Shown: one piece after another, positions 1-64,000 of the stretch
Layout: each line of letters begins with the position of its first letter
Position numbering within the stretch: the first letter of the stretch is position 1
The notes under the pieces: generated by a model
What the model was told of the DNA's origin: nothing
The model's database searches: none
The model's input: the letters and a program-made list of their open reading frames with translations, nothing else
Program-made: the position numbers and the translations under genes
DNA from: Yersinia entomophaga
GTDB lineage: Bacteria; Pseudomonadota; Gammaproteobacteria; Enterobacterales; Enterobacteriaceae
DNA: 64,000 nt
Assembly (NCBI RefSeq): GCF_001656035.1
Contig: NZ_CP010029.1
Coordinates: 3,346,074 to 3,410,073, forward strand
Reading direction: 5' to 3'

Positions 1-153
1 GCCTGGTTCATGAGGCACGCTACCGTCTAGGAAACTAGGGTCTATTCACCTCAAAAACAATAAAGCTTTACGAGGTGCCTAACAAGGTGCCTAAAAGGTT
101 CGGATTTAATTAGTTTGCTTCAGACTCAGCGGGACAAATTGCAGGCACAAAAA

Positions 154-181
154 AGCCCGCAGGGCTTGCGCCGTGCGGGCT
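154..181 (-). terminator. ancestral ssrA terminator, left island edge
   Basis: A GC-rich hairpin (AGCCCGCA paired with TGCGGGCT) has an A run on its left, so it reads as a Rho-independent terminator on the minus strand. The sequence to its right (about 182-224, ending in GATTTTGG) matches what I remember as the region directly downstream of ssrA in E. coli. It is therefore probably the original chromosomal ssrA terminator, pushed away from ssrA by the island. Confidence 0.7.
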
Positions 182-223
182 CTTAGGACTTTATCGGATG
201 ACTCTGGTAATCATCGATTGAAG

Positions 224-237
224 ATTTTGGGCTGGCG
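224..237. other. degenerate left attachment site (attL-like)
   Basis: ATTTTGG followed directly by GCTGGCG looks like the end of an ssrA gene (minus strand CGCCAGC..CCAAAAT) that has lost four bases (TCCA) of the tmRNA 3' end. The intact counterpart is the tmRNA 3' end at 14048. The pair would mark the two ends of the island. The match is short and imperfect, so the exact crossover cannot be fixed. Confidence 0.5.
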
Positions 238-494
238 TCCCTGTAACTAGATATCTATTTGATTGAATTTTCTAGATAACTGTTGTTTCTGACTTTACCT
301 TTGGTTCTATAAAGGAACCATAAATCGTAACGGCATGAACCCCTGAAAATAGTCCGTTGGCAAACTGTATCAAAAAATATCAAACCTCTTGGTTCAACTT
401 CCTGATGTCATCTGAACTCATTTCATTGGTCTTCCTTTAACATGTCGATTACGTTAGCTACATACATTAAGTCTTCCGCCTGTTGGAGATTGTT

Positions 495-1346
495 ATGAAA
501 AACTGGTCAGTTGAGCATACGAGAGAAGTGAAGAAGTGGCTGGACATAGATACATATCGCGGATTCGAAGAGCTTCCACTCATGCAGCTTTATCATGAAC
601 TACTTGCAAGAACCTTGTTCTTCAAACCTTACCATGAAGAATTTGAAGCGAAGGCCGTAAGCCTCTACATCGACAGGATCTTCAATGGAAATCCCTTTCT
701 CATCACAGAAAAGCATTTAGGTTATCTCACAAGAGAGGACACATTGTATCAGCCCCCGCACTTTTTTCTCACAACCACCGAACGACTGGCACAACTCAGC
801 ATCGTTGGACTGCGAAATTCATTGTTCTTCTGGGATGGAAGCGATGAGTATTCTGTTAACAGAGAATTCCTCGATAGCCCTGTATCGGAAGTTTTGCCAA
901 AATTGTTCAGAGATACGGTCATGGTCGAAATTGACCTAGCAAACGGGACAGATGAAGAGATCGCTGAATCACTCAAAGCTGCACTTCCTCAATGGCGTAA
1001 AGTGCGTGGTATAGAACCAGATGTAACGGAAGCTATTCGCTTTGGTTATGGAACGATTAAGAAAATCATCAACTACAGACTTATACCCCTTATTGATATC
1101 TTGGTATGGTCAAACCTGCACCAAGTTCGTGTATCCGAAGACCGCCTTTCCCGGCTCCTGTACACGGATGATGATGATGAAGAACAAACCCGCCTGAACC
1201 ACCAAATCAGGGATACGGACAGACCCCTTGCTCTGAAGGCCGCGAGTATACCGTTCATCCGTCAGTTTCATCTGTTCATCAACAAAAACGACCACCTAAA
1301 AAAGATCAGAGTTTCAGACGTGATGAAAATCGCTGATTCTGACTAA
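495..1346 (+). CDS. DUF6387-like island protein
   Basis: A 283-residue protein without signal peptide or membrane segment. The ATG at 495 is chosen because GGAG lies six bases upstream; a TTG at 483 is also in frame. Its N-terminus (MKNWSVEHTREVKKW) and overall layout resemble proteins annotated as DUF6387 in enterobacterial integrative elements, which is a remembered match. Near residues 225-230 there is a run of Asp and Glu. It sits just upstream of an AlpA regulator, a common arrangement in P4-like satellites. Function is unknown. Confidence 0.6.
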   Translation: MKNWSVEHTREVKKWLDIDTYRGFEELPLMQLYHELLARTLFFKPYHEEFEAKAVSLYIDRIFNGNPFLITEKHLGYLTREDTLYQPPHFFLTTTERLAQLSIVGLRNSLFFWDGSDEYSVNREFLDSPVSEVLPKLFRDTVMVEIDLANGTDEEIAESLKAALPQWRKVRGIEPDVTEAIRFGYGTIKKIINYRLIPLIDILVWSNLHQVRVSEDRLSRLLYTDDDDEEQTRLNHQIRDTDRPLALKAASIPFIRQFHLFINKNDHLKKIRVSDVMKIADSD

Positions 1347-1445
1347 GACCAACCTCCATTAGCTCTGGCGTTCTCGGCTTCGGTCTTTTTCCTGCTGATT
1401 CATTTATATAGTAATTCCCATCGCAACTGAAATGAGGAATAAAAT

Positions 1446-1652
1446 ATGAATCAGCACAATACTCGCCTTATTCGTTTACCAGAGGTTCTAAATCGAACCG
1501 GTTATGGTAAAGCGTGGATCTATCATCTAATCAGCAAAGGCTGTTTCCCATCACCAGTCAAAATTGGATCTCGTGCAGTTGCTTTCATTGAAAGTGAAGT
1601 AGACGAATGGATTCAATTAACTATCGAAAATTCAAGAAAGCATGTTGCCTGA
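1446..1652 (+). CDS. AlpA-family transcriptional regulator
   Basis: A 68-residue protein with the typical AlpA (phage excisionase-like MerR-fold) helix-turn-helix. Residues about 11-42 include LPEVLNRTGYGKAWIYHLIS followed by KGCFPSPVKIGSRAVAF, then a Trp-containing wing (VDEWI). The ribosome binding site is GAGGAA, eight bases before ATG. In P4 and CP4-57, AlpA-type proteins activate the integrase or excision genes of the same element, so this one may control island excision. The local integrase is frameshifted, so that role may be lost. Confidence 0.85.
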   Translation: MNQHNTRLIRLPEVLNRTGYGKAWIYHLISKGCFPSPVKIGSRAVAFIESEVDEWIQLTIENSRKHVA

Positions 1653-1750
1653 AATAAATTACAGCCTTCTTATTTATGAAGATTAATTCTCAGGTTTGTA
1701 AAGTTTAAATCTTTAAAAAACCTATATTTAACGTAATTCTTTACGTTTTT

Positions 1751-2260
1751 TTAGGCAGGTCTTACGCCATAGGTATTTAAAGGTGGTTTCTTAATATCGG
1801 GTATGGATACGGATAATAATCTTCTTTCATACCAGAGAATAGCTCTTTTAACATTAACTTTCTTTCTTTCTTCTAATAATGAAAGTATTATATTTTTTTC
1901 TGCATTTGAAATTTCATTCAACAATATAGTGTCATCAATATCACATTCAAGTTTAGGTTTGTTTTGTTTTACTATGTATTGACGCCAATTTGATGGTAAA
2001 TCAAGTGTAAGTCGAGGGATTTTACTTTCGTTAAATACTTTATTGTTTTTTTCTAAGCATTTATTTTTAGCTTCTGTAAGGGAAGTAAAGATATCTGATT
2101 TATCTGATCCTTCTGTGTCTATCACTACATAAACAGTAATAAAGTCTTTTGGGCATATACTTAATTCATTTTTGTTTAAAGAATCGAATGCTTTCTTCGG
2201 GACGGGATAGAATAAATAAGGAACACATATCGATAGTATTTTATATCTGTGCTGTGCCAT
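1751..2260 (-). CDS. hypothetical protein, island orphan
   Basis: A 169-residue protein I do not recognise. The start has a strong ribosome binding site (GAGGTGAGTT before ATG), which supports a real gene. It has a hydrophobic stretch near the N-terminus (ILSICVPYLFYPVP) that is too short and proline-broken for a convincing membrane helix. A Lys/Glu-rich helical region follows around residues 75-150. Base composition is clearly AT-rich compared with the core genes. It is divergent from the orphan at 2391, with a 130-bp AT-rich shared promoter region. Confidence 0.5.
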   Translation of the reverse strand: MAQHRYKILSICVPYLFYPVPKKAFDSLNKNELSICPKDFITVYVVIDTEGSDKSDIFTSLTEAKNKCLEKNNKVFNESKIPRLTLDLPSNWRQYIVKQNKPKLECDIDDTILLNEISNAEKNIILSLLEERKKVNVKRAILWYERRLLSVSIPDIKKPPLNTYGVRPA

Positions 2261-2390
2261 AACTCACCTCGATCAACGGAATGAAATCTGATTATAGCCA
2301 AGTTAAATAAATAGAACAACCTTTTTAAAATTGACAAAAAAATATATTAGATTATAAAAATATAAAATAATAACAAATAGAGGTAAAAAT

Positions 2391-2960
2391 ATGTTCAATG
2401 AATTAGATTTTAATAAAATACTAATATCTTCTGAGCGTCGTATATATTTCAATGGATTCGAACATGCCTTTTTTTCTTACGATGGTGTAAAACCTATCCC
2501 TGAAAATTTTGATAATATGTACTTAATTACTAAGATGAATTTATTAAGAGCACAAGCAAAATCAAACTTTATATATTATGAATTATATGATAATAATGTA
2601 ATTCACACTGAACTATTTCAAAATAATAAACTTAATAAAAATGATTTATCTATTGATGTATTCACAGACAAATATATAAAACGATTTTTACATGTAATAG
2701 AAATGAGTAATGATCTTGACAATAATGATTGGGAACCATATATTAAATTTTTATCAAACATGGAAATAAAAAAATCATTTTATGCATTACAATACACCAT
2801 ACTTTCAATGCCTGTTACTTCGCATATACCACAATATTTGGTTGAAAAGTACCTGAATAAATTATCTGAAGAACGAGATATGCATAAAAACAACAACATA
2901 AAATATTTGGAACAATATATTTTAAATCTCTTTGATCTAAAATATATATGCATTCATTGA
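2391..2960 (+). CDS. hypothetical protein, very AT-rich orphan
   Basis: A 189-residue protein of unknown function. GAGGT lies eight bases before the ATG. The gene is extremely AT-rich, with many ATA and TTA codons, and is rich in Asn, Lys, Tyr and Ile, much more so than the hxs operon that follows. No signal peptide, membrane helix or catalytic motif is visible. It is probably cytoplasmic and helical. Composition and position argue for recent transfer. With the divergent 1751 gene it could form a small two-gene cargo unit, but nothing in either sequence shows a joint function. Confidence 0.5.
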   Translation: MFNELDFNKILISSERRIYFNGFEHAFFSYDGVKPIPENFDNMYLITKMNLLRAQAKSNFIYYELYDNNVIHTELFQNNKLNKNDLSIDVFTDKYIKRFLHVIEMSNDLDNNDWEPYIKFLSNMEIKKSFYALQYTILSMPVTSHIPQYLVEKYLNKLSEERDMHKNNNIKYLEQYILNLFDLKYICIH

Positions 2961-3359
2961 TAGAATCTCCAATGAAGTATTTCATAGGTATACCGATCCT
3001 TAGGGGAATCGATAGATATTCCTGTATGTCGATAAGATGAGCTAGACGAAAAAGTACTGCTGCATCATTCGCTTATAGCTTATCTTATGCTTGCGTTGAT
3101 AAGAATTGCCCCCATACTTGTCCTCTCATAAGAAGTAAGGTGTTCATACACACCCCCAACAGCTCATCATCTCTCTAAGTTGCTCAACGTATTGAAAGCG
3201 AGTGCAGGCTTCCCTGACTTCAATGGTGCCAACGCTACTGACCCACGCTTCTTCGATTAAGTCAGTACAGAATCCTTTCGCATTGTGATTACTGAAGGGA
3301 TACATTTCATACTATGAGCCACTAACAACTCTTTGAAATCCCTGCGTTTTAACGTCATG

Positions 3360-3413
3360 TTAGCTTCTTAGCTTCTTAGCTTCTTAGCTTCTTAGCTTCT
3401 TAGCTTCTTAGCT
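3360..3413. repeat. octanucleotide tandem repeat, nearly 7 copies
   Basis: The 8-bp unit TAGCTTCT is repeated six full times without a mismatch, followed by a partial copy (TAGCT), ending about 195 bp before hxsD. Perfect short tandem arrays like this expand and contract by slipped-strand mispairing. Confidence 0.9.
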
Positions 3414-3561
3414 GTTTGCCGATTCAAGCGGCATATGAAAATCAGAAAACATTATTGATTATCATAGGATAAGCAGCATCTTTTTTCGGAATCGCCATTC
3501 AGATGCTAACATCCTGTAACATATTAATTAAATGGTGTATCCTCATTTCTATAGGAAAAAT

Positions 3562-3575
3562 CCGCTTTAAAGCGG
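3562..3575. promoter_or_regulatory. 14-bp perfect palindrome upstream of hxsD
   Basis: CCGCTTTAAAGCGG is a perfect inverted repeat ending 32 bp before the hxsD start, a typical place for a dimeric repressor or activator site. The regulator is unknown. It has no loop or T run, so a terminator is unlikely. Confidence 0.4.
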
Positions 3576-3607
3576 TTGCTGATTGTGATTATTAGTTTTG
3601 TGGGGCA

Positions 3608-3886
3608 ATGGCAATGTGCGAAAGGGTGTTAAAAAAAGATGTTTATTCTGAATGGGTTATACGCAATAGCCTGTACTGGATGACTTCGCTTACTCAGTGG
3701 AAACTCTGTGAAGATATATCCTCCTGGACAATCTCTTTTGAAAACGATAGTCCCGAATGCCTCTATGAGTTCGAGAGGCTGCTGAATGATTACACTTTGC
3801 GAGAAAAACTACAGCATAAAACTGGGGCGTTGAGAGATTCTATTGTCCATAAAGTGCTTCGCAGTGTCGATGAAAGGCTATCGTAA
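3608..3886 (+). CDS. hxsD: His-Xaa-Ser system protein HxsD
   Basis: A 92-residue soluble protein at the head of the Hxs operon. By size and position it is HxsD, the small partner protein of the His-Xaa-Ser system, whose biochemical role is not known. The C-terminal half (about residues 55-85) is helical and charged. It has two Cys (4 and 34) but no metal motif. The start is uncertain: ATG at 3608 and ATG at 3614 are both possible, and the ribosome binding site is weak. Its stop overlaps the hxsB start (TAATG), which implies translational coupling. The assignment leans mainly on the neighbours. Confidence 0.75.
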   Translation: MAMCERVLKKDVYSEWVIRNSLYWMTSLTQWKLCEDISSWTISFENDSPECLYEFERLLNDYTLREKLQHKTGALRDSIVHKVLRSVDERLS

Positions 3887-5274
3887 TGGAATTGATGCCA
3901 TTCAATTTTGACAGATTGCCTAATGGACAGGTGTTTATAAGCAACCTCGCTGGTTTTCATCACTTCATTAATGAGCAAGAGCTGCTTGATCTTTCTAATG
4001 AGCAAATCAATGCGGAGCAATCAAACGCACTAGAAAGCAAGCTGTTCATAACCAACGAAAGCTCATCAGGTATCGCTCCCTATGCTTTAAGTTCTGCTTT
4101 TGCAAAACGATTGATGAATGAACTGGCGATCAGGCCAATTTTCATGATTGTGCCCACATTACGTTGCGACCATACCTGCAAGTATTGTCAGGTCAGTAGA
4201 GCTTCAGTGAACGCCTCTGGTTATGATTTAGATCCCGCTCTCATCCCCGATATCATTTCTACTATCAAAAAACTATCAACTCCACCTTACAAGATAGAGA
4301 TACAGGGTGGAGAGCCACTCTTGCGGTTCGATTTAATTCAGTCTATCTATGAGCAATGTGCTGAAACGCTGGGAAGCACCGATTTTGAGATGGTGGTAGC
4401 TTCAAGCCTGTCTGTCTTGAATGAGGATATGCTTGAATGGTCGAGAGACAGGAACATAACGTTCTCTGTTTCGCTTGATGGTGAGGAAGTTGTTCACAAC
4501 AGTAATCGAATTCTTGGTCATGGGCTTGCGTACAGTAGAACAGTGTCAGGGGTAGAGGCTATCAAACAGTCTTTAGGCGCTGGTCGCGTTGCAACGGTTA
4601 CTACAGTTACTAAAGATCTCATTAGGCATCCTGAATCGATTGTCCAGGCTCACTTGTCTCTTGGCCTCAAGGACATGTTTATCCGACCTGTAAGTCCCTA
4701 TGGGTTTGCACAAAAAGCATCGTTCACATTTTCTATGAAGGAATACTTCAGTTTCTATGCCTCGTTGATAGATGAAATTCTTAAGATCAACAAAGAAGGG
4801 ATAAGGGTTGTTGAACATTCGGCCTCCATTCATCTGAAAAGGATCTTCAATCCCGGTTTTAGTGGTTATGCGGATTTAAAGTCGCCAAGCGGGGTCGTGC
4901 TTAACAGTATTCTTTTCAATTATGACGGTCGAGTATATGGTAGCGATGAGAGTCGTATGTTGCAGAAGGTGAACCCTGAAACGGAGTTCAGTGCGGGTGA
5001 GGTTAAAACGCTATCATTTTCTAAGAGTCCTTACTATAACGCAGTGTTGAGTTCATCGTTCAATTTTGCTCTGCCGGGCTGTGATACATGTGCATATCAA
5101 CCATTTTGCGGTGCAGATCCATGCCAGAACATAAGTGTACAGGGTGAGCCTGTCGGTGATAGGAGTCGTTCAACGTTTTGTCAGTATCACAAGGGGATGT
5201 TCAGGTATCTGATGAACTGCATCTCAGAAGGTGGTCAGAAGGCTGAGATGCTAAAAGGATGGGCATATGTCTGA
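3886..5274 (+). CDS. hxsB: radical SAM maturase HxsB
   Basis: A 462-residue radical SAM enzyme. The CxxxCxxC cluster motif (Cys94, Cys98, Cys101) would bind the 4Fe-4S cluster that cleaves S-adenosylmethionine, and IQGGEPLLR downstream is the usual SAM-binding glycine motif. The C-terminal part has a SPASM-like set of cysteines (399, 402, 408, 413, 432) for auxiliary clusters, as in enzymes that modify ribosomal peptides. The presumed substrate is the HxsA repeat protein encoded two genes downstream. It overlaps hxsC by 8 bases. Family assignment (HxsB, the 6-Cys form) comes from the SPASM-like tail and operon order. Confidence 0.88.
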   Translation: MELMPFNFDRLPNGQVFISNLAGFHHFINEQELLDLSNEQINAEQSNALESKLFITNESSSGIAPYALSSAFAKRLMNELAIRPIFMIVPTLRCDHTCKYCQVSRASVNASGYDLDPALIPDIISTIKKLSTPPYKIEIQGGEPLLRFDLIQSIYEQCAETLGSTDFEMVVASSLSVLNEDMLEWSRDRNITFSVSLDGEEVVHNSNRILGHGLAYSRTVSGVEAIKQSLGAGRVATVTTVTKDLIRHPESIVQAHLSLGLKDMFIRPVSPYGFAQKASFTFSMKEYFSFYASLIDEILKINKEGIRVVEHSASIHLKRIFNPGFSGYADLKSPSGVVLNSILFNYDGRVYGSDESRMLQKVNPETEFSAGEVKTLSFSKSPYYNAVLSSSFNFALPGCDTCAYQPFCGADPCQNISVQGEPVGDRSRSTFCQYHKGMFRYLMNCISEGGQKAEMLKGWAYV

Positions 5275-6379
5275 GGTTATTAGGAACGATATCTTTCATT
5301 TTGCTTCAAAAAAGAATGTGCCCACGGGGTTCTATCGGTTATGCAAACAAAAACCAATGAACCCTTTATTCTTTTTACCCAATTTACTGGTAGTTGCTGA
5401 AGGCAATAATGATGCCATTCAACCATGCTTTGATTTCTCTGTTATTAGCACTGAATTATATGAGTCAATTGAAGATGGAGATATTGGGATAATCAACAAT
5501 GGCAATATGATACGCGTAATTCTGTCCCGCAGAGCCAATCATAATACTGTCTTAGTAACGGAACGCTGCAATAACTTGTGTCTGTTTTGTTCGCAGCCAC
5601 CTAAGAAATCAAATGATGACTGGCTACTTACCCAATCAGCTCTTGCTATAGCTTCATTTGGTTTGGATGGAGTTGTTGGGGTCAGCGGTGGAGAACCTTT
5701 GCTGTATGGAGATGATTTCCTTCACTTCATTGATTTTATCATCGAGAATTCACCAGATACTGCTTTGCATGTTTTAACAAACGGACGCAAATTTTCTGAT
5801 ATCAACTTTACTCAGGAAATGGCAAAGCGAAGCAAAAAGATCAAAATCACCTTTGGTATCCCGCTCTACTCATCAAGACCACTTGTGCATGATCATCTGG
5901 TAGGGAATGATGGCGCATTTAATGAAACGGTTAAGGGGTTAATTAATGCAGGAAACTCAGGGATTAATATCGAACTTAGAGTTATTCCGACACTGGCTAA
6001 CTATACAGAATTGGATGATATTGTAGAGTTCGTTGGCCGTGTGTTCTCCAACATCAATCAGATTTCCCTTATGGGGCTGGAATCTATCGGTTGGGCACGA
6101 AAGAACTGGTCAACAATCTTCATTGAGCACAGCAGTTATAGTGAGAAAATAATCTCCGCCATAGACGCTGCGCACAGGTCAGGTATACCTCTAACAATTT
6201 TTAATTATCCTTTGTGTCATCTTCCCGAAAGAGCTTGGGAGCTTGCTGCTCAGTCGATCTCTGATTGGAAAAATTACTATCCTAAAGAATGTGATGAATG
6301 CACTCAGAAGTCTTCCTGTACTGGTTATTTCAGTTCCTCAACAGGCCGTTTTCATCAACCACCGAGACCAATTTTATGA
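5267..6379 (+). CDS. hxsC: radical SAM maturase HxsC
   Basis: A 370-residue second radical SAM enzyme of the Hxs system. The cluster motif is C101-NNL-C105-LF-C108 and the SAM-binding motif is SGGEPLL. A shorter C-terminal Cys group (342, 345, 351) may hold one auxiliary cluster. The N-terminal 90 residues have no obvious motif and may bind the substrate peptide. Its stop overlaps the hxsA start as ATGA, so enzyme and substrate are translated together. Two different radical SAM proteins acting on one short repeat protein is the hallmark of this system. The chemistry they perform is not known to me. Confidence 0.88.
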   Translation: MSEVIRNDIFHFASKKNVPTGFYRLCKQKPMNPLFFLPNLLVVAEGNNDAIQPCFDFSVISTELYESIEDGDIGIINNGNMIRVILSRRANHNTVLVTERCNNLCLFCSQPPKKSNDDWLLTQSALAIASFGLDGVVGVSGGEPLLYGDDFLHFIDFIIENSPDTALHVLTNGRKFSDINFTQEMAKRSKKIKITFGIPLYSSRPLVHDHLVGNDGAFNETVKGLINAGNSGINIELRVIPTLANYTELDDIVEFVGRVFSNINQISLMGLESIGWARKNWSTIFIEHSSYSEKIISAIDAAHRSGIPLTIFNYPLCHLPERAWELAAQSISDWKNYYPKECDECTQKSSCTGYFSSSTGRFHQPPRPIL

Positions 6380-7011
6380 AAAAATTTAATTTTGCTGCTC
6401 TACTTCCGGGATTTTTGGCGCTCAATAATTCTGTATGGGCAAGTGATTCATCCACCGGAGCAAGTGATTTGCCTGGTATGACTCTTAATGAACATGATTT
6501 AGTGATAGCCCCACTTAACACCGAAGTTCCATTCTACATTGCAGGGCATCGCAGTCATAGCTCCCATCGAAGCCATAGTTCTCACCGATCATCATCAGGT
6601 GGCGGGTACTATGGTGGCAGCACTCCTTATTATCCAAAAACATACAGCTCACCAAGCTCATCTGGGTCTTCAAGTTCAGGAACAAGTTCCTCATCGTCCT
6701 CTTCCTCTGTGCGTTCGCTTCGTTCTAACGACAATAACAACTCTACTACTACGAATTCTGTTGGAACTACAGAAGCTAACCGTGCAAGTAATGGGCTGAC
6801 TTCTGGTACAGAGAAGCGTAAGCGCTTAATCATGCGGGTTCAATTCGCTTTGCTGGACAAAGGTTATTACAACGGGAATATTGACGGCATAATGGGGCCT
6901 TCGACAAGGCAGTCAATAAAAAATTATCGCATTGCGAACGGACTACCAGTACCCTCAAGTGAAACCTTGGATACACAGTTGTTAAATTCATTGAGTATTT
7001 TAGCTCGATAA
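6376..7011 (+). CDS. hxsA: His-Xaa-Ser repeat protein HxsA
   Basis: A 211-residue protein that is the likely target of HxsB and HxsC. Residues 1-22 form a signal peptide ending in VWA-S, so the protein is probably exported. Residues 58-72 are five tandem His-Xaa-Ser units (HRS HSS HRS HSS HRS), followed by a Gly/Tyr stretch and a Ser-rich linker to about residue 125. From about residue 146 to the end is a peptidoglycan-binding-1 type domain (AL.DKGYYNGNIDGIMGPSTR). The domain order suggests a modified His/Ser segment displayed on the cell wall in the periplasm. The ATG at 6376 overlaps the hxsC stop; an upstream in-frame start would lie inside hxsC and would spoil the signal peptide. Confidence 0.9.
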   Translation: MKKFNFAALLPGFLALNNSVWASDSSTGASDLPGMTLNEHDLVIAPLNTEVPFYIAGHRSHSSHRSHSSHRSSSGGGYYGGSTPYYPKTYSSPSSSGSSSSGTSSSSSSSSVRSLRSNDNNNSTTTNSVGTTEANRASNGLTSGTEKRKRLIMRVQFALLDKGYYNGNIDGIMGPSTRQSIKNYRIANGLPVPSSETLDTQLLNSLSILAR

Positions 7012-7079
7012 ATTAAGTATATTTAAAATTGTTCACTTTAACATTAACTTGTATGAATATATATTTCAGAGGCGATTAA

Positions 7080-8714
7080 ATGTCAGTCAGTTATAACATA
7101 TATAGAATGCCATATAAGAGTCTTCCAGAATTGACAAAAAAAATCATTAAAGAAGGGCTTGTCGAACAAAAAACTATTCTACATCAATCTTATCAACTCA
7201 AATTTTATTTTTCTGATAAGTTAAAAGGAAATGAAGTATGGTGGTGGGATGTATTTAGTGATTTCTTTAATGAAGAAATTGAAAAGCCTCATAATATATT
7301 CTATTTTGGCCTGCTAATAGGATTTAAAGAAAAGGACCCTGAGAATTGCTATCTTATCAGTCTTGGTAAATCACATTTTTATCTCAGCAAGTTTATTGAA
7401 GCAGACTTTGGGCTGAATGTGGCAATGCGTATAGCTAATGATGAAAATATTTTGCTCAAGAAAAGTAGATTCTTTTGTGGGGGAAAGAGTCAGGAGGCAT
7501 CGTCATATTCAAAGTTTGTGCAAGGATCATATTTTCCTGGCGAATCCATCGAACATCTTAAAACAAAAGCCAAAGAAACTGACAAGTGGGGATGTAATAA
7601 TATAACTTTTTCTGATTCAATACAGCTAAGTTTAGATGGTGCCCCTACTGCATTAGTAGATGTCTTCAATGATATTGATTCTTCGTTGGCAACCAAAGAG
7701 AAAATCGAATTTCCTAAATCGGAAAAAATCACTGACGAGTCAAAGATAGATGAGCTTGATAATTATCTACTTCAATCGATCATTAAAGATGATGTAAATG
7801 TTATTATAGATGAGATTCAATCTTTTGGTGCCTCTATTGTAATTAATAATTCTTTGACATTTTTTAAATTGCACACAAAAGTTGAGGGGAGTGGAAAGTA
7901 TCTTCAATCAGCAGATAAGGTTAACGATATAAAAATAACAGATGTTAAGCAATTTATAAAAAACAACGACATAAAGGATATCAATAAAGTTTTTGTTAAG
8001 ATAACTAATGAAAATAACAGTGGTCATACGGCCTCGCTAAAAGAAATATTGAGTATTACTTATAGCGATGGCAGTGAGCACTACTTCCTTAAGAAGGGAG
8101 GGTGGAGTCGATTTAACTCTGCCTTTATGAAGTATTTGTCTACCTCTTTAGCCAGTATAAAATTTGAGGTTAAAGATGCTCTAAAGGAAGACGAATTCAA
8201 AGCATGGCAAGCTGAAAAAATAAAACAAATCGAAGAAGGAACTTCTAAAGACAAATTAGAATATAGAGAGTACTATTTTAATGAAAAGATGTCTGTTGAG
8301 AAAGGTTATATACTTCTAGATCGCCAGCTCAAAAAAATACCATCCTTACGTGATGATGGAAAGGACTACAATGTTGAAGTTGCAGATCTTTATAAAAATG
8401 GAGAGATTATTGCTGTAAAGATATCAGATAAACCGCATGATCTAATTTATAATATTGAGCAGTCAAAAACTACAATTCAAACTATAGTAAGAGGAGTAGT
8501 AAAATTTGAAGAGAAAATTACTGATGTGGTTTTATGGATCTCAACTACTACAAAAGCCAAAAAATTGATTGACATCAATTCTATTCAATTTTTATTAGCG
8601 GTTCAAACTTGGAAGGAAGTTGTTGAAGGATTTAATTTGAAACCAAAGATATATTATTCGCATCACGAAAAACCCAAAAAGAAAAAGGAAAAGAAAAAGC
8701 CAAAAAACGGTTGA
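7080..8714 (+). CDS. TIGR04141 / DUF6119-like sporadic protein
   Basis: A 544-residue soluble protein with GAGG seven bases before its ATG. Its length, its opening (YNIYRMPYKS) and motifs such as the FGLLIGFKEKDPENCYLISLG region around residues 75-97 agree with my memory of TIGR04141, a family described only as sporadically distributed and sometimes listed as DUF6119. It ends in a long Lys-rich tail (KPKKKKEKKKPKNG), which could bind nucleic acid. Members are found in islands next to restriction or other defence genes, so an anti-phage role is plausible but not shown. The gene is AT-rich, unlike hxs next door, and is convergent with the ABC-3C operon. Confidence 0.6.
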   Translation: MSVSYNIYRMPYKSLPELTKKIIKEGLVEQKTILHQSYQLKFYFSDKLKGNEVWWWDVFSDFFNEEIEKPHNIFYFGLLIGFKEKDPENCYLISLGKSHFYLSKFIEADFGLNVAMRIANDENILLKKSRFFCGGKSQEASSYSKFVQGSYFPGESIEHLKTKAKETDKWGCNNITFSDSIQLSLDGAPTALVDVFNDIDSSLATKEKIEFPKSEKITDESKIDELDNYLLQSIIKDDVNVIIDEIQSFGASIVINNSLTFFKLHTKVEGSGKYLQSADKVNDIKITDVKQFIKNNDIKDINKVFVKITNENNSGHTASLKEILSITYSDGSEHYFLKKGGWSRFNSAFMKYLSTSLASIKFEVKDALKEDEFKAWQAEKIKQIEEGTSKDKLEYREYYFNEKMSVEKGYILLDRQLKKIPSLRDDGKDYNVEVADLYKNGEIIAVKISDKPHDLIYNIEQSKTTIQTIVRGVVKFEEKITDVVLWISTTTKAKKLIDINSIQFLLAVQTWKEVVEGFNLKPKIYYSHHEKPKKKKEKKKPKNG

Positions 8715-8975
8715 TTAAAAATATTGAATTTCCTTATCGAATAATTTCAGGAGAGAAAAGAACATTCTAATTATCACATTATAAATATTATTTGAGTGTA
8801 TTGATGGATTTAAAATCTTATGTGGTGGTGTTATGTGAAACTTACACCACCATTGTTTATTGAACATTTTTAAGAACTTTCAAAATTTACTCTGGATGTT
8901 GGTTATAAACCCCTTAGCTGATAAGCTGTGGCACTATTTATGCAATCATAGTGCCCTCATAATCTCTGTACAATT

Positions 8976-10796
8976 TTATTTGAAATGAATTAAACCATAA
9001 TTGCCTCTTAATTCATTATCAACAAGAGTAAAGTTCGTCATTTCTCTGTCAAGCCAATAAGACTCTTCAATATGCTCTAACAGTATTATTTGGAAACCAC
9101 CATGAGACCGCATTTTCTCAACAAAAGAATTAATTTCATTTAGGGCTGCATCAAGACTTGCAAAGTCATCAGTTTTTTTACCAGCAGTACTAAAATATGG
9201 AGTGCTGGGCTGGTCAATGACTAAGAATCGTGGAACCCACGGTACTTTTCTATCTCTTACCAATTCGTGAAGTGCAAGGAAATAAGCTACATGTACATAC
9301 ATATAGTTAGAAGCACTTCCAATATCTATCATTTTTTCAACTTGATTTTTATTTATCAAATCAAGTGTTTTTTTTGCCTTGTTGAATATCGGAGTTGCAT
9401 CCTCAAATCCTTTTAAAGGCATCCGTTTGAATATTTCCTTTATTTTTTCGTTCAGTAAACTCAATGTATATTCTTTAAAGGCATTATTATCTGTTATCTT
9501 GCTTTCTAACTCATTAATTTTAGTAGTTATCTTTTCTATAGTATCAGTATAATCATATTTAGGGAGAACAACTATCCGTTTAATTTCAGAGCTGAGTTCA
9601 CCCATGAACCGATAAAGCTCGATTGGTGTGATTTTTTCATCACTAACAGTTGCAAGTTTTTTACTCAAGGATGATATTTTAAGTTCTAACTCTTTTCTCT
9701 TAGCATTTGTTTTTGATATGAGTGAGTTTTGTCCTTTTTCGGCTATAGCCTTTTTTATCTCTGAGCTTTGGTTCAATAAGGATTTAATGATTGAATAGAT
9801 GTTTTTTGTATATAATATTTCGCTATAATTATCATCTAAATATTTAGCTATTAAAAGAGAGTCTTGGTTGTCTTTTAAAAACTTCTTATATTCAGTATTT
9901 GTTTCTATATATTCATTAATGTCTGTCAGTTCTTTTTTTAAGAGGAAAAGTTCTTTTTCAATTTTTGTTCTTTCATTAATTGCTGGGATTTCGTTTATAT
10001 TCTTGTAATTAACTATCGCTTTCAAATTTTCAAGTTTATCACTTACAGTTGGTTCATTCTTGCTGTTTCCACTTATTAAACCAAAATAATACGCCCTGTC
10101 GTATAGTGATTCTATTTCACTTTCGAAATTGAAATAAGAGTCTTTGCTAGCCGACTGTTTATATTCGATGCGAGCAAGATTCCTTTGTAATTCTTCTAAC
10201 CGCGTTCTCATTATCATAGTTTCGGCGTTTTCACTGCCAAGAGCCATGTCAAAGGTTCGGTCAATACGCTCTCTTGTCTTTAAATCAGAGATTTTCGAAT
10301 AAAGATGTTCTGAAGAGGTTAGTGTTGTTTGATCTATAAAGCAATGCGGGATAAAATATCTATAGGATACTTTTGACCCTTGTTGTATGAATCTACCACC
10401 ATAAGGGATTTTTAGAGAACTATTAATACCAAACTCATAATTCAGATGTTCTTTTAAAACATCCTTTTTGATATTGTTAATAGGGATTTGTGGAATGTCT
10501 CCATTTTTGTCAAAGTAAACTAGATCATCTTCTTCAAAGTGTGTCGCTTTTCTACAAATAGTGAAATATTTACCGTTTATACTTAATCTAATCCCATACC
10601 AATTTACAAAATTATCGACATTTGTTTTTGATATACCATCAGATGATGAGGATAAAAGGCAATAATCAATGATAGCCAGTATGGAGGATTTCCCTTTGCC
10701 AGAATCACCTGTTATTACATTTACCTTATTTTCCTCAAGTTCTAAATTCCTCAAGGTTGAATCAATTTGCCATATTAAAATATTAGTAATCTGCAT
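8976..10796 (-). CDS. ABC-3C ATPase (DUF3732-type, SMC/Rad50-like)
   Basis: A 606-residue ATPase. The Walker A motif is GDSGKGKS at residues 30-37. The Walker B-like stretch FLVIDQPSTPYF begins at about residue 524 and has DQP in place of the usual DEP. IILLEH near residue 570 supplies the switch His. The middle 350 residues are Lys/Glu/Leu-rich coiled coil, as in Rad50/SMC proteins. This layout is the DUF3732 ATPase of ABC-three-component conflict systems. It is the last gene of the minus-strand operon and its start overlaps the middle-component stop by one base (TAATG). In these systems it is expected to sense an invader and license the effector. Confidence 0.82.
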   Translation of the reverse strand: MQITNILIWQIDSTLRNLELEENKVNVITGDSGKGKSSILAIIDYCLLSSSSDGISKTNVDNFVNWYGIRLSINGKYFTICRKATHFEEDDLVYFDKNGDIPQIPINNIKKDVLKEHLNYEFGINSSLKIPYGGRFIQQGSKVSYRYFIPHCFIDQTTLTSSEHLYSKISDLKTRERIDRTFDMALGSENAETMIMRTRLEELQRNLARIEYKQSASKDSYFNFESEIESLYDRAYYFGLISGNSKNEPTVSDKLENLKAIVNYKNINEIPAINERTKIEKELFLLKKELTDINEYIETNTEYKKFLKDNQDSLLIAKYLDDNYSEILYTKNIYSIIKSLLNQSSEIKKAIAEKGQNSLISKTNAKRKELELKISSLSKKLATVSDEKITPIELYRFMGELSSEIKRIVVLPKYDYTDTIEKITTKINELESKITDNNAFKEYTLSLLNEKIKEIFKRMPLKGFEDATPIFNKAKKTLDLINKNQVEKMIDIGSASNYMYVHVAYFLALHELVRDRKVPWVPRFLVIDQPSTPYFSTAGKKTDDFASLDAALNEINSFVEKMRSHGGFQIILLEHIEESYWLDREMTNFTLVDNELRGNYGLIHFK

Positions 10797-11242
10797 TATA
10801 ATCTAACTCCACAAATGTCATATATATTGTGTGGTTCTTCTAATAATAAACGTGCAACATTTATAGATGCTGCCTGTATTTTTACGGCTCTTTTGCCAAT
10901 AAACGGGATCGCATTATCTAATATTAACTTGTTTTTAAATGCTAATTTGCCGTGTTCTAATTCAGCTATTCCATTTTCAAGGCACAATGAAACACAATTA
11001 ACTGAGGATGGAAGGAAATTATAGAATCTTTTATTTATGGATACTATTATTTCGGGCTTGGTTAATAGTAGATCTTGAAAAGATAGTGTATTGGTTCTCT
11101 TGTGGGCAAGGTAATCTAAGCTTTTTTTATGAAATATAATTGGTAAAATTAGCATTGCATTGCTTATTTCAATATTTGATGCTATTGATAACACCTCTTG
11201 CAAAGAGAATATACCCAAAAGCTCATTGTTATATATTTTCAT
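10796..11242 (-). CDS. ABC-3C middle component
   Basis: A 148-residue protein between the effector and ATPase genes, overlapping the first by four bases (ATGA) and the second by one. It has no catalytic motif. Its size, all-helical look, the LPIIFHKKSLDYLA segment and the C-terminal region (FIGKRAVKIQAASINVARLL) fit the middle component of ABC-three-component systems, which is thought to link ATPase and effector. The tight coupling suggests fixed stoichiometry with the ATPase. The assignment depends strongly on the neighbours. Confidence 0.7.
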   Translation of the reverse strand: MKIYNNELLGIFSLQEVLSIASNIEISNAMLILPIIFHKKSLDYLAHKRTNTLSFQDLLLTKPEIIVSINKRFYNFLPSSVNCVSLCLENGIAELEHGKLAFKNKLILDNAIPFIGKRAVKIQAASINVARLLLEEPHNIYDICGVRL

Positions 11243-12402
11243 TTATAGACTGACTCCCAGTTTTGAAGCCATCCTATTTTGGGCTTATCTGAAAGGAGCA
11301 AGAACGTTCCTGTAGTCATAGATTTAGGTAATTGATTTTTATCCAACACAATATTACAGTTTCCTGTCAATTCAGTATAGACAGAGAAGGCTTTATTAAG
11401 ATGATCTTCATTTATTTCTGTAAAACGGCTTCGTATATACGTTGCTGAATGACGTGATTGCCATTCATCAAGCGCTTTTAGATATATTAGTCTTTCTTCT
11501 TGAGTTGTTAAATCTCCAGAGCTTTGCAATTTTTGAATGAAAGCTTCTGTTTTGGCCATTTCATTTATATATTTTACGATTGAATCGCTATTCAAATCCA
11601 AATCTTTGAGTTGTTTGTAAGATATCTTTGATTCAACGTTAGTTGGGTATGCAGATTCAAAATCGTAGTATTGGTCGAAATTATTTATACAATTTCTTGA
11701 AATTTGAATAATCCTATCTATTCCCAAATTATTTCGAAAATCATCATAACTTATATTTATTTTGGTGTGATTTTTAACCAAATCATATTTGTGTTTAAAA
11801 AAAGCACCTGAAATATAATTAAAAGCATCATCTATTTTATCATCAGGGATTGCTAATGTTTTTAGTAATGTTTTTATTTGGCGGATGATCCCATCTTCGC
11901 TATGTTGAAAACTTATACTATTAAATAAACGTTTAGAAGAATTGCTATCGAGTGAGTTTATGATAGAAATATACTTATAGAGGTCATCTGACTTATTTTT
12001 ATGATCTTGTTCTATCTTTTCTATTTCATCTTTTATTTTTTCAATGTCCTTAGTGTCGTTAGTCAAAAGTTGCACGATACCAGGCTCTAAGGTAAGACCT
12101 TTGTTAGTGTAAAAAATAAGGCTAATGCTTTTGTCGCCTATGGTCTTAATCGCCTCTGACCAATTATATAATGTTTTTCATAAGTCTATGTCTTTATTAG
12201 TTATATTAGACTTGTTAATTGAATGTTTAACTTGAACCAAAGTTTTATGACCCTCGATGCTCTCAAGATGGAGATCGTCATAAACTTCAATCCCAATGTG
12301 TTCTTCTGGTTTAAGCTCTAAGGCATGTTTTAAAGCAACGTAATCTTGATAGGTAAAACCTATTGAATTTTTGTCAGCATTAGTTTTTTCAAAGAAATCC
12401 AT
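11239..12402 (-). pseudogene. ABC-3C effector gene interrupted by in-frame TGA
   Basis: Read through one TGA codon (12178-12180), this is a continuous 387-codon gene. The N-terminal part (GFTYQDYVALKHALEL, IEVYDDLHLES, then LVQVKHS) looks like the PD-(D/E)xK-type nuclease (CAP4/DUF4297-like) that opens many ABC-3C effectors. The C-terminal part (from about residue 110) is the helical ABC-3C C-terminal domain. The TGA falls at residue 75, in ..KDIDL-stop-KTLYNWSEA.., where a Trp (TGG) is the natural reading. Frame is kept on both sides, so a single G-to-A change explains it. A restart at ATG 12075 would give a 278-residue protein without the nuclease part. I chose ATG 12402 (MDFFEK) over 12438 because family members begin shortly before the GFxYQDxVA motif. 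Broken gene, sequencing error or read-through cannot be told apart here. Confidence 0.7.
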
Positions 12403-12652
12403 ATGGTAGCCCACTAAGGAAACAAGCAATGAAAGCATAAAAAAACATCAGTATCTTTTTTTCACCATATCAAACACTAAAAACATATGGAAGCATACGT
12501 ATCAAAGTTTAGTTATATAACCTTATGTTTTTATACTGGTTTTATGTACATGTGCGCTTTCAATCCGATGAGAATGTTTTAGCTAAGGGGCATTCGTCAG
12601 CATATGGGCTTTCCAGGCTATCCCTATCCTTCTTGCTAATCCCCTGTATCAG

Positions 12653-13883
12653 TCAAGCAGCGATAGCTTTAGCTCTTTGAGTTTGAACGTAATCACTCCA
12701 CCATTGCATCAAACTCTGTCGCTCTATCAGATATTCTGCACGATTGTATGCTGCGATAATTTCATCTTTTTTTTGAGTGGGCAAGCGCTGCCTCAAGAAC
12801 TTCAGATCTGAACTTACCGGATTCTTCTGCCGCTGTTCTTGCAATAGAACGCATACCGTGAGCTACAAGCTCACCTCCAAATCCCATTCGGATGATAGCT
12901 GCATTGGCGGTTTGTTCATGCATATGATTAAGCGGCGCTTTAATGCTGGGGAAAACCCATTCTCTATGCCCACTTATTGGTTTCATTAATTCAAGAATGC
13001 GCAAAGCTTCTTTACTCAAAGGAACTTTGTGAGGTTTTTTCATTTTCATGAAATCAGCAGGAATGTTCCAAATACTGTTGGTTGTATCAATATCAGACCA
13101 CCTTGCGCGAACGGCTTCACCCGGACGAACCCATGTCAACAATTGCCATTCAATTAGCATACGTGTTTCCAACCGGATTGACGCATTCGTCAAAGATTCC
13201 ATAAACCTTGGCAATTCGCTTGGGGGAAGGGCAGGCATATTTTGCTTTTTGGGTTTACTGAATCTTTGGCCAAGGTTGTCAGCCGGGTTGAACTCAATAA
13301 GTTCTTCAGTGGCTGCCCAACGGAAGATTTCATTCAGACGGGAAATGATGCGGCGTAGAGTTTCCAATACGCCTCGATGCTCAATAGGATCAAGGTGTTG
13401 TTTTAAGAGCTTAGGTCGGATCTCATTGATAGGGATATTACCCAGACCAGGAAAGACATTTCTCTCTAAGCTGCGCCAGATGTCTGCTGCATGGTCTTGT
13501 GAGATACCTGAGGTCTTTACCTTCTCATCTAACCATTTCCGCGCTACGGCTTGGAGAGTGTGCTCAGTAGCACTCTTTAATGCCTTCGCCTTATTGTTGT
13601 TATGGACTTGGGGATCAACACCATTTGCCAGAAAGGAGAGATATTCGTCTCGTAAGGCTCTGGCCCTTGCAAGGGTAAGGTGAGGATATGTCCCAAGGCT
13701 CATTTTGGTTCTTTTCTTGCTCACTGGTACTGCATACCTGAAATACCAATTTTTCTTGCCTCCTTTTGCCAAAGGAGCGATTCGTAGAATCAAACCATCG
13801 CCGTCAAATAAGTTGATTTCTTTATCGGCTGGCTTAGTGCTTTTGATTTCAGTGTCAGTGAGCTTCTTAGCGATTTTTGCCAT
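12653..13883 (-). pseudogene. P4-type tyrosine integrase, frameshifted
   Basis: This is the integrase of the ssrA-inserted element. The first 373 codons (13883 down to 12762) show the P4 integrase N-terminal domain (LTDTEIKSTKPADKEINLFD) and catalytic residues Arg253 (WVRPGE), His342 and Arg345 (HGMR) and His369 (LAH). After LAHS the frame is lost in a run of eight A (minus strand). Seven A would continue as LAHSKKDEIIAAYNR, which carries the catalytic Tyr and is present in the next frame down to 12653. As written, the product lacks the nucleophilic Tyr and is inactive. GAGGG precedes the ATG. It reads away from ssrA, as usual for this integrase group. Confidence 0.85.
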
Positions 13884-13983
13884 TTGGGACCCTCGATTTT
13901 TGGACCCTTCTTAGTGGGTCCCATTCAGGGTGCCATAACTCGTAGTTCTCAGCAATTCTCACTGGACGACAATAGACGTAAAA

Positions 13984-14013
13984 AAGCCCGCAGAGCTTGT
14001 GCTGTGCGGGCTT
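13984..14013 (-). terminator. ssrA terminator carried by the island
   Basis: AAGCCCGCA pairs with TGTGCGGGCTT around a short loop, with an A run on the left that becomes a U run on the minus strand. It lies 34 bases past the tmRNA 3' end and is similar but not identical to the hairpin at 154-181. The island therefore brings its own terminator along with the restored tmRNA end. Confidence 0.85.
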
Positions 14014-14047
14014 AGTAGACTTCATTGTACTTCAAACAACTAAAAAG

Positions 14048-14428
14048 TGGTGGAGCTGGGGGGATTTGAACCCCCGTCCGAAATTACTACGCCGTCGGCA
14101 CTACATGCTTAGTCCAGTCATTACATTCGCCGGTTAGCTGCGGACGGACACGCCACTAACAAACTATCCTGATTGGGTTTAACGCTTTCACCCCAGGCAA
14201 GGTGTCCACGCGATCTCTTTTGGGTTTGACCTCTCTTGATCCCCGTCCTAAGAGCGGAGGCTAGGGAGAGAGGGAATCTTCAGTTTCTTAGGCTGATTAA
14301 GCTGCTAAAGCAGCAGATTCGTATTGCGAGTCGTTTGCAATTATTTTTTTTGCGGTTTTTTACGAGGCCTCCGCACCTCGGCATGCACCTTGGGTTTCGC
14401 GAATCCCGTCGAATCCAGAATCAGCCCC
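14048..14428 (-). ncRNA. ssrA: tmRNA (transfer-messenger RNA)
   Basis: The 381-base gene starts with GGGGCTGATTCTGGATTCGA and ends with the tRNA-like arm closing in CCACCA. It rescues stalled ribosomes together with SmpB, which is encoded just upstream on the same strand. The tag reading frame, at 14338 down to 14297, codes ANDSQYESAALAA and then TAA, ending in the usual ALAA degradation signal. The tRNA-Ala-like 3' arm (GTTCAAATCCCCCCAGCTCCACCA region) is intact although the island has inserted here. The 3' end is the integration site of the neighbouring element. Confidence 0.97.
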
Positions 14429-14476
14429 AAAGAACTTCTGTAGTATACCAGAACTATAACCTGTTAAGCCAGAGAC

Positions 14477-14959
14477 TTAACGATTAGAGTGTTTCATAAT
14501 TCTGGCTTTATCAACCTGCCATTCGCGATCTTTAATATCATCACGCTTGTCATGGTCTTTCTTGCCTTTTGCGACGCCGATTTTAACTTTAACCCAGGCA
14601 TTTTTCCAATAGACGGAAAGAGCCACTACGGTAAAACCGTCGCGATTAACTTTGCCGACCAGTGAGTCAAGCTCACGTTTATTCAGCAGTAGTTTACGGG
14701 TACGCATAGGTTCGCAAACAACGTGTGTAGACGCGACGTTTAGTGGGGTAATGGTGGCCCCAAACAGGAAGGCCTCACCGTTTCTAAACGTGACGTAGCT
14801 ATCGCTGATGTTGGCTTTACCAGCGCGCAGAGATTTTACTTCCCAACCTTGCAGCGATAGGCCAGCTTCGAATTCTTGTTCGATGAAGTATTCGTGGCGG
14901 GCGCGCTTATTTTGCGCAATGGTTGCGGAACCGGGTTTGTATGCTTTTTTCTTTGTCAT
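14477..14959 (-). CDS. smpB: SsrA-binding protein SmpB
   Basis: A 160-residue protein that binds the tRNA-like domain of tmRNA and brings it to stalled ribosomes. It shows the family sequence almost throughout: [20 protein letters not shown] at the N-terminus, [20 protein letters not shown] in the OB-fold core, and a basic C-terminal tail ([18 protein letters not shown]) that enters the mRNA channel. The start at MTKKK (14959) gives the usual 160 residues; an in-frame ATG four codons upstream is less likely. It lies 48 bases upstream of ssrA on the same strand. Confidence 0.96.
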
Positions 14960-15119
14960 AGTGTTGATCATTATACTGTATGCGTTGACGAATGAAATCC
15001 TTTCCCGTGCGCTGCGGCCTTATTTTGTCGATTTTATTACCGTTTATGCGCCGTTGATTTTTTGTCAGTTGCCAGATAAATGGTATTATCCGTGCGTTTT
15101 ATGTCTCTCAGGAAATGTT

Positions 15120-15554
15120 ATGCCACAGATTAGTCGCTCTGCATTAGTGCCATTCAGTGCAGAACAAATGTACCAACTGGTTAATGATGTTTGCTCTTAC
15201 CCAGAGTTCTTGCCTGGCTGCACGGGGAGCCGGGTGCTTGACGCTTGCGATAATGAAATGACGGCGGCGGTAGATGTTGCCAAAGCGGGTATCAGCAAGA
15301 CGTTTACCACGCGTAATACGCTAACGGATAACCAAAGTATCAACATGCAGTTGGTTGACGGACCTTTCCGTAAGCTGATGGGCGGTTGGCATTTCACGCC
15401 ATTAAGCCCTGATGCCTGTAAAGTGGAGCTGCATCTGGATTTTGAATTTACTAACAAGCTGATTGAATTGGCTTTTGGCAAAGTGTTTAAAGAGCTAGCG
15501 GGGAATATGGTGCAAGCATTCACCCAGCGTGCAAAAGAGGTCTACAGTGCCTGA
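15120..15554 (+). CDS. ratA: ribosome-associated toxin RatA (START-like)
   Basis: A 144-residue START/SRPBCC-fold protein. [20 protein letters not shown] and [11 protein letters not shown] are close to E. coli RatA (YfjG), and the C-terminal [18 protein letters not shown] is typical. In E. coli it was reported to bind 50S subunits and block subunit joining; it is also related to the coenzyme Q10-binding proteins (Coq10), so the real role is debated. AGGA lies upstream of the ATG at 15120; longer upstream reading frames lack family similarity. The stop overlaps the start of rnfH. Confidence 0.93.
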
Positions 15555-15831
15555 TCTTTACGTTGAGGTCGTTTATGCCTTGCCAGAGCGTCAGTATGTT
15601 CGGAAGGTGAGCCTCGCGGAAGGCAGCACGGTTGAGCAAGCGATTGAGGCCTCGGGGCTTTTAGCGTTGCGTACTGATATTGATCTGCAAAAAAACAAAG
15701 TGGGGATTTACAGTCGCCCCGTAAAATTGGGTGACAGAGTTAATGATGGCGATAGAGTCGAAATTTATCGTCCGTTAATTGCTGATCCCAAAGAGTTACG
15801 TCGAATCCGCGCTGAAAAAGCAAAAAAATAA
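15547..15831 (+). CDS. rnfH: RnfH/RatB ubiquitin-like family protein
   Basis: A 94-residue beta-grasp (ubiquitin-like, UPF0125) protein. The block [20 protein letters not shown] and the end [19 protein letters not shown] are nearly identical to E. coli RatB/YfjF. The start is taken as GTG at 15547, with AAGAGG six bases before it and overlapping the ratA stop by eight bases; an ATG at 15529 is also in frame but lies far inside ratA. It is called the antitoxin partner of RatA by neighbourhood, but E. coli work did not support that. A GGCGC hairpin follows at 15832-15848. Confidence 0.92.
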
Positions 15832-15857
15832 GGCGCGTTGTGCGCCTCACTTTTTAT
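15831..15857. terminator. terminator after rnfH
   Basis: AGGCGC and GCGCCT pair around a four-base loop (GTTG), followed after three bases by a T run. It closes the ratA-rnfH unit. Confidence 0.65.
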
Positions 15858-15986
15858 CAGCCCTGAAGCATGACGGATAAAGCCAGTCTGATTGAAGATC
15901 AGCGCCAATGGCATTTATCCGTTAGCGCTATATCGAAGGTGATTCTCTATCTTCCTTCTCTACCACTAGCATGATCGACGAAAAAA

Positions 15987-16328
15987 TTAATTTCCGCTCA
16001 GCGCTGGTTCATTTTTAATATCAGTCAGAACACCGCTGCTGTTGAACGTCAGGGTCAGCGTCTGCTGTGTAGCCTTTTCGTGTCCCGGCTGCTGGCGGAA
16101 TACGTAGAACCAGGTTTGAGTTCCAAACGGGTCCTGCAGCATCGGAGTACCTAGTGTGTATGCCACCTGTTGCTGCGTCATACCTTTATGAATTTTGGAT
16201 ACATCGTTAGGTGACAGGTAGTTACCCTGATTAATATCAGGCCGATAGACCACCTTTTCCAGCGTGGAACAACCCGCGGTAAGCATCATTAGCATTACAG
16301 CGGCGGCAGTCAGCATTTTACAGCGCAT
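15987..16328 (-). CDS. bamE: outer membrane assembly lipoprotein BamE
   Basis: A 113-residue lipoprotein of the BAM complex that inserts beta-barrel proteins in the outer membrane. The signal peptide ends in the lipobox LTAGC, so Cys20 would be lipidated and the mature protein anchored in the outer membrane facing the periplasm. The conserved [16 protein letters not shown] and [17 protein letters not shown] blocks match E. coli SmpA/BamE. The start at MRCKML (16328) matches the usual length; three extra codons are possible upstream. It is divergent from ratA-rnfH and downstream of recN on the same strand. Confidence 0.95.
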
Positions 16329-16441
16329 AGTAATCACATTCCTTTAGGGCATAGGATGACGATGATAATAGACCTTGCAGCAGTTGGAAACCTTTACAAG
16401 GCTTCAATATGACCTCCTGAATGCAAAAAAGTTGAGCTTTT

Positions 16442-18103
16442 TTATGCAGCAAGCAGCTCTTTCGCGTTTGCCAGGGTATTTTTCGTCACTTCGCTACCGC
16501 CTAACAGGCGCGCTAATTCTTGCAAACGGGCTTTTTTATCCAGCTTATGCATCTGTGTTTCGGTTTCTGCGCCATCCGTTTGTTTACTGACAAAGAAGTG
16601 TTGATGGCCACAACCTGCAACCTGCGGAAGATGGGTCACACACATGACCTGAGTGGATTCCCCCAACTGACGCAACAGTTGACCGACAATCGCCGCCGTT
16701 GGCCCGCTGATACCGACATCTACTTCATCGAAAATGAGTGCTGGCGTATCCATTTTGCGAGCAGTAATAACCTGAATAGCTAATGCGATACGCGATAACT
16801 CGCCACCGGAGGCAACTTTAGCCAAAGGTTGCAAAGGTTGCCCTGGATTTGTGGTCACACTAAATTCTATACGGCTTGCCCCTTCTGCGCTGAGGTGTTC
16901 CGGCTCGAAATGCACACCAATGGCAAATCGGCCATGCGGCATAGAGAGCTGGTGCATGCTTTCGGTAATCAAGGTGGCCAGCTCTTCTGCATAATGCTGA
17001 CGAGCCTGATGTAGCTGATTTGCCAATGCCAATGCGCGCTGATAGTGAAGATTGACCGTTTCGCTTAACTGTTCCTGATCGCTTTCCTGTTGCGAAAGGA
17101 GTTGTTGTTCATCCAGTAGCTGTTGATGAAGCTGAGGAAGTTCTTCCGGCGCAATGTGGTGCTTCCGAGCCAGATTAAGCTGGCGTGATAGTCGCTGTTC
17201 CAGTTCATATAGGCGATTCGGATCCATATCCAACTTTTCACCATAATGGCGCAATTCATCGCTAGCTTCGCTAATCTGGATCGATGCTTCTTCCAGCATA
17301 TTCAATAAATTGTTGAACTGCTCATCCATGCCTGCCAGTTCGGTAATATGCTGTTTGGCGGTATAAAGCTGGCTGAGAATATTTTGTTGTTCATCATCAG
17401 AAAGCAACTGTAGAGCCTGCTGGCTGATAGAAATCAACTGACCGCTGTTAGCCAGACGCTTGTATTCGGCATCGATCTGCTCATATTCGCCCTGCACCGG
17501 TGCGAAGGCATTCAGCTCTTTAAGATGATATTGCAGCAGTTGATGACGAGCATCACGCTCAAGGGATTGCTTCTGATGCAAGGCCAGCGAACGGCAGCTC
17601 TGATGCCACAGTTGGTAGGCGGTTTTCATTTCAGCTAGCAATGCCGGTTGATCGGCATAGGCATCCAGTAGCTGTTTCTGGTGATCTGATTTCAATAACA
17701 GCTGGTGAGCATGTTGGCCATGAATTTGAATCAGGAGTTGCCCCAGCTCTCTTAGTTGAGAAAGAGGAACCGCAGTGCCGTTGATAAAGCCCCGCGAACG
17801 GCCATCGACCCCAATAGCGCGACGCAGCAGACATTCATTGCTGTCATCCAACTGGTGATGTTCAAGCCATGCGCGAGCAGTTGGGGTGTCTGCTAATGAG
17901 AAACGAGCGCAGATGTCGGCTCTGGAAGCGCCTAGACGCACCATGCTGCCATCTGCACGGCTACCCAAGCATAATCCTAATGCATCAATAGCAATAGATT
18001 TGCCTGCGCCGGTTTCGCCAGTAATTGCGGTTAATCCGGGCTGAAAATCAATTTCTAACTCGCGCACAATAGCAAAATTACTGATGGTCAGTTGGGCCAG
18101 CAT
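16442..18103 (-). CDS. recN: DNA repair protein RecN
   Basis: A 553-residue SMC-like ATPase that acts early in double-strand break repair. Walker A is GETGAGKS at residues 29-36, the ABC signature is around [15 protein letters not shown] and Walker B is [13 protein letters not shown], separated by a long coiled coil rich in Gln, Leu and Glu. The start at [10 protein letters not shown] (18103) has AGGAG upstream and gives exactly the E. coli length; extended upstream reading would run through the LexA sites. Three LexA-type boxes lie directly upstream, so expression is SOS-induced. Confidence 0.96.
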
Positions 18104-18113
18104 GGTAAATCTC

Positions 18114-18169
18114 CTGTACATAAACACATGTCTGTATTTGAATACAGTATAAACTGGTTTTATATACAG
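18114..18169 (-). promoter_or_regulatory. three LexA (SOS) boxes upstream of recN
   Basis: CTGTATTTGAATACAG at 18132-18147 is a perfect CTGT-N8-ACAG LexA box. CTGGTTTTATATACAG at 18154-18169 has one mismatch and CTGTACATAAACACAT at 18114-18129 also has one. They lie within 70 bases of the recN start. E. coli recN is also controlled by several LexA boxes. Confidence 0.9.
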
Positions 18170-18189
18170 TAAAGTGGCAAAATAACTTT

Positions 18190-19068
18190 TTAGAATAATT
18201 TTTTTGACCAACCCAACTTGGTGCTTAAGGTATTGAAATAGCTGTAGTCCTTTGGATGAATCAAATTCAGGTGGAAATCGCTGCGTCGAACCAGGACTTC
18301 TTCACCTTCCTGAATGGGTAGGGCGATCTGGCTGTCACAGCTCACTTCCAGATCGCTGCTAATCTTGGAGAATTTCAATCGAATGGTGCTGCTGCTGTTG
18401 ATAACCAAGGGTCGCGCGGAAAGCGTGTGTGGAAACATGGGCACTAAAACTATGGCGTCCAGCGTCGGCGTCAATATCGGGCCGCCGGCGGAGAGTGAGT
18501 AAGCCGTAGAACCCGTCGGAGTGGCAATAATCAGGCCGTCGGATCGTTGGGAAAACGCAAAACGATCGTCGATATACACTTCGAATTCGATCATATGCGC
18601 GACTTTTCCGGGGTGTAGTACCACCTCGTTGATCGCGGTGCTCATTCTGCATTGTTGATTGGCTCGCCGAACCTGAGTTTCCAGCAAAAATCGCTGTTCG
18701 CTGAGATATTCGCCTTCCAGAACGTCAGAAAGTTGCTGTTGCGCGTTATCCGGGTCTAGATCAGTTAAAAATCCCAGATTTCCTCTGTTGACGCCAATCA
18801 CTTTGATATCATATCGAGCTAAGACGCGCGCTGCGCCCAACATGTTGCCATCGCCGCCGACCACCACCGCCAGATCGGCTTTTTGACCAATTTCAGCCAG
18901 ACTGCCGGTAACGGCGTTGGTTAAATTGAGGTCGCGGGCAATTTGCCGTTCAACCATAACGGCATAACCCTTGGATTTTAGCCAATGGTAGAGCATTTCG
19001 TGTGTAGCAAGAGCGGCCGGGTGACGTGGGTGACCGACAATACCAATACAGTTGAATCTTTTATTCAT
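18190..19068 (-). CDS. nadK: NAD kinase
   Basis: A 292-residue ATP-NAD kinase, which makes NADP from NAD. GGDGN at residues 71-75 is the ATP-binding motif, [10 protein letters not shown] follows near residue 118, and the NAD pocket is [16 protein letters not shown]. The start at [17 protein letters not shown] gives the same length as E. coli NadK; the reading frame stays open for 30 codons upstream but those are not conserved. It is divergent from grpE, and the grpE heat-shock promoter lies within the shared 124-bp gap. Confidence 0.96.
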
Positions 19069-19122
19069 TGCCGTGGTTTTCCTCAGTAGAGCCTGTTTGT
19101 GCCCTACATTGTGACCGGTTCC

Positions 19123-19150
19123 CTTGAATCCCCGGTTTTGATCCCCATAA
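19123..19150 (+). promoter_or_regulatory. sigma-32 heat-shock promoter of grpE
   Basis: CTTGAA at 19123-19128 and CCCCATAA at 19143-19150 are separated by 14 bases, matching the RpoH consensus (CTTGAA, 13-15 bases, CCCCATNT) apart from the last base or two. It points into grpE, which starts 42 bases downstream. Confidence 0.88.
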
Positions 19151-19192
19151 TAAGCCAAGTAGCGAGATTAATGCTAAAACGCGGAGATATCC

Positions 19193-19771
19193 ATGAGTAG
19201 TAAAGAACAGAAAACGCCTAACGAGCAAGTCTCGGAAGAAATGGAACAAGCAGTCGAGCAGCAAGCGGGAGCCGCACAAGAGACTAGTGACGGTGTTGAT
19301 CCGCGGGTTGCAGAGCTGGAAACCCAATTGGCTGACGCCTTGCAGCGTGAGCGCGAAAGCCTGTTACGCGCGAAAGCTGAAGTTGAGAATATCCGTCGCC
19401 GTACCGAATTGGATATTGAAAAAGCGCATAAATTTGCGTTAGAGAAATTTTCATCATCCTTACTCCCGGTGATTGATAATCTGGAACGTGCTCTGGAATC
19501 AGCAGATCGCTCCAATACCGAATTGACATCAATGATCGAAGGTATCGAATTGACGCTGAAATCCTTACTGGATGCAGTGGGCAAATACGGTATCGAAGTT
19601 GTGGGTGAAACCAATGTGCCTTTCAACCCGGAAGTTCATCAGGCGATGACTATGCTTGAGTCTGCCGATCATGAGCCGAACCAAGTGATGATGGTGATGC
19701 AAAAGGGTTATACGCTGAATGGCCGTCTGTTGCGCCCGGCGATGGTTGCGGTTTCCAAAGCGAAAGCTTAA
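19193..19771 (+). CDS. grpE: DnaK nucleotide exchange factor GrpE
   Basis: A 192-residue cochaperone that releases ADP from DnaK. The N-terminal part is acidic and Gln/Glu-rich ([16 protein letters not shown]), followed by a long dimerising helix ([31 protein letters not shown]), and the C-terminal beta domain contains [12 protein letters not shown] and [20 protein letters not shown], the family signature. It stands alone behind a sigma-32 promoter and is followed by a shared terminator. Confidence 0.97.
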
Positions 19772-19787
19772 GGCTACCCAATCAAGC

Positions 19788-19814
19788 AAAAGGCACCTTA
19801 ACGGTGCCTTTTTT
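19788..19814. terminator. bidirectional terminator between grpE and ung
   Basis: AAAGGCACC pairs with GGTGCCTTT around a five-base loop, with an A run before and a T run after, so it can stop transcription from both sides: grpE from the left and ung from the right. Confidence 0.85.
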
Positions 19815-19824
19815 ACGAGTTCAA

Positions 19825-20508
19825 TCAGGTAGTTGGAAATTTAGGTTGCCAGTCGATAGGCGCTAAATTCTGTTTTATCAATAGTTGATTGGCCTGTGAG
19901 AAGTGTTTACAGCCAAAAAAGCCGCGATGGGCGGAGAGTGGGGAAGGATGCGGGGCTTTCAAAATATGATGGCGCTGCGGGTCGATAATTTGCCCTTTTT
20001 TCTGCGCGTGAGCCCCCCAAAGTAAAAATACAATTCCTTCCCGATGCTGGTTTAATGCGGCAATCACCCGATCTGTAAAAGTTTCCCAGCCAAAATTGGC
20101 GTGTGAATGCGCTTTGCCACCTTCGACGGTGAGAACGGTGTTTAGCAGCAATACGCCCTGTTCCGCCCAGCTTTGTAAAAAACCGTGATTGGGGCGTTCA
20201 AAGCCGGGAATATCGGTAGCCAGCTCTTTATACATATTTACCAGCGACGGTGGCGCCGGTACGCCGGGCAGCACCGAGAAGGACAAACCATGGGCCTGAT
20301 TTGGGCCGTGGTACGGATCCTGGCCGAGAATCACGACTTTTACCTGATCCAGTTCGGTTAACCGAAAGGCATTAAATACGTCTTTTTGCGGTGGATAGAC
20401 GATTTTCCCCGCGTGACGTTCGGCGGCGACCTGAGCCAGCGTATTTTGGAAGTAGGGTTGTTGCTTTTCCTGACCAATTACGTCGTGCCAAGTGAGGGAG
20501 GTGGTCAT
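19825..20508 (-). CDS. ung: uracil-DNA glycosylase
   Basis: A 227-residue family-1 uracil-DNA glycosylase that removes uracil from DNA. The water-activating loop GQDPYHG is at residues 62-68 with Asp64, and the Leu-intercalation loop [13 protein letters not shown] contains His187; both positions equal those in E. coli. The start at [11 protein letters not shown] follows a GGAGAGT ribosome binding site. It is a single-gene unit, convergent with grpE. Confidence 0.97.
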
Positions 20509-20732
20509 GAGACTCTCCTTTGTTTTTGCTGAAAATTTATGTTGCTCAGCTTACCGGTTAGCGTTGAGCAGGGAAACTGTTAAAAGTTTACGGTGTAGAT
20601 GTCGCTTAAAATAGCGCCAATTAATGTAATTTTTGTTGAAAATTTACAAAAATAATTGTTGCGTTGGTATTTGATAAAATTGATATAAAACATAAATTTG
20701 CCCACAGCTCGTAAAGTGCTGGGCTGTAAATC

Positions 20733-20746
20733 TTGATTTAAGTCAA
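20733..20746 (+). promoter_or_regulatory. FNR box upstream of grcA
   Basis: TTGATTTAAGTCAA is a near-perfect FNR site (TTGAT-N4-ATCAA, one mismatch), 114 bases before the grcA start. E. coli yfiD/grcA is a classic FNR-activated gene with two such sites. A weaker TTGAT pair lies about 60 bases further upstream (near 20671-20684). Confidence 0.75.
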
Positions 20747-20859
20747 AGAATAACGGTGATTTGACTGGTATATAAAACAATAAGAGAACAATGGTTTTAC
20801 CAAATAACCAACGTCACTTTTCCATTCCTGGAATTTTAGCCGTATTACGGAGGCACCAA

Positions 20860-21243
20860 ATGATTACTGGTATTCAAATTACTAAAGCTAACAATGAAGC
20901 CTTGCTGAACTCTTTTTGGCTGTTAGACGACGAGAAAAACGAACTGCGCTGCGTATGCGCTAAAGCTGACTATGCAGAAGATCAAATCGTTCCTGCTAGC
21001 GAATTAGGTCAGATTGAATACCGCGAAGTTCCGCTGGAAGTTCAGCCTACCGTTCGTGTAGAAGGCGGTCAGCACCTGAATGTTAACGTTCTGCGCCGTG
21101 AAACTCTGGAAGATGCTGTTAAACATCCAGAAAAATACCCGCAGCTGACCATTCGTGTTTCTGGCTATGCGGTACGTTTCAACGCACTGACTCCAGAGCA
21201 GCAACGCGATGTTATTACTCGTACTTTCACTGAAAGCCTGTAA
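20860..21243 (+). CDS. grcA: autonomous glycyl radical cofactor GrcA (YfiD)
   Basis: A 127-residue protein that replaces the C-terminal glycyl-radical domain of pyruvate formate-lyase after oxidative damage. The radical site is RVSGYAVRF with Gly102, as in E. coli. The start at MITGIQITK (20860), with GGAGG upstream, gives the exact family length; the frame is open upstream but not conserved there. An FNR box upstream indicates induction without oxygen. A GGGAGC hairpin with T run follows at 21276-21300. Confidence 0.96.
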
Positions 21244-21275
21244 TTTATAGGGTTTTAGCCGTGAGAGTTTAATGA

Positions 21276-21300
21276 AAAGGGAGCTTTGGCTCCCTTTTTT
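21276..21300 (+). terminator. grcA terminator
   Basis: AAAGGGAGC pairs with GCTCCCTTT around four bases and is followed by a T run. Confidence 0.88.
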
Positions 21301-21382
21301 ATTGTGCGCCGTCTTTTCTAAGGTAAAGCCTGAGCGGCTTCACACTTTTCGGTATTCAATAAGTCATTCTTATCTTTTCTCA

Positions 21383-21409
21383 TAAAGAACTCATCCGACC
21401 TGCCGATAG
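21383..21409 (+). promoter_or_regulatory. flagellar sigma-28 (FliA) promoter
   Basis: TAAA at 21383-21386, then 15 bases, then GCCGATAG at 21402-21409. This matches the FliA consensus (TAAA-N15-GCCGATAA) in all but the last base. It lies 55 bases upstream of the phospholipase start and points toward it. Yersinia enterocolitica yplA and Serratia phlA are known members of the flagellar regulon. Confidence 0.85.
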
Positions 21410-21463
21410 CCAAGTTACACCCGTTAGGTGTTCGCTTAATTTTGCTGTCGACAAGGAGTCGTA

Positions 21464-22450
21464 ATGACTATGCCACTGAGTCTTTCCGTAGCTTCGCCGT
21501 TAAATACTCTGTCTAATCCAATTATTCCATCGAATTCGGTCAGAACGGCGAGCACTTCAACTGAAACTGAGTCAACTTTTTCTGCCGTTGTGACAGCCAA
21601 AAATGCGGTGTTTTCTGCTGCAACACGGGAAAGTAACGATCTCTATCAATCAATGGTTTCCGATCTTGGTTTATCCCGGAGCGAGCAGTCTGCGGCGCTA
21701 AAATCAGCTGAAGTGATAGGAAAGGGTAAAGCATCTCAGAAAAGCGATTACTCGCTGGCGCTGTTGGCTAAAGATGTTTATAGGCCAACCGGGGCTAATC
21801 TGGACGGATTCCAGCGTTTAAGTGATGCTGATCTGCTTAAAGCGGGTATCGATCCTGCTAGTTTGTCTGACCGCGCCTCTGGTTTTCAGGCTGGAATCTA
21901 TTCGAATCAGCAGCAGTATGTTCTGGCTTTTGCCGGCACCAATGATATGCGAGATTGGCTGAGCAACGTTCGACAGGCCACTGGCTATGACGATGTTCAA
22001 TATAATCAGGCTGTTGCCTTAGGTAAAACCGCGAAAATGGCCTTTGGCGAAGCCTTGGTGATTACCGGTCACTCGCTGGGCGGTGGATTGGCGGCAACGG
22101 CGGCATTAGCGACGGCGACCGTTGCGGTAACCTTTAACGCGGCTGGCGTATCGGATCACACGCTAAATCGTTTAGGGATCAATCCGGCTCAGGCAAAAAG
22201 TGAAGCTGAAAGTGGAGCTATTCGCCGTTATAGCGAACAATATGACATGCTCACTGACACGCAGGAATCGACGTCTATAATTCCGAATGCCATTGGCCAT
22301 AAAATCACGCTGGCGAATAACGACAAGCTAAGTGGTCTGGACGATTGGTTGCCGCATAAACATCTTTCACGCAGTCTGGCTGCTCATAGAATTGATAAAG
22401 TTCTGTCTTCCATGAGCGAGCAAAAACCCTGGGAGTTGAAAAATGCCTGA
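21464..22450 (+). CDS. phospholipase A (YplA/PhlA-type)
   Basis: A 328-residue lipase-fold enzyme. The nucleophile elbow is GHSLGG at 202-207 (Ser204), preceded by LAFAGTNDMRDWLSN, the usual class-3 lipase segment containing the oxyanion loop. The N-terminus has no cleavable signal peptide but is Ser/Thr-rich, as expected for YplA, which leaves the cell through the flagellar export apparatus. AAGGAG lies seven bases before the ATG. It overlaps the downstream ankyrin gene by eight bases and is preceded by a sigma-28 promoter. The pair corresponds to phlAB of Serratia and yplAB of Yersinia, where the enzyme is a secreted phospholipase A1/A2 toxic to host membranes. Confidence 0.85.
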   Translation: MTMPLSLSVASPLNTLSNPIIPSNSVRTASTSTETESTFSAVVTAKNAVFSAATRESNDLYQSMVSDLGLSRSEQSAALKSAEVIGKGKASQKSDYSLALLAKDVYRPTGANLDGFQRLSDADLLKAGIDPASLSDRASGFQAGIYSNQQQYVLAFAGTNDMRDWLSNVRQATGYDDVQYNQAVALGKTAKMAFGEALVITGHSLGGGLAATAALATATVAVTFNAAGVSDHTLNRLGINPAQAKSEAESGAIRRYSEQYDMLTDTQESTSIIPNAIGHKITLANNDKLSGLDDWLPHKHLSRSLAAHRIDKVLSSMSEQKPWELKNA

Positions 22451-23201
22451 TAGAACACCGATGAACAGTTGCCTGCGGTATATTCGCTACACTGTTTGCG
22501 GTGTATTGATATCGCTTATGAGTTTTGAGGGATTGGCGATGACTGAGAGTAAAAATGTATTTAACGATCCACAAGTAACGCCGATTGCCGAAGCTATTTA
22601 TCGTGGTGATGTCGCGCAGATACAGCAGCTCGCTTCTGAAAAAATCTTGCAGCAGCGGGGGGATCAATCGATCACTTTGCTGCAATGGGCGATCTTGAAT
22701 CAGCAGCCGGAAAGCCTGGCTGCGTTACTGGAACTTCATGCCGATCCGTTCCAGCCCGGCTTGCAAGGCAACAGTGCCTTACATACTGCGGCGAGCGTTA
22801 AGGATGCTCATTATTTACAAATATTGTTAGATGGTCGGTTGAAACCGAATGCGCGCAATAGTATTACGTCGGCAACTCCGTTGGCTGCGGCGGTGATGGC
22901 TGGGCGAGAAGTGCAGGTGATGATGTTATTGGCTGCGGGTGCCGATCCTAACCTGCCGGATCGCCTGGGAGACACACCGCTGCATTTGGCTGGTAAAATC
23001 AATGCGCCAGAATTGGCGCTACGTTTGTTACAGGCCGGCGCGAATGCTGAGTTGCGTAATAAGCAGGGGGCTCATTTTCAGCAGTATTTTGCAATGACGC
23101 CGCAAAAACTACAAACCAATGAAATGCAGAGGAAATACCAGCAGTTGAATGAATGGCTACGGGCAAATAAACAGGCTGAATTATACCAGAAACAGCCTTG
23201 A
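22443..23201 (+). CDS. ankyrin-repeat phospholipase accessory protein (PhlB/YplB-type)
   Basis: A 252-residue protein with an N-terminal hydrophobic segment (YTVCGVLISLMSFEGLAM) that is probably a signal peptide, so it should act in the periplasm or envelope. From about residue 80 to 205 it has three to four ankyrin repeats, clearest at GNSALHTAASVKDAHYLQIL and GDTPLHLAGKINAPELALRL. GGGAG precedes the ATG, which lies inside the end of the phospholipase gene. PhlB/YplB proteins are thought to neutralise the partner phospholipase inside the producing cell, so this gene likely gives self-protection. Confidence 0.82.
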   Translation: MPDRTPMNSCLRYIRYTVCGVLISLMSFEGLAMTESKNVFNDPQVTPIAEAIYRGDVAQIQQLASEKILQQRGDQSITLLQWAILNQQPESLAALLELHADPFQPGLQGNSALHTAASVKDAHYLQILLDGRLKPNARNSITSATPLAAAVMAGREVQVMMLLAAGADPNLPDRLGDTPLHLAGKINAPELALRLLQAGANAELRNKQGAHFQQYFAMTPQKLQTNEMQRKYQQLNEWLRANKQAELYQKQP

Positions 23202-23355
23202 GACTGCGCCGCAGCGATAGAGCAACGGCCGTGTGTTAAGTGCCTGTTTTGTAGATAAACAGTGTGGATTTAATTTGCTCGATTTTGGACGGAAATTGGG
23301 GATCTTGATGAAATTATCCTTCAGCAAGACAAAATCCGTGGATGAGTTTACCCAT

Positions 23356-23385
23356 AAAAAAAGCCGCTTTAACAAGCGGCTTTTT
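23356..23385. terminator. bidirectional terminator between ankyrin gene and srmB
   Basis: AAGCCGCTT pairs with AAGCGGCTT around a four-base loop, with A's before and T's after. It can serve srmB from the right and the phospholipase operon from the left. Confidence 0.85.
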
Positions 23386-23411
23386 GCTGTCCAGTGGAAT
23401 AAACCTGCGCG

Positions 23412-24725
23412 TTAAGCGTCAGCTTTATTCTTTGGTTTACGGCGCTTACCGACATTTTTAGCATCGCGGTGGCGCACTTTAACCTTGGTTTTTTCTTTGT
23501 TGGCCGCCTTCAGCTCTTTACGCTTCGCTAAAACCTTTTTCGACGGTTTGCCGGTAGATTTGGCGCTTGGCTCTTTACTGGTTGGACGCAACTCGTCAAT
23601 GACCCGAGGTTTCAGTGGTTCTTTCAGATAACGACCAATTCTGCCCAGCAATAAATGATCATGTGCTTCAACCAAAGAAATCGCCACGCCTTTGCGACCA
23701 GCCCGACCGGTACGGCCAATGCGGTGCAGATAGACGTCCGCTGTGAGCGGTAGGTCAAAGTTAAATACATGACTGATATCGTCGATATCCAGGCCACGAG
23801 ACGCCACGTCCGTTGCTACCAATACGTTGACGCGACCATCGCTTAAACGAATAACCGCTTCGGTACGCTTGGCCTGAACCATTTCACCTTCGAGGAACCA
23901 GGCGTTAATACCGGCTTCACGTAGCCAGCTCACCAATTGGTGCACCTTTTCACGGGTACGCACGAAGATAATGGATTTCTGCACGTCCGGCTGTTTCAGT
24001 AAATGAACCAACAGGGCAGTTTTGTGTTCGATATTGTCTGCGCGATAGTACCATTGCTGGATTTTTTTACGCTCGCGGCGAGACGGATCGGCTTCCAACT
24101 CTACTGGCTCTTCGAGAATACGCTCGGCAAACTCGCGAATCGCTTCGCCTTCCAGCGTGGCTGAGAACAGTAATGTCTGCTTACGCCAGCGAGTTTCCGC
24201 GGCGATAGTTTCGATATCCTGCGCAAAGCCCATGTCCAGCATACGATCGGCTTCATCCAGAATCAGGGTTTCTACCGCACGGCAGTCAAAGTTCTCTTCT
24301 TTGATGTACTGCAGTAAACGGCCAGTGGTCGCAACCACGATGTCCTGGTTCTCGCTGAAGACTTCAGCATGGTTCATGTAGGCCACGCCACCGGTGATGG
24401 TCGCGATGTCTAACTGAGTGTGTTTGGCCAGTTCTCGGGCCTGATCGGCAACTTGCATCGCCAGCTCACGGGTTGGCGTCAGAATCAGGATGCGCGGTGG
24501 CCCGGATTTTTTGCGTGGAAAATCCAGCAGATGCTGCAAGGCTGGCAGCAAAAAGGCGGCAGTTTTGCCCGTACCTGTGGGAGCCGAACCCAATACGTCG
24601 CGTCCGTCCATAGCTGGCGGAATAGCCGCAGCCTGAATGGCGGTAGGGCGCTCATAGCCTTTGTCGCGCAGGGCGTCAATGAGGCGTTCGTCGAGATCGA
24701 GTTCGGAAAAATTGGTTACAGTCAT
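23412..24725 (-). CDS. srmB: DEAD-box RNA helicase SrmB
   Basis: A 437-residue ATP-dependent RNA helicase that helps assemble the 50S subunit at low temperature. Walker A is APTGTGKT (48-55), the DEAD box is at 157-160 (LDEADRMLDMGF), followed by LLFSAT and the C-terminal HRIGRTGRAGR motif. The C-terminal tail from about residue 375 is very basic (Lys/Arg), as expected for RNA binding. The opening FSELDLDERLIDAL and overall length mark it as SrmB rather than RhlE or DeaD. It is divergent from trmN6, as in E. coli. Confidence 0.95.
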   Translation of the reverse strand: MTVTNFSELDLDERLIDALRDKGYERPTAIQAAAIPPAMDGRDVLGSAPTGTGKTAAFLLPALQHLLDFPRKKSGPPRILILTPTRELAMQVADQARELAKHTQLDIATITGGVAYMNHAEVFSENQDIVVATTGRLLQYIKEENFDCRAVETLILDEADRMLDMGFAQDIETIAAETRWRKQTLLFSATLEGEAIREFAERILEEPVELEADPSRRERKKIQQWYYRADNIEHKTALLVHLLKQPDVQKSIIFVRTREKVHQLVSWLREAGINAWFLEGEMVQAKRTEAVIRLSDGRVNVLVATDVASRGLDIDDISHVFNFDLPLTADVYLHRIGRTGRAGRKGVAISLVEAHDHLLLGRIGRYLKEPLKPRVIDELRPTSKEPSAKSTGKPSKKVLAKRKELKAANKEKTKVKVRHRDAKNVGKRRKPKNKADA

Positions 24726-24857
24726 GGTCTTCCTCTACTTGGGGCGCCGATTATAGACGGGTTAGCCGAATTCTTCACCTGTTTAAGCGGGAATGATGTC
24801 TTTTACCTTCAATCATATTGTCCTATGCTACGCCAGTTAAAGATTCTGGTGATTAAT

Positions 24858-25604
24858 GTGAGCGAACAATTGAAAATAAAACCGAGTTTACGTCGCGGTG
24901 GTTTTACCTTTAAACAGTTTTTTGTGGCTCACGATCGCTGCGCCATGAAGGTAGGCACTGACGGAGTATTACTCGGCGCATGGGTACCGTTACAACAGGC
25001 TCGGCGCGTGCTGGATATCGGCTGTGGTAGTGGGTTGATTGCTTTGATGATCGCTCAGAGATCGTCTTCGGAAGTTTTGATCGACGGCGTCGAACTGGAA
25101 AGCGAGGCGGCGGAGCAGGCTACTGAAAACGCGCAGGCTTCTCCTTGGCACGATCGAATTCGTATTTATAGTGCCGATGTAAATGCATTCGCAGAACACC
25201 ATCCTCATCAATATGATCTAATCGTCAGTAATCCGCCTTACTTTTCTCCGGCGGTGGCCTGCCGTGATGAAGCGAGAAATACTGCGCGTTATACCGGATC
25301 CCTGACTCACGAAGCGTTGTTGCGTAGCGCTGAACGATTGATCACGCCGGAAGGTCGCTTCTGCGTAGTATTACCGCACAGCATTGGTGAGGATTTGGCA
25401 GCGTCGGCCGTTCAGCAAGGTTGGTTTGTGCGGCAACAGGTTGATGTGCGAGACAGACCCGGTAAGCCATTGCACCGAATGTTGCTGGTTTTATCTCGTC
25501 AGGATGGAGAAAAGCTACATCAGCATTTAACTTTGCGTCAGGCGGAGGATGTGTATTCACCTGAATTTTGTCAGTTAATTGGTGATTTTTATCTTAACTA
25601 TTAG
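24858..25604 (+). CDS. trmN6: tRNA m6A37 methyltransferase TrmN6 (YfiC)
   Basis: A 248-residue SAM-dependent methyltransferase that methylates A37 of tRNA-Val. The SAM-binding motif DIGCGSG is at 53-59, the catalytic NPPY at 125-128 and FTFKQFFVAHDRCAMKVGTDG at the start is family-specific. I take GTG at 24858 (VSEQLK) as start because Yersinia proteins begin there as I recall; an ATG at 24825 is possible. It is divergent from srmB and convergent with nadB. Confidence 0.93.
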   Translation: MSEQLKIKPSLRRGGFTFKQFFVAHDRCAMKVGTDGVLLGAWVPLQQARRVLDIGCGSGLIALMIAQRSSSEVLIDGVELESEAAEQATENAQASPWHDRIRIYSADVNAFAEHHPHQYDLIVSNPPYFSPAVACRDEARNTARYTGSLTHEALLRSAERLITPEGRFCVVLPHSIGEDLAASAVQQGWFVRQQVDVRDRPGKPLHRMLLVLSRQDGEKLHQHLTLRQAEDVYSPEFCQLIGDFYLNY

Positions 25605-25642
25605 TTGTGAAATATTCATTGTGACAAATAGATAAAGAAACT

Positions 25643-25662
25643 AAGGGCACTGAAGTGCCCTT
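25643..25662. terminator. hairpin between trmN6 and nadB
   Basis: AAGGGCACT pairs with AGTGCCCTT around two bases, between the two convergent genes. The T run is weak, so termination efficiency is uncertain. Confidence 0.55.
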
Positions 25663-25679
25663 AACAGAATACCGAAATA

Positions 25680-27281
25680 TCAGGGTTGAAGGATGGTCGG
25701 GCGCGGATTTTCCAGTAGATCTGGATAATCGAGCGTATAATGCAGGCCGCGACTTTCTTTCCTTTCCATCGCACAGCGCACGATAAGTTCGGCGACTTGC
25801 ACCAGATTACGCAATTCCAACAGGTTGTTGGAAATACGGAAATTCGCGTAATATTCGTCGATTTCCTGCTGCAAAGTATTGATGCGGCGCAGGGCGCGTT
25901 CCAACCTTTTGGTCGTACGTACGATGCCGACGTAATCCCACATAAATAGCCTTAATTCATGCCAATTATGTTGTATTACTACGCGTTCATCGGAGTTATC
26001 AACTCGGCTTTCATCCCACTCAGGCAGATGTTTGGCTAATTTGGCGTGGGGTAAACGCATCAAAATATCCTCAGATGCCGACCAGCCGTAAACCAGACAT
26101 TCCAACAATGAGTTAGACGCCATGCGGTTCGCTCCATGCAGCCCGGTGTAACTCACTTCCCCAATGGCGTACAGCCCGTCCAAATCGGTTCGACCATGCT
26201 GATCGACCATCACGCCGCCGCAGGTATAATGCGCTGCCGGAACGATGGGAATAGCTTCCTTGGTCAGGTCGATGCCCAAAGACAGCAGTTTTTGGTAGAT
26301 CATGGGGAAATGCTGCATCACGAATTCAGTTGGTTTATGGCTGATATCCAGATACATACAATCGGCACCCAGCCGCTTCATTTCATGGTCAATGGCTCGG
26401 GCGACGATATCTCGCGGTGCCAGTTCGCCTCGCGCGTCAAAATCAGGCATAAAGCGGGTGCCGTCAGGGCGTTTTAGGTAGGCTCCTTCACCGCGCAGCG
26501 CTTCGGTTAACAGGAAGTTGCGCGCCTGTGGGTGGAACAGGCAGGTCGGGTGAAACTGGTTAAATTCCAGATTGGCGACGCGGCAACCGGCACGCCAGGC
26601 CATAGCGATACCATCACCGGAGGAAATATCTGGATTGGTCGTATATTGATAAACCTTAGCTGCGCCGCCGGTAGCCAACACCACGGCTTTAGCGCGATAA
26701 GTTTCCACTTTTTCCAGCTCGCGGTTCCAGACATAAGCACCCACGACCCGCTTGGTTCCCGGCAGGCCAATTTTATTCGATGTGATCAAGTCCACGGCAT
26801 TGCGGCGCTCTTTCACTGAAATATTGGGGTGGGTGCTTGCTTTACCTACCAGGGTAGTCTCTACTTCTTTACCTGTAGCATCGGCTGTATGCAGAATGCG
26901 TCGGTGGCTGTGACCGCCTTCACGGGTTAGATGAAAACGTTCTTCGCCGCTGGCGTTGGTTTCGGTATCAAAGAGTACGCCCTGATCGATAAGCCATTGC
27001 ACGCAGCTGCGTGCGTTACTGGCAATAAATTCGACGGCATCTTTATCGCACAGCCCGGCCCCGGCAATCAGCGTGTCATCAACATGTGAGCTGATACTGT
27101 CGGTTTCGTCAAAAACGGCTGCAATTCCGCCTTGAGCATAAAAGGTTGCGCCTTCGTTCAGCGGGCCTTTGCTCAGAACGGTAACTTTACAGTGTGGTGC
27201 AAGGCGCAGCGCCAGTGACAGGCCCGCAGCGCCGCTTCCGATGATCAATACATCGCTAACATGTTCTGATGATGATGACAT
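25680..27281 (-). CDS. nadB: L-aspartate oxidase NadB
   Basis: A 533-residue FAD enzyme that oxidises L-aspartate to iminoaspartate, the first step of de novo NAD synthesis. The FAD-binding motif GSGAAG is at 15-20, followed by STFYAQGG-like [19 protein letters not shown] and the active-site region [12 protein letters not shown]. The C-terminal [16 protein letters not shown] is typical. I choose [15 protein letters not shown] (27281) as start, close to the E. coli N-terminus; the frame is open 12 codons further. It is divergent from rpoE. Confidence 0.95.
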
Positions 27282-27392
27282 AACGTATGATGTGTGCAGA
27301 AGAAGGGTGATTTTCATGGTAGCCTATCTGCCCGAGCAAAAGCTACGGGTATCAGATATTGAAAGGATATCGAAAGAAAAACAGGGCAATAG

Positions 27393-27420
27393 GGAACTTT
27401 GCTTTTTAATTAAACTCCAA
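27393..27420 (+). promoter_or_regulatory. sigma-E autoregulated promoter of rpoE
   Basis: GGAACTT at 27393-27399 is a perfect RpoE -35. After 16 bases TCCAA at 27416-27420 sits where TCTAA or TCAAA is expected. RpoE activates its own operon in E. coli from such a promoter. Confidence 0.75.
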
Positions 27421-27504
27421 GCAAGTGCTTGCTCAGGAAGGTAATGATATGACTGGCAGTACGATTTTTAGCGTGGGGATATATTTCGGGAGAGTTTGCC
27501 TCGG

Positions 27505-28080
27505 ATGAGCGAGCAGTTAACGGATCAAATGCTGGTTGAGCGGGTCCAAAAAGGAGACCAACAATCGTTCAATTTACTGGTTATTCGTTACCAGCATAAA
27601 GTGGCGAGCCTTGTATCTCGATACGTACCTCAGGGCGATGTCCCTGATGTGGTACAAGAATCCTTTATAAAGGCTTATCGCGCATTGGAGTCATTCCGTG
27701 GCGATAGTGCTTTCTACACATGGTTGTACCGTATCGCCGTCAACACGGCAAAAAATTACTTAGTCGCTCAGGGACGTCGTCCACCATCCAGTGATGTGGA
27801 TGCAAATGATGCTGAAAATTACGAAAATGCGGGCGCATTAAAAGAAATTTCGAACCCTGAGAACTTAATGTTGTCTGAGGAATTGAGGCAGATAGTTTTT
27901 CGTACCATAGAGTCACTCCCGGAGGATCTCCGGATGGCGATCACTTTGCGTGAGTTGGATGGTTTGAGCTATGAAGAAATAGCCGCCATTATGGATTGCC
28001 CGGTCGGTACCGTTCGTTCGCGTATCTTCCGTGCTCGCGAAGCTATCGATAACAAAGTTCAGCCGCTGATTCAGCGATAG
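27505..28080 (+). CDS. rpoE: RNA polymerase sigma-E factor
   Basis: A 191-residue ECF sigma factor that runs the envelope stress response. Region 2 (VASLVSRYVPQGDVPDVVQESFIKAYRALESFRGDSAFYTWLYRIAVNTAKN) and region 4 (RELDGLSYEEIAAIMDCPVGTVRSRIFRAREAI) are clear (both quoted in part from longer blocks; key residues DVVQE, FYTWLYRIA, GLSYEEIA, GTVRSR). The start at MSEQLTDQ (27505) matches E. coli; a TTG nine bases upstream is in frame. It heads the rpoE-rseABC operon and is held inactive by RseA. Confidence 0.97.
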   Translation: MSEQLTDQMLVERVQKGDQQSFNLLVIRYQHKVASLVSRYVPQGDVPDVVQESFIKAYRALESFRGDSAFYTWLYRIAVNTAKNYLVAQGRRPPSSDVDANDAENYENAGALKEISNPENLMLSEELRQIVFRTIESLPEDLRMAITLRELDGLSYEEIAAIMDCPVGTVRSRIFRAREAIDNKVQPLIQR

Positions 28081-28104
28081 CGGACACATAAAGGGTATTT
28101 AGGC

Positions 28105-28755
28105 ATGCAGAAAGAAAAGCTTTCCGCTCTGATGGATGGTGAAACTCTTGATAGCGAACTGATGAGTTCTTTATCAAAAGATAACGAACTGCAACAAAGC
28201 TGGCAGAGTTATCACTTAATCCGTGACACTCTGCGCGGTGACGTTGGTGAAGTCATTCATCTTGATATTGCTAGCCGCGTGGCTGCTGCACTGAAAGATG
28301 AACCCGTCCGCTTCGCACCAGCTGCCGTGCCTGAATCTCAACCTCAGCCGCATCTCTGGCAGAAAATGCCGTTCTGGAACAAAGTGCGTCCCTGGGCTAG
28401 TCAACTTACCCAAGTTGGCATGGCTGCCTGCGTTTCTCTGGCGGTGATTGTGGGGGTTCAGCAATACAACCAGCCAGCAACAGACACTATGCAGTCTGAA
28501 TCTCCGGCCTTTAATACCTTGCCAATGATGGGCAAAGCATCGCCAGTCAGTTTTGGTGTGCCGGTTGATGGAACTTTTGGCAACAGTCAGCAAAAGCAGG
28601 TTCAGGAACAGCGTCGCCGTGTCGATATGCTGAGCCAGGATTTTGAATTGCAGCGCCGTTTACCGCAGGATCCGCTACAACAAGAACAGTCTGTATCGCC
28701 GCAAGCCGCTATTCAGGTGCCTGGAACTCAGTCCTTAGGAATGCAACAGCAGTAA
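28105..28755 (+). CDS. rseA: anti-sigma-E factor RseA
   Basis: A 216-residue inner-membrane protein. The N-terminal cytoplasmic domain (LSALMDGETLDSELMSSL, SWQSYHLIRDTLRG region) binds and blocks RpoE. A single transmembrane helix lies at about residues 102-118 (VGMAACVSLAVIVGVQQ). The periplasmic part is Gln/Pro-rich and binds RseB. In stress, DegS and RseP cut it to free RpoE. It is 25 bases downstream of rpoE, and its stop overlaps the rseB start. Confidence 0.95.
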   Translation: MQKEKLSALMDGETLDSELMSSLSKDNELQQSWQSYHLIRDTLRGDVGEVIHLDIASRVAAALKDEPVRFAPAAVPESQPQPHLWQKMPFWNKVRPWASQLTQVGMAACVSLAVIVGVQQYNQPATDTMQSESPAFNTLPMMGKASPVSFGVPVDGTFGNSQQKQVQEQRRRVDMLSQDFELQRRLPQDPLQQEQSVSPQAAIQVPGTQSLGMQQQ

Positions 28756-29711
28756 TGAAGCAACTTTTGTTATCCGTCTGTTTACTGACGGGCGGCCTGT
28801 TCGTGCCAATAATCGCCTCTGCTCAAAATGAACCAGAGGCGTTGTTGCAAGAAATGGGCAGTGCCAGTCAGTCACTCAACTATGAGCTAGGCTATATTAA
28901 TGTCAATAACCAAGGGATTGATTCTCTTCGTTATCGCCATGCTATATCTGAAGGCAAAGCGTTAGCTCAGCTATTACGCATGGATGGACCTCGCACCGAG
29001 GTTCTTCAGCGCGGTACTGAAATTAGCTATTTCGAACCTGGCTTCGACCCTTTTACTCTGGCCGGTGATCACATAGTCGATGCTTTGCCTTCCATCGTGT
29101 TTTCTAATTTCAAAAATCTGGCCAAATATTACGACTATATTGCCGTGGGGCGAGCGCGCGTAGCCGATCGTCCCTGCCAGGTTATTCGTGTTGTAGCCAA
29201 AGATGGCACGCGCTATAGCTATATTATCTGGCTAGACGAAACGACAAAATTACCGATGCGCATCGATCTCTTGGATCGCGATGGAGAAACGCTGGAGCAA
29301 TTCAGAGTGATATCCATGGGGGTAGGTACGCCGATTCAAACGGTATTGCAAGGTATGAAAGCTCTTGAGCTACCACCATTGCTCGCTTTACCTGCGAAAC
29401 AAAAAGTCGATTTCGTCTGGGCTCCAGCTTGGCTGCCTTCGGGAATGGTCGAAGTTTCTCGCAGCCGTCGAACTCTACCGAATCTGGATACGCCAACGGA
29501 AACTCGATTGTATACCGACGGATTGTTCAGCTTTACGGTGAACGTAAACCCGGCCGATAAGAATGCTGTGACCGGGCAATCTTTGCGTCAGGGGCGCCGT
29601 ACCGTTGAAAGTGAAGTACGCAATGGCGCTGAAATTACCGTTGTAGGTGAGATTCCTCCCGCTACGGCGAAACGTATTGCCGGCAGCGTTGTGTTAAAGG
29701 CTAAGAAATAA
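28755..29711 (+). CDS. rseB: sigma-E regulatory protein RseB
   Basis: A 318-residue periplasmic protein that binds RseA and protects it from DegS; it also senses lipopolysaccharide and lipoprotein stress. Residues 1-23 form a signal peptide (LLLSVCLLTGGLFVPIIASA). The MucB/RseB two-domain fold is indicated by PEALLQEMGSASQSLNYELG near the start and the C-terminal LPSGMVEVSRSRRTL and IAGSVVLKAKK. It overlaps both neighbours in the operon by one base. Confidence 0.95.
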   Translation: MKQLLLSVCLLTGGLFVPIIASAQNEPEALLQEMGSASQSLNYELGYINVNNQGIDSLRYRHAISEGKALAQLLRMDGPRTEVLQRGTEISYFEPGFDPFTLAGDHIVDALPSIVFSNFKNLAKYYDYIAVGRARVADRPCQVIRVVAKDGTRYSYIIWLDETTKLPMRIDLLDRDGETLEQFRVISMGVGTPIQTVLQGMKALELPPLLALPAKQKVDFVWAPAWLPSGMVEVSRSRRTLPNLDTPTETRLYTDGLFSFTVNVNPADKNAVTGQSLRQGRRTVESEVRNGAEITVVGEIPPATAKRIAGSVVLKAKK

Positions 29712-30172
29712 TGATGAAGGAATGGGCCACGGTGATTTCGTGGCAACAGGGTATAGCGTTGCTGCGCTGTGAGCCTCATGCCGGCTGCGGTAATTGTCAT
29801 GCCCGCGGCGGCTGTGGCAGCGACCTGTTGAATAAACTTGGCCCAGAATCTCAACATCAGCTTCAAGTCGCTATCGATCAACCGCTTGAACCGGGTCAAC
29901 GGGTTGAAGTGGGAATCAGCGAAGGCAGCTTGCTACGTTCGGCGATGTTGGTTTACCTGACGCCGCTTTTCGGGCTGATTGCCGGTGGCGCATTATGTCA
30001 GAATATCTTTGTGACCGAGGCAATGACCGCGGTTGGTGCGGTATTAGGCGGAATAGCCGGTTTTTTACTTGCTCGAAGGCTGGCGGCTAAGGTTGAGGAG
30101 CGGGCTGATTATCAACCGGTTGTATTGCAAATAGGTTTACCGCCGACGGCGCTGAGAATCCAGCAAGATTGA
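29711..30172 (+). CDS. rseC: SoxR-reducing system / sigma-E regulator RseC
   Basis: A 153-residue inner-membrane protein. The N-terminal region has a Cys cluster (CEPHAGCGNCHARGGCG) followed by LLNKLGP, typical of RseC, and two transmembrane helices follow (about residues 76-92 and 100-118). In E. coli it has been linked to SoxR reduction and thiamine synthesis, with only a mild effect on sigma-E. Either of two consecutive ATG codons may be used. It is the last gene of the operon. Confidence 0.93.
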   Translation: MMKEWATVISWQQGIALLRCEPHAGCGNCHARGGCGSDLLNKLGPESQHQLQVAIDQPLEPGQRVEVGISEGSLLRSAMLVYLTPLFGLIAGGALCQNIFVTEAMTAVGAVLGGIAGFLLARRLAAKVEERADYQPVVLQIGLPPTALRIQQD

Positions 30173-30179
30173 TTTCAAA

Positions 30180-31019
30180 TTAGTGATTTATCGGGCTGTG
30201 ATAGGCTGGTATGCGGTTTTGAATCATATGTTGAATTAAGGCAATAAACAGATCTGCGCTGATTAATTCCGCATAATTTATCGAAAATAAAACACTCCCT
30301 TCATCATCAAGCAGGCGTATCGACTCGTTATTATTGCCCTTACTCCCAGTTTCAATTCTCCGTATATTCTCGATATCAATGACGCGTTGCTGCGTGGTTA
30401 AAGTGCGTGCGTTCAGCCTAATGGCATGGGGAATAACCTCAACCAGGTCATGATCAATAAATTGATTAAACCAAGACGGTTTTTTGTTAACCACATCAAA
30501 GTTGATTATTTCTCCCTGAAATAGTCGGGTAAGACAGGCGTCGCCAGCATGGCTAACCTGTTGATAAACGATATTTCGCATCAAGGGGTTAGCTCCCATG
30601 ATATTAGAAACGATAATATTCCATTGCTGGTGGTGTGAGGCGCGAAATGCCATTGCGTTTATCTTTCCCCTTGGATTAATCCCCAAGTGGAAATGGTAAA
30701 TATGCGTGATTTTATCAAAAGGAATGAAATAAACTTTTTCACTGTAATGATTAAATACCCGAACGCCATTCTCATATAAGAAATAGGTAAAGTCCGGCGT
30801 GATATATAACCGGGAATAAAGCAGGACGCTCAGGGATAATGCCGCCAGCAGAATGCACAACACCAATAATATTGAAGGCGTAGAAAATACATTGGTTGCC
30901 GTTGCCAATGTGATAATCACCAGTGTCATTACTATAATAAAGGCGACGGAAGCCAGTGTCAGTTTTGAGTTTTTCTTACTAAACTCGTGGCGGCTGAGAA
31001 TTGGGCCTTCATCGATCAT
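30180..31019 (-). CDS. hypothetical membrane protein between rseC and lepA
   Basis: A 279-residue protein I do not recognise. A strong AAGGAGG ribosome binding site supports the start. Two adjacent membrane helices lie at about residues 22-42 and 47-67, and the remaining 210 residues would be cytoplasmic. That part has two stretches of the form IPFDKITHIYHFHLG and VIDIENIRRIETGSKG, each a beta-strand-rich set like a PH-domain or bacterial bPH2-type repeat, but this is only a guess. In E. coli rseC and lepA are adjacent, so this gene is a lineage-specific addition, on the opposite strand to both neighbours. Confidence 0.65.
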   Translation of the reverse strand: MIDEGPILSRHEFSKKNSKLTLASVAFIIVMTLVIITLATATNVFSTPSILLVLCILLAALSLSVLLYSRLYITPDFTYFLYENGVRVFNHYSEKVYFIPFDKITHIYHFHLGINPRGKINAMAFRASHHQQWNIIVSNIMGANPLMRNIVYQQVSHAGDACLTRLFQGEIINFDVVNKKPSWFNQFIDHDLVEVIPHAIRLNARTLTTQQRVIDIENIRRIETGSKGNNNESIRLLDDEGSVLFSINYAELISADLFIALIQHMIQNRIPAYHSPINH

Positions 31020-31621
31020 CAGACCTCCTTAATGGCGATAAAACGGTTTCACCATTTAGGTTATTCCAAGGTGATTTTTATATTCTAGGTGAGGCGAATA
31101 TTGACGATATGAGGTTTTTCCTAAAGTGAATGGGTATTTCTGAAAAGACATCAGTTACCTCAATGAGAAAATAATAAGTGACTTAGGAGGAGAGCCAAGA
31201 AGAGAATGACGTAGGTTTCTTTGAGCATATCTCCCAAATCCGCCCAATAACCACTTTATTTAAATGGATTTAAACTCTGATATAAATCAGCAACATAAAA
31301 ATACGGCGCGTTAAGCTTTAATGCGACTATCCTTTAAGCCGAGCGACTCGCGGTTCCGGTATTCATATTAATGCCAATGATGGGCCGCTATTGCTCTCGA
31401 GGAGTGTCCTGACAGAGCGACTTGATTTCATCTGAAAGCAAGGATAATAGTAAGGATTGGCATGAGGATGACTAGGTTTTCATTGTCTTGACATGTAGAA
31501 TACCGCGACTTAGGCGAAAGACAGCCAACCTAACAACTTACAATACTGACTGTCGCTTTATGTCCATGCGTGTGTCCATAGGCGAATGATTCAGAAATAC
31601 CAAGGCAGAAAAACTTTTATA
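31020..31621. other. 600-bp gap upstream of lepA
   Basis: No convincing gene or RNA is visible. TTGACA at 31488-31493 could be a -35 box for lepA but no good -10 follows at the right distance. The lepA start has only a weak Shine-Dalgarno (AAGGCAG well upstream), as in relatives. Confidence 0.4.
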
Positions 31622-33421
31622 ATGAAGCATATACGAAATTTCTCCATTATTGCCCATATTGACCACGGTAAGTCGACGCTGTCTGACCGTATTATCCAGA
31701 TTTGTGGCGGTTTAAGTGAGCGCGAAATGGCCGCGCAGGTTCTGGATTCCATGGATCTGGAGCGTGAGCGCGGGATTACCATCAAGGCACAAAGCGTGAC
31801 CTTGGATTATCGTGCTCAGGACGGTCAAACTTATCAGCTCAACTTTATCGATACTCCCGGTCACGTAGACTTCTCTTATGAGGTTTCCCGCTCGCTGGCG
31901 GCCTGTGAAGGCGCACTGCTGGTGGTGGATGCTGGGCAGGGCGTTGAAGCCCAGACATTAGCCAACTGCTATACCGCGATGGAAATGGATCTGGAAGTGG
32001 TTCCGGTTTTGAACAAAATCGACCTGCCAGCCGCCGATCCTGAACGCGTAGCGGAAGAGATTGAAGATATCGTCGGTATCGATGCTGCTGACGCCGTGCG
32101 CTGCTCGGCGAAAACCGGTGTTGGTGTACCTGATGTGCTTGAGCGTCTGGTGCGTGATATTCCGCCGCCAGAGGGCGATCCGGAAGCTCCATTACAGGCG
32201 CTGATCATCGACTCATGGTTCGATAACTATCTGGGCGTTGTTTCTTTGATCCGTATTAAAAACGGTACCTTGCGCAAAGGCGACAAGATCAAAGTGATGA
32301 GCACTGGCCAGACCTATAACGCTGACCGCTTAGGTATCTTCACGCCAAAACGTATTGACCGCGAAGTGTTGAACTGTGGCGAAGTAGGCTGGTTGGTCTG
32401 CGCGATTAAAGACATTCTTGGCGCGCCAGTCGGCGATACGCTGACGCTGGCTCGTCAACCGGCGGAAAAATCCCTGCCGGGCTTTAAGAAAGTGAAACCG
32501 CAGGTTTATGCCGGTTTGTTCCCAATCAGCTCTGATGATTACGAAAGCTTCCGTGATGCGCTGGGTAAATTGAGCCTGAACGACGCGTCTCTGTTCTATG
32601 AACCAGAGAGTTCTACTGCGCTGGGTTTTGGTTTCCGCTGTGGTTTCCTTGGCTTGCTGCATATGGAAATCATTCAGGAACGTCTGGAACGTGAATACGA
32701 TCTGGAACTGATTACCACTGCGCCAACCGTAGTGTATGAAGTGATTACCACTAGTCAGGAAACCGTTTATGTTGATAGTCCGTCTAAGCTACCGGCACTG
32801 AACAACATTGAAGAGTTGCGCGAGCCTATCGCAGAGTGTCATATGCTGTTGCCGCAAGAGTATCTGGGTAACGTTATTACACTGTGTATCGAGAAACGTG
32901 GCGTACAGACCAACATGGTTTACCACGGTAACCAGGTGGCGCTGACCTACGAAATCCCGATGGCAGAAGTGGTGCTGGACTTCTTTGACCGCCTGAAATC
33001 AACGTCACGCGGCTATGCGTCCCTGGACTATAATTTCAAGCGTTTCCAGACCTCTGACATGGTCCGCGTTGACGTTTTGATCAACAACGAACGTGTTGAT
33101 GCACTGGCTCTGATTACTCACCGTGACAACGCTCAATATCGTGGTCGCGATTTGGTCGAGAAGATGAAAGAGCTGATTCCGCGCCAGCAATTCGATATTG
33201 CAATTCAGGCGGCTATCGGCAACCACATCATTGCGCGTTCAACCGTGAAACAGCTGCGTAAAAACGTATTGGCGAAGTGTTACGGCGGTGATGTTAGCCG
33301 TAAGAAAAAGCTGTTGCAGAAGCAGAAAGACGGTAAAAAACGTATGAAGCAGGTGGGTAACGTTGAGTTGCCACAAGAGGCTTTCCTGGCCATTCTGCAC
33401 GTTGGCAAAGACGGAAAATAA
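31622..33421 (+). CDS. lepA: elongation factor 4 (LepA)
   Basis: A 599-residue translational GTPase. The P loop AHIDHGKST is at residues 11-19, followed by RERGITIK (switch I), DTPGHVDF (switch II) and NKIDLP. The C-terminal domain contains the family block [20 protein letters not shown] followed by [10 protein letters not shown]. It acts on 70S ribosomes and in 30S biogenesis. The start at [13 protein letters not shown] (31622) gives the E. coli length. It leads lepA-lepB. Confidence 0.97.
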
Positions 33422-33437
33422 GTTGTAAGGAGTTTGA

Positions 33438-34415
33438 ATGGCTAACATGTTCGCCTTGATTCTGGCCGTAGCTACGCTGGTCACAGGGATTATCTGGTGT
33501 TTCGAGCGTTTCAAATGGGCGCCGGCACGTCAGGCAAAAATTGCGGCTATCAATGCCCAAACAGCGGGCACGGTAGATGAGAAAGCTTTATCTAAAGTTG
33601 CTCGTCAGCCTGGCTGGATCGAGACCTGTGCTTCGATTTTCCCGGTGCTGGCGCTGGTGTTTATCGTGCGTTCATTCATTTATGAGCCATTTCAGATTCC
33701 GTCTGGATCGATGATGCCAACTATGCTGATCGGCGATTTTATTCTGGTGGAAAAGTATGCCTACGGCATTAAAGATCCTATTACCCAGACGACGCTGATC
33801 CCAACGGGACATCCGAAACGCGGCGACGTGGTGGTATTTAAGTATCCGCTGGATCCTCGGGTTGATTACATCAAGCGTGTGGTTGGTTTGCCGGGAGATC
33901 GGGTTAGTTACGATCCTATTGCCAAACAAGTAACGGTGCAGCCAGCCTGCAATACTGGTCACTCTTGTGATAGCGCGTTAGCCATTACTTACAGCGAATC
34001 TGTGCCGAGCGAATTCGTCCAGACTTTCCGCTTCAGCGGTATGGGCGAGTCTTCGGCCGGATTCTTCCAGATTCCGACCAATAAGCCGGTTCCAGATGAT
34101 GGTGTACGTTTGCGTCAGCGCAGCGAAAGTTTAGGGCCGGTTTCCCATCAGATTCTGATGGTGCCGGGTCGGAACGATCAGATTGGTGCTTATTATCAGC
34201 AGCCAGACCAGCCGCTTGGCGTTTGGGTGGTTCCGGAAGGTCACTACTTTATGATGGGTGATAACCGGGATAATAGTGCGGATAGTCGCTTCTGGGGCTT
34301 CGTCCCTGAGCGCAATCTGGTGGGTAAAGCCACTGCTATCTGGATGAGTTTTGAAAAGCAGGAAGGTGAATGGCCAACGGGTGTGCGTTTAAGCCGTATT
34401 GGTGGAATTCATTAA
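33438..34415 (+). CDS. lepB: signal peptidase I
   Basis: A 325-residue inner-membrane serine protease that removes signal peptides from exported proteins. Two membrane helices (residues 3-21 and about 62-79) precede the periplasmic catalytic domain. Catalytic Ser91 is in PSGSMMPT and Lys146 in DYIKR, the same positions as in E. coli. GDNRDNSADSRFWGFVP is the family box E. TAAGGAG precedes the ATG, 16 bases after lepA. Confidence 0.97.
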   Translation: MANMFALILAVATLVTGIIWCFERFKWAPARQAKIAAINAQTAGTVDEKALSKVARQPGWIETCASIFPVLALVFIVRSFIYEPFQIPSGSMMPTMLIGDFILVEKYAYGIKDPITQTTLIPTGHPKRGDVVVFKYPLDPRVDYIKRVVGLPGDRVSYDPIAKQVTVQPACNTGHSCDSALAITYSESVPSEFVQTFRFSGMGESSAGFFQIPTNKPVPDDGVRLRQRSESLGPVSHQILMVPGRNDQIGAYYQQPDQPLGVWVVPEGHYFMMGDNRDNSADSRFWGFVPERNLVGKATAIWMSFEKQEGEWPTGVRLSRIGGIH

Positions 34416-36305
<1,890 letters not shown>

Positions 36306-36314
36306 GACTCGTCG

Positions 36315-37046
36315 ATGGAAGGTTGGCAGCGCGCATTTGTTTTGCATAGTCGCCCTTACAGCGAAACCAGCCTGATGCTGGATTTGTTTACCGAAGGGGA
36401 AGGGCGCATGCGAGTTTTGGCCAAGGGTGCGCGTGGCCGACGTTCCAATTTAAAAGGCTGTTTACAGCCTTTTACGCCATTACTGGTTCGCTGGGCCGGT
36501 CGTGGGGAAGTGAAAACACTACGTAATGCGGAGCCGGTTTCTCTGGCGCTGCCACTCAGCGGATCGATGCTTTACAGCGGGCTGTACGTTAACGAACTAC
36601 TGTCTCGCGTACTGGAGCACGGTACTAACTATTCTGCATTATTCTTCGATTATCTCCATTGCTTACAAGCCCTTGCCGCAACGGACGGTTCCCCTGAACA
36701 CGCTTTACGTCAGTTCGAGCTGGCTATGCTATCCAGTCTGGGTTACGGCGTGGATTTTCTCCATTGCGCCGGGAGTGGGCAAGCCGTCGCTGACACCATG
36801 ACTTATCGCTATCGGGAAGAGAAAGGTTTTATCGCCAGTTTGGTGGTGGACCACTACAGTTTTACCGGACGGCAGCTACAGGCATTGGCCAGTCGGGAGT
36901 TTCCCGATGCTGATACATTACGTGCCGCCAAGCGTTTTACTCGAATGGCGTTGAAACCTTATTTGGGCGGTAAACCGCTTAAAAGTCGTGAATTATTCAG
37001 ACAATTTGTAATAAAACCTCCTGCCGACCCGACGCAGACATCCTGA
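36315..37046 (+). CDS. recO: recombination mediator RecO
   Basis: A 243-residue protein that, with RecR and RecF, loads RecA on SSB-coated single-stranded DNA. The N-terminal OB fold begins [28 protein letters not shown] and is followed by [15 protein letters not shown] (both in part). The C-terminal half is helical and ends [13 protein letters not shown]. Enterobacterial RecO lacks a complete zinc-binding Cys set, as seen here. Third gene after rnc and era. Confidence 0.95.
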
Positions 37047-37171
37047 TTTTATTGATTTTTAATCCGTTCTGTATCAACTTTCCCCGATCCTAACCTATCC
37101 GCTGCGCCTGCACTCGGTGTAAACTGCGGGCTGTTAACCTATCTTACTACGGGCTTTTCTGGAGGGCTGTC

Positions 37172-37903
37172 ATGGCTGATTTGCTGCTAGGCGTTAATAT
37201 CGATCATATCGCTACGTTACGAAATGCGCGTGGTACTCACTATCCCGATCCGGTTCAGGCGGCTTTCATTGCCGAACAGTCTGGTGCTGACGGTATTACC
37301 GTTCATTTACGCGAAGATCGCCGTCATATTACCGATAGAGACGTACGGATTTTGCGTCAGACCATTCAGACTCGAATGAACCTGGAAATGGCCGTCACGG
37401 ACGAGATGCTGGACATCGCCTGCGACATTCAGCCGCACTTTTGCTGTCTGGTGCCGGAAAAACGTCAGGAAGTGACCACCGAAGGCGGGTTAGACGTTGC
37501 CGGTCAGATCGACAAAATGACGTTGGCTGTTGGTCAGCTTACCGACGCGGGGATTCTGGTTTCGCTGTTTATTGATGCCGATATGCGCCAGATTGACGCC
37601 GCGGTGGCGGTAGGTGCACCTTACATTGAGATTCATACCGGCGCTTATGCTGATGCTAAATCCGATCTGATTCGTCAGGCGGAGCTGATGCGTATTGCCA
37701 AAGCGGCGGCCTATGCCGCTGGCAAAGGTCTGAAAGTGAATGCCGGACACGGCCTGACTTATCATAACGTTCAGCCTATTGCTGCCTTACCTGAAATGCA
37801 TGAACTGAATATCGGTCACGCGATTATCGGCCAGGCGGTGATGACCGGCTTGCCGGCTGCGGTTTCCGAAATGAAAACCTTAATGCGGGAAGCGCGTCGC
37901 TGA
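37172..37903 (+). CDS. pdxJ: pyridoxine 5'-phosphate synthase
   Basis: A 243-residue TIM-barrel enzyme that joins 3-amino-1-hydroxyacetone phosphate and deoxyxylulose phosphate to make pyridoxine phosphate. The opening [18 protein letters not shown] is family-specific, [14 protein letters not shown] and [16 protein letters not shown] hold substrate-binding residues, and the barrel ends with [19 protein letters not shown] site precedes the ATG. It overlaps acpS by one base, a linkage conserved in gammaproteobacteria. Confidence 0.97.
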
Positions 37904-38283
37904 TGGCTATTTTGGGGCTGGGTACTGATATTGTTGAAATCTCACGTATGGAAGCTGTGGTGAATCGCAGTGGAGAGCGGCTGGCAAAGCGAGTTCTCAG
38001 CCCGGCAGAATGGCAACAGTATCAGCAACATCAGCAGCCGGTGCGGTTTCTGGCTAAGCGTTTTGCGGTGAAAGAAGCGGCAGCTAAGGCGTTTGGCACC
38101 GGTATTCGCAACGGACTGGCATTCAATCAGTTTGAAGTCGTCAATGACGTTTTAGGCAAGCCGACGCTGCACTTACATGGCCGCGCTGCGGAGCTGGCGC
38201 TGGAGCTGGGCGTGGCATCTCTGCATGTTTCTTTAGCGGATGAACGGCGCTATGCCTGTGCAACGGTGATAATTGAGAGTTAA
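37903..38283 (+). CDS. acpS: holo-[acyl-carrier-protein] synthase
   Basis: A 126-residue phosphopantetheinyl transferase that activates acyl carrier protein for fatty acid synthesis. The motif [13 protein letters not shown] (with the metal-binding Asp) and [15 protein letters not shown] (with the catalytic Glu/Lys) are both present. It overlaps the pdxJ stop (TGATGG, start ATG). A hairpin with T run follows at 38312-38334. Confidence 0.96.
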
Positions 38284-38311
38284 TCAGGATTTAATCGATT
38301 CGGATCTTGGC

Positions 38312-38334
38312 AAGGGCGTATTTATACGCCCTTT
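38312..38334. terminator. terminator between acpS and yfhL
   Basis: AAGGGCGTA pairs with TACGCCCTT around four bases (TTTA). It lies between two convergent genes and may act in both directions. Confidence 0.75.
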
Positions 38335-38352
38335 GTTGCAACTGCGGCGCGG

Positions 38353-38664
<312 letters not shown>

Positions 38665-38675
38665 CTATCATCGCC

Positions 38676-39518
38676 TTAGACCAGTTTTTTCACCAGATTT
38701 GCGCTGTGGTTGATGTGGTCTTGCGCCTGATCAAAATCTTGCTGGATGATTGCCATAAAGAGCAAATCGGTGAGAGCAAACTGAGCGGTGCTGGAGGAGA
38801 TTGCCGCGCTGCGAATGGCCGGTTCTTCCGCAATGGTATACAAACAATGATCGGCGCGTTGCTGTAGGCCATTAGGGGAAAAACTGGTGAGTGCCAGCAC
38901 CTTGGCTCCCGCAGCCCGCGCTTCCTCCGCCGCCAGATTCACTTCCCTTCGTTCGCCGCTGAAAGATATGGCAAGCAGTAAATCCTGTGGACTCATGGCC
39001 TGAACCGTCGCTAATTGTACGTGCATATCCGCTTCGGCTACCGCCATAATGCCGATTTTCAACAACTTATAGGATAAATCCTTCGCCACAAGTCCAGAAG
39101 CACCGATCCCCAGTAGGATAACTCGACGAGCATTTTTCAGCATTTCCAGCGCCATGAGCAGGCGTTCTTCACTGTTGATATCCAGCGTGGCGCGTAGAGC
39201 GGCCTGCTTTTCTGCCAATAGCTTTTCACCTACGGTTTTTAAACCATCGGTACTGAGAATCTGATTATGTACTTTCACCGCGGCCTGCGGTGTGGCCACC
39301 ACTTCGCTCAACGCCAGTTTTAGCGCCGGAAAGCCTTTATATCCCAGTTTTTGAGCAAATTTCACTACGCCAGACTGGCTGACTCCGGCCATTTGCGCCA
39401 ATTTCTGCGAGCTGAGATGCCGCGCCTGTTCAGGATTTTCCAGCAGAAAATCAGCCAGTTTTCGGTCGTTTTGCGCCAATGTAGGGTAGATCTGTCGTAT
39501 GCGTAGAAGACTGCTCAT
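38676..39518 (-). CDS. murR: RpiR-family repressor of MurNAc catabolism
   Basis: A 280-residue regulator. Residues about 1-75 form the RpiR helix-turn-helix (SSQKLAQMAGVSQSGVVKFA), and residues about 125-265 form a SIS sugar-phosphate-binding domain (RVILLGIGASGLVAKDLSYK). It is divergent from murQP with two matching 17-bp palindromes in between, the arrangement of E. coli MurR, which represses murQP until N-acetylmuramic acid 6-phosphate binds. The start at MSSLLRIRQIYPTL (39518) is preceded by AGGA; an in-frame ATG 12 codons upstream is less likely. Confidence 0.9.
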   Translation of the reverse strand: MSSLLRIRQIYPTLAQNDRKLADFLLENPEQARHLSSQKLAQMAGVSQSGVVKFAQKLGYKGFPALKLALSEVVATPQAAVKVHNQILSTDGLKTVGEKLLAEKQAALRATLDINSEERLLMALEMLKNARRVILLGIGASGLVAKDLSYKLLKIGIMAVAEADMHVQLATVQAMSPQDLLLAISFSGERREVNLAAEEARAAGAKVLALTSFSPNGLQQRADHCLYTIAEEPAIRSAAISSSTAQFALTDLLFMAIIQQDFDQAQDHINHSANLVKKLV

Positions 39519-39650
39519 AACACCATTCCTGAAAGCGGGAAGACATTCTGCCATGTTTAGCGCTAAAAAATCAGATCGGGCGCATGGATAGGGTTAACTT
39601 ACCGATTTTTGTGATCTCTGCTCTAAAGATAGCCAAAAACACTCGCCTTG

Positions 39651-39700
39651 TTGAATATAATATTCAATTATAAATATATTAATGTGAATTAAAAATTCAA
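39651..39700. promoter_or_regulatory. two 17-bp MurR-type operators
   Basis: TTGAATATAATATTCAA at 39651-39667 is a perfect palindrome (8+1+8). GTGAATTAAAAATTCAA at 39684-39700 is a near-copy with the same outer half-sites. Their centres are 33 bases apart, three helical turns, so two repressor dimers would sit on the same DNA face. The second site ends 11 bases before the murQ start, next to its ribosome binding site. Confidence 0.75.
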
Positions 39701-39711
39701 TGAGGTGACGT

Positions 39712-40599
39712 ATGAACTTAGGTACTTTGGTATCAGAAAGCCGTAATCCGGCAACAAGGGATCTGGATAAATTATCCACCCTGGAAATGGTGGAGCGTTT
39801 TAACGATGAAGATCGTAAGGTTCCCGATGCGATTCGTTTAGTGTTACCTGAAATTGCGCAGGCGGTTGATTTAGCTGCCGAAGCTTTGAAGGCTGGCGGG
39901 CGTCTGATCTATCTGGGAGCGGGAACCAGCGGTCGTCTGGGCGTATTAGATGCATCCGAGTGCCCACCCACTTTTGGCGTGCCTCACGGATTAGTGATCG
40001 GCCTGATTGCCGGTGGGCCGGGAGCCTTACTGAAGGCGGTAGAGGGGGCGGAGGACAGCCTGACATTAGGTGCGGAAGATTTACAGGCATTGAAGTTAAC
40101 CTCCACGGATATGGTGGTTGGCCTGGCCGCTTCCGGTCGCACGCCCTATGTGATCGGCGCTTTGCGCTATGCTCGCGAGTTAGGTTGCCCAACGGTTGCG
40201 ATTTCCTGTAACCCTGACTCACCTATTGCGCGGGAAGCGCAGCTGGCAATTTCCCCCGTAGTAGGGCCGGAAGCGTTAACCGGTTCAACGCGGTTAAAAT
40301 CCGGAACTGCGCAAAAGCTGGTGCTGAATATGCTGTCTACTGGCGCGATGGTGAAATTGGGCAAGGTGTATCAAAACCTGATGGTGGATGTAAAAGCCAC
40401 TAACGTGAAGCTGGTGGATCGCGCCTGCCGCATCGTGGTGGAAGCCACCGGCGCAGGAAGGGAAGAAGCGGAAAATGCGCTGAAACAGACCGATTTTGAG
40501 GTTAAACCGGCGATTTTGATGATCCTGAAAGGCGTTGGCGCAGAGCGGGCTCGGCAGGATTTGGCGCAGCATAATGGTTATCTGCGCGCCGCTTTATAG
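39712..40599 (+). CDS. murQ: N-acetylmuramic acid 6-phosphate etherase
   Basis: A 295-residue SIS-fold enzyme that removes the lactyl ether of N-acetylmuramic acid 6-phosphate to give N-acetylglucosamine 6-phosphate, used in cell-wall recycling and MurNAc catabolism. [24 protein letters not shown] is the family signature (shown here as [17 protein letters not shown]) and [12 protein letters not shown] the second sugar-phosphate loop. GAGGTG lies upstream of the ATG. It is followed 18-24 bases later by murP and is controlled by MurR sites. Confidence 0.95.
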
Positions 40600-40623
40600 C
40601 GCTCAGCCTGAGGATATGTGGCA

Positions 40624-41991
40624 ATGGATAAATCAACCGCTTTAGCGCAGCAAATTTTGGTCGGTATTGGTGGCGAAGCCAATATTCGAAAACTTGAAAA
40701 TTGTATGACCCGGGTTCGAGTTGAGGTTAAAGACGACAATCTGCTGGATTTATCTCATTTGAAGCAGTTAACCGGAGTCAAAGGCTATATTAAGCAGGGG
40801 GAACAGCATCAGTTTATTGTTGGCCCCGGCGCGGCGTCGAAGGTGGTTGAGCGCATGCGGGGCCTGATGGTTGGAAAAACAGAAGACATCGCTGAAACCG
40901 ATGCGATCGGTCGAAATAAAGCGCAGGCCAAAGCTAAATATGCGGCTCCAATGAGCGGTGCGCTGAAGAAACTGGCTGACGTTTTCATCCCGCTAATTCC
41001 TGCATTTATTGCTTCCGGCTTAATTATGGGAATAGTGAATATTCTCAAGCGTCCGGATATTTCTGGCGATTTAGCGCTGCATTACCCGAATATTCTGGGG
41101 TTGTTGGCGATCTTTGGCAGTGCAGTGTTTGCGATTATGAATATTCTGGTGGGCGTCAATGCCGCCAGAGTGTTCGGCGGTTCGCAGGCAATGGGCGGCG
41201 TAATGGCCGGTATTTTATCCAGCCCGGCGCTGGCGCAAATTACGCTGTTTGGCGAAGCGTTGCAGCCTGGTCGCGGTGGAGTTATTGCCGTTTTACTGGT
41301 TGTGGCATTGATGTGCTGGATCGAGAAATGGTTGCGTAATCACCTGCCTGAATCGATAGAGCTTATTGTCAATCCGTTGTTAACTACGCTAATTACCGCC
41401 TCTTTGGCTATTTTGCTGCTACAACCGCTGGGCGGGTATATTTCTGAAGTGATTACCCACGGAGTCAATTTGGCTATCGATCGCGGCGGACTGTGGGTCG
41501 GCGCGCTGCTGTCCGGGCTGTTTCTGCCGCTGGTACTGTCCGGTTTACATCAGGGATTGGTGCCTATTCACGTAGAGCTGGTGCAGGCTCACGGCGCCAA
41601 TCCGTTACTGCCGATACTGGCGATGGCTGGCGTAGGGCAAATTGGCGCCGCGTTGGCGGTACTGATGAAAACGCGCAATGCGCGTCTGAAAAAAGTGATT
41701 AAAGGGGCTCTGCCGGTCGGCATTTTAGGCATTGGCGAACCACTGATTTTTGGGGTGACGTTACCTTTAGGTAAACCCTTTATCGGCGCTTGCTTGGGGG
41801 GGGCAATCGGAGGGGCGTTAATCAGCTATTGGAAAGTGGCGACGGTGATAACCTTCGGGATTTCCGGCCTACCGCTGGCTTTGACCATTATTTCCGGCAA
41901 AGTCATGTTGTACCTTTTGGGGATGGCAATCACTATTCTGGCCGGTTTTATATTTACCTGGATTATGGGGTTTACCGATCCAGAAGAATAA
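40624..41991 (+). CDS. murP: MurNAc-specific PTS EIIBC component
   Basis: A 455-residue phosphotransferase permease. The EIIB domain has Cys27 in ENCMTR, the phosphorylation site. The EIIC domain from about residue 110 has ten or so membrane helices, with the conserved GIGEPLIFGVTLPLGKPF loop near the end. There is no EIIA domain, so it must borrow EIIA-Glc (Crr), as MurP does. It takes up and phosphorylates N-acetylmuramic acid, feeding MurQ. A GTG at 40618 is an alternative start closer to the GAGG. Confidence 0.92.
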   Translation: MDKSTALAQQILVGIGGEANIRKLENCMTRVRVEVKDDNLLDLSHLKQLTGVKGYIKQGEQHQFIVGPGAASKVVERMRGLMVGKTEDIAETDAIGRNKAQAKAKYAAPMSGALKKLADVFIPLIPAFIASGLIMGIVNILKRPDISGDLALHYPNILGLLAIFGSAVFAIMNILVGVNAARVFGGSQAMGGVMAGILSSPALAQITLFGEALQPGRGGVIAVLLVVALMCWIEKWLRNHLPESIELIVNPLLTTLITASLAILLLQPLGGYISEVITHGVNLAIDRGGLWVGALLSGLFLPLVLSGLHQGLVPIHVELVQAHGANPLLPILAMAGVGQIGAALAVLMKTRNARLKKVIKGALPVGILGIGEPLIFGVTLPLGKPFIGACLGGAIGGALISYWKVATVITFGISGLPLALTIISGKVMLYLLGMAITILAGFIFTWIMGFTDPEE

Positions 41992-42101
41992 TAGCGTAAC
42001 GCTGTTCATGGTAAGGAAAAAGGCGGTAGTATCACTTTAGGATATCGCTCTGTCGACGCGGATTTGGCAGAGCGAAAGACATTTTGAGGAGTGATAAGTT
42101 G

Positions 42102-42770
42102 ATGCCAGAATCGACCTTAGCAAACATCGCGCCGCAGGCCGCTGAAGGCAAACGCGTTGTATTTTTTGATTTAGACGGGACGCTGCATCAGCAAGATATG
42201 TTTGGCAGCTTTTTGCGGTTTCTTACTCGTCGCTTACCTCTTAATTTACTTCTGGTTATTCCGTTATTACCCGTCGTTGGGATTGGCTTACTGGCAGGAG
42301 GCCGCTGCGCCCGCTGGCCGCTTAGCCTGCTGTTGTGGAGCATGACCTTCGGCCGTAGCGAATCTCATCTGAAAGATCTGGAGCGGCGCTTCGTGGGGGC
42401 GTTTCGTCAGAAAGTGGTGGGTTTTCCTGTAGTAAAAATGCGCCTGCGGCAGTATCTGGAACAGCAAGATACGCAGGTGTGGCTGATCACCGGTTCACCG
42501 CAGCGGCTGGTGGAGCAGGTTTACCATGATTCTCTTTATCTGCCCAAGTTACATCTTGTTGGTAGCCAAATGGCGCGATGCAACGGCGGCTGGATTTTGC
42601 CGCTACGCTGTCTGGGGCAGGAAAAAGTGGTACAGCTTGAGCAGCGGCTCGGCTCTCCCTTGAAACTTTATAGCGGTTATAGCGACAGTAGGCAGGATAA
42701 CCCGTTGCTGTTTTTCTGCGAACACCGCTGGCGGGTGAGTAAGAACGGCGAATTACAGCGGTTAGAGTGA
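42102..42770 (+). CDS. pgpC: phosphatidylglycerophosphatase C (YfhB)
   Basis: A 222-residue HAD-superfamily phosphatase that makes phosphatidylglycerol from its phosphate at the inner membrane. The nucleophile motif FFDLDGTLHQQDMF, the membrane stretch LLLVIPLLPVVGIGLLA, LITGSPQRLV and the C-terminal LYSGYSDSRQDNPLLFFC are all as in E. coli YfhB. The start is either ATG 42102 or TTG 42099, both behind GAGGAG. It is followed by a divergently oriented DUF2157 gene. Confidence 0.92.
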   Translation: MPESTLANIAPQAAEGKRVVFFDLDGTLHQQDMFGSFLRFLTRRLPLNLLLVIPLLPVVGIGLLAGGRCARWPLSLLLWSMTFGRSESHLKDLERRFVGAFRQKVVGFPVVKMRLRQYLEQQDTQVWLITGSPQRLVEQVYHDSLYLPKLHLVGSQMARCNGGWILPLRCLGQEKVVQLEQRLGSPLKLYSGYSDSRQDNPLLFFCEHRWRVSKNGELQRLE

Positions 42771-42854
42771 TTGTTTTCCTGGAATAACCGCAGGGTTTGC
42801 CGCTGTTTTTCATGACTTTAAAGGCTCGGTTATTGAGTTACGTCAGTTGTTGCC

Positions 42855-43904
42855 TCAATGTGTTACATCGGTATTACTATGGCCTAAACGCCAGATTTTT
42901 TCCGCGTAGCGACCGAGTAACCATAAGCTTCCGCCCAGAATCACGAAAAACAGCGTTTTGGTCAGCGAATCCCAAAACAGTTCGAAAAAACGGGTGTACA
43001 GATTGATGGCTAAAAAGGTTAAGCCGAAGCCGCGAAGCATGGCGTCATCTCGCTTCAAACCCAGCCATATAGCGGCTCCTGCCGCCAGAGCAAACAGTAG
43101 GCTCCAATGAAACAGCGCGATCTGGCGCACCTGATACCAGCCGTCAATATCACCGTAATTGCCGAAGATCGACAGTAACCATAAAGCGAGAAATAGGTAT
43201 AGCAGCCCCATTGCTTGTGAAACCCGTTCCAGCCGCCGCTGGCGCAGCGGGTTTTGGGCCAGCAGAACGACCGATATCAGTATCAAACCGAAAAGAATAA
43301 AGCGCAGCGGGTAGTTCAGGCCCAGCCAATAAGCTCCCCAGCCGGAAAGGTAGCCCGTTTCTGCGCCAAAGGCGTTCCCCAGAGATAACAGAGCAAATAG
43401 CCAGACCAAGGGGGAGCGGCCTAGCCAGCCGATTAGTGCATAAATTCCCGCACCGAGCAGCAATAATAGAGAAACGCGGCCACTGCCGTTATCCAGCCAA
43501 ATGCCTAAGTAGCCTAAAGATGTTGCGGTAAATAATACGCCGAGAAACAGCAGGGCTTCATTGCTGTAAATTTTATCTGGGCTGAGGCGATAACGGCGAA
43601 ATCCCCAATAATAGAATGTAACGGCAATCCCTGCGCAGATTACGGAAATGGCCGGAGCGTCGAAGCGCAGGAATTGGCTAATCCAGGCAATGAGAACGCT
43701 GTCGGCAAACAGGCTGGCAACGGCGGTAGCCAGGCAAGCGAGCGCGCCTAAAAAGGCATAGCTCGCCAGTCTGCGCCAATCAAAAGGCTGAATCACAACG
43801 TGCTTTAACAGGCGCTGATGTTCTTCCGGCGCAATGACGCCTTCACTGGCCCAGCCATCTAGGGTTTTCTGTACCACCGCCGCATTTTTTTTGCTGAGTT
43901 TCAT
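42855..43904 (-). CDS. DUF2157 multi-helix membrane protein
   Basis: A 349-residue protein. The cytoplasmic N-terminus of about 60 residues (TLDGWASEGVIAPEEHQRLL) is the DUF2157 start, followed by ten or so membrane helices packed with Leu, Ala and Trp. The last helix ends in a short cytoplasmic tail. DUF2157 proteins have no assigned function. There is no partner GDYXXLXY (DUF4401) gene beside it here, which is often the case in other genomes. It is convergent with pgpC. Confidence 0.8.
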   Translation of the reverse strand: MKLSKKNAAVVQKTLDGWASEGVIAPEEHQRLLKHVVIQPFDWRRLASYAFLGALACLATAVASLFADSVLIAWISQFLRFDAPAISVICAGIAVTFYYWGFRRYRLSPDKIYSNEALLFLGVLFTATSLGYLGIWLDNGSGRVSLLLLLGAGIYALIGWLGRSPLVWLFALLSLGNAFGAETGYLSGWGAYWLGLNYPLRFILFGLILISVVLLAQNPLRQRRLERVSQAMGLLYLFLALWLLSIFGNYGDIDGWYQVRQIALFHWSLLFALAAGAAIWLGLKRDDAMLRGFGLTFLAINLYTRFFELFWDSLTKTLFFVILGGSLWLLGRYAEKIWRLGHSNTDVTH

Positions 43905-44140
43905 ATCCAGGTTCCCTTGTATGACAGGTTCTCTCGGCGGTTTAAGCCATTGCTTCGGGTCAGCAATGTGAAGGTGACGGCGAGATTTTCTATGTATTCT
44001 TCACTTTACTGTATTGATGACTTTTATTGAGTATAAGTAATAGATGAATAGCCCGGTAGCGATAGTCTGAGTACTTCGGGCGGACAAAATCCCCGTTCTG
44101 CGCCTGCGCTGTGTATAATGCCCGCCGCAAAAGTGCCTGA

Positions 44141-44665
<525 letters not shown>

Positions 44666-44677
44666 TCCTTGAATCGG

Positions 44678-46138
44678 TCAGTTATTAATCGACCAGCCCG
44701 GCCCAACCACCGGATAGGCTTTGCCTAATTCAGCTTCGATAGCCGCACTTTGCGCGGCTTTTTTCTCTTTATCCTGCAAATAACCCACCAAACTGACCTG
44801 ATAGCGCCGGATGTTTTCCACGTAGTTATAAGCCTCATGCCCACGGGCATAGCCGTAAGTCGTACTCGGGTAATAGCGCTTCTGGCTCAGCATCGGCAAA
44901 CGCATTTTTACATCTACCCAGCTATCTGGATTACCGTTCTGGCTTTTGGTCAGTTTACGGGCATCCAGCATATGACCATAACCCATATTATAAGCCGCCA
45001 ATGCAAACCAAATCCGCTCGTCTTCCGGCACCGTTTCCGGGATCTTTTTCATCAAACGTTGCAGATATACCGATCCGCCTTTGATGCTTTCCTCAGGGTC
45101 CAGACGGTCTTTTACGCCCAAACCGTCTGCAGTGGCGCGGGTTAGCATCATCAGGCCTCTGACGCCGGTTGGTGAGGTCGCCTCGGGATTCCAGTGTGAT
45201 TCCTGATAGGCGATGGCCGCTAGCAGCTTCCAGTCGATTTCACCGGCGTGCTTCTCAAACAGCGGCTGGAAGGTTGGCAATACCGTGTCTATGGCTCTTA
45301 GGAAGGTTTTGGTATCCACATAATCGAAGCTGCCAACGTGGCCCAGATATTTTTCTTCTAAGCGCGCCAGACTGCCGTCTTCAACCATTTGGCTGTAAAA
45401 ATCCAGCAGTGCGGCATACAGGCTGTCATCATCGCTACGCTTAAAGTACCAGGTGACCGGTTCTTCATCGGTAACATCGAAAGCTACCGCTAACTGCGGG
45501 TGGATGCGCTGCAACAGGGCAATAGTGATGGAATCGCCTATAGTGTAATCCAGCTTGCCATCGGCCACCTGCTCTAAGAGTTCTTTAGCCGAGCGATCGG
45601 TTGAGGACTCCCAGCTCAAATTCGGGTACTTGCCCTGTTTTAGCTGTTTTAGCGCCGCCATGTGCGCAGAACCGGCGGCCACGGTCAGTTGCCCTTGCAG
45701 ATCGTTAAAGGTTTTTGGGCGGGTTTTGCCCAACCGATACACCAACTGTTGGGAAACCGAATAGTATGCGGGGCCGGTGCGCGCCCGATTCAGGCGTTCA
45801 CTGTTATAAATCAGGCCTGCGGCCAGCAGGTCGGCGTCGTTGTTGTCCAGATCTTCGAACAGGTCATCGATATTGTTACGGGTCGTAACCACCAGCTTCA
45901 CGCCGAGATAATCTGCGAAGCGCTTTGCTAGTTCGTAGTCAAGACCGGTAGGGCCATCTTTACCTGGGGTGTAGATCAGCGGTGAGTTCATCGTACTGAT
46001 ACGAAGCTCTCCGCGGGCTTTGATCTGGTCGAGTTGTCCCTCCTGACCGTTGCGCCAGGAAATATTCGGCCATAGCGCAAGAGCCAGAAGCAAGGTAACA
46101 ACACCGATAAAAAAATAATTTAATTTAAGGCGCGTCAA
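44678..46138 (-). CDS. mltF: membrane-bound lytic transglycosylase F
   Basis: A 486-residue envelope enzyme that cleaves peptidoglycan to anhydro-muropeptides. A membrane anchor (residues about 6-24) precedes a periplasmic SBP_bac_3-like domain ([20 protein letters not shown]) and a C-terminal SLT domain with catalytic Glu in [16 protein letters not shown]. It has no lipobox, unlike MltA to MltE. I take TTG at 46138 (LTRLKLNYF) as start because the E. coli and Yersinia proteins begin there; an open frame continues 40 codons upstream but is not conserved. It is divergent from purL. Confidence 0.92.
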
Positions 46139-46303
46139 ATAGTTGTCTCTCGGCAGCGCGGGGTTGTGCGTTATATATAAGGGCGATTTAACATGGTTAA
46201 ATCCCCAGTGCGGGGGCATTTTGCGCAACAAAACGCCAGTGTGCAACTTTATTGACACTTTATGATAATTCGACGACTTCTCGCGCTATTATCAATAATA
46301 GAT

Positions 46304-46319
46304 ACGCAAACGGTTTCGT
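46304..46319 (+). promoter_or_regulatory. PurR operator upstream of purL
   Basis: ACGCAAACGGTTTCGT is a near-perfect PurR box (ACGCAAACGTTTTCGT, one mismatch), 97 bases before the purL start. It lies in the mltF-purL gap and indicates repression by PurR with hypoxanthine or guanine. Confidence 0.9.
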
Positions 46320-46415
46320 CGGAGGCCGAGATTCTCTATAATGGCGCGCGTTTTCCCCTGTTGCGCCCAATGAAGTGCTGTTCCAGCTGCTTCGAAGACG
46401 AGAGAAACTTAGATT

Positions 46416-49400
46416 ATGGAAATACTGCGTGGTTCGCCCGCTTTGTCGGCTTTTCGCATTACCAAATTGCTGTCCCGTTGCCAGGACGCTCACCTGCCGG
46501 TGAGTGATATCTACGCCGAATATATTCATTTTGCCGACGTTAGCGCGCCTCTTCGCGCTGATGAGCACGCCAAACTCCAACGACTTCTCCAGTATGGTCC
46601 TTCTCTCCCTGAACATGCCCCTCAAGGGCGTTTGCTGCTGGTCACGCCGCGGCCGGGCACGATTTCTCCCTGGTCTTCCAAGGCGACCGATATTGCCCAT
46701 AACTGCGGCTTGTCTCAGGTTTTACGTCTGGAACGCGGTCTGGCCTTCTATATTGATGCGCCAGAGCTGACCGAAACCCAGTGGCAGCAGTTGGTCGCTT
46801 TGTTGCACGACCGCATGATGGAAACGGTATTTACCGATTTGCAGCAGGCAGAGCAGCTGTTTGCTCATCAGCACCCTGCGCCGGTTCAGCGGGTAGATAT
46901 TCTGGGCGAAGGCCGCGCAGCGCTGAAGCAGGCTAATATCAAGCTGGGTCTGGCACTGGCGGAAGACGAAATTGATTACCTGCTGAATGCCTTTACCGGT
47001 TTGGGGCGCAACCCGACGGATATTGAGCTGTATATGTTTGCGCAGGCGAACTCCGAGCACTGTCGTCATAAAATCTTTAACGCTGATTGGGTGATCGACG
47101 GCGTGGCTCAGCCGAAAACGCTGTTCAAAATGATTAAGAACACTTTCGAACAAACCCCGGATTACGTGCTGTCTGCTTATAAAGACAACGCGGCGGTAAT
47201 GGCCGGTTCGCAGGTTGGGCGTTTCTTCCCCGCGCCGGAAAACGGTGTTTATGATTATCATCAGGAAGATGCGCATATCCTGATGAAAGTTGAAACTCAT
47301 AACCACCCGACGGCGATTTCTCCTTGGCCGGGTGCCGCAACCGGTTCTGGCGGCGAAATTCGTGATGAAGGTGCCACCGGGCGCGGTGCTAAACCGAAAG
47401 CCGGTCTGGTCGGTTTCTCGGTATCTAACCTGCGTATTCCCGGTTTTGAACAGCCTTGGGAAGAAGATTTCGGTAAGCCAGACCGCATTGTGACGGCGCT
47501 GGATATCATGACCGAGGGTCCACTGGGTGGCGCGGCGTTCAACAACGAATTTGGTCGTCCGGCCCTGCTGGGGTATTTCCGTACCTATGAAGAGCGGGTC
47601 AATAGCCATAACGGCAGCGAACTGCGCGGCTACCATAAGCCGATCATGCTGGCGGGCGGTATCGGTAATATTCGTGCCGATCACGTTCAGAAAGGCGAAA
47701 TTACCGTTGGTGCCAAACTGGTGGTGCTAGGTGGCCCGGCGATGAATATCGGTTTGGGCGGTGGCGCGGCATCTTCCATGGCGTCCGGCCAGTCCGATGC
47801 GGATTTGGATTTTGCCTCAGTACAGCGCGACAACCCGGAAATGGAGCGTCGCTGTCAGGAAGTGATCGATCGCTGCTGGCAGTTGGGCGAGCAGAACCCG
47901 ATTCTGTTTATTCATGACGTCGGTGCCGGCGGTCTTTCCAACGCGATGCCAGAGCTGGTGAGCGACGGCGGCCGCGGTGGTCGCTTTGAGCTGCGGGACA
48001 TTCTGAACGATGAGCCGGGGATGAGCCCGCTGGAAGTCTGGTGTAATGAATCTCAGGAACGCTATGTGATGGCGGTAGCGCCAGCGCAAATGGCGCAGTT
48101 TGATGAAATCTGCCGACGTGAACGCGCACCCTATGCGGTGATCGGTGAAGCGACGGAAGAACTGCATTTGACACTGAACGATAGCCATTTCGGCAACCAG
48201 CCTATCGATATGCCGCTGGATGTGCTGCTGGGCAAAACGCCTAAAATGCTGCGGGATGTCACCAGCCAGCAGGCGCAGGGCGAAGCGTTGAATCGTGCTG
48301 AAATTAGCATTGCCGATGCGGTAAAACGCGTGATGCATCTGCCAGCGGTCGCAGAAAAAACCTTCCTGATCACCATTGGTGACCGCACCGTCACCGGCAT
48401 GGTGACTCGCGATCAGATGGTGGGGCCTTGGCAGATTCCGGTTGCCGACTGTGCGGTGACCAGCGCCAGTCTGGATAGCTATTACGGCGAAGCCATGTCT
48501 ATTGGGGAACGTGCGCCGGTAGCCTTGCTGGACTTTGCCGCTTCCGCGCGTTTGGCGGTGGGTGAGGCGCTGACTAACATTGCCGCGACGCAAATCGGCG
48601 AAATGAAACGCATTAAACTGTCGGCAAACTGGATGTCCGCTGCCGGTCATCCCGGTGAGGACGCCGGTTTGTACGAGGCGGTGCGCGCCGTGGGTGAAGA
48701 ACTTTGCCCGGCGTTGGGTATCACTATTCCAGTGGGCAAAGACTCTATGTCGATGAAAACCCGCTGGCAGCAGGATGGCGAACAGCGCGAAATGACTTCT
48801 CCGCTGTCGCTGGTGATTACCGCCTTTGCCCGAATCGAAGACGTGCGTCATACGGTTACGCCGCAGTTGCGTACCGATAAAGGTGACAATGCGTTGTTAC
48901 TGATCGATTTAGGCGCTGGTCACAATGCTTTGGGGGCTACGGCACTGGCGCAGGTTTATCGTCAGCTCGGTGACAAAACGGCCGATGTGCGCAACGTGGA
49001 GCAGCTGGCTGGCTTCTTTAACGCCATGCAGTCACTGGTAGCCGATCAGACCTTGCTGGCTTATCACGACCGCTCTGACGGCGGCCTGTTGGTGACTCTG
49101 GCTGAAATGGCCTTTGCCGGTCACTGTGGTGCCGAAGTGGATATTCAGGCTTTGGGTCAGGATGCGCTGGCTGCCTTGTTCAATGAAGAACTGGGGGCGG
49201 TGATTCAGATTCGCGCCGAGCACCGCGCGGCCGTTGAACAACTGTTCGCTAAACAGGGGCTGGCAGAGTGCGTGCATTACTTAGGACGCGCGACCGTCGG
49301 AGACGATTTCGTGATCCGCAGTGGAAACGACACGGTTTATCGTGAAAAACGCAGCACTCTGCGTCTGTGGTGGGCAGAAACCACCTGGCAGATGCAGCGC

Positions 49401-50306
49401 CTGCGCGATAACCCAGACTGCGCCGATCAGGAACATCAAGCCAAGCAGAATGAGCAGGACCCTGGCCTGAATGTGAAACTGACCTTTGAACCTCAGGAGG
49501 ATATTGCTGCGCCTTATATTCTTAAACAGGTTCGTCCGAAAGTGGCCGTTTTGCGTGAGCAGGGCGTTAACTCTCATGTTGAGATGGCGGCAGCTTTCCA
49601 CCGCGCCGGTTTTGATGCGGTAGACGTGCATATGAGCGATTTGCTGGCTGGTCGCATCGATCTGCGAGGTTTTCAGACCCTGGTAGCCTGTGGCGGTTTC
49701 TCTTACGGTGATGTATTGGGTGCTGGCGAAGGCTGGGCCAAGTCTATCCTGTTTAATAACCGCGTACGCGATGAATTTGCCGAGTTCTTCCTGCGTCCGG
49801 AAACCCTGGCGCTGGGCGTGTGTAACGGCTGTCAGATGATGTCTAACCTGCGGGAACTGATTCCGGGGGCAGAACATTGGCCACGCTTTGTACGCAACCA
49901 GTCTGACCGCTTTGAAGCGCGTTTCAGTCTGGTTGAGGTGGCTGACAGCCCGTCACTGTTTATGCAGGATATGGTTGGTTCTCGTATGCCTATTGCGGTT
50001 TCGCATGGTGAAGGGCAGGTTGAAGTGCGCGATCGGCAGCATCTGGCCGCTTTGGAACAGCACAATCTGGTGGCGCTGCGCTTTGTGAATAATAAGGGTG
50101 AAGTGACCGAGCAGTATCCGGCTAACCCTAATGGCTCAGTGAACGGTATTACCGCTGTCACCAGCGCCAGTGGCCGTGCCACGGTGATGATGCCGCATCC
50201 AGAGCGTGTTTTCCGCACCGTGAGCAATTCGTGGCATCCGGAAGAGTGGGGCGAAGATAGTCCGTGGATGCGTATGTTCCGTAATGCGCGTAAACAGTTA
50301 GGCTAA
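46416..50306 (+). CDS. purL: phosphoribosylformylglycinamidine synthase
   Basis: A 1296-residue FGAM synthase of the large, fused form, carrying out the fourth step of purine synthesis using glutamine and ATP. The N-terminal domain begins [14 protein letters not shown], the synthase half contains [20 protein letters not shown] with a phosphate-binding site, and the C-terminal glutaminase has its Cys in [13 protein letters not shown] and the His/Glu pair in [10 protein letters not shown]. Length matches E. coli (1295). A PurR box lies upstream and a hairpin terminator at 50330-50353 downstream. Confidence 0.97.
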
Positions 50307-50329
50307 CGATCCGTTGGTTTAAATATCTA

Positions 50330-50353
50330 AGGGGGGCGAAATGCCCCCTTTTG
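50330..50353 (+). terminator. purL terminator
   Basis: GGGGGGC pairs with GCCCCC around five bases and runs into TTTT. Confidence 0.8.
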
Positions 50354-50418
50354 CTTATCGATATCACTTATCGATATTGATTGACGTTTGGTTTGTCTGA
50401 ATCGGTCCCAATTTCTTA

Positions 50419-50880
50419 TCACACCGTGAAGCTATAGCTTATTTCTTTCATTTCTTTATTATTATCTAAGACTTCAATAATTAACCTATATGTTCCTGGT
50501 TGAATATTGTGCATTTTGATTCTTATTGGTATCTTGTCATTATTAATAAAACCATTAATGCTGATTAGCTCTGCGTTATTGCTGTTGACGACATAAATGT
50601 AATAGTTCAGTCTGCCATGGGCTTCAAAGTCGAATTTAATTTTATATTCCGCAGCTTCTTGACTGTAATAATAATGTAGGTCTGTTATTTCAAAGTCAGG
50701 AATATAACTGATATGAGATAACGGCCTAATCCCTGAAATGGCCGGTAACATAGCCAATTGCCCGGTACTGATGACGGTCGAGCGAATGTCTTGGCGAGTG
50801 CGAGTTACATCATTGGCAAAGGCGGTGGCAGATAAAATGATTAAGGTCGAACACAAAAATCCGAGTTTATTTACCGTCAT
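50419..50880 (-). CDS. small secreted protein, unknown function
   Basis: A 153-residue protein with a perfect AGGAGG ribosome binding site and a signal peptide (LGFLCSTLIILSATAFA-ND). The mature part is about 130 residues, rich in beta-strand patterns (YKIKFDFEAHGRLNYYIYVV, IPIRIKMHNIQPGTYRLIIE) and ends in SYSFTV, resembling an immunoglobulin-like or lipoprotein-type beta sandwich. It has no lipobox and no Cys in the mature part. I do not recognise the family. It is AT-rich relative to purL and lies at the edge of the long regulatory gap before glrK. Confidence 0.6.
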   Translation of the reverse strand: MTVNKLGFLCSTLIILSATAFANDVTRTRQDIRSTVISTGQLAMLPAISGIRPLSHISYIPDFEITDLHYYYSQEAAEYKIKFDFEAHGRLNYYIYVVNSNNAELISINGFINNDKIPIRIKMHNIQPGTYRLIIEVLDNNKEMKEISYSFTV

Positions 50881-51487
50881 ACATCCTCCTGTGTTATCTG
50901 CGTCATGGATAACATGAGTGGCACTTTTATTACTGATAGTGATTTTTTTCGGTGAATATTATGAAGCGTTGCGTTCTATTTCAGGTTTTCATAGCTATGA
51001 AAATCCCTATGTAATTTTATGTTAATTAAGATTCAGACTGTCTGGTTATAAAGATGTTTGGCTGTGAAGTAGTATAAAATTCATTGTGTTTTCAAAACTG
51101 ATATTTTTCGTATTGGAAACTAGCCGAAATCTAATTACAGATGTCCACTCATAGTTCGTCCTCTTGTATTCGACACTGCATTAAGACACTGCATTAAATT
51201 GTTCATTAATCAGTTAACTCTCTGTTGGCATCGGGTTCTCTGGCTGCGAGGTAGAGCAGCCATTTTTTGCCTCGCCGGATGCGGAGCTTTGTTCCGAGCT
51301 AGCGATGGGTTCCTTCGTCGACAGCAACCGCCGACAGCAACTCTTTGCGCGGGCATCTGGCTATGATGCTGACAAATTTTCCTTATCTATGAAATATCAT
51401 TATTTATAAGTAACGAGATTAGGTTTGATGAATTCCCACATGAGATGAAGATCTCAATTTGTTGAAAAATATATATTTTTATTTTTG
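50881..51487. other. 600-bp gap, no gene seen
   Basis: AT-rich sequence with no credible reading frame. One hairpin with a T run is present at 51242-51268 (listed separately), and the phrase GACACTGCATTAA occurs twice in tandem near 51171-51196. Confidence 0.4.
51242..51268 (+). terminator. terminator-like hairpin in non-coding gap
   Basis: GGCTGC pairs with GCAGCC around eight bases and is followed by ATTTTTT. No gene lies directly upstream on the plus strand, so it may end an unannotated small RNA or be chance. Confidence 0.4.
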
Positions 51488-51600
51488 TGTCGGTAAATTG
51501 CGACAACAGCATAAAGCGGTGTCTCAAATAGGAGACATATAACTTCATGATTTTTAATGTTTTTATTATTGATGCTTTTGGGTGTCGTGAATTAGAGACA
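51488..51600 (+). promoter_or_regulatory. three GlrR activator sites
   Basis: TGTC-N10-GACA occurs three times without mismatch: 51488-51505, 51520-51537 and 51583-51600. This is the binding pattern of GlrR (QseF) in front of glmY in E. coli, where three sites also occur. The sites are 110-220 bases upstream of the sigma-54 promoter, with an AT-rich stretch between that could take IHF. GlrR itself is encoded at 54806. Confidence 0.9.
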
Positions 51601-51707
51601 GAAGGCTAATAACGCGTTAACTGTTTAACCGTTGTTTTTAAGTTATAATTATGAATTATTTAAATAACTGTTTATTTTCAATGTCTTAGTATTTTTATTT
51701 TAAAGTT

Positions 51708-51721
51708 GGCACGGTAACTGC
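51708..51721 (+). promoter_or_regulatory. sigma-54 promoter of glmY
   Basis: TTGGCACGGTAACTGCA has GG at 51708-51709 and GC at 51720-51721, exactly ten bases apart as needed for RpoN (TGGCAC-N5-TTGCW). The predicted start, about 12 bases on, is the A of AGTTGCTCATTCACC, which is also the first base of GlmY in E. coli by similarity. Confidence 0.88.
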
Positions 51722-51733
51722 ATTATCTTAATC

Positions 51734-51930
51734 AGTTGCTCATTCACCTTTTTATGACAGCCCCGCAGTTAAGCGGAATATGCGCTTCATAAGCCATCGA
51801 ATGACGCCTAAGAATGGTGCCTATCGTCCACCTAAACCGATATTGCCGCGCAAGCGCTTTATCAAGCATCGGACGACACGTTGAGTGAGGCACCGCCTAT
51901 GTCCTACTGTGATGAAGGGTTCATCAATAT
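51734..51930 (+). ncRNA. glmY: GlmY small regulatory RNA
   Basis: The 5' part (GCTCATTCACC then TTATGACAGCCCC and CATAAG) matches the first stem of E. coli GlmY, and downstream blocks (GAATGACGC, GGTGCCTATCGTCCAC, GTTGAGTGAGGCACC) match the GlmY/GlmZ pair as I remember them. GlmY captures RapZ and so protects GlmZ, which activates glmS for amino-sugar synthesis. The 3' end is uncertain; I place it after the GATGAA-GGG-TTCATC hairpin. It sits upstream of glrK and behind a sigma-54 promoter and three GlrR sites, the same order as in E. coli. Confidence 0.8.
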
Positions 51931-52189
51931 TGGACATGTTTGGATGCTATTCGTCTCATCCCCCCGATGATTGCTTCGGCTCATCAAACTGGAGGCGATT
52001 TTCAGGGCATCCACATATTCTTGCTAATGGGGGCAATAGTGTTATTGCCCCTGTTAAGCAAATCAGCAATACCTTCAGATTCGTTCAAACATCGATATCG
52101 CAATCATTTCTCATTCGATTGAGTGTTGATACAACAGGCTGATCGCATCGATGAATCAAAATTGTGGAAACCAGTTTCCTATTAAAATT

Positions 52190-52222
52190 AAGCACTTTGC
52201 TCATAGCAGGTGCTTTTTTTTT
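52190..52222 (+). terminator. terminator upstream of glrK
   Basis: AAGCAC pairs with GTGCTT and is followed by a run of T's. It lies between glmY and glrK and would stop readthrough from glmY; from 51930 to here nothing else is recognisable. Confidence 0.75.
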
Positions 52223-52338
52223 GCTCGAAAATCAGCGGTCGATGATTTGTTGATGAAATAGTGCGGGATTTATGCGGTAACAGACATTGTAATCCTCTGA
52301 GAGTCGGTTAGCATCAAAGCAGAATAATAGGTAATGAG

Positions 52339-53775
52339 ATGATTTCGTTGAAAAGATGGCGTTTATTCCCTCGTTCGTTGCGTCAGCTGGTACTGATGGC
52401 GTTTCTGTTGGTGCTTTTACCCTTGCTGGTACTGGCTTATCAGGCTTACCAAAGTTTGGATCATTTAAGCGAGCAGGCGGCAGATATCAACCGTACCACG
52501 CTGGCGGACGCCCGGCGCAGCGAAGCTATGACCAGCATTGCTCTGGAAATGGAGCGTAGCTATCGCCAGTTTTGCGTATTGGGCGATCCGACACTTGCCA
52601 AGCTGTATCAACACCAGCGTAAACAGTATGCCCAAATGCTGGATAGCCATGGTTCGATCTTGCCTGACGCCCACTATTATCAGACTTTACGTGGCTTACT
52701 CACTCAGTTGGAAGAAATAAAGTGCCAGAACAGTGGGCCAGATGCGCAATCTTCGGAGCAACTGGAAGGTTTTTCTCGCTCTAACGCCGAAATGGTTCAG
52801 GCCACTCGTGACAGTATTTTCTCTCGTGGTCAGCAGTTGCAGCAGGATATTGCTGAACGCGGACAGTTTTTTGGCTGGCAGGCGTTGTTGCTATTTTTGG
52901 TCAGCGTGATTCTGGTGGTGCTATTCACCCGCATGATTATCGGCCCGGTGAAGGGAATCGAGCGTATGATTAATCGCCTGGGAGAAGGGCGAGCGCTAGG
53001 CAATACAGCGTTGTTTAAAGGGCCGCGTGAGTTGCGTTCACTGGCGCAGCGGATTATCTGGCTCAGTGAGCGTCTGGCGTGGCTGGAATCCCAGCGACAC
53101 GAGTTTTTACGCCATATTTCTCACGAACTGAAAACGCCGTTAGCCAGTATGCGTGAAGGAACGGAATTACTGGCTGACGAGGTCGCCGGGCCGTTGACGC
53201 AAGATCAAAAGGAGGTGGTAGCCATTTTGGATAACAGTAGCCGCCATTTACAGCAACTCATTGAACAATTGCTGGATTATAACCGTAAGCTGGCAGACGG
53301 CTCTGGCGAGCATGAAAATGTCGAACTGTTGGAAGTGGTTGAAGGGGTTATTTCTGCCCATAGTTTGCCAGCCAGAGCCAAGCAAATTCGTACCGAGGTC
53401 GATCTGCAAGCGGATATCTGCTGGGCTGAACCCACATTATTAATGCGAGTTCTCGATAATCTCTACTCCAATGCGGTGCACTATGGCGAGGAATCCGGTA
53501 CCATTTGGATCCGCAGCCGTCAGGTGGGAAATCGGGTACAAATTGATGTCGCTAATACTGGCACTCCGATTCCGCTAGCCGAAGAAACCATGATATTTGA
53601 GCCTTTTTTCCAGGGAAGCCATCAGCGAAAAGGGGCCGTTAAGGGAAGTGGACTGGGACTGAGCATTGCTCAGGATTGCATCAGACGTATGCAGGGCGAA
53701 CTGCATCTGGTAGAACAGGATGATGCAGCCGTCTGTTTCCGCATTGAATTGCCATTAACCGCCGAGAATGAATAA
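52339..53775 (+). CDS. glrK: sensor histidine kinase GlrK (QseE)
   Basis: A 478-residue inner-membrane kinase. Helices at about 17-37 and 180-200 flank a 140-residue periplasmic sensor, followed by HAMP (RMIIGPVKGIERMINRLGEG), HisKA with His262 in HISHELKTPLASMREG, and an HATPase domain (LLMRVLDNLYSNAVHYG, KGSGLGLSIAQD). It phosphorylates GlrR and responds to envelope signals. It is first of glrK-qseG-glrR, 117 bases after the terminator. Confidence 0.93.
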   Translation: MISLKRWRLFPRSLRQLVLMAFLLVLLPLLVLAYQAYQSLDHLSEQAADINRTTLADARRSEAMTSIALEMERSYRQFCVLGDPTLAKLYQHQRKQYAQMLDSHGSILPDAHYYQTLRGLLTQLEEIKCQNSGPDAQSSEQLEGFSRSNAEMVQATRDSIFSRGQQLQQDIAERGQFFGWQALLLFLVSVILVVLFTRMIIGPVKGIERMINRLGEGRALGNTALFKGPRELRSLAQRIIWLSERLAWLESQRHEFLRHISHELKTPLASMREGTELLADEVAGPLTQDQKEVVAILDNSSRHLQQLIEQLLDYNRKLADGSGEHENVELLEVVEGVISAHSLPARAKQIRTEVDLQADICWAEPTLLMRVLDNLYSNAVHYGEESGTIWIRSRQVGNRVQIDVANTGTPIPLAEETMIFEPFFQGSHQRKGAVKGSGLGLSIAQDCIRRMQGELHLVEQDDAAVCFRIELPLTAENE

Positions 53776-53778
53776 ATA

Positions 53779-54843
53779 ATGTACAAGTGGTCTGTCAGTC
53801 GCTTTTTTAAAAAGACCGAATCTTTGCCGCGCTCCGCCCTGGAGGCTGTCGCAACGCCATCTTATCGTAAGGCCGCTTTTTTGGGGACGCTGTTACTTGC
53901 CCCACTACTATTGAGTGGATGTATCGATCGTTCCGCCAACGGACGCTTTTCCCATGCGGTGCAGTTGGTGATTCCCGAAAGCAAAATTGTGGATTACCGC
54001 ACCGCTCAATGTGACACGCTGTGGGATATCGAAGATAAAGAAGTTCTGGAGAATTCGCTTTATTGGCTGAGAGCGATGGACTGTGCCGAGCGTTTAAGCA
54101 CCGCGCAGTCCAGAGCCTTGGCCAAATCTATGCAAACCCTATCCTGGTCAACGGCGTTTAAGCAGGGCATTTTGATCGGCAGTGCTGATCCATCAATGGC
54201 CGAGCGTCGTCAGATCGTTGAGCGTCTAAATAGCTATAGCCAGACTTTCCCCGGTTCTCTGCGCCCGCTGATTCAGCTATGGCGGGAACAGCAAGTGCTG
54301 CGTATTGCTCTTTCCGAAGAACGTGCCCGTTATCAACGTTTACAGGATGAATCGGACAGCCAGATTGATCGCCTGAGGGAAAGTCAGGTGCGTCTGCAAT
54401 ATCATTTACAGGACACCACCCGTAAGCTGGAAAACCTGACCGATATCGAGCGTCAGCTTTCTTCACGTAAACAACTGCAAAATGAAATTTCTGAGCCTGA
54501 GGCAGAAATCAAAGCCGCCGCTGGGTCTAATCCAGAGCCGGCCAAAGCGGCTGAAATGAAAGAAGAGAAAGCGGCAGAGAAAAAGTCGGTAGAGGCAAGA
54601 TCGGTAGAAACAAAATCGATAGAAACCAAGCCGGTGGAAACCAAGCCAACAGAAACCAAACCTGCGGCAGAAAAATCGGCCAAGCCAGTGGAACCCGCAG
54701 CTCAGCCGACCACTCCGGTAACAGCGCCGGAGGCCAAACCGGCAGAAACCTACTCGCCTCCGGCCACCCAGCCGTCACCCGCTTCCAAAAAGGAGTCCGA
54801 GCCACATGACACCACGCAAACCGGCCAATCTACTGCTGGTTGA
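53779..54843 (+). CDS. qseG: QseG outer-membrane lipoprotein, extended tail
   Basis: A 354-residue lipoprotein that interacts with the kinase in E. coli. A hydrophobic stretch ends in the lipobox LLSGC (Cys48). The middle (about 60-235) is helical, with the QseG-like QCDTLWDIEDKEVLENSLYWLRAMDCAERL block (shown here as residues about 78-110) and a coiled coil at 175-225. From about 236 to the end is a low-complexity tail of Lys, Glu, Pro, Thr and Ala with repeated ETKPVETKPTETKP units; E. coli QseG is about 237 residues and has no such tail. Its end overlaps glrR by 38 bases in another frame. Confidence 0.88.
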   Translation: MYKWSVSRFFKKTESLPRSALEAVATPSYRKAAFLGTLLLAPLLLSGCIDRSANGRFSHAVQLVIPESKIVDYRTAQCDTLWDIEDKEVLENSLYWLRAMDCAERLSTAQSRALAKSMQTLSWSTAFKQGILIGSADPSMAERRQIVERLNSYSQTFPGSLRPLIQLWREQQVLRIALSEERARYQRLQDESDSQIDRLRESQVRLQYHLQDTTRKLENLTDIERQLSSRKQLQNEISEPEAEIKAAAGSNPEPAKAAEMKEEKAAEKKSVEARSVETKSIETKPVETKPTETKPAAEKSAKPVEPAAQPTTPVTAPEAKPAETYSPPATQPSPASKKESEPHDTTQTGQSTAG

Positions 54844-56143
54844 CGATGATCCCAGCCTGCTCAAGCTGCTGGGAATGCGTCTGACAAGTGAAGGTTTCCA
54901 TGTCACCACGGCTGAAAGCGGTCAGGAAGCCCTGCGCTTATTGATGCGCGAGAAAATCGACTTGGTGATCAGCGATTTACGCATGGATGAAATGGATGGT
55001 ATGGCATTATTTGCCGAAATCCAAAAATATCAGCCGGGTATGCCGGTGATTATTCTGACCGCGCACGGTTCTATTCCTGACGCCGTTGCCGCCACTCAGC
55101 AGGGCGTATTCAGCTTCCTGACCAAGCCAGTCGATCGCGACGCACTGTATAAAGCTATTGATGCCGCGCTCGAACTTTCCATTCCTGCCGGTGATGATAG
55201 CTGGCGAGAAGCCATAGTGACCCGTAGTCCGCTGATGCTGCGTTTATTGGAGCAGGCTAAAATGGTGGCCCAATCTGACGTTAGCGTGTTGATTAATGGG
55301 CAAAGCGGTACCGGTAAGGAAGTGTTGGCGCAGGCAATCCACGGCGCCAGTCCGCGCGCTAAAAAAGCCTTTATTGCCATAAACTGCGGTGCTTTACCGG
55401 AGCAATTATTGGAGTCTGAACTCTTTGGTCATGCTAAAGGGGCATTTACCGGCGCGGTAAGTAGCCGGGAAGGCCTATTTCAGGCTGCGGAAGGTGGGAC
55501 GCTGTTCCTCGACGAAATCGGCGATATGCCCTTATCATTGCAGGTAAAACTGCTGCGAGTGCTGCAAGAGCGCAAGGTTCGTCCTTTGGGCAGCAACCGA
55601 GATTTGGATATCAACGTGCGGATTATCTCGGCAACTCACCGTGATTTGCCGAAAGCGATGGCAAAAAATGAATTCCGTGAAGATCTTTACTACCGTTTAA
55701 ACGTCGTGAACCTGAAAATTCCGGCGCTGAATGAGCGAGCGGAAGATATTCCGCTACTGGCTAATCATCTGCTACGTGAATCCGCCAAACGGCATAAACC
55801 TTTTGTGCGCAGTTTCTCCACCGATGCGATGAAACGACTGATGACCGCCAGCTGGCCGGGCAACGTGCGTCAATTGGTTAACGTCATAGAGCAGTGTGTT
55901 GCTTTGACCTCGGCGCCGGTTATCAGCGAAGCGTTGGTCGAGCAGGCGCTGGAAGGGGAAAACACCGCTTTACCGACTTTTGTTGAAGCGCGTAACCAGT
56001 TTGAGCTGAACTATTTGCGTAAACTGCTGCAAATTACCAAGGGTAACGTTACCCAGGCGGCGCGAATGGCAGGCCGTAACCGCACTGAATTCTATAAATT
56101 GTTGTCGCGCCATGAATTGGACGCCAACGATTTCAAAGAATAG
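54806..56143 (+). CDS. glrR: sigma-54 response regulator GlrR (QseF)
   Basis: A 445-residue NtrC-type activator. The receiver domain has LVDDDPS and phospho-acceptor Asp57 in [11 protein letters not shown]. The AAA+ domain shows Walker A GQSGTGKE (165-172) and GAFTGA (212-217), which contacts sigma-54. The C-terminal Fis-type helix-turn-helix is [20 protein letters not shown]. It should activate glmY from the three upstream TGTC-N10-GACA sites. Its ATG lies inside the end of qseG. Confidence 0.95.
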
Positions 56144-56256
56144 TGCTTTCTTTCCTCGGAACCCGATTGGAAAAGGCGTTCGGCGGGTTCTAAACAAATG
56201 ACCGGGAATGATTTACACTTCGGTCTTTGTTGTGGCATAGCAGAATTGAAACCAAT

Positions 56257-58235
<1,979 letters not shown>

Positions 58236-58280
58236 CTGATACTAAATCGAAAACATTAAAATCAGGTCGTATCATCGAAA

Positions 58281-58308
58281 AGAACCCCATTTATGGGGTT
58301 CTTTTTTT
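58281..58308. terminator. glnB terminator
   Basis: AGAACCCCAT pairs with ATGGGGTTCT around two bases and is followed by a seven-T run. Confidence 0.9.
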
Positions 58309-58391
58309 ACCACTAATTGAATGCTAATCGACGTTGCGAGTAGCTTGCTGACGATTGTCTGGCATTTATCCGCTGTGCACTGAGTTTTCCA

Positions 58392-59690
58392 TCAGACCGG
58401 AACGACGAACAATCCAAGCCAATAGAACAGGTTAAGCAAGATACCCGCCAGAATCACTGCAACGACAGGCGCTGCAATTTTCATTACCGGGCGGCCAATA
58501 GCTTCATTCAGGAAGTACAACGCTGTGGTAATAGTGAAACCGGTATAGCCAGCCATTTTGATAGAAGCAAAAATAGCGCCGATCAGTAACGCATATTCCA
58601 TCAACAGATTCATAGCGTTACGGATATTATCCGAAGCGTTACGCACTGAGGGGAAGCGGCCAAGCCATTTACCTATAGTGCGCAGTAACAGCACTTCTAG
58701 CGAGATCACGACTGCACCTACCAACGCCGCCAACAGCGGGTTCGGAATCAGGTAACCGACTACAAAGACGAAGGTGAAACCGGCTACCGCATACACGCCG
58801 GTCGCGAGCGCAGTGGTGGCAATCAGTGGCACAAAGCCCAAGCCACGCATAAATTCGGCCAATGAAGCCTGATGAACCAGTGACAGTGACTCTTCCGGCG
58901 TAATCCCCGGCGCATAGGCTTTCGCCAGCGTATAAATCGACACTTCGCTGCCGGCAAACAGTTTCATACTGGCGACGGCGGAAATCAGCCCACCGACGAT
59001 GGCCAATAGCGGCAGGTTCTTGATTATCCTCTGGGTTCGCTCCTCAAATACGGAATGTCCTCCACCACCGCCGAGGTGGGTTTTGGCGCGAAGATCCTGA
59101 GCAATAGCTATGCCGATGAGCAATACCATGCCGACGAAGATTTCGATGGATTCAGGGAACAAGCCGGTGAAACGAGTGATAACCAAGCGGGTCATCAGCA
59201 CGATAATTGCTGAAATTACAGCAGTTTTCCAGCCAAACTGGTAGAAAATAGCGACCAGTGGGAACAGCGCAAAAGCAGAAATAACTGGGCTGCTCAGTTC
59301 ACCCAACGAACCGATAAAGTTGACTGGCAGAGAGGTTAACGCTGTGTTGACCGCAGGCAGTGAAGTCAGCGCCAGAATGCCCCAGGCGGCACCCAGAGCA
59401 AATGCCAGATAGCTGTTGATCGCCAGCACGCCGATGATGTCAGTCGGCAGGAACAGTAACCAGGAGTTCAGTAAACCGGTGGAGAGTGTAAAGGAAATCC
59501 CAACCGAAGCGATAAAGCCGACGCTGAGGCCGAAAGCGATACTGCCCGCTTCTCTGCGGCTCATATTACCTTCTACCAACTGCGGTAAAATCGGACGGAT
59601 ACCGTCATGAAATACCGCGACGGAGCGGTGAGAAAGCAGGGCGGTCATCCCGGTTAGCAAAGCAACCACGATGATATGAATGTAATCCAC
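58392..59690 (-). CDS. yhfT: YhfT-family membrane transporter-like protein
   Basis: A 432-residue protein with about ten membrane helices packed in Leu, Ala, Ile and Gly, beginning MDYIHIIVVALLTGMTALLS. It corresponds by size, opening and order to YhfT of the E. coli yhf operon, a possible permease with unknown substrate. It is the last gene of the minus-strand operon and is convergent with glnB. In E. coli yhfS follows; here it is absent. Confidence 0.85.
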   Translation of the reverse strand: MDYIHIIVVALLTGMTALLSHRSVAVFHDGIRPILPQLVEGNMSRREAGSIAFGLSVGFIASVGISFTLSTGLLNSWLLFLPTDIIGVLAINSYLAFALGAAWGILALTSLPAVNTALTSLPVNFIGSLGELSSPVISAFALFPLVAIFYQFGWKTAVISAIIVLMTRLVITRFTGLFPESIEIFVGMVLLIGIAIAQDLRAKTHLGGGGGHSVFEERTQRIIKNLPLLAIVGGLISAVASMKLFAGSEVSIYTLAKAYAPGITPEESLSLVHQASLAEFMRGLGFVPLIATTALATGVYAVAGFTFVFVVGYLIPNPLLAALVGAVVISLEVLLLRTIGKWLGRFPSVRNASDNIRNAMNLLMEYALLIGAIFASIKMAGYTGFTITTALYFLNEAIGRPVMKIAAPVVAVILAGILLNLFYWLGLFVVPV

Positions 59691-59700
59691 GGTTATCCCC

Positions 59701-60060
59701 TTAGCGCAGCTGAGTGATCAGCAGCGGAATGGCGTGTTCAATATGCTCCACGGATAAACCAAAGGCGACTTTGCCTTCAGCAATGAATTTCTCGATCTGT
59801 TCCGGTTTGGCTTTGATACCCGGTTTGGCAATGGTCGCGCTTTTGTTATAACCAATAATGGCTATTGCCATGGATAATGCTGCACCGGCACCGGTATTAC
59901 ATGCGCCAATATAATAATCCAGCTGCCCATCTTTCACTTTTACCGCTGCATCCATATCGGTCAGAATAAAAGTTTCAAAGCTGGCGGGCGCAGTTTTATC
60001 GATCAGTTCTCGTATCAGCTCACGTTGTAACCCGACGATGCCGATCTTTTTCATAGTCAC
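59701..60060 (-). CDS. yhfU: YhfU-family protein (DUF2620)
   Basis: A 119-residue cytoplasmic protein opening MKKIGIVGLQRELIREL, with a Gly-rich AGAALSMAIAIIGYN stretch, as in YhfU. Its function is not known. Its start overlaps the php stop by four bases, and it lies ten bases before yhfT, so it could be a soluble partner of that membrane protein, in the way of PTS IIB-like proteins. That is inference from order only. Confidence 0.82.
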   Translation of the reverse strand: MTMKKIGIVGLQRELIRELIDKTAPASFETFILTDMDAAVKVKDGQLDYYIGACNTGAGAALSMAIAIIGYNKSATIAKPGIKAKPEQIEKFIAEGKVAFGLSVEHIEHAIPLLITQLR

Positions 60061-60944
60061 TGTCCTTGCGTAGAGAAGAATTTGTTTGGATTATGGCGCA
60101 GCATCATTTCCACCTGCTGGTGTGAAATACCTGCGGCCAAAAGCATTGGAATAAATGAATCAACCAGATAACTGAAACCTGTGCCACCGTTGGCTTTTAA
60201 ATGAGAACGGCGGGTAATATCCATCGAAAGCATGACTTTATCCAGGACGCCGCGCTCAGCCAGATAAACCAGCATGGCGATGCGTCGTTCATCCGGGAAA
60301 TAGCTGTTTTTACCAATGGTATCGAACTGGACGTACACACCCTTATCGATCATCTGCAAAATCAAATCCGGCTGTTCTTTTAAATCGCAGTGGCCGATAA
60401 CCACCCGATCCAGCGGCACGCCATATTGCTCCAGCAGCGCGATTTGCTGCATTCCCATAGTGCTAAAGCTGGTATGGGTCGAAATAGCCAAACCGGTGGC
60501 ATGGTGCGCCAGTGCGGCGGCGTGAAACACTTTTGCCTCGTTGTCCGTGACACAGTTTTCACTGGTACCAATCTCGGCGATAACGCCGGCTTTCAGGTCG
60601 GTGCCATCAATGCCCACTTCGATTTCATCGATCATGGACTGCGCCAATTGTTGCGCCGAGCTGTCACGCACCAATTGAGGATAGAAATGATCGGTGTAGT
60701 AACCCGTTGAAGCGATGATGTTTATGCCACTATCTCGCATCAGATTCAATAAGAACTGCGGGTTACGCCCCATGTATTTATTGGTGACCTCAACAATATT
60801 GCTAACGCCTTTGCTCACCAGCTCGCGCATTTCCTGACATATCGGCTCGTATTGATCCAAACGACAGTCGATGTTGTCTTTAAAACCAGATAAATCAATA
60901 TGCAGATGTTCGTGAGCGTAGGTATAGCCATTGGGGTTAATCAT
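60057..60944 (-). CDS. php: phosphotriesterase-family hydrolase (Php/YhfV)
   Basis: A 295-residue TIM-barrel metallohydrolase of the phosphotriesterase family. The first metal pair is in AHEHLHID (His11, His13), the bridging acid is likely the Glu in VIAEIGTSE, and further metal ligands are in STHTSF, IGHCD and SMDIT. The physiological substrate in E. coli is not established. It overlaps yhfW and yhfU by four bases each, showing tight operon coupling. Confidence 0.87.
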
Positions 60945-62179
60945 TGGGAAAGGCTCCGGGAAACCGATGGACGCAGTTGAGTGAGAAAAGATTGGCCATT
61001 TTGCGGCATAGGCGCCGAGAAAAACGCGCAGGCGGTCGCACCTACGTCGGATAAAGTAAGGCGAGTGCCCAGATCGACGGCGGAAAGACCGAGCTGATAA
61101 ACCAGCAGTGGCACTTGTTCTCGGGTGTGTTTGCCGTGGCCGATGGTTGGGTCGTTACCGTGGTCGGCAATGACAACCAGGACGTCATCGGGTTGCATTG
61201 CGGCGATTATCTGATTGAGCGCACTGTCTACCAGTTGCAGCCGGTCGGCGTAACGCAGGGTGTCTTGTTGATGACCAGCCAGATCGGTTTCCTGAATGTT
61301 GGTACAGATAAAACTGTCTCCGGGTTTGAGCAATTCGTCGCGCATAATATCAAGAATGGTCTGAGAATCGACAATCCCCGCGTAATTGATTCCATTAGAA
61401 TTACTTACTATATCGGCAACCTTACCGATCAGTACAGTAGGAATATGTCGCTGCCATAACATGGCTGGAGCCTGCACCTGTTCATCGACACCATAACCCA
61501 AATGCGCGACGCGAAAATTGTGTCGATAGACACCGGAATTTGGCGCATTGATACCAATATATTTCCCTTCACGACTTTCCGCCGCCCGCAGCAGATCGGC
61601 GGTATCCGGCAAATCGCCGCCAAAAGCGATAACGCGCCCGACTTTAACAGTTTCACGAACCAATTGACCGATGGCTAGCACCTGCTCGAAGGATAATCGA
61701 TTGAAGTCAGCGCTGATGTTATACACCTGGCCTAAATCGGCTTCCAGATTATCGCCGATCGCCGCACCCTGATTCACCCATAAATAGCTCAGATTGTTTA
61801 AGGTTATGCGTTCGACCTGATAGCCGTTGCCGGTAAGCTGGGATGCGACGTCATCAATCACGGCGGAGAAGGGCATAGAAAGCGGTGGCAGAGGTAAAGT
61901 GCCCATAATTTCCTGATGGCCAATAAAGGTATCGCCACCTTCATGTTGCAATAATATTCGACCAAAGGCGGCGGCGGGATTGGGCTGCATTAAATTCGGA
62001 GCGTAGCCTAATGAGTTGATCAGACCGAGTTTTTCCAGCGTGGGTAAATATAATTCGGGAAGGGTTTCAAGAATGTGCCCGCAGGTATTGGCACCGATAT
62101 CCTGCGGCCGGACGAGCGGGACATCCGGCATTTCTCCAATACCAAAACTATCAATGACCAATACCATGAATTTACTCAT
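60941..62179 (-). CDS. yhfW: phosphopentomutase-like mutase YhfW
   Basis: A 412-residue member of the alkaline phosphatase superfamily, closest to DeoB. Asp10 in [12 protein letters not shown], Thr84 in [13 protein letters not shown] (the phosphorylated residue) and [20 protein letters not shown] at the C-terminus give the two-metal site. It probably moves a phosphate within a sugar phosphate of the yhf pathway. It sits between yhfX and php in the operon. Confidence 0.85.
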
Positions 62180-62189
62180 GGCAATCTCC

Positions 62190-63344
62190 TTAGTTCAGGC
62201 TATTCCCCTGACTGTCATAGCGGCCGATTAATTTCGGTTCTCCGCGTTGGATCCCCTCGACCAATGCGACGTCGCTGCGTGTGACAAATATTTGGGTGCG
62301 GAAACTCATTACCAGCGGGCTGCCGATCGGGAATTTATCGCTCAAACGCAGGCAATAATCGATGCTGCTGTCATCCACTGGCAATACCTTACTGCTGTGG
62401 TAAGCCTGGTTGTGCCATATCAGTGCATTGCTTAGGTGGCCACGACGATAGTAACCGCCGCCGAAGAAGTAGCTGGTATCTCCGACATGATGAGAGATTT
62501 CGGATAGATACAGCAGCGAGACTTTTTCCGGCTGAGAGCCGTCTTGGTTGGCTGGAATAGTACCGGTTAGCGCATGGCCCGGTTCGGTATGGGTAACGCC
62601 TAACTGAGCCAGTTCGGGCATAACCTGAATGCAGGCGGCAGAAGGCGCGTTGACTTGTTCAACATTAACGCCCTGTTTTTCCAGAATCTCTTTAGCCGCC
62701 AGCAGAGTAAACATATTGGTGGTTGGCAGGGTTCGCTGTTCCTGAGGATTAAACAGCATGCAAGGGAAATGGGTCACGCCAACCAGTCTTACCGCAGGCA
62801 TATTAGCAATAGCCTGAATGACTTCCGGCAGTTGATTGAGTTCAAAGCCGCCTTCCTGACCGGCATAGAGCAGATCGCCTGCCTGGTTGACTTTCAACAT
62901 GATTGGCTGAGTTTTGCCTTGCTTTCGAGCTGCGTCAGAAATTTGCTGCGCTTTCTCCAGCGAGAAAATGGTGATGACTTCAGGTTGCTGGCTGACAATT
63001 TCGTCCACCATACCCGACGGCGGCTGGACCAAATGCCCGACGTGAGCCACCGGAATTCCGTGCTGATAGAGCTGCCTGACCTCTTTAAAATCCACTGCCA
63101 CCACGCCCTGATAGCCGCATGCCAACAGGCGTTTGCAGAGTTCGGGATTACGTCCGAATTGCTTACTCATCAGGTATAGCTTGATATTGCAACGTCTGGC
63201 TTCGTCCAGCAGGCTCCGGGCATTGGATAGCGTTTGATCTACATCGATAACGTAAGTATCCGGGCCTATTTTACCCTGTTGCCACAGCATAATGGCTGTA
63301 TCAATCAGGGTTGGGTTCTGTTTTCTTAAGGCATTCAAAAACAT
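62190..63344 (-). CDS. yhfX: PLP-dependent racemase-like protein YhfX
   Basis: A 384-residue fold-type III PLP enzyme related to alanine racemase and D-threonine aldolase. The probable PLP-binding Lys61 is in [12 protein letters not shown], following [16 protein letters not shown], and the C-terminal beta domain ([14 protein letters not shown]) is present. Substrate unknown. It precedes yhfW by ten bases, and there is a 108-bp gap to yhfY upstream. Confidence 0.85.
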
Positions 63345-63452
63345 GCTGTTTCCTAGACACTTTCAGGCGTCATTTTATTAATTTAAATTATTATTTTTTT
63401 GAATATTTATTATGTAATGAATCAGCGTTGGTGTGTTCTTCAGTGTAGCTGC

Positions 63453-63821
63453 TTATCTCAAAGGTGGTAGATTACTGGCAAGGTAAAGGCTGTACAAATT
63501 AGACAGCAAGTAACCCTGCTCATTATCATCAGGCTTAATATCAAAGTAGGCTAGCAAATCTTGATTAATGTCTCGAATATATTGAATATCTTCGCTTTGG
63601 ATTAATTCGGACAACAAATCCGCATCCATTCCCTTAATCAGTTCGCCACGGCGGGTTCGCATCAGGGCGTTAGCCATATGCGTCACCGCCATTTCCCCCT
63701 GAACGTTATCAATAGATATCTGCCAGAAATTAGCTAATCTATTGATAACTTTGTTCATTCCGAGGAAAACCTCTTCATCAATTACCCCAGCCTGATATAA
63801 AATACTGAGGCGCGGATCCAT
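63453..63821 (-). CDS. yhfY: PRD-domain protein YhfY
   Basis: A 122-residue helical protein matching a single PTS-regulation domain: LSILYQAGVIDEEVFLGMNKVINRL with the conserved helix, then VTHMANALMRTRRGE, where a His sits in the usual place. YhfY of E. coli is such a stand-alone domain. It may respond to PTS phosphorylation and act with yhfZ, just upstream. Confidence 0.82.
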   Translation of the reverse strand: MDPRLSILYQAGVIDEEVFLGMNKVINRLANFWQISIDNVQGEMAVTHMANALMRTRRGELIKGMDADLLSELIQSEDIQYIRDINQDLLAYFDIKPDDNEQGYLLSNLYSLYLASNLPPLR

Positions 63822-63840
63822 AATATCTCCGGACTATTAA

Positions 63841-64000
63841 TTAATAACGTGGGTCAACTTTACCGAGTTGGACATCACTTTGGTGCTGTAATAATTGCTC
63901 TGAATTAATGCCATTCTCCAATAATAGTTTTATTGGGTGATTATCTGGTCTAATCAATATCACGGCCTGAGAGGCTTGAATATAGCGTTCGTCCCCACGT
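63841..64000 (-). CDS. yhfZ: YhfZ-like regulator, C-terminal part only
   Basis: The last 52 codons of a minus-strand gene run off the right edge of the window. The residues RGDERYIQASQAVILIRPDN and KLLLENGINSEQLLQHQ look like a ligand-binding C-terminus, and position before yhfY fits YhfZ, a putative GntR-like regulator of the yhf operon. The helix-turn-helix is outside the window, so the call rests on order and this tail. Confidence 0.6.
   Translation of the reverse strand, partial: RGDERYIQASQAVILIRPDNHPIKLLLENGINSEQLLQHQSDVQLGKVDPRY

Follow-up and report, generated by a model that had tools for sequence, protein, structure and literature searches.

The window analysed here is a stretch of 64,000 nucleotides from Yersinia entomophaga, and it contains a complete His-Xaa-Ser (Hxs) operon of four genes on the forward strand. 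The first, hxsD (3608-3886), encodes 92 aa; the RefSeq start of the E. coli copy is the second ATG (window 3614). It is followed by hxsB (3886-5274, 462 aa), encoding a radical SAM/SPASM maturase with an RRE-like N-terminal domain, and by hxsC (5267-6379, 370 aa), encoding another radical SAM enzyme, which has four additional conserved cysteines. The last gene, hxsA (6376-7011, 211 aa), encodes an HxS-repeat protein with a PG_binding_1 domain that is predicted to be exported. An array of five tandem HxS units in HxsA (residues 58-72; 6547..6591, forward strand) is the presumed modified segment. The hxsD/hxsB junction is TAATG, hxsB and hxsC overlap by 8 bases and the hxsC/hxsA junction is ATGA.

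An earlier note, made from the letters alone, had proposed this gene order with translational coupling throughout, and both are borne out. The family-model search that it recommended has now been run, and all four proteins score above the curated NCBIfam cut-offs: HxsD with TIGR03976 (96.6 bits, cut-off 50), HxsB with TIGR03978 (562.6 bits, cut-off 370), HxsC with TIGR03977 (402.3 bits, cut-off 267.9) and HxsA, scored on a form starting at 6298, with TIGR03979 (162.7 bits, cut-off 121.65). Its placement of the complete operon within an ssrA island also holds, as an integrase gene (12762..13883, reverse strand; PRK09692 at 398.8 bits, under the cut-off of 434) adjoins the insertion site, the tmRNA gene ssrA (14048..14428, reverse strand, located by ARAGORN).

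Two further features lie between the operon and the integrase. A gene for a DUF6119/TIGR04141 protein (7080..8714, forward strand) is a frequent island neighbour downstream of the cassette; it was not found beside the P2-prophage or two plasmid copies. Next come ABC-three-component (Lamassu-like) defence genes (8976..12438, reverse strand), with the LmuA-like gene in two pieces. PADLOC matches these to LmuB (6.4e-85) and LmuA (1.4e-16); DUF3732 is above its cut-off and CTD7, at 23.8 bits, is under its cut-off of 27.6.

Conservation and mobility of the hxs cassette

We scanned 97 sources, made up of the window, the copy in its own genome and 95 more, with the 80 genome loci being the best of at least 578 confirmed stretches. 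Because the order hxsD, hxsB, hxsC on one strand recurs in 90 of the 97 sources, by a tally of the scan list, the operon is not a chance arrangement. An HxS-rich open reading frame adjoins the hxs genes in 95 of 97, and the two loci where the scan found none (L083 and L094) are both short contigs. The substrate array thus stands beside paired radical SAM genes, as in an Hxs system. Departures within the scan are few: HxsD was not found in L085, L094 and L095, of which L085 and L094 begin at or within hxsB, a separate hxsC is missing from L035, L036 and L066, and the order is D-C-B in L096. Broken copies exist in E. coli, with IS insertions in some and an hxsC frameshift. Transporters of the general MFS type turn up repeatedly, at scattered positions, near hxs loci.

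Comparison of 14 loci delimits a block of about 3.5 kb that is common to otherwise unrelated elements and consists of an upstream region of about 95 bp plus hxsDBCA (3513..7013, forward strand). The matching stretch begins at 3513-3516 and stops at 7012-7015 in L102, L106, L107, L086 (P2-like), L002, L108 (plasmids), L103, L104 and L007. Other spans are 3494-7011 (L097), 3505-7011 (L020), 3385-7011 (L084), 3400-8698 (L005) and 3886-7013 (L085, beginning at its contig end). The same edges are seen again and again, whether the carrier is an island, a P2-like prophage or a Klebsiella IncFIB plasmid, and the window island is 99.8% identical to an E. coli island, with host flanks at about 70%. The Hxs operon is a travelling cassette on phages, plasmids and islands.

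Hxs is carried by this mobile DNA near known defence systems. Gabija, Pycsar or ABC-3C lies near four of eight E. coli island copies, which were picked copies set against no control for defence-gene frequency in islands generally. The D-ogr slot of P2-like prophages holds the hxs cassette in some and a bSEFIR defence gene elsewhere. PADLOC has no model of its own for Hxs proteins; its only hit is pVip, to which the radical SAM similarity is weak (8.7e-7 at best).

Substrate repeat and enzyme anatomy

The units of HxsA have a period of three (HRS HSS HRS HSS HRS) and its N-terminus is hydrophobic; PG_binding_1 (PF01471) is found at 4.6e-6 (27.2 bits, cut-off 23). The earlier note's description of a single substrate with five tandem HxS units and a peptidoglycan-binding domain agrees with this, and PG_binding_1 occurs in 21 of 25 long substrates of a selected set. 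Retention of this C-terminal wall-binding domain is relevant to the classical RiPP scheme, in which the leader is cleaved and a small product released. By a hydropathy count, as opposed to a signal-peptide predictor, 72 of 76 distinct substrate N-terminal parts contain a hydrophobic 12-residue segment; the same count on the enzymes, with compared stretches that differ in length, gives 5/94 for HxsD, 9/97 for HxsB and 17/97 for HxsC. The suggestion that the modified segment is exported and fixed to the cell wall stands in part: export fits the hydropathy and the wall-binding domain is present, but the modification itself is unproven, as are the metal-binding and antagonistic functions that the note considered.

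In a 25-row alignment (A5) the His and Ser columns of the array never vary, and across the His-phased arrays Ser fills the third position of 369 out of 370 units. Since the open reading frames were selected by their H-x-S/T repeats, and arrays were defined by a His at every third residue, this count is informative only for Ser over Thr and for Ser inside a His-phased row. Nearly all units are free of Cys, which takes the middle position in 2 of 370. TCN and the other Ser codon family are both used in 42 of 81 arrays; the mixed-codon arrays come mostly from related long-HxsA lineages, and short substrates use TCN almost solely.

The predicted structure of HxsB comprises an RRE-like domain, a radical SAM barrel and a SPASM end, with CteB and anSME as the nearest structures. 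Residues 1-80 are modelled as three strands followed by three helices, which is the order of an RRE; the alignment to 5why starts at residue 5, its range being given by end points only. The earlier note's two radical SAM enzymes with different Cys sets are confirmed: HxsB has cysteines 94/98/101 and 399/402/408/432, kept in 54-55 of 55 aligned sequences, and HxsC has 101/105/108 and 317/342/345/351, kept in 44 of 44 aligned. HxsB D354, present in 55 of 55, occupies the position of the catalytic Asp277 of anSME. Judged by the anSME ligand list in PMC5682303, HxsB retains the Aux II cysteines (54-55 of 55), and conserved Aux I cysteines were not found in the 55-sequence alignment. HxsD is modelled by AF2 with a pLDDT of 95.0, in the order strand-helix-strand-strand-long helix.

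Proposed pathway and alternative readings

The reading we tentatively prefer is that the cassette carries a complete Hxs protein-modification system which gives its carrier an envelope trait. As synthesised, HxsA would carry a Sec signal and a run of His-Xaa-Ser units and, while unmodified, would be taken up by cytosolic HxsB through the RRE-like N-terminal domain and a hydrophobic-Ala-x motif just upstream of the repeat. That the HxS segment is modified seems to us very likely. The 5'-deoxyadenosyl radical of HxsB would abstract hydrogen from the Ser beta-carbon in every unit, and we regard such Ser-Cbeta chemistry as rather likely. Its likeliest result would be that the His ring becomes bonded to this Ser (i to i+2), which would turn the row into a series of three-residue His-Ser cyclophanes, and on this product we are nearly evenly divided. 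HxsC may perform a further oxidative step, with HxsD as a small partner. The finished HxsA would then be exported by Sec to the periplasm and held by its peptidoglycan-binding domain; export and wall docking are highly probable.

A mobile-element trait is favoured because the cassette is common to phages, plasmids and islands and at times lies beside anti-phage genes, a distribution that was not visible to the earlier note. Wall-held HxsA would most likely act against phages or competing elements, though an anti-phage or exclusion role is itself somewhat unlikely. A more specific and quite doubtful version is that the HxS row becomes stiff His-Ser crosslinks (or aldehydes) on the peptidoglycan, blocking phage DNA entry, adsorption or incoming elements. 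If true, HxsA would be an anti-phage effector that is matured covalently and anchored to the wall, the product of two radical SAM enzymes of which the first uses the Aux II cluster of the SPASM fold alone.

It is a real possibility, if short of probable, that the cassette is mobile cargo of a general kind, serving stress, competition or wall physiology, and that defence genes are near only through shared cargo sites. Such sites mix functions, and one plasmid copy adjoins a heat-resistance locus, in a stretch covered to 80% by only 10 of 1867 partly matching plasmid records. Most non-Enterobacterales loci also had no match to the few mobile-element and defence queries run, the exceptions being L043 and L047, each with an integrase relative, L056 with a ParB relative and L022 with a recombinase relative. 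Against this, the same block was acquired by three classes of element, and one of these is a phage whose slot elsewhere carries bSEFIR.

HxsA could instead be a protein-derived redox or metal centre, whose HxS row is prepared by radical SAM chemistry and, in some hosts, completed in the periplasm by a di-haem MauG-like enzyme. A MauG-like gene and a small companion do follow hxsA in seven loci, one in each of seven HxsB groups (one member each was scored: TIGR03981 at 632.3 bits, cut-off 340, in L027; TIGR03982 at 182.4 bits, cut-off 40, in L022), and His at every third residue could bind metal. We nevertheless find this unlikely, as a tblastn search of 109 sources, many with short loci, placed the MauG-like gene in 7 of them and in none from Enterobacterales, and inspection by eye of the 24 recurrent neighbour clusters shown recognised neither a metal regulator nor a metal uptake gene. 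The only metal-related genes noticed near Enterobacterales cassettes are fec and chrA, on two plasmids.

An anSME-like HxsB might convert each HxS Ser to formylglycine, giving a wall-bound aldehyde row or adducts with neighbouring His. This is improbable: it leaves the His at i-2 unexplained, gives no reason for a second radical SAM enzyme and sits poorly with the unconserved Aux I cysteines and with an NCBIfam anSME (TIGR03942) score of only 54.1 against a cut-off of 349.45. Many peptides made by radical SAM enzymes are antibacterial, but a wall-held, bacteriocin-like HxsA is very unlikely given the wall-binding domain on long substrates and the recurrent neighbour clusters, in which inspection by eye recognised neither an immunity gene nor a peptide exporter or leader protease.

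Comparison with known systems

The operon itself is the known Hxs system (Haft and Basu 2011, as cited in PMC9062424). The same four proteins are above cut-off in the NCBIfam Hxs set (TIGR03976-03979, 03981, 03982 and NF038296 HxsA2), and the gene order is that annotated in E. coli. Literature searches found no chemistry and no role for Hxs, which is also what the earlier note had stated. New here are the mobility, the cassette edges, the neighbours, the enzyme anatomy and the repeat constraint. Like the anti-phage cargo of prophages and islands (Gabija, Pycsar, ABC-3C/Lamassu-like, bSEFIR), Hxs occupies the same islands or the same P2-like D-ogr slot; unlike them, it has no PADLOC model, and an anti-phage role is here only proposed.

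In its fold, its QGGEP and DGP..HN.NR stretches, the Asp277 position and the Aux II cysteines, HxsB resembles anSME, from which it differs in having only the Aux II set rather than both sets of ligands, an extra N-terminal domain and a repeat as substrate. The best structural match to the HxsB model, over nearly the whole chain (5..453), is the sactisynthase CteB (PDB 5why and 5wgg); the title of the entry mentions thioether bonds in sactipeptides. CteB forms Cys thioethers, whereas HxS units almost all lack Cys, and HxsB Asp354 aligns with a His in CteB.

Triceptide enzymes, or 3-CyFEs (MscB, HaaB, YhhB), act from i to i+2 on an aromatic-x-Cbeta motif, and Ser (MscB) and His (HaaB, YhhB) are precedented as crosslinked residues, according to PMC11002830. 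HxsB is likewise a radical SAM/SPASM enzyme, and H-x-S, as found in the 369 units, fits that motif. Among the best 25 of 59 families, however, HxsB falls far under the cyclophane-enzyme cut-offs (YhhB 41.5/445, AmcB 36.5/425, GrrM 30.9/310); the ranthipeptide maturase PapB (73.1/340) and anSME score better, also under cut-off. Hxs further differs in its second radical SAM enzyme, in HxsD and in the wall-binding domain of its long substrates. Among the SPASM enzymes that PMC5491770 compares, three of the four Aux I cysteines are retained, so the SPASM analogy may mislead for HxsB, where these are not conserved. HxsB looks like a natural SPASM enzyme that retains the Aux II cysteines and the Asp of anSME while its Aux I cysteines are not conserved, which bears on the function of Aux I. 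With a sharply defined substrate and repeat rule, Hxs is now testable, and the same 3.5 kb block on prophages, plasmids and islands offers strains that can readily be compared, together with a clear hypothesis about function.

The hxs cassette and its spread

A check of the open reading frames (ORFs) places hxsD (3608-3886), hxsB (3886-5274), hxsC (5267-6379) and hxsA (6376-7011) on the forward strand, in the stretch and with the overlaps that the earlier note had described from the sequence. All four proteins exceed their NCBIfam equivalog cut-offs, the peptidoglycan-binding domain ascribed to HxsA (PG_binding_1) is above its gathering score, and the integrase of the hxs-bearing island abuts ssrA. 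The observation is thus confirmed, and the Hxs family assignment is firm.

Positions 3360-14070 are 99.8-99.9% identical to Escherichia coli ECC-1470 in two blocks, separated there by an IS element of the E. coli copy; 3170-3413, beside a repeat differing in length, is 97.1% identical. Core DNA past ssrA is ~70% identical to E. coli at the three loci where it is comparable (L097, L098 and L100). The island has been transferred recently between genera. The repeat (3360-3413, ~195 bases upstream of hxsD) is a perfect tandem array of the 8-base unit TTAGCTTC in 6.8 copies. The ECC-1470 island, elsewhere 99.8% identical, has 15 or more of them, L084 has three, and L004 and L031 have fewer than two; this hypervariable repeat might vary expression. 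The window integrase ORF (12762-13883, reverse strand) encodes 373 aa and falls below the family cut-off; E. coli relatives are longer (1230 bases in L098), and an extra ORF in a different frame (12653-12844) may be its C-terminal part.

In other elements, matching DNA is limited to the operon. Fourteen loci were compared, the edges being those of BLAST alignments with 73-99% identity. The shared stretch begins at 3513-3516 and ends at 7012-7015 in P2-like prophages (L102, L106, L107, L086), Klebsiella plasmids (L002, L108), islands (L103, L104) and Buttiauxella (L007). It spans 3494-7011 in L097, 3505-7011 in L020, 3385-7011 in L084 and 3400-8698 in L005, and is cut off by the contig end in L085. 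The travelling unit therefore comprises the four hxs genes and ~95 bases upstream of them.

Among 8000 candidates scored, 4389 proteins are HxsB relatives at E<=1e-30. Operon DNA was matched in 153 of 5426 E. coli genomes searched, always on the chromosome, with at least 80% of it present in 146 of the 153. HxsB was matched by 439 of 72,556 plasmid records, of which 332 are from Klebsiella and 346 are predicted to be conjugative. A sample of the order to which the window belongs comprised 295 species genomes; seven of these, counting that of the window, carry HxsB above the cut-off, against none of 14 control genomes. Among 50,697 phage records there were four matches, one being an annotated Leptospira phage with the gene order hxsA-D-B-C, and IMG/VR yielded 13 loci.

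Neighbouring genes and possible role

We chose 11 of the 153 hxs-bearing E. coli loci and read their annotation: eight are islands (L001, L097-L101, L103 and L104) and three are P2-like prophages (L102, L106 and L107). In four of the eight picked islands, a known defence system lies close to hxs: Pycsar (PycTM 6.1e-62, PycC 3.6e-115) with ABC-3C in L001, Gabija in L097 (GajA 1.3e-274, GajB 6.5e-205) and ABC-3C in L098 and L099. The others (L100, L101, L103 and L104) carry TIGR04141 and ParB-type genes; five proteins from L100, one from L103 and one from L104 were scanned with PADLOC, and their matches were all weak. Hxs itself is not among the systems that PADLOC models. As this sample has no matched control, we read the proximity as association only.

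The P2-like prophages carry hxs in the interval from ogr to gene D, as do three of six close IMG/VR loci (L085, L086 and L088). The hxsA-gene D junction is at least 80% covered in 29 of 5426 E. coli genomes, and so is the hxsA-DUF6119 junction in 29. Among nine sampled hxs-free P2-like prophages, the ogr-D slot is empty in four, holds a TIR/bSEFIR protein in one (L110, 1.4e-44) and unknown ORFs in four; those of L113, L115 and L117 had no PADLOC or Pfam match. The slot ORFs of E. coli L113, L114, L115 and L117 are candidates for new prophage accessory functions.

Carriage by three element classes, the prophage accessory slot and the defence neighbours together suggest that the cassette protects against phages or rival elements. 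This is the weakest step of the explanation, and it is about as likely that the cassette is general cargo.

Three further observations concern the surroundings of hxs. The LmuA-like ABC-3C gene of the window (11239-12438, reverse strand) is split in two, where E. coli L098 has one 1164-base gene, so the window's ABC-3C system may be inactive. A TIGR04141/DUF6119 gene lies immediately 3' of hxsA in several islands, in two diverged lineages (window 7080-8714; L100 15145-16752), and the pair may therefore be selected together. In E. coli L104, a cluster for the cyclophane maturase yhhB lies at 1-2092, ~10 kb from hxs, and includes hydroxylases of the 2OG-Fe and HExxH types.

Substrates, enzymes and expected chemistry

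An HxS-rich ORF adjoins the hxs genes in 95 of 97 sources, whose genome loci are the best 80 of at least 578. There are two main layouts: a long HxsA downstream of hxsC, and a short HxsA2-type substrate upstream of hxsD with a C-terminal repeat. Sorted by position, 53 lie downstream and 42 upstream; exceptions include short substrates that lie downstream (L091-L093) and long substrates that lie upstream (L048, L071 and L075), the latter having the most divergent ends in the long-substrate alignment. PG_binding_1 occurs in 21 of 25 chosen long substrates, and from its domains HxsA would be exported and then docked to the wall.

Arrays contain three to 10 units, most commonly five or six. The third residue is Ser in 369 of 370 units; as ORFs were preselected for H-x-S/T repeats, with His demanded at each third residue, what is informative is Ser over Thr and its presence in every His-phased unit. 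Two residues ahead of the array, Ala is found in 53 of 64, and 42 of 81 arrays combine both kinds of serine codon, chiefly in related long-HxsA lineages. These patterns point to Ser being under selection at a fixed distance from His, and to a putative short recognition motif ahead of the HxS row.

At seven loci in seven HxsB groups, hxsA is followed by genes for a small protein and for a di-haem protein of MauG type; one of each was scanned and both matched NCBIfam Hxs-associated families, so this link is already known. A methyltransferase-like gene occurs near short-substrate operons at 10 loci in six HxsB groups, directly after hxsC (L047, L049, L053, L055, L070 and L076) or upstream (L035, L036, L040 and L044); L035 and L036 share the same protein. 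Three of five scanned (L076, L070 and L047) passed the Pfam Methyltransf_25 cut-off, and two scanned against NCBIfam reached no family cut-off.

In the HxsB structure model (55 rows, pLDDT 91.6), three strands followed by three helices form the start of the chain, which continues as a radical SAM barrel and closes with a SPASM-like part. Its top structural match is chain 5why, which we take to be CteB, followed by anSME, ChlB, TigE and SuiB. All 44 HxsC sequences aligned share seven Cys, and by sequence the closest solved relative of HxsC is SkfB (1.5e-12). The HxsD model is confident, and no close solved fold was found for it.

Both leading chemistries would open with hydrogen abstraction at Ser-Cbeta. 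We rank a His-Ser bond above formylglycine as the likely HxS product because His and Ser are kept jointly at positions i and i+2, and PMC11002830 provides precedents at this spacing for each of the two partners. Formylglycine formed from the Ser is favoured by the HxsB sequence scores and by D354, which is invariant in 55 sequences and aligns with anSME Asp277 (profile alignment, residues counted along its ruler), and seems unlikely all the same.

Comparison with known systems

According to PMC5682303 and PMC5491770, the cluster ligands in anSME are Cys 255, 261, 276 and 330 for Aux I and Cys 317, 320, 326 and 348 for Aux II. Three of these four Aux I residues are retained in the SPASM enzymes that PMC5491770 compares. 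HxsB differs in conserving the Aux II set alone, with stray Cys at 353 in one of 55 rows and at 413 in 15. A search by name found nothing on Hxs function in the open literature, a scope that could miss chemistry in subscription journals. In published work, HxsB is named as previously annotated, with the motif credited to Haft and Basu (PMC9062424), hxsA-D are listed among the genes of a Pseudomonas aeruginosa (PMC8446631), and a putative Hxs peptide modification system is noted in Vibrio parahaemolyticus (PMC6537148). Hxs is a known family, and the analysis shows it as a well-defined mobile cassette whose chemistry is sharp and testable.
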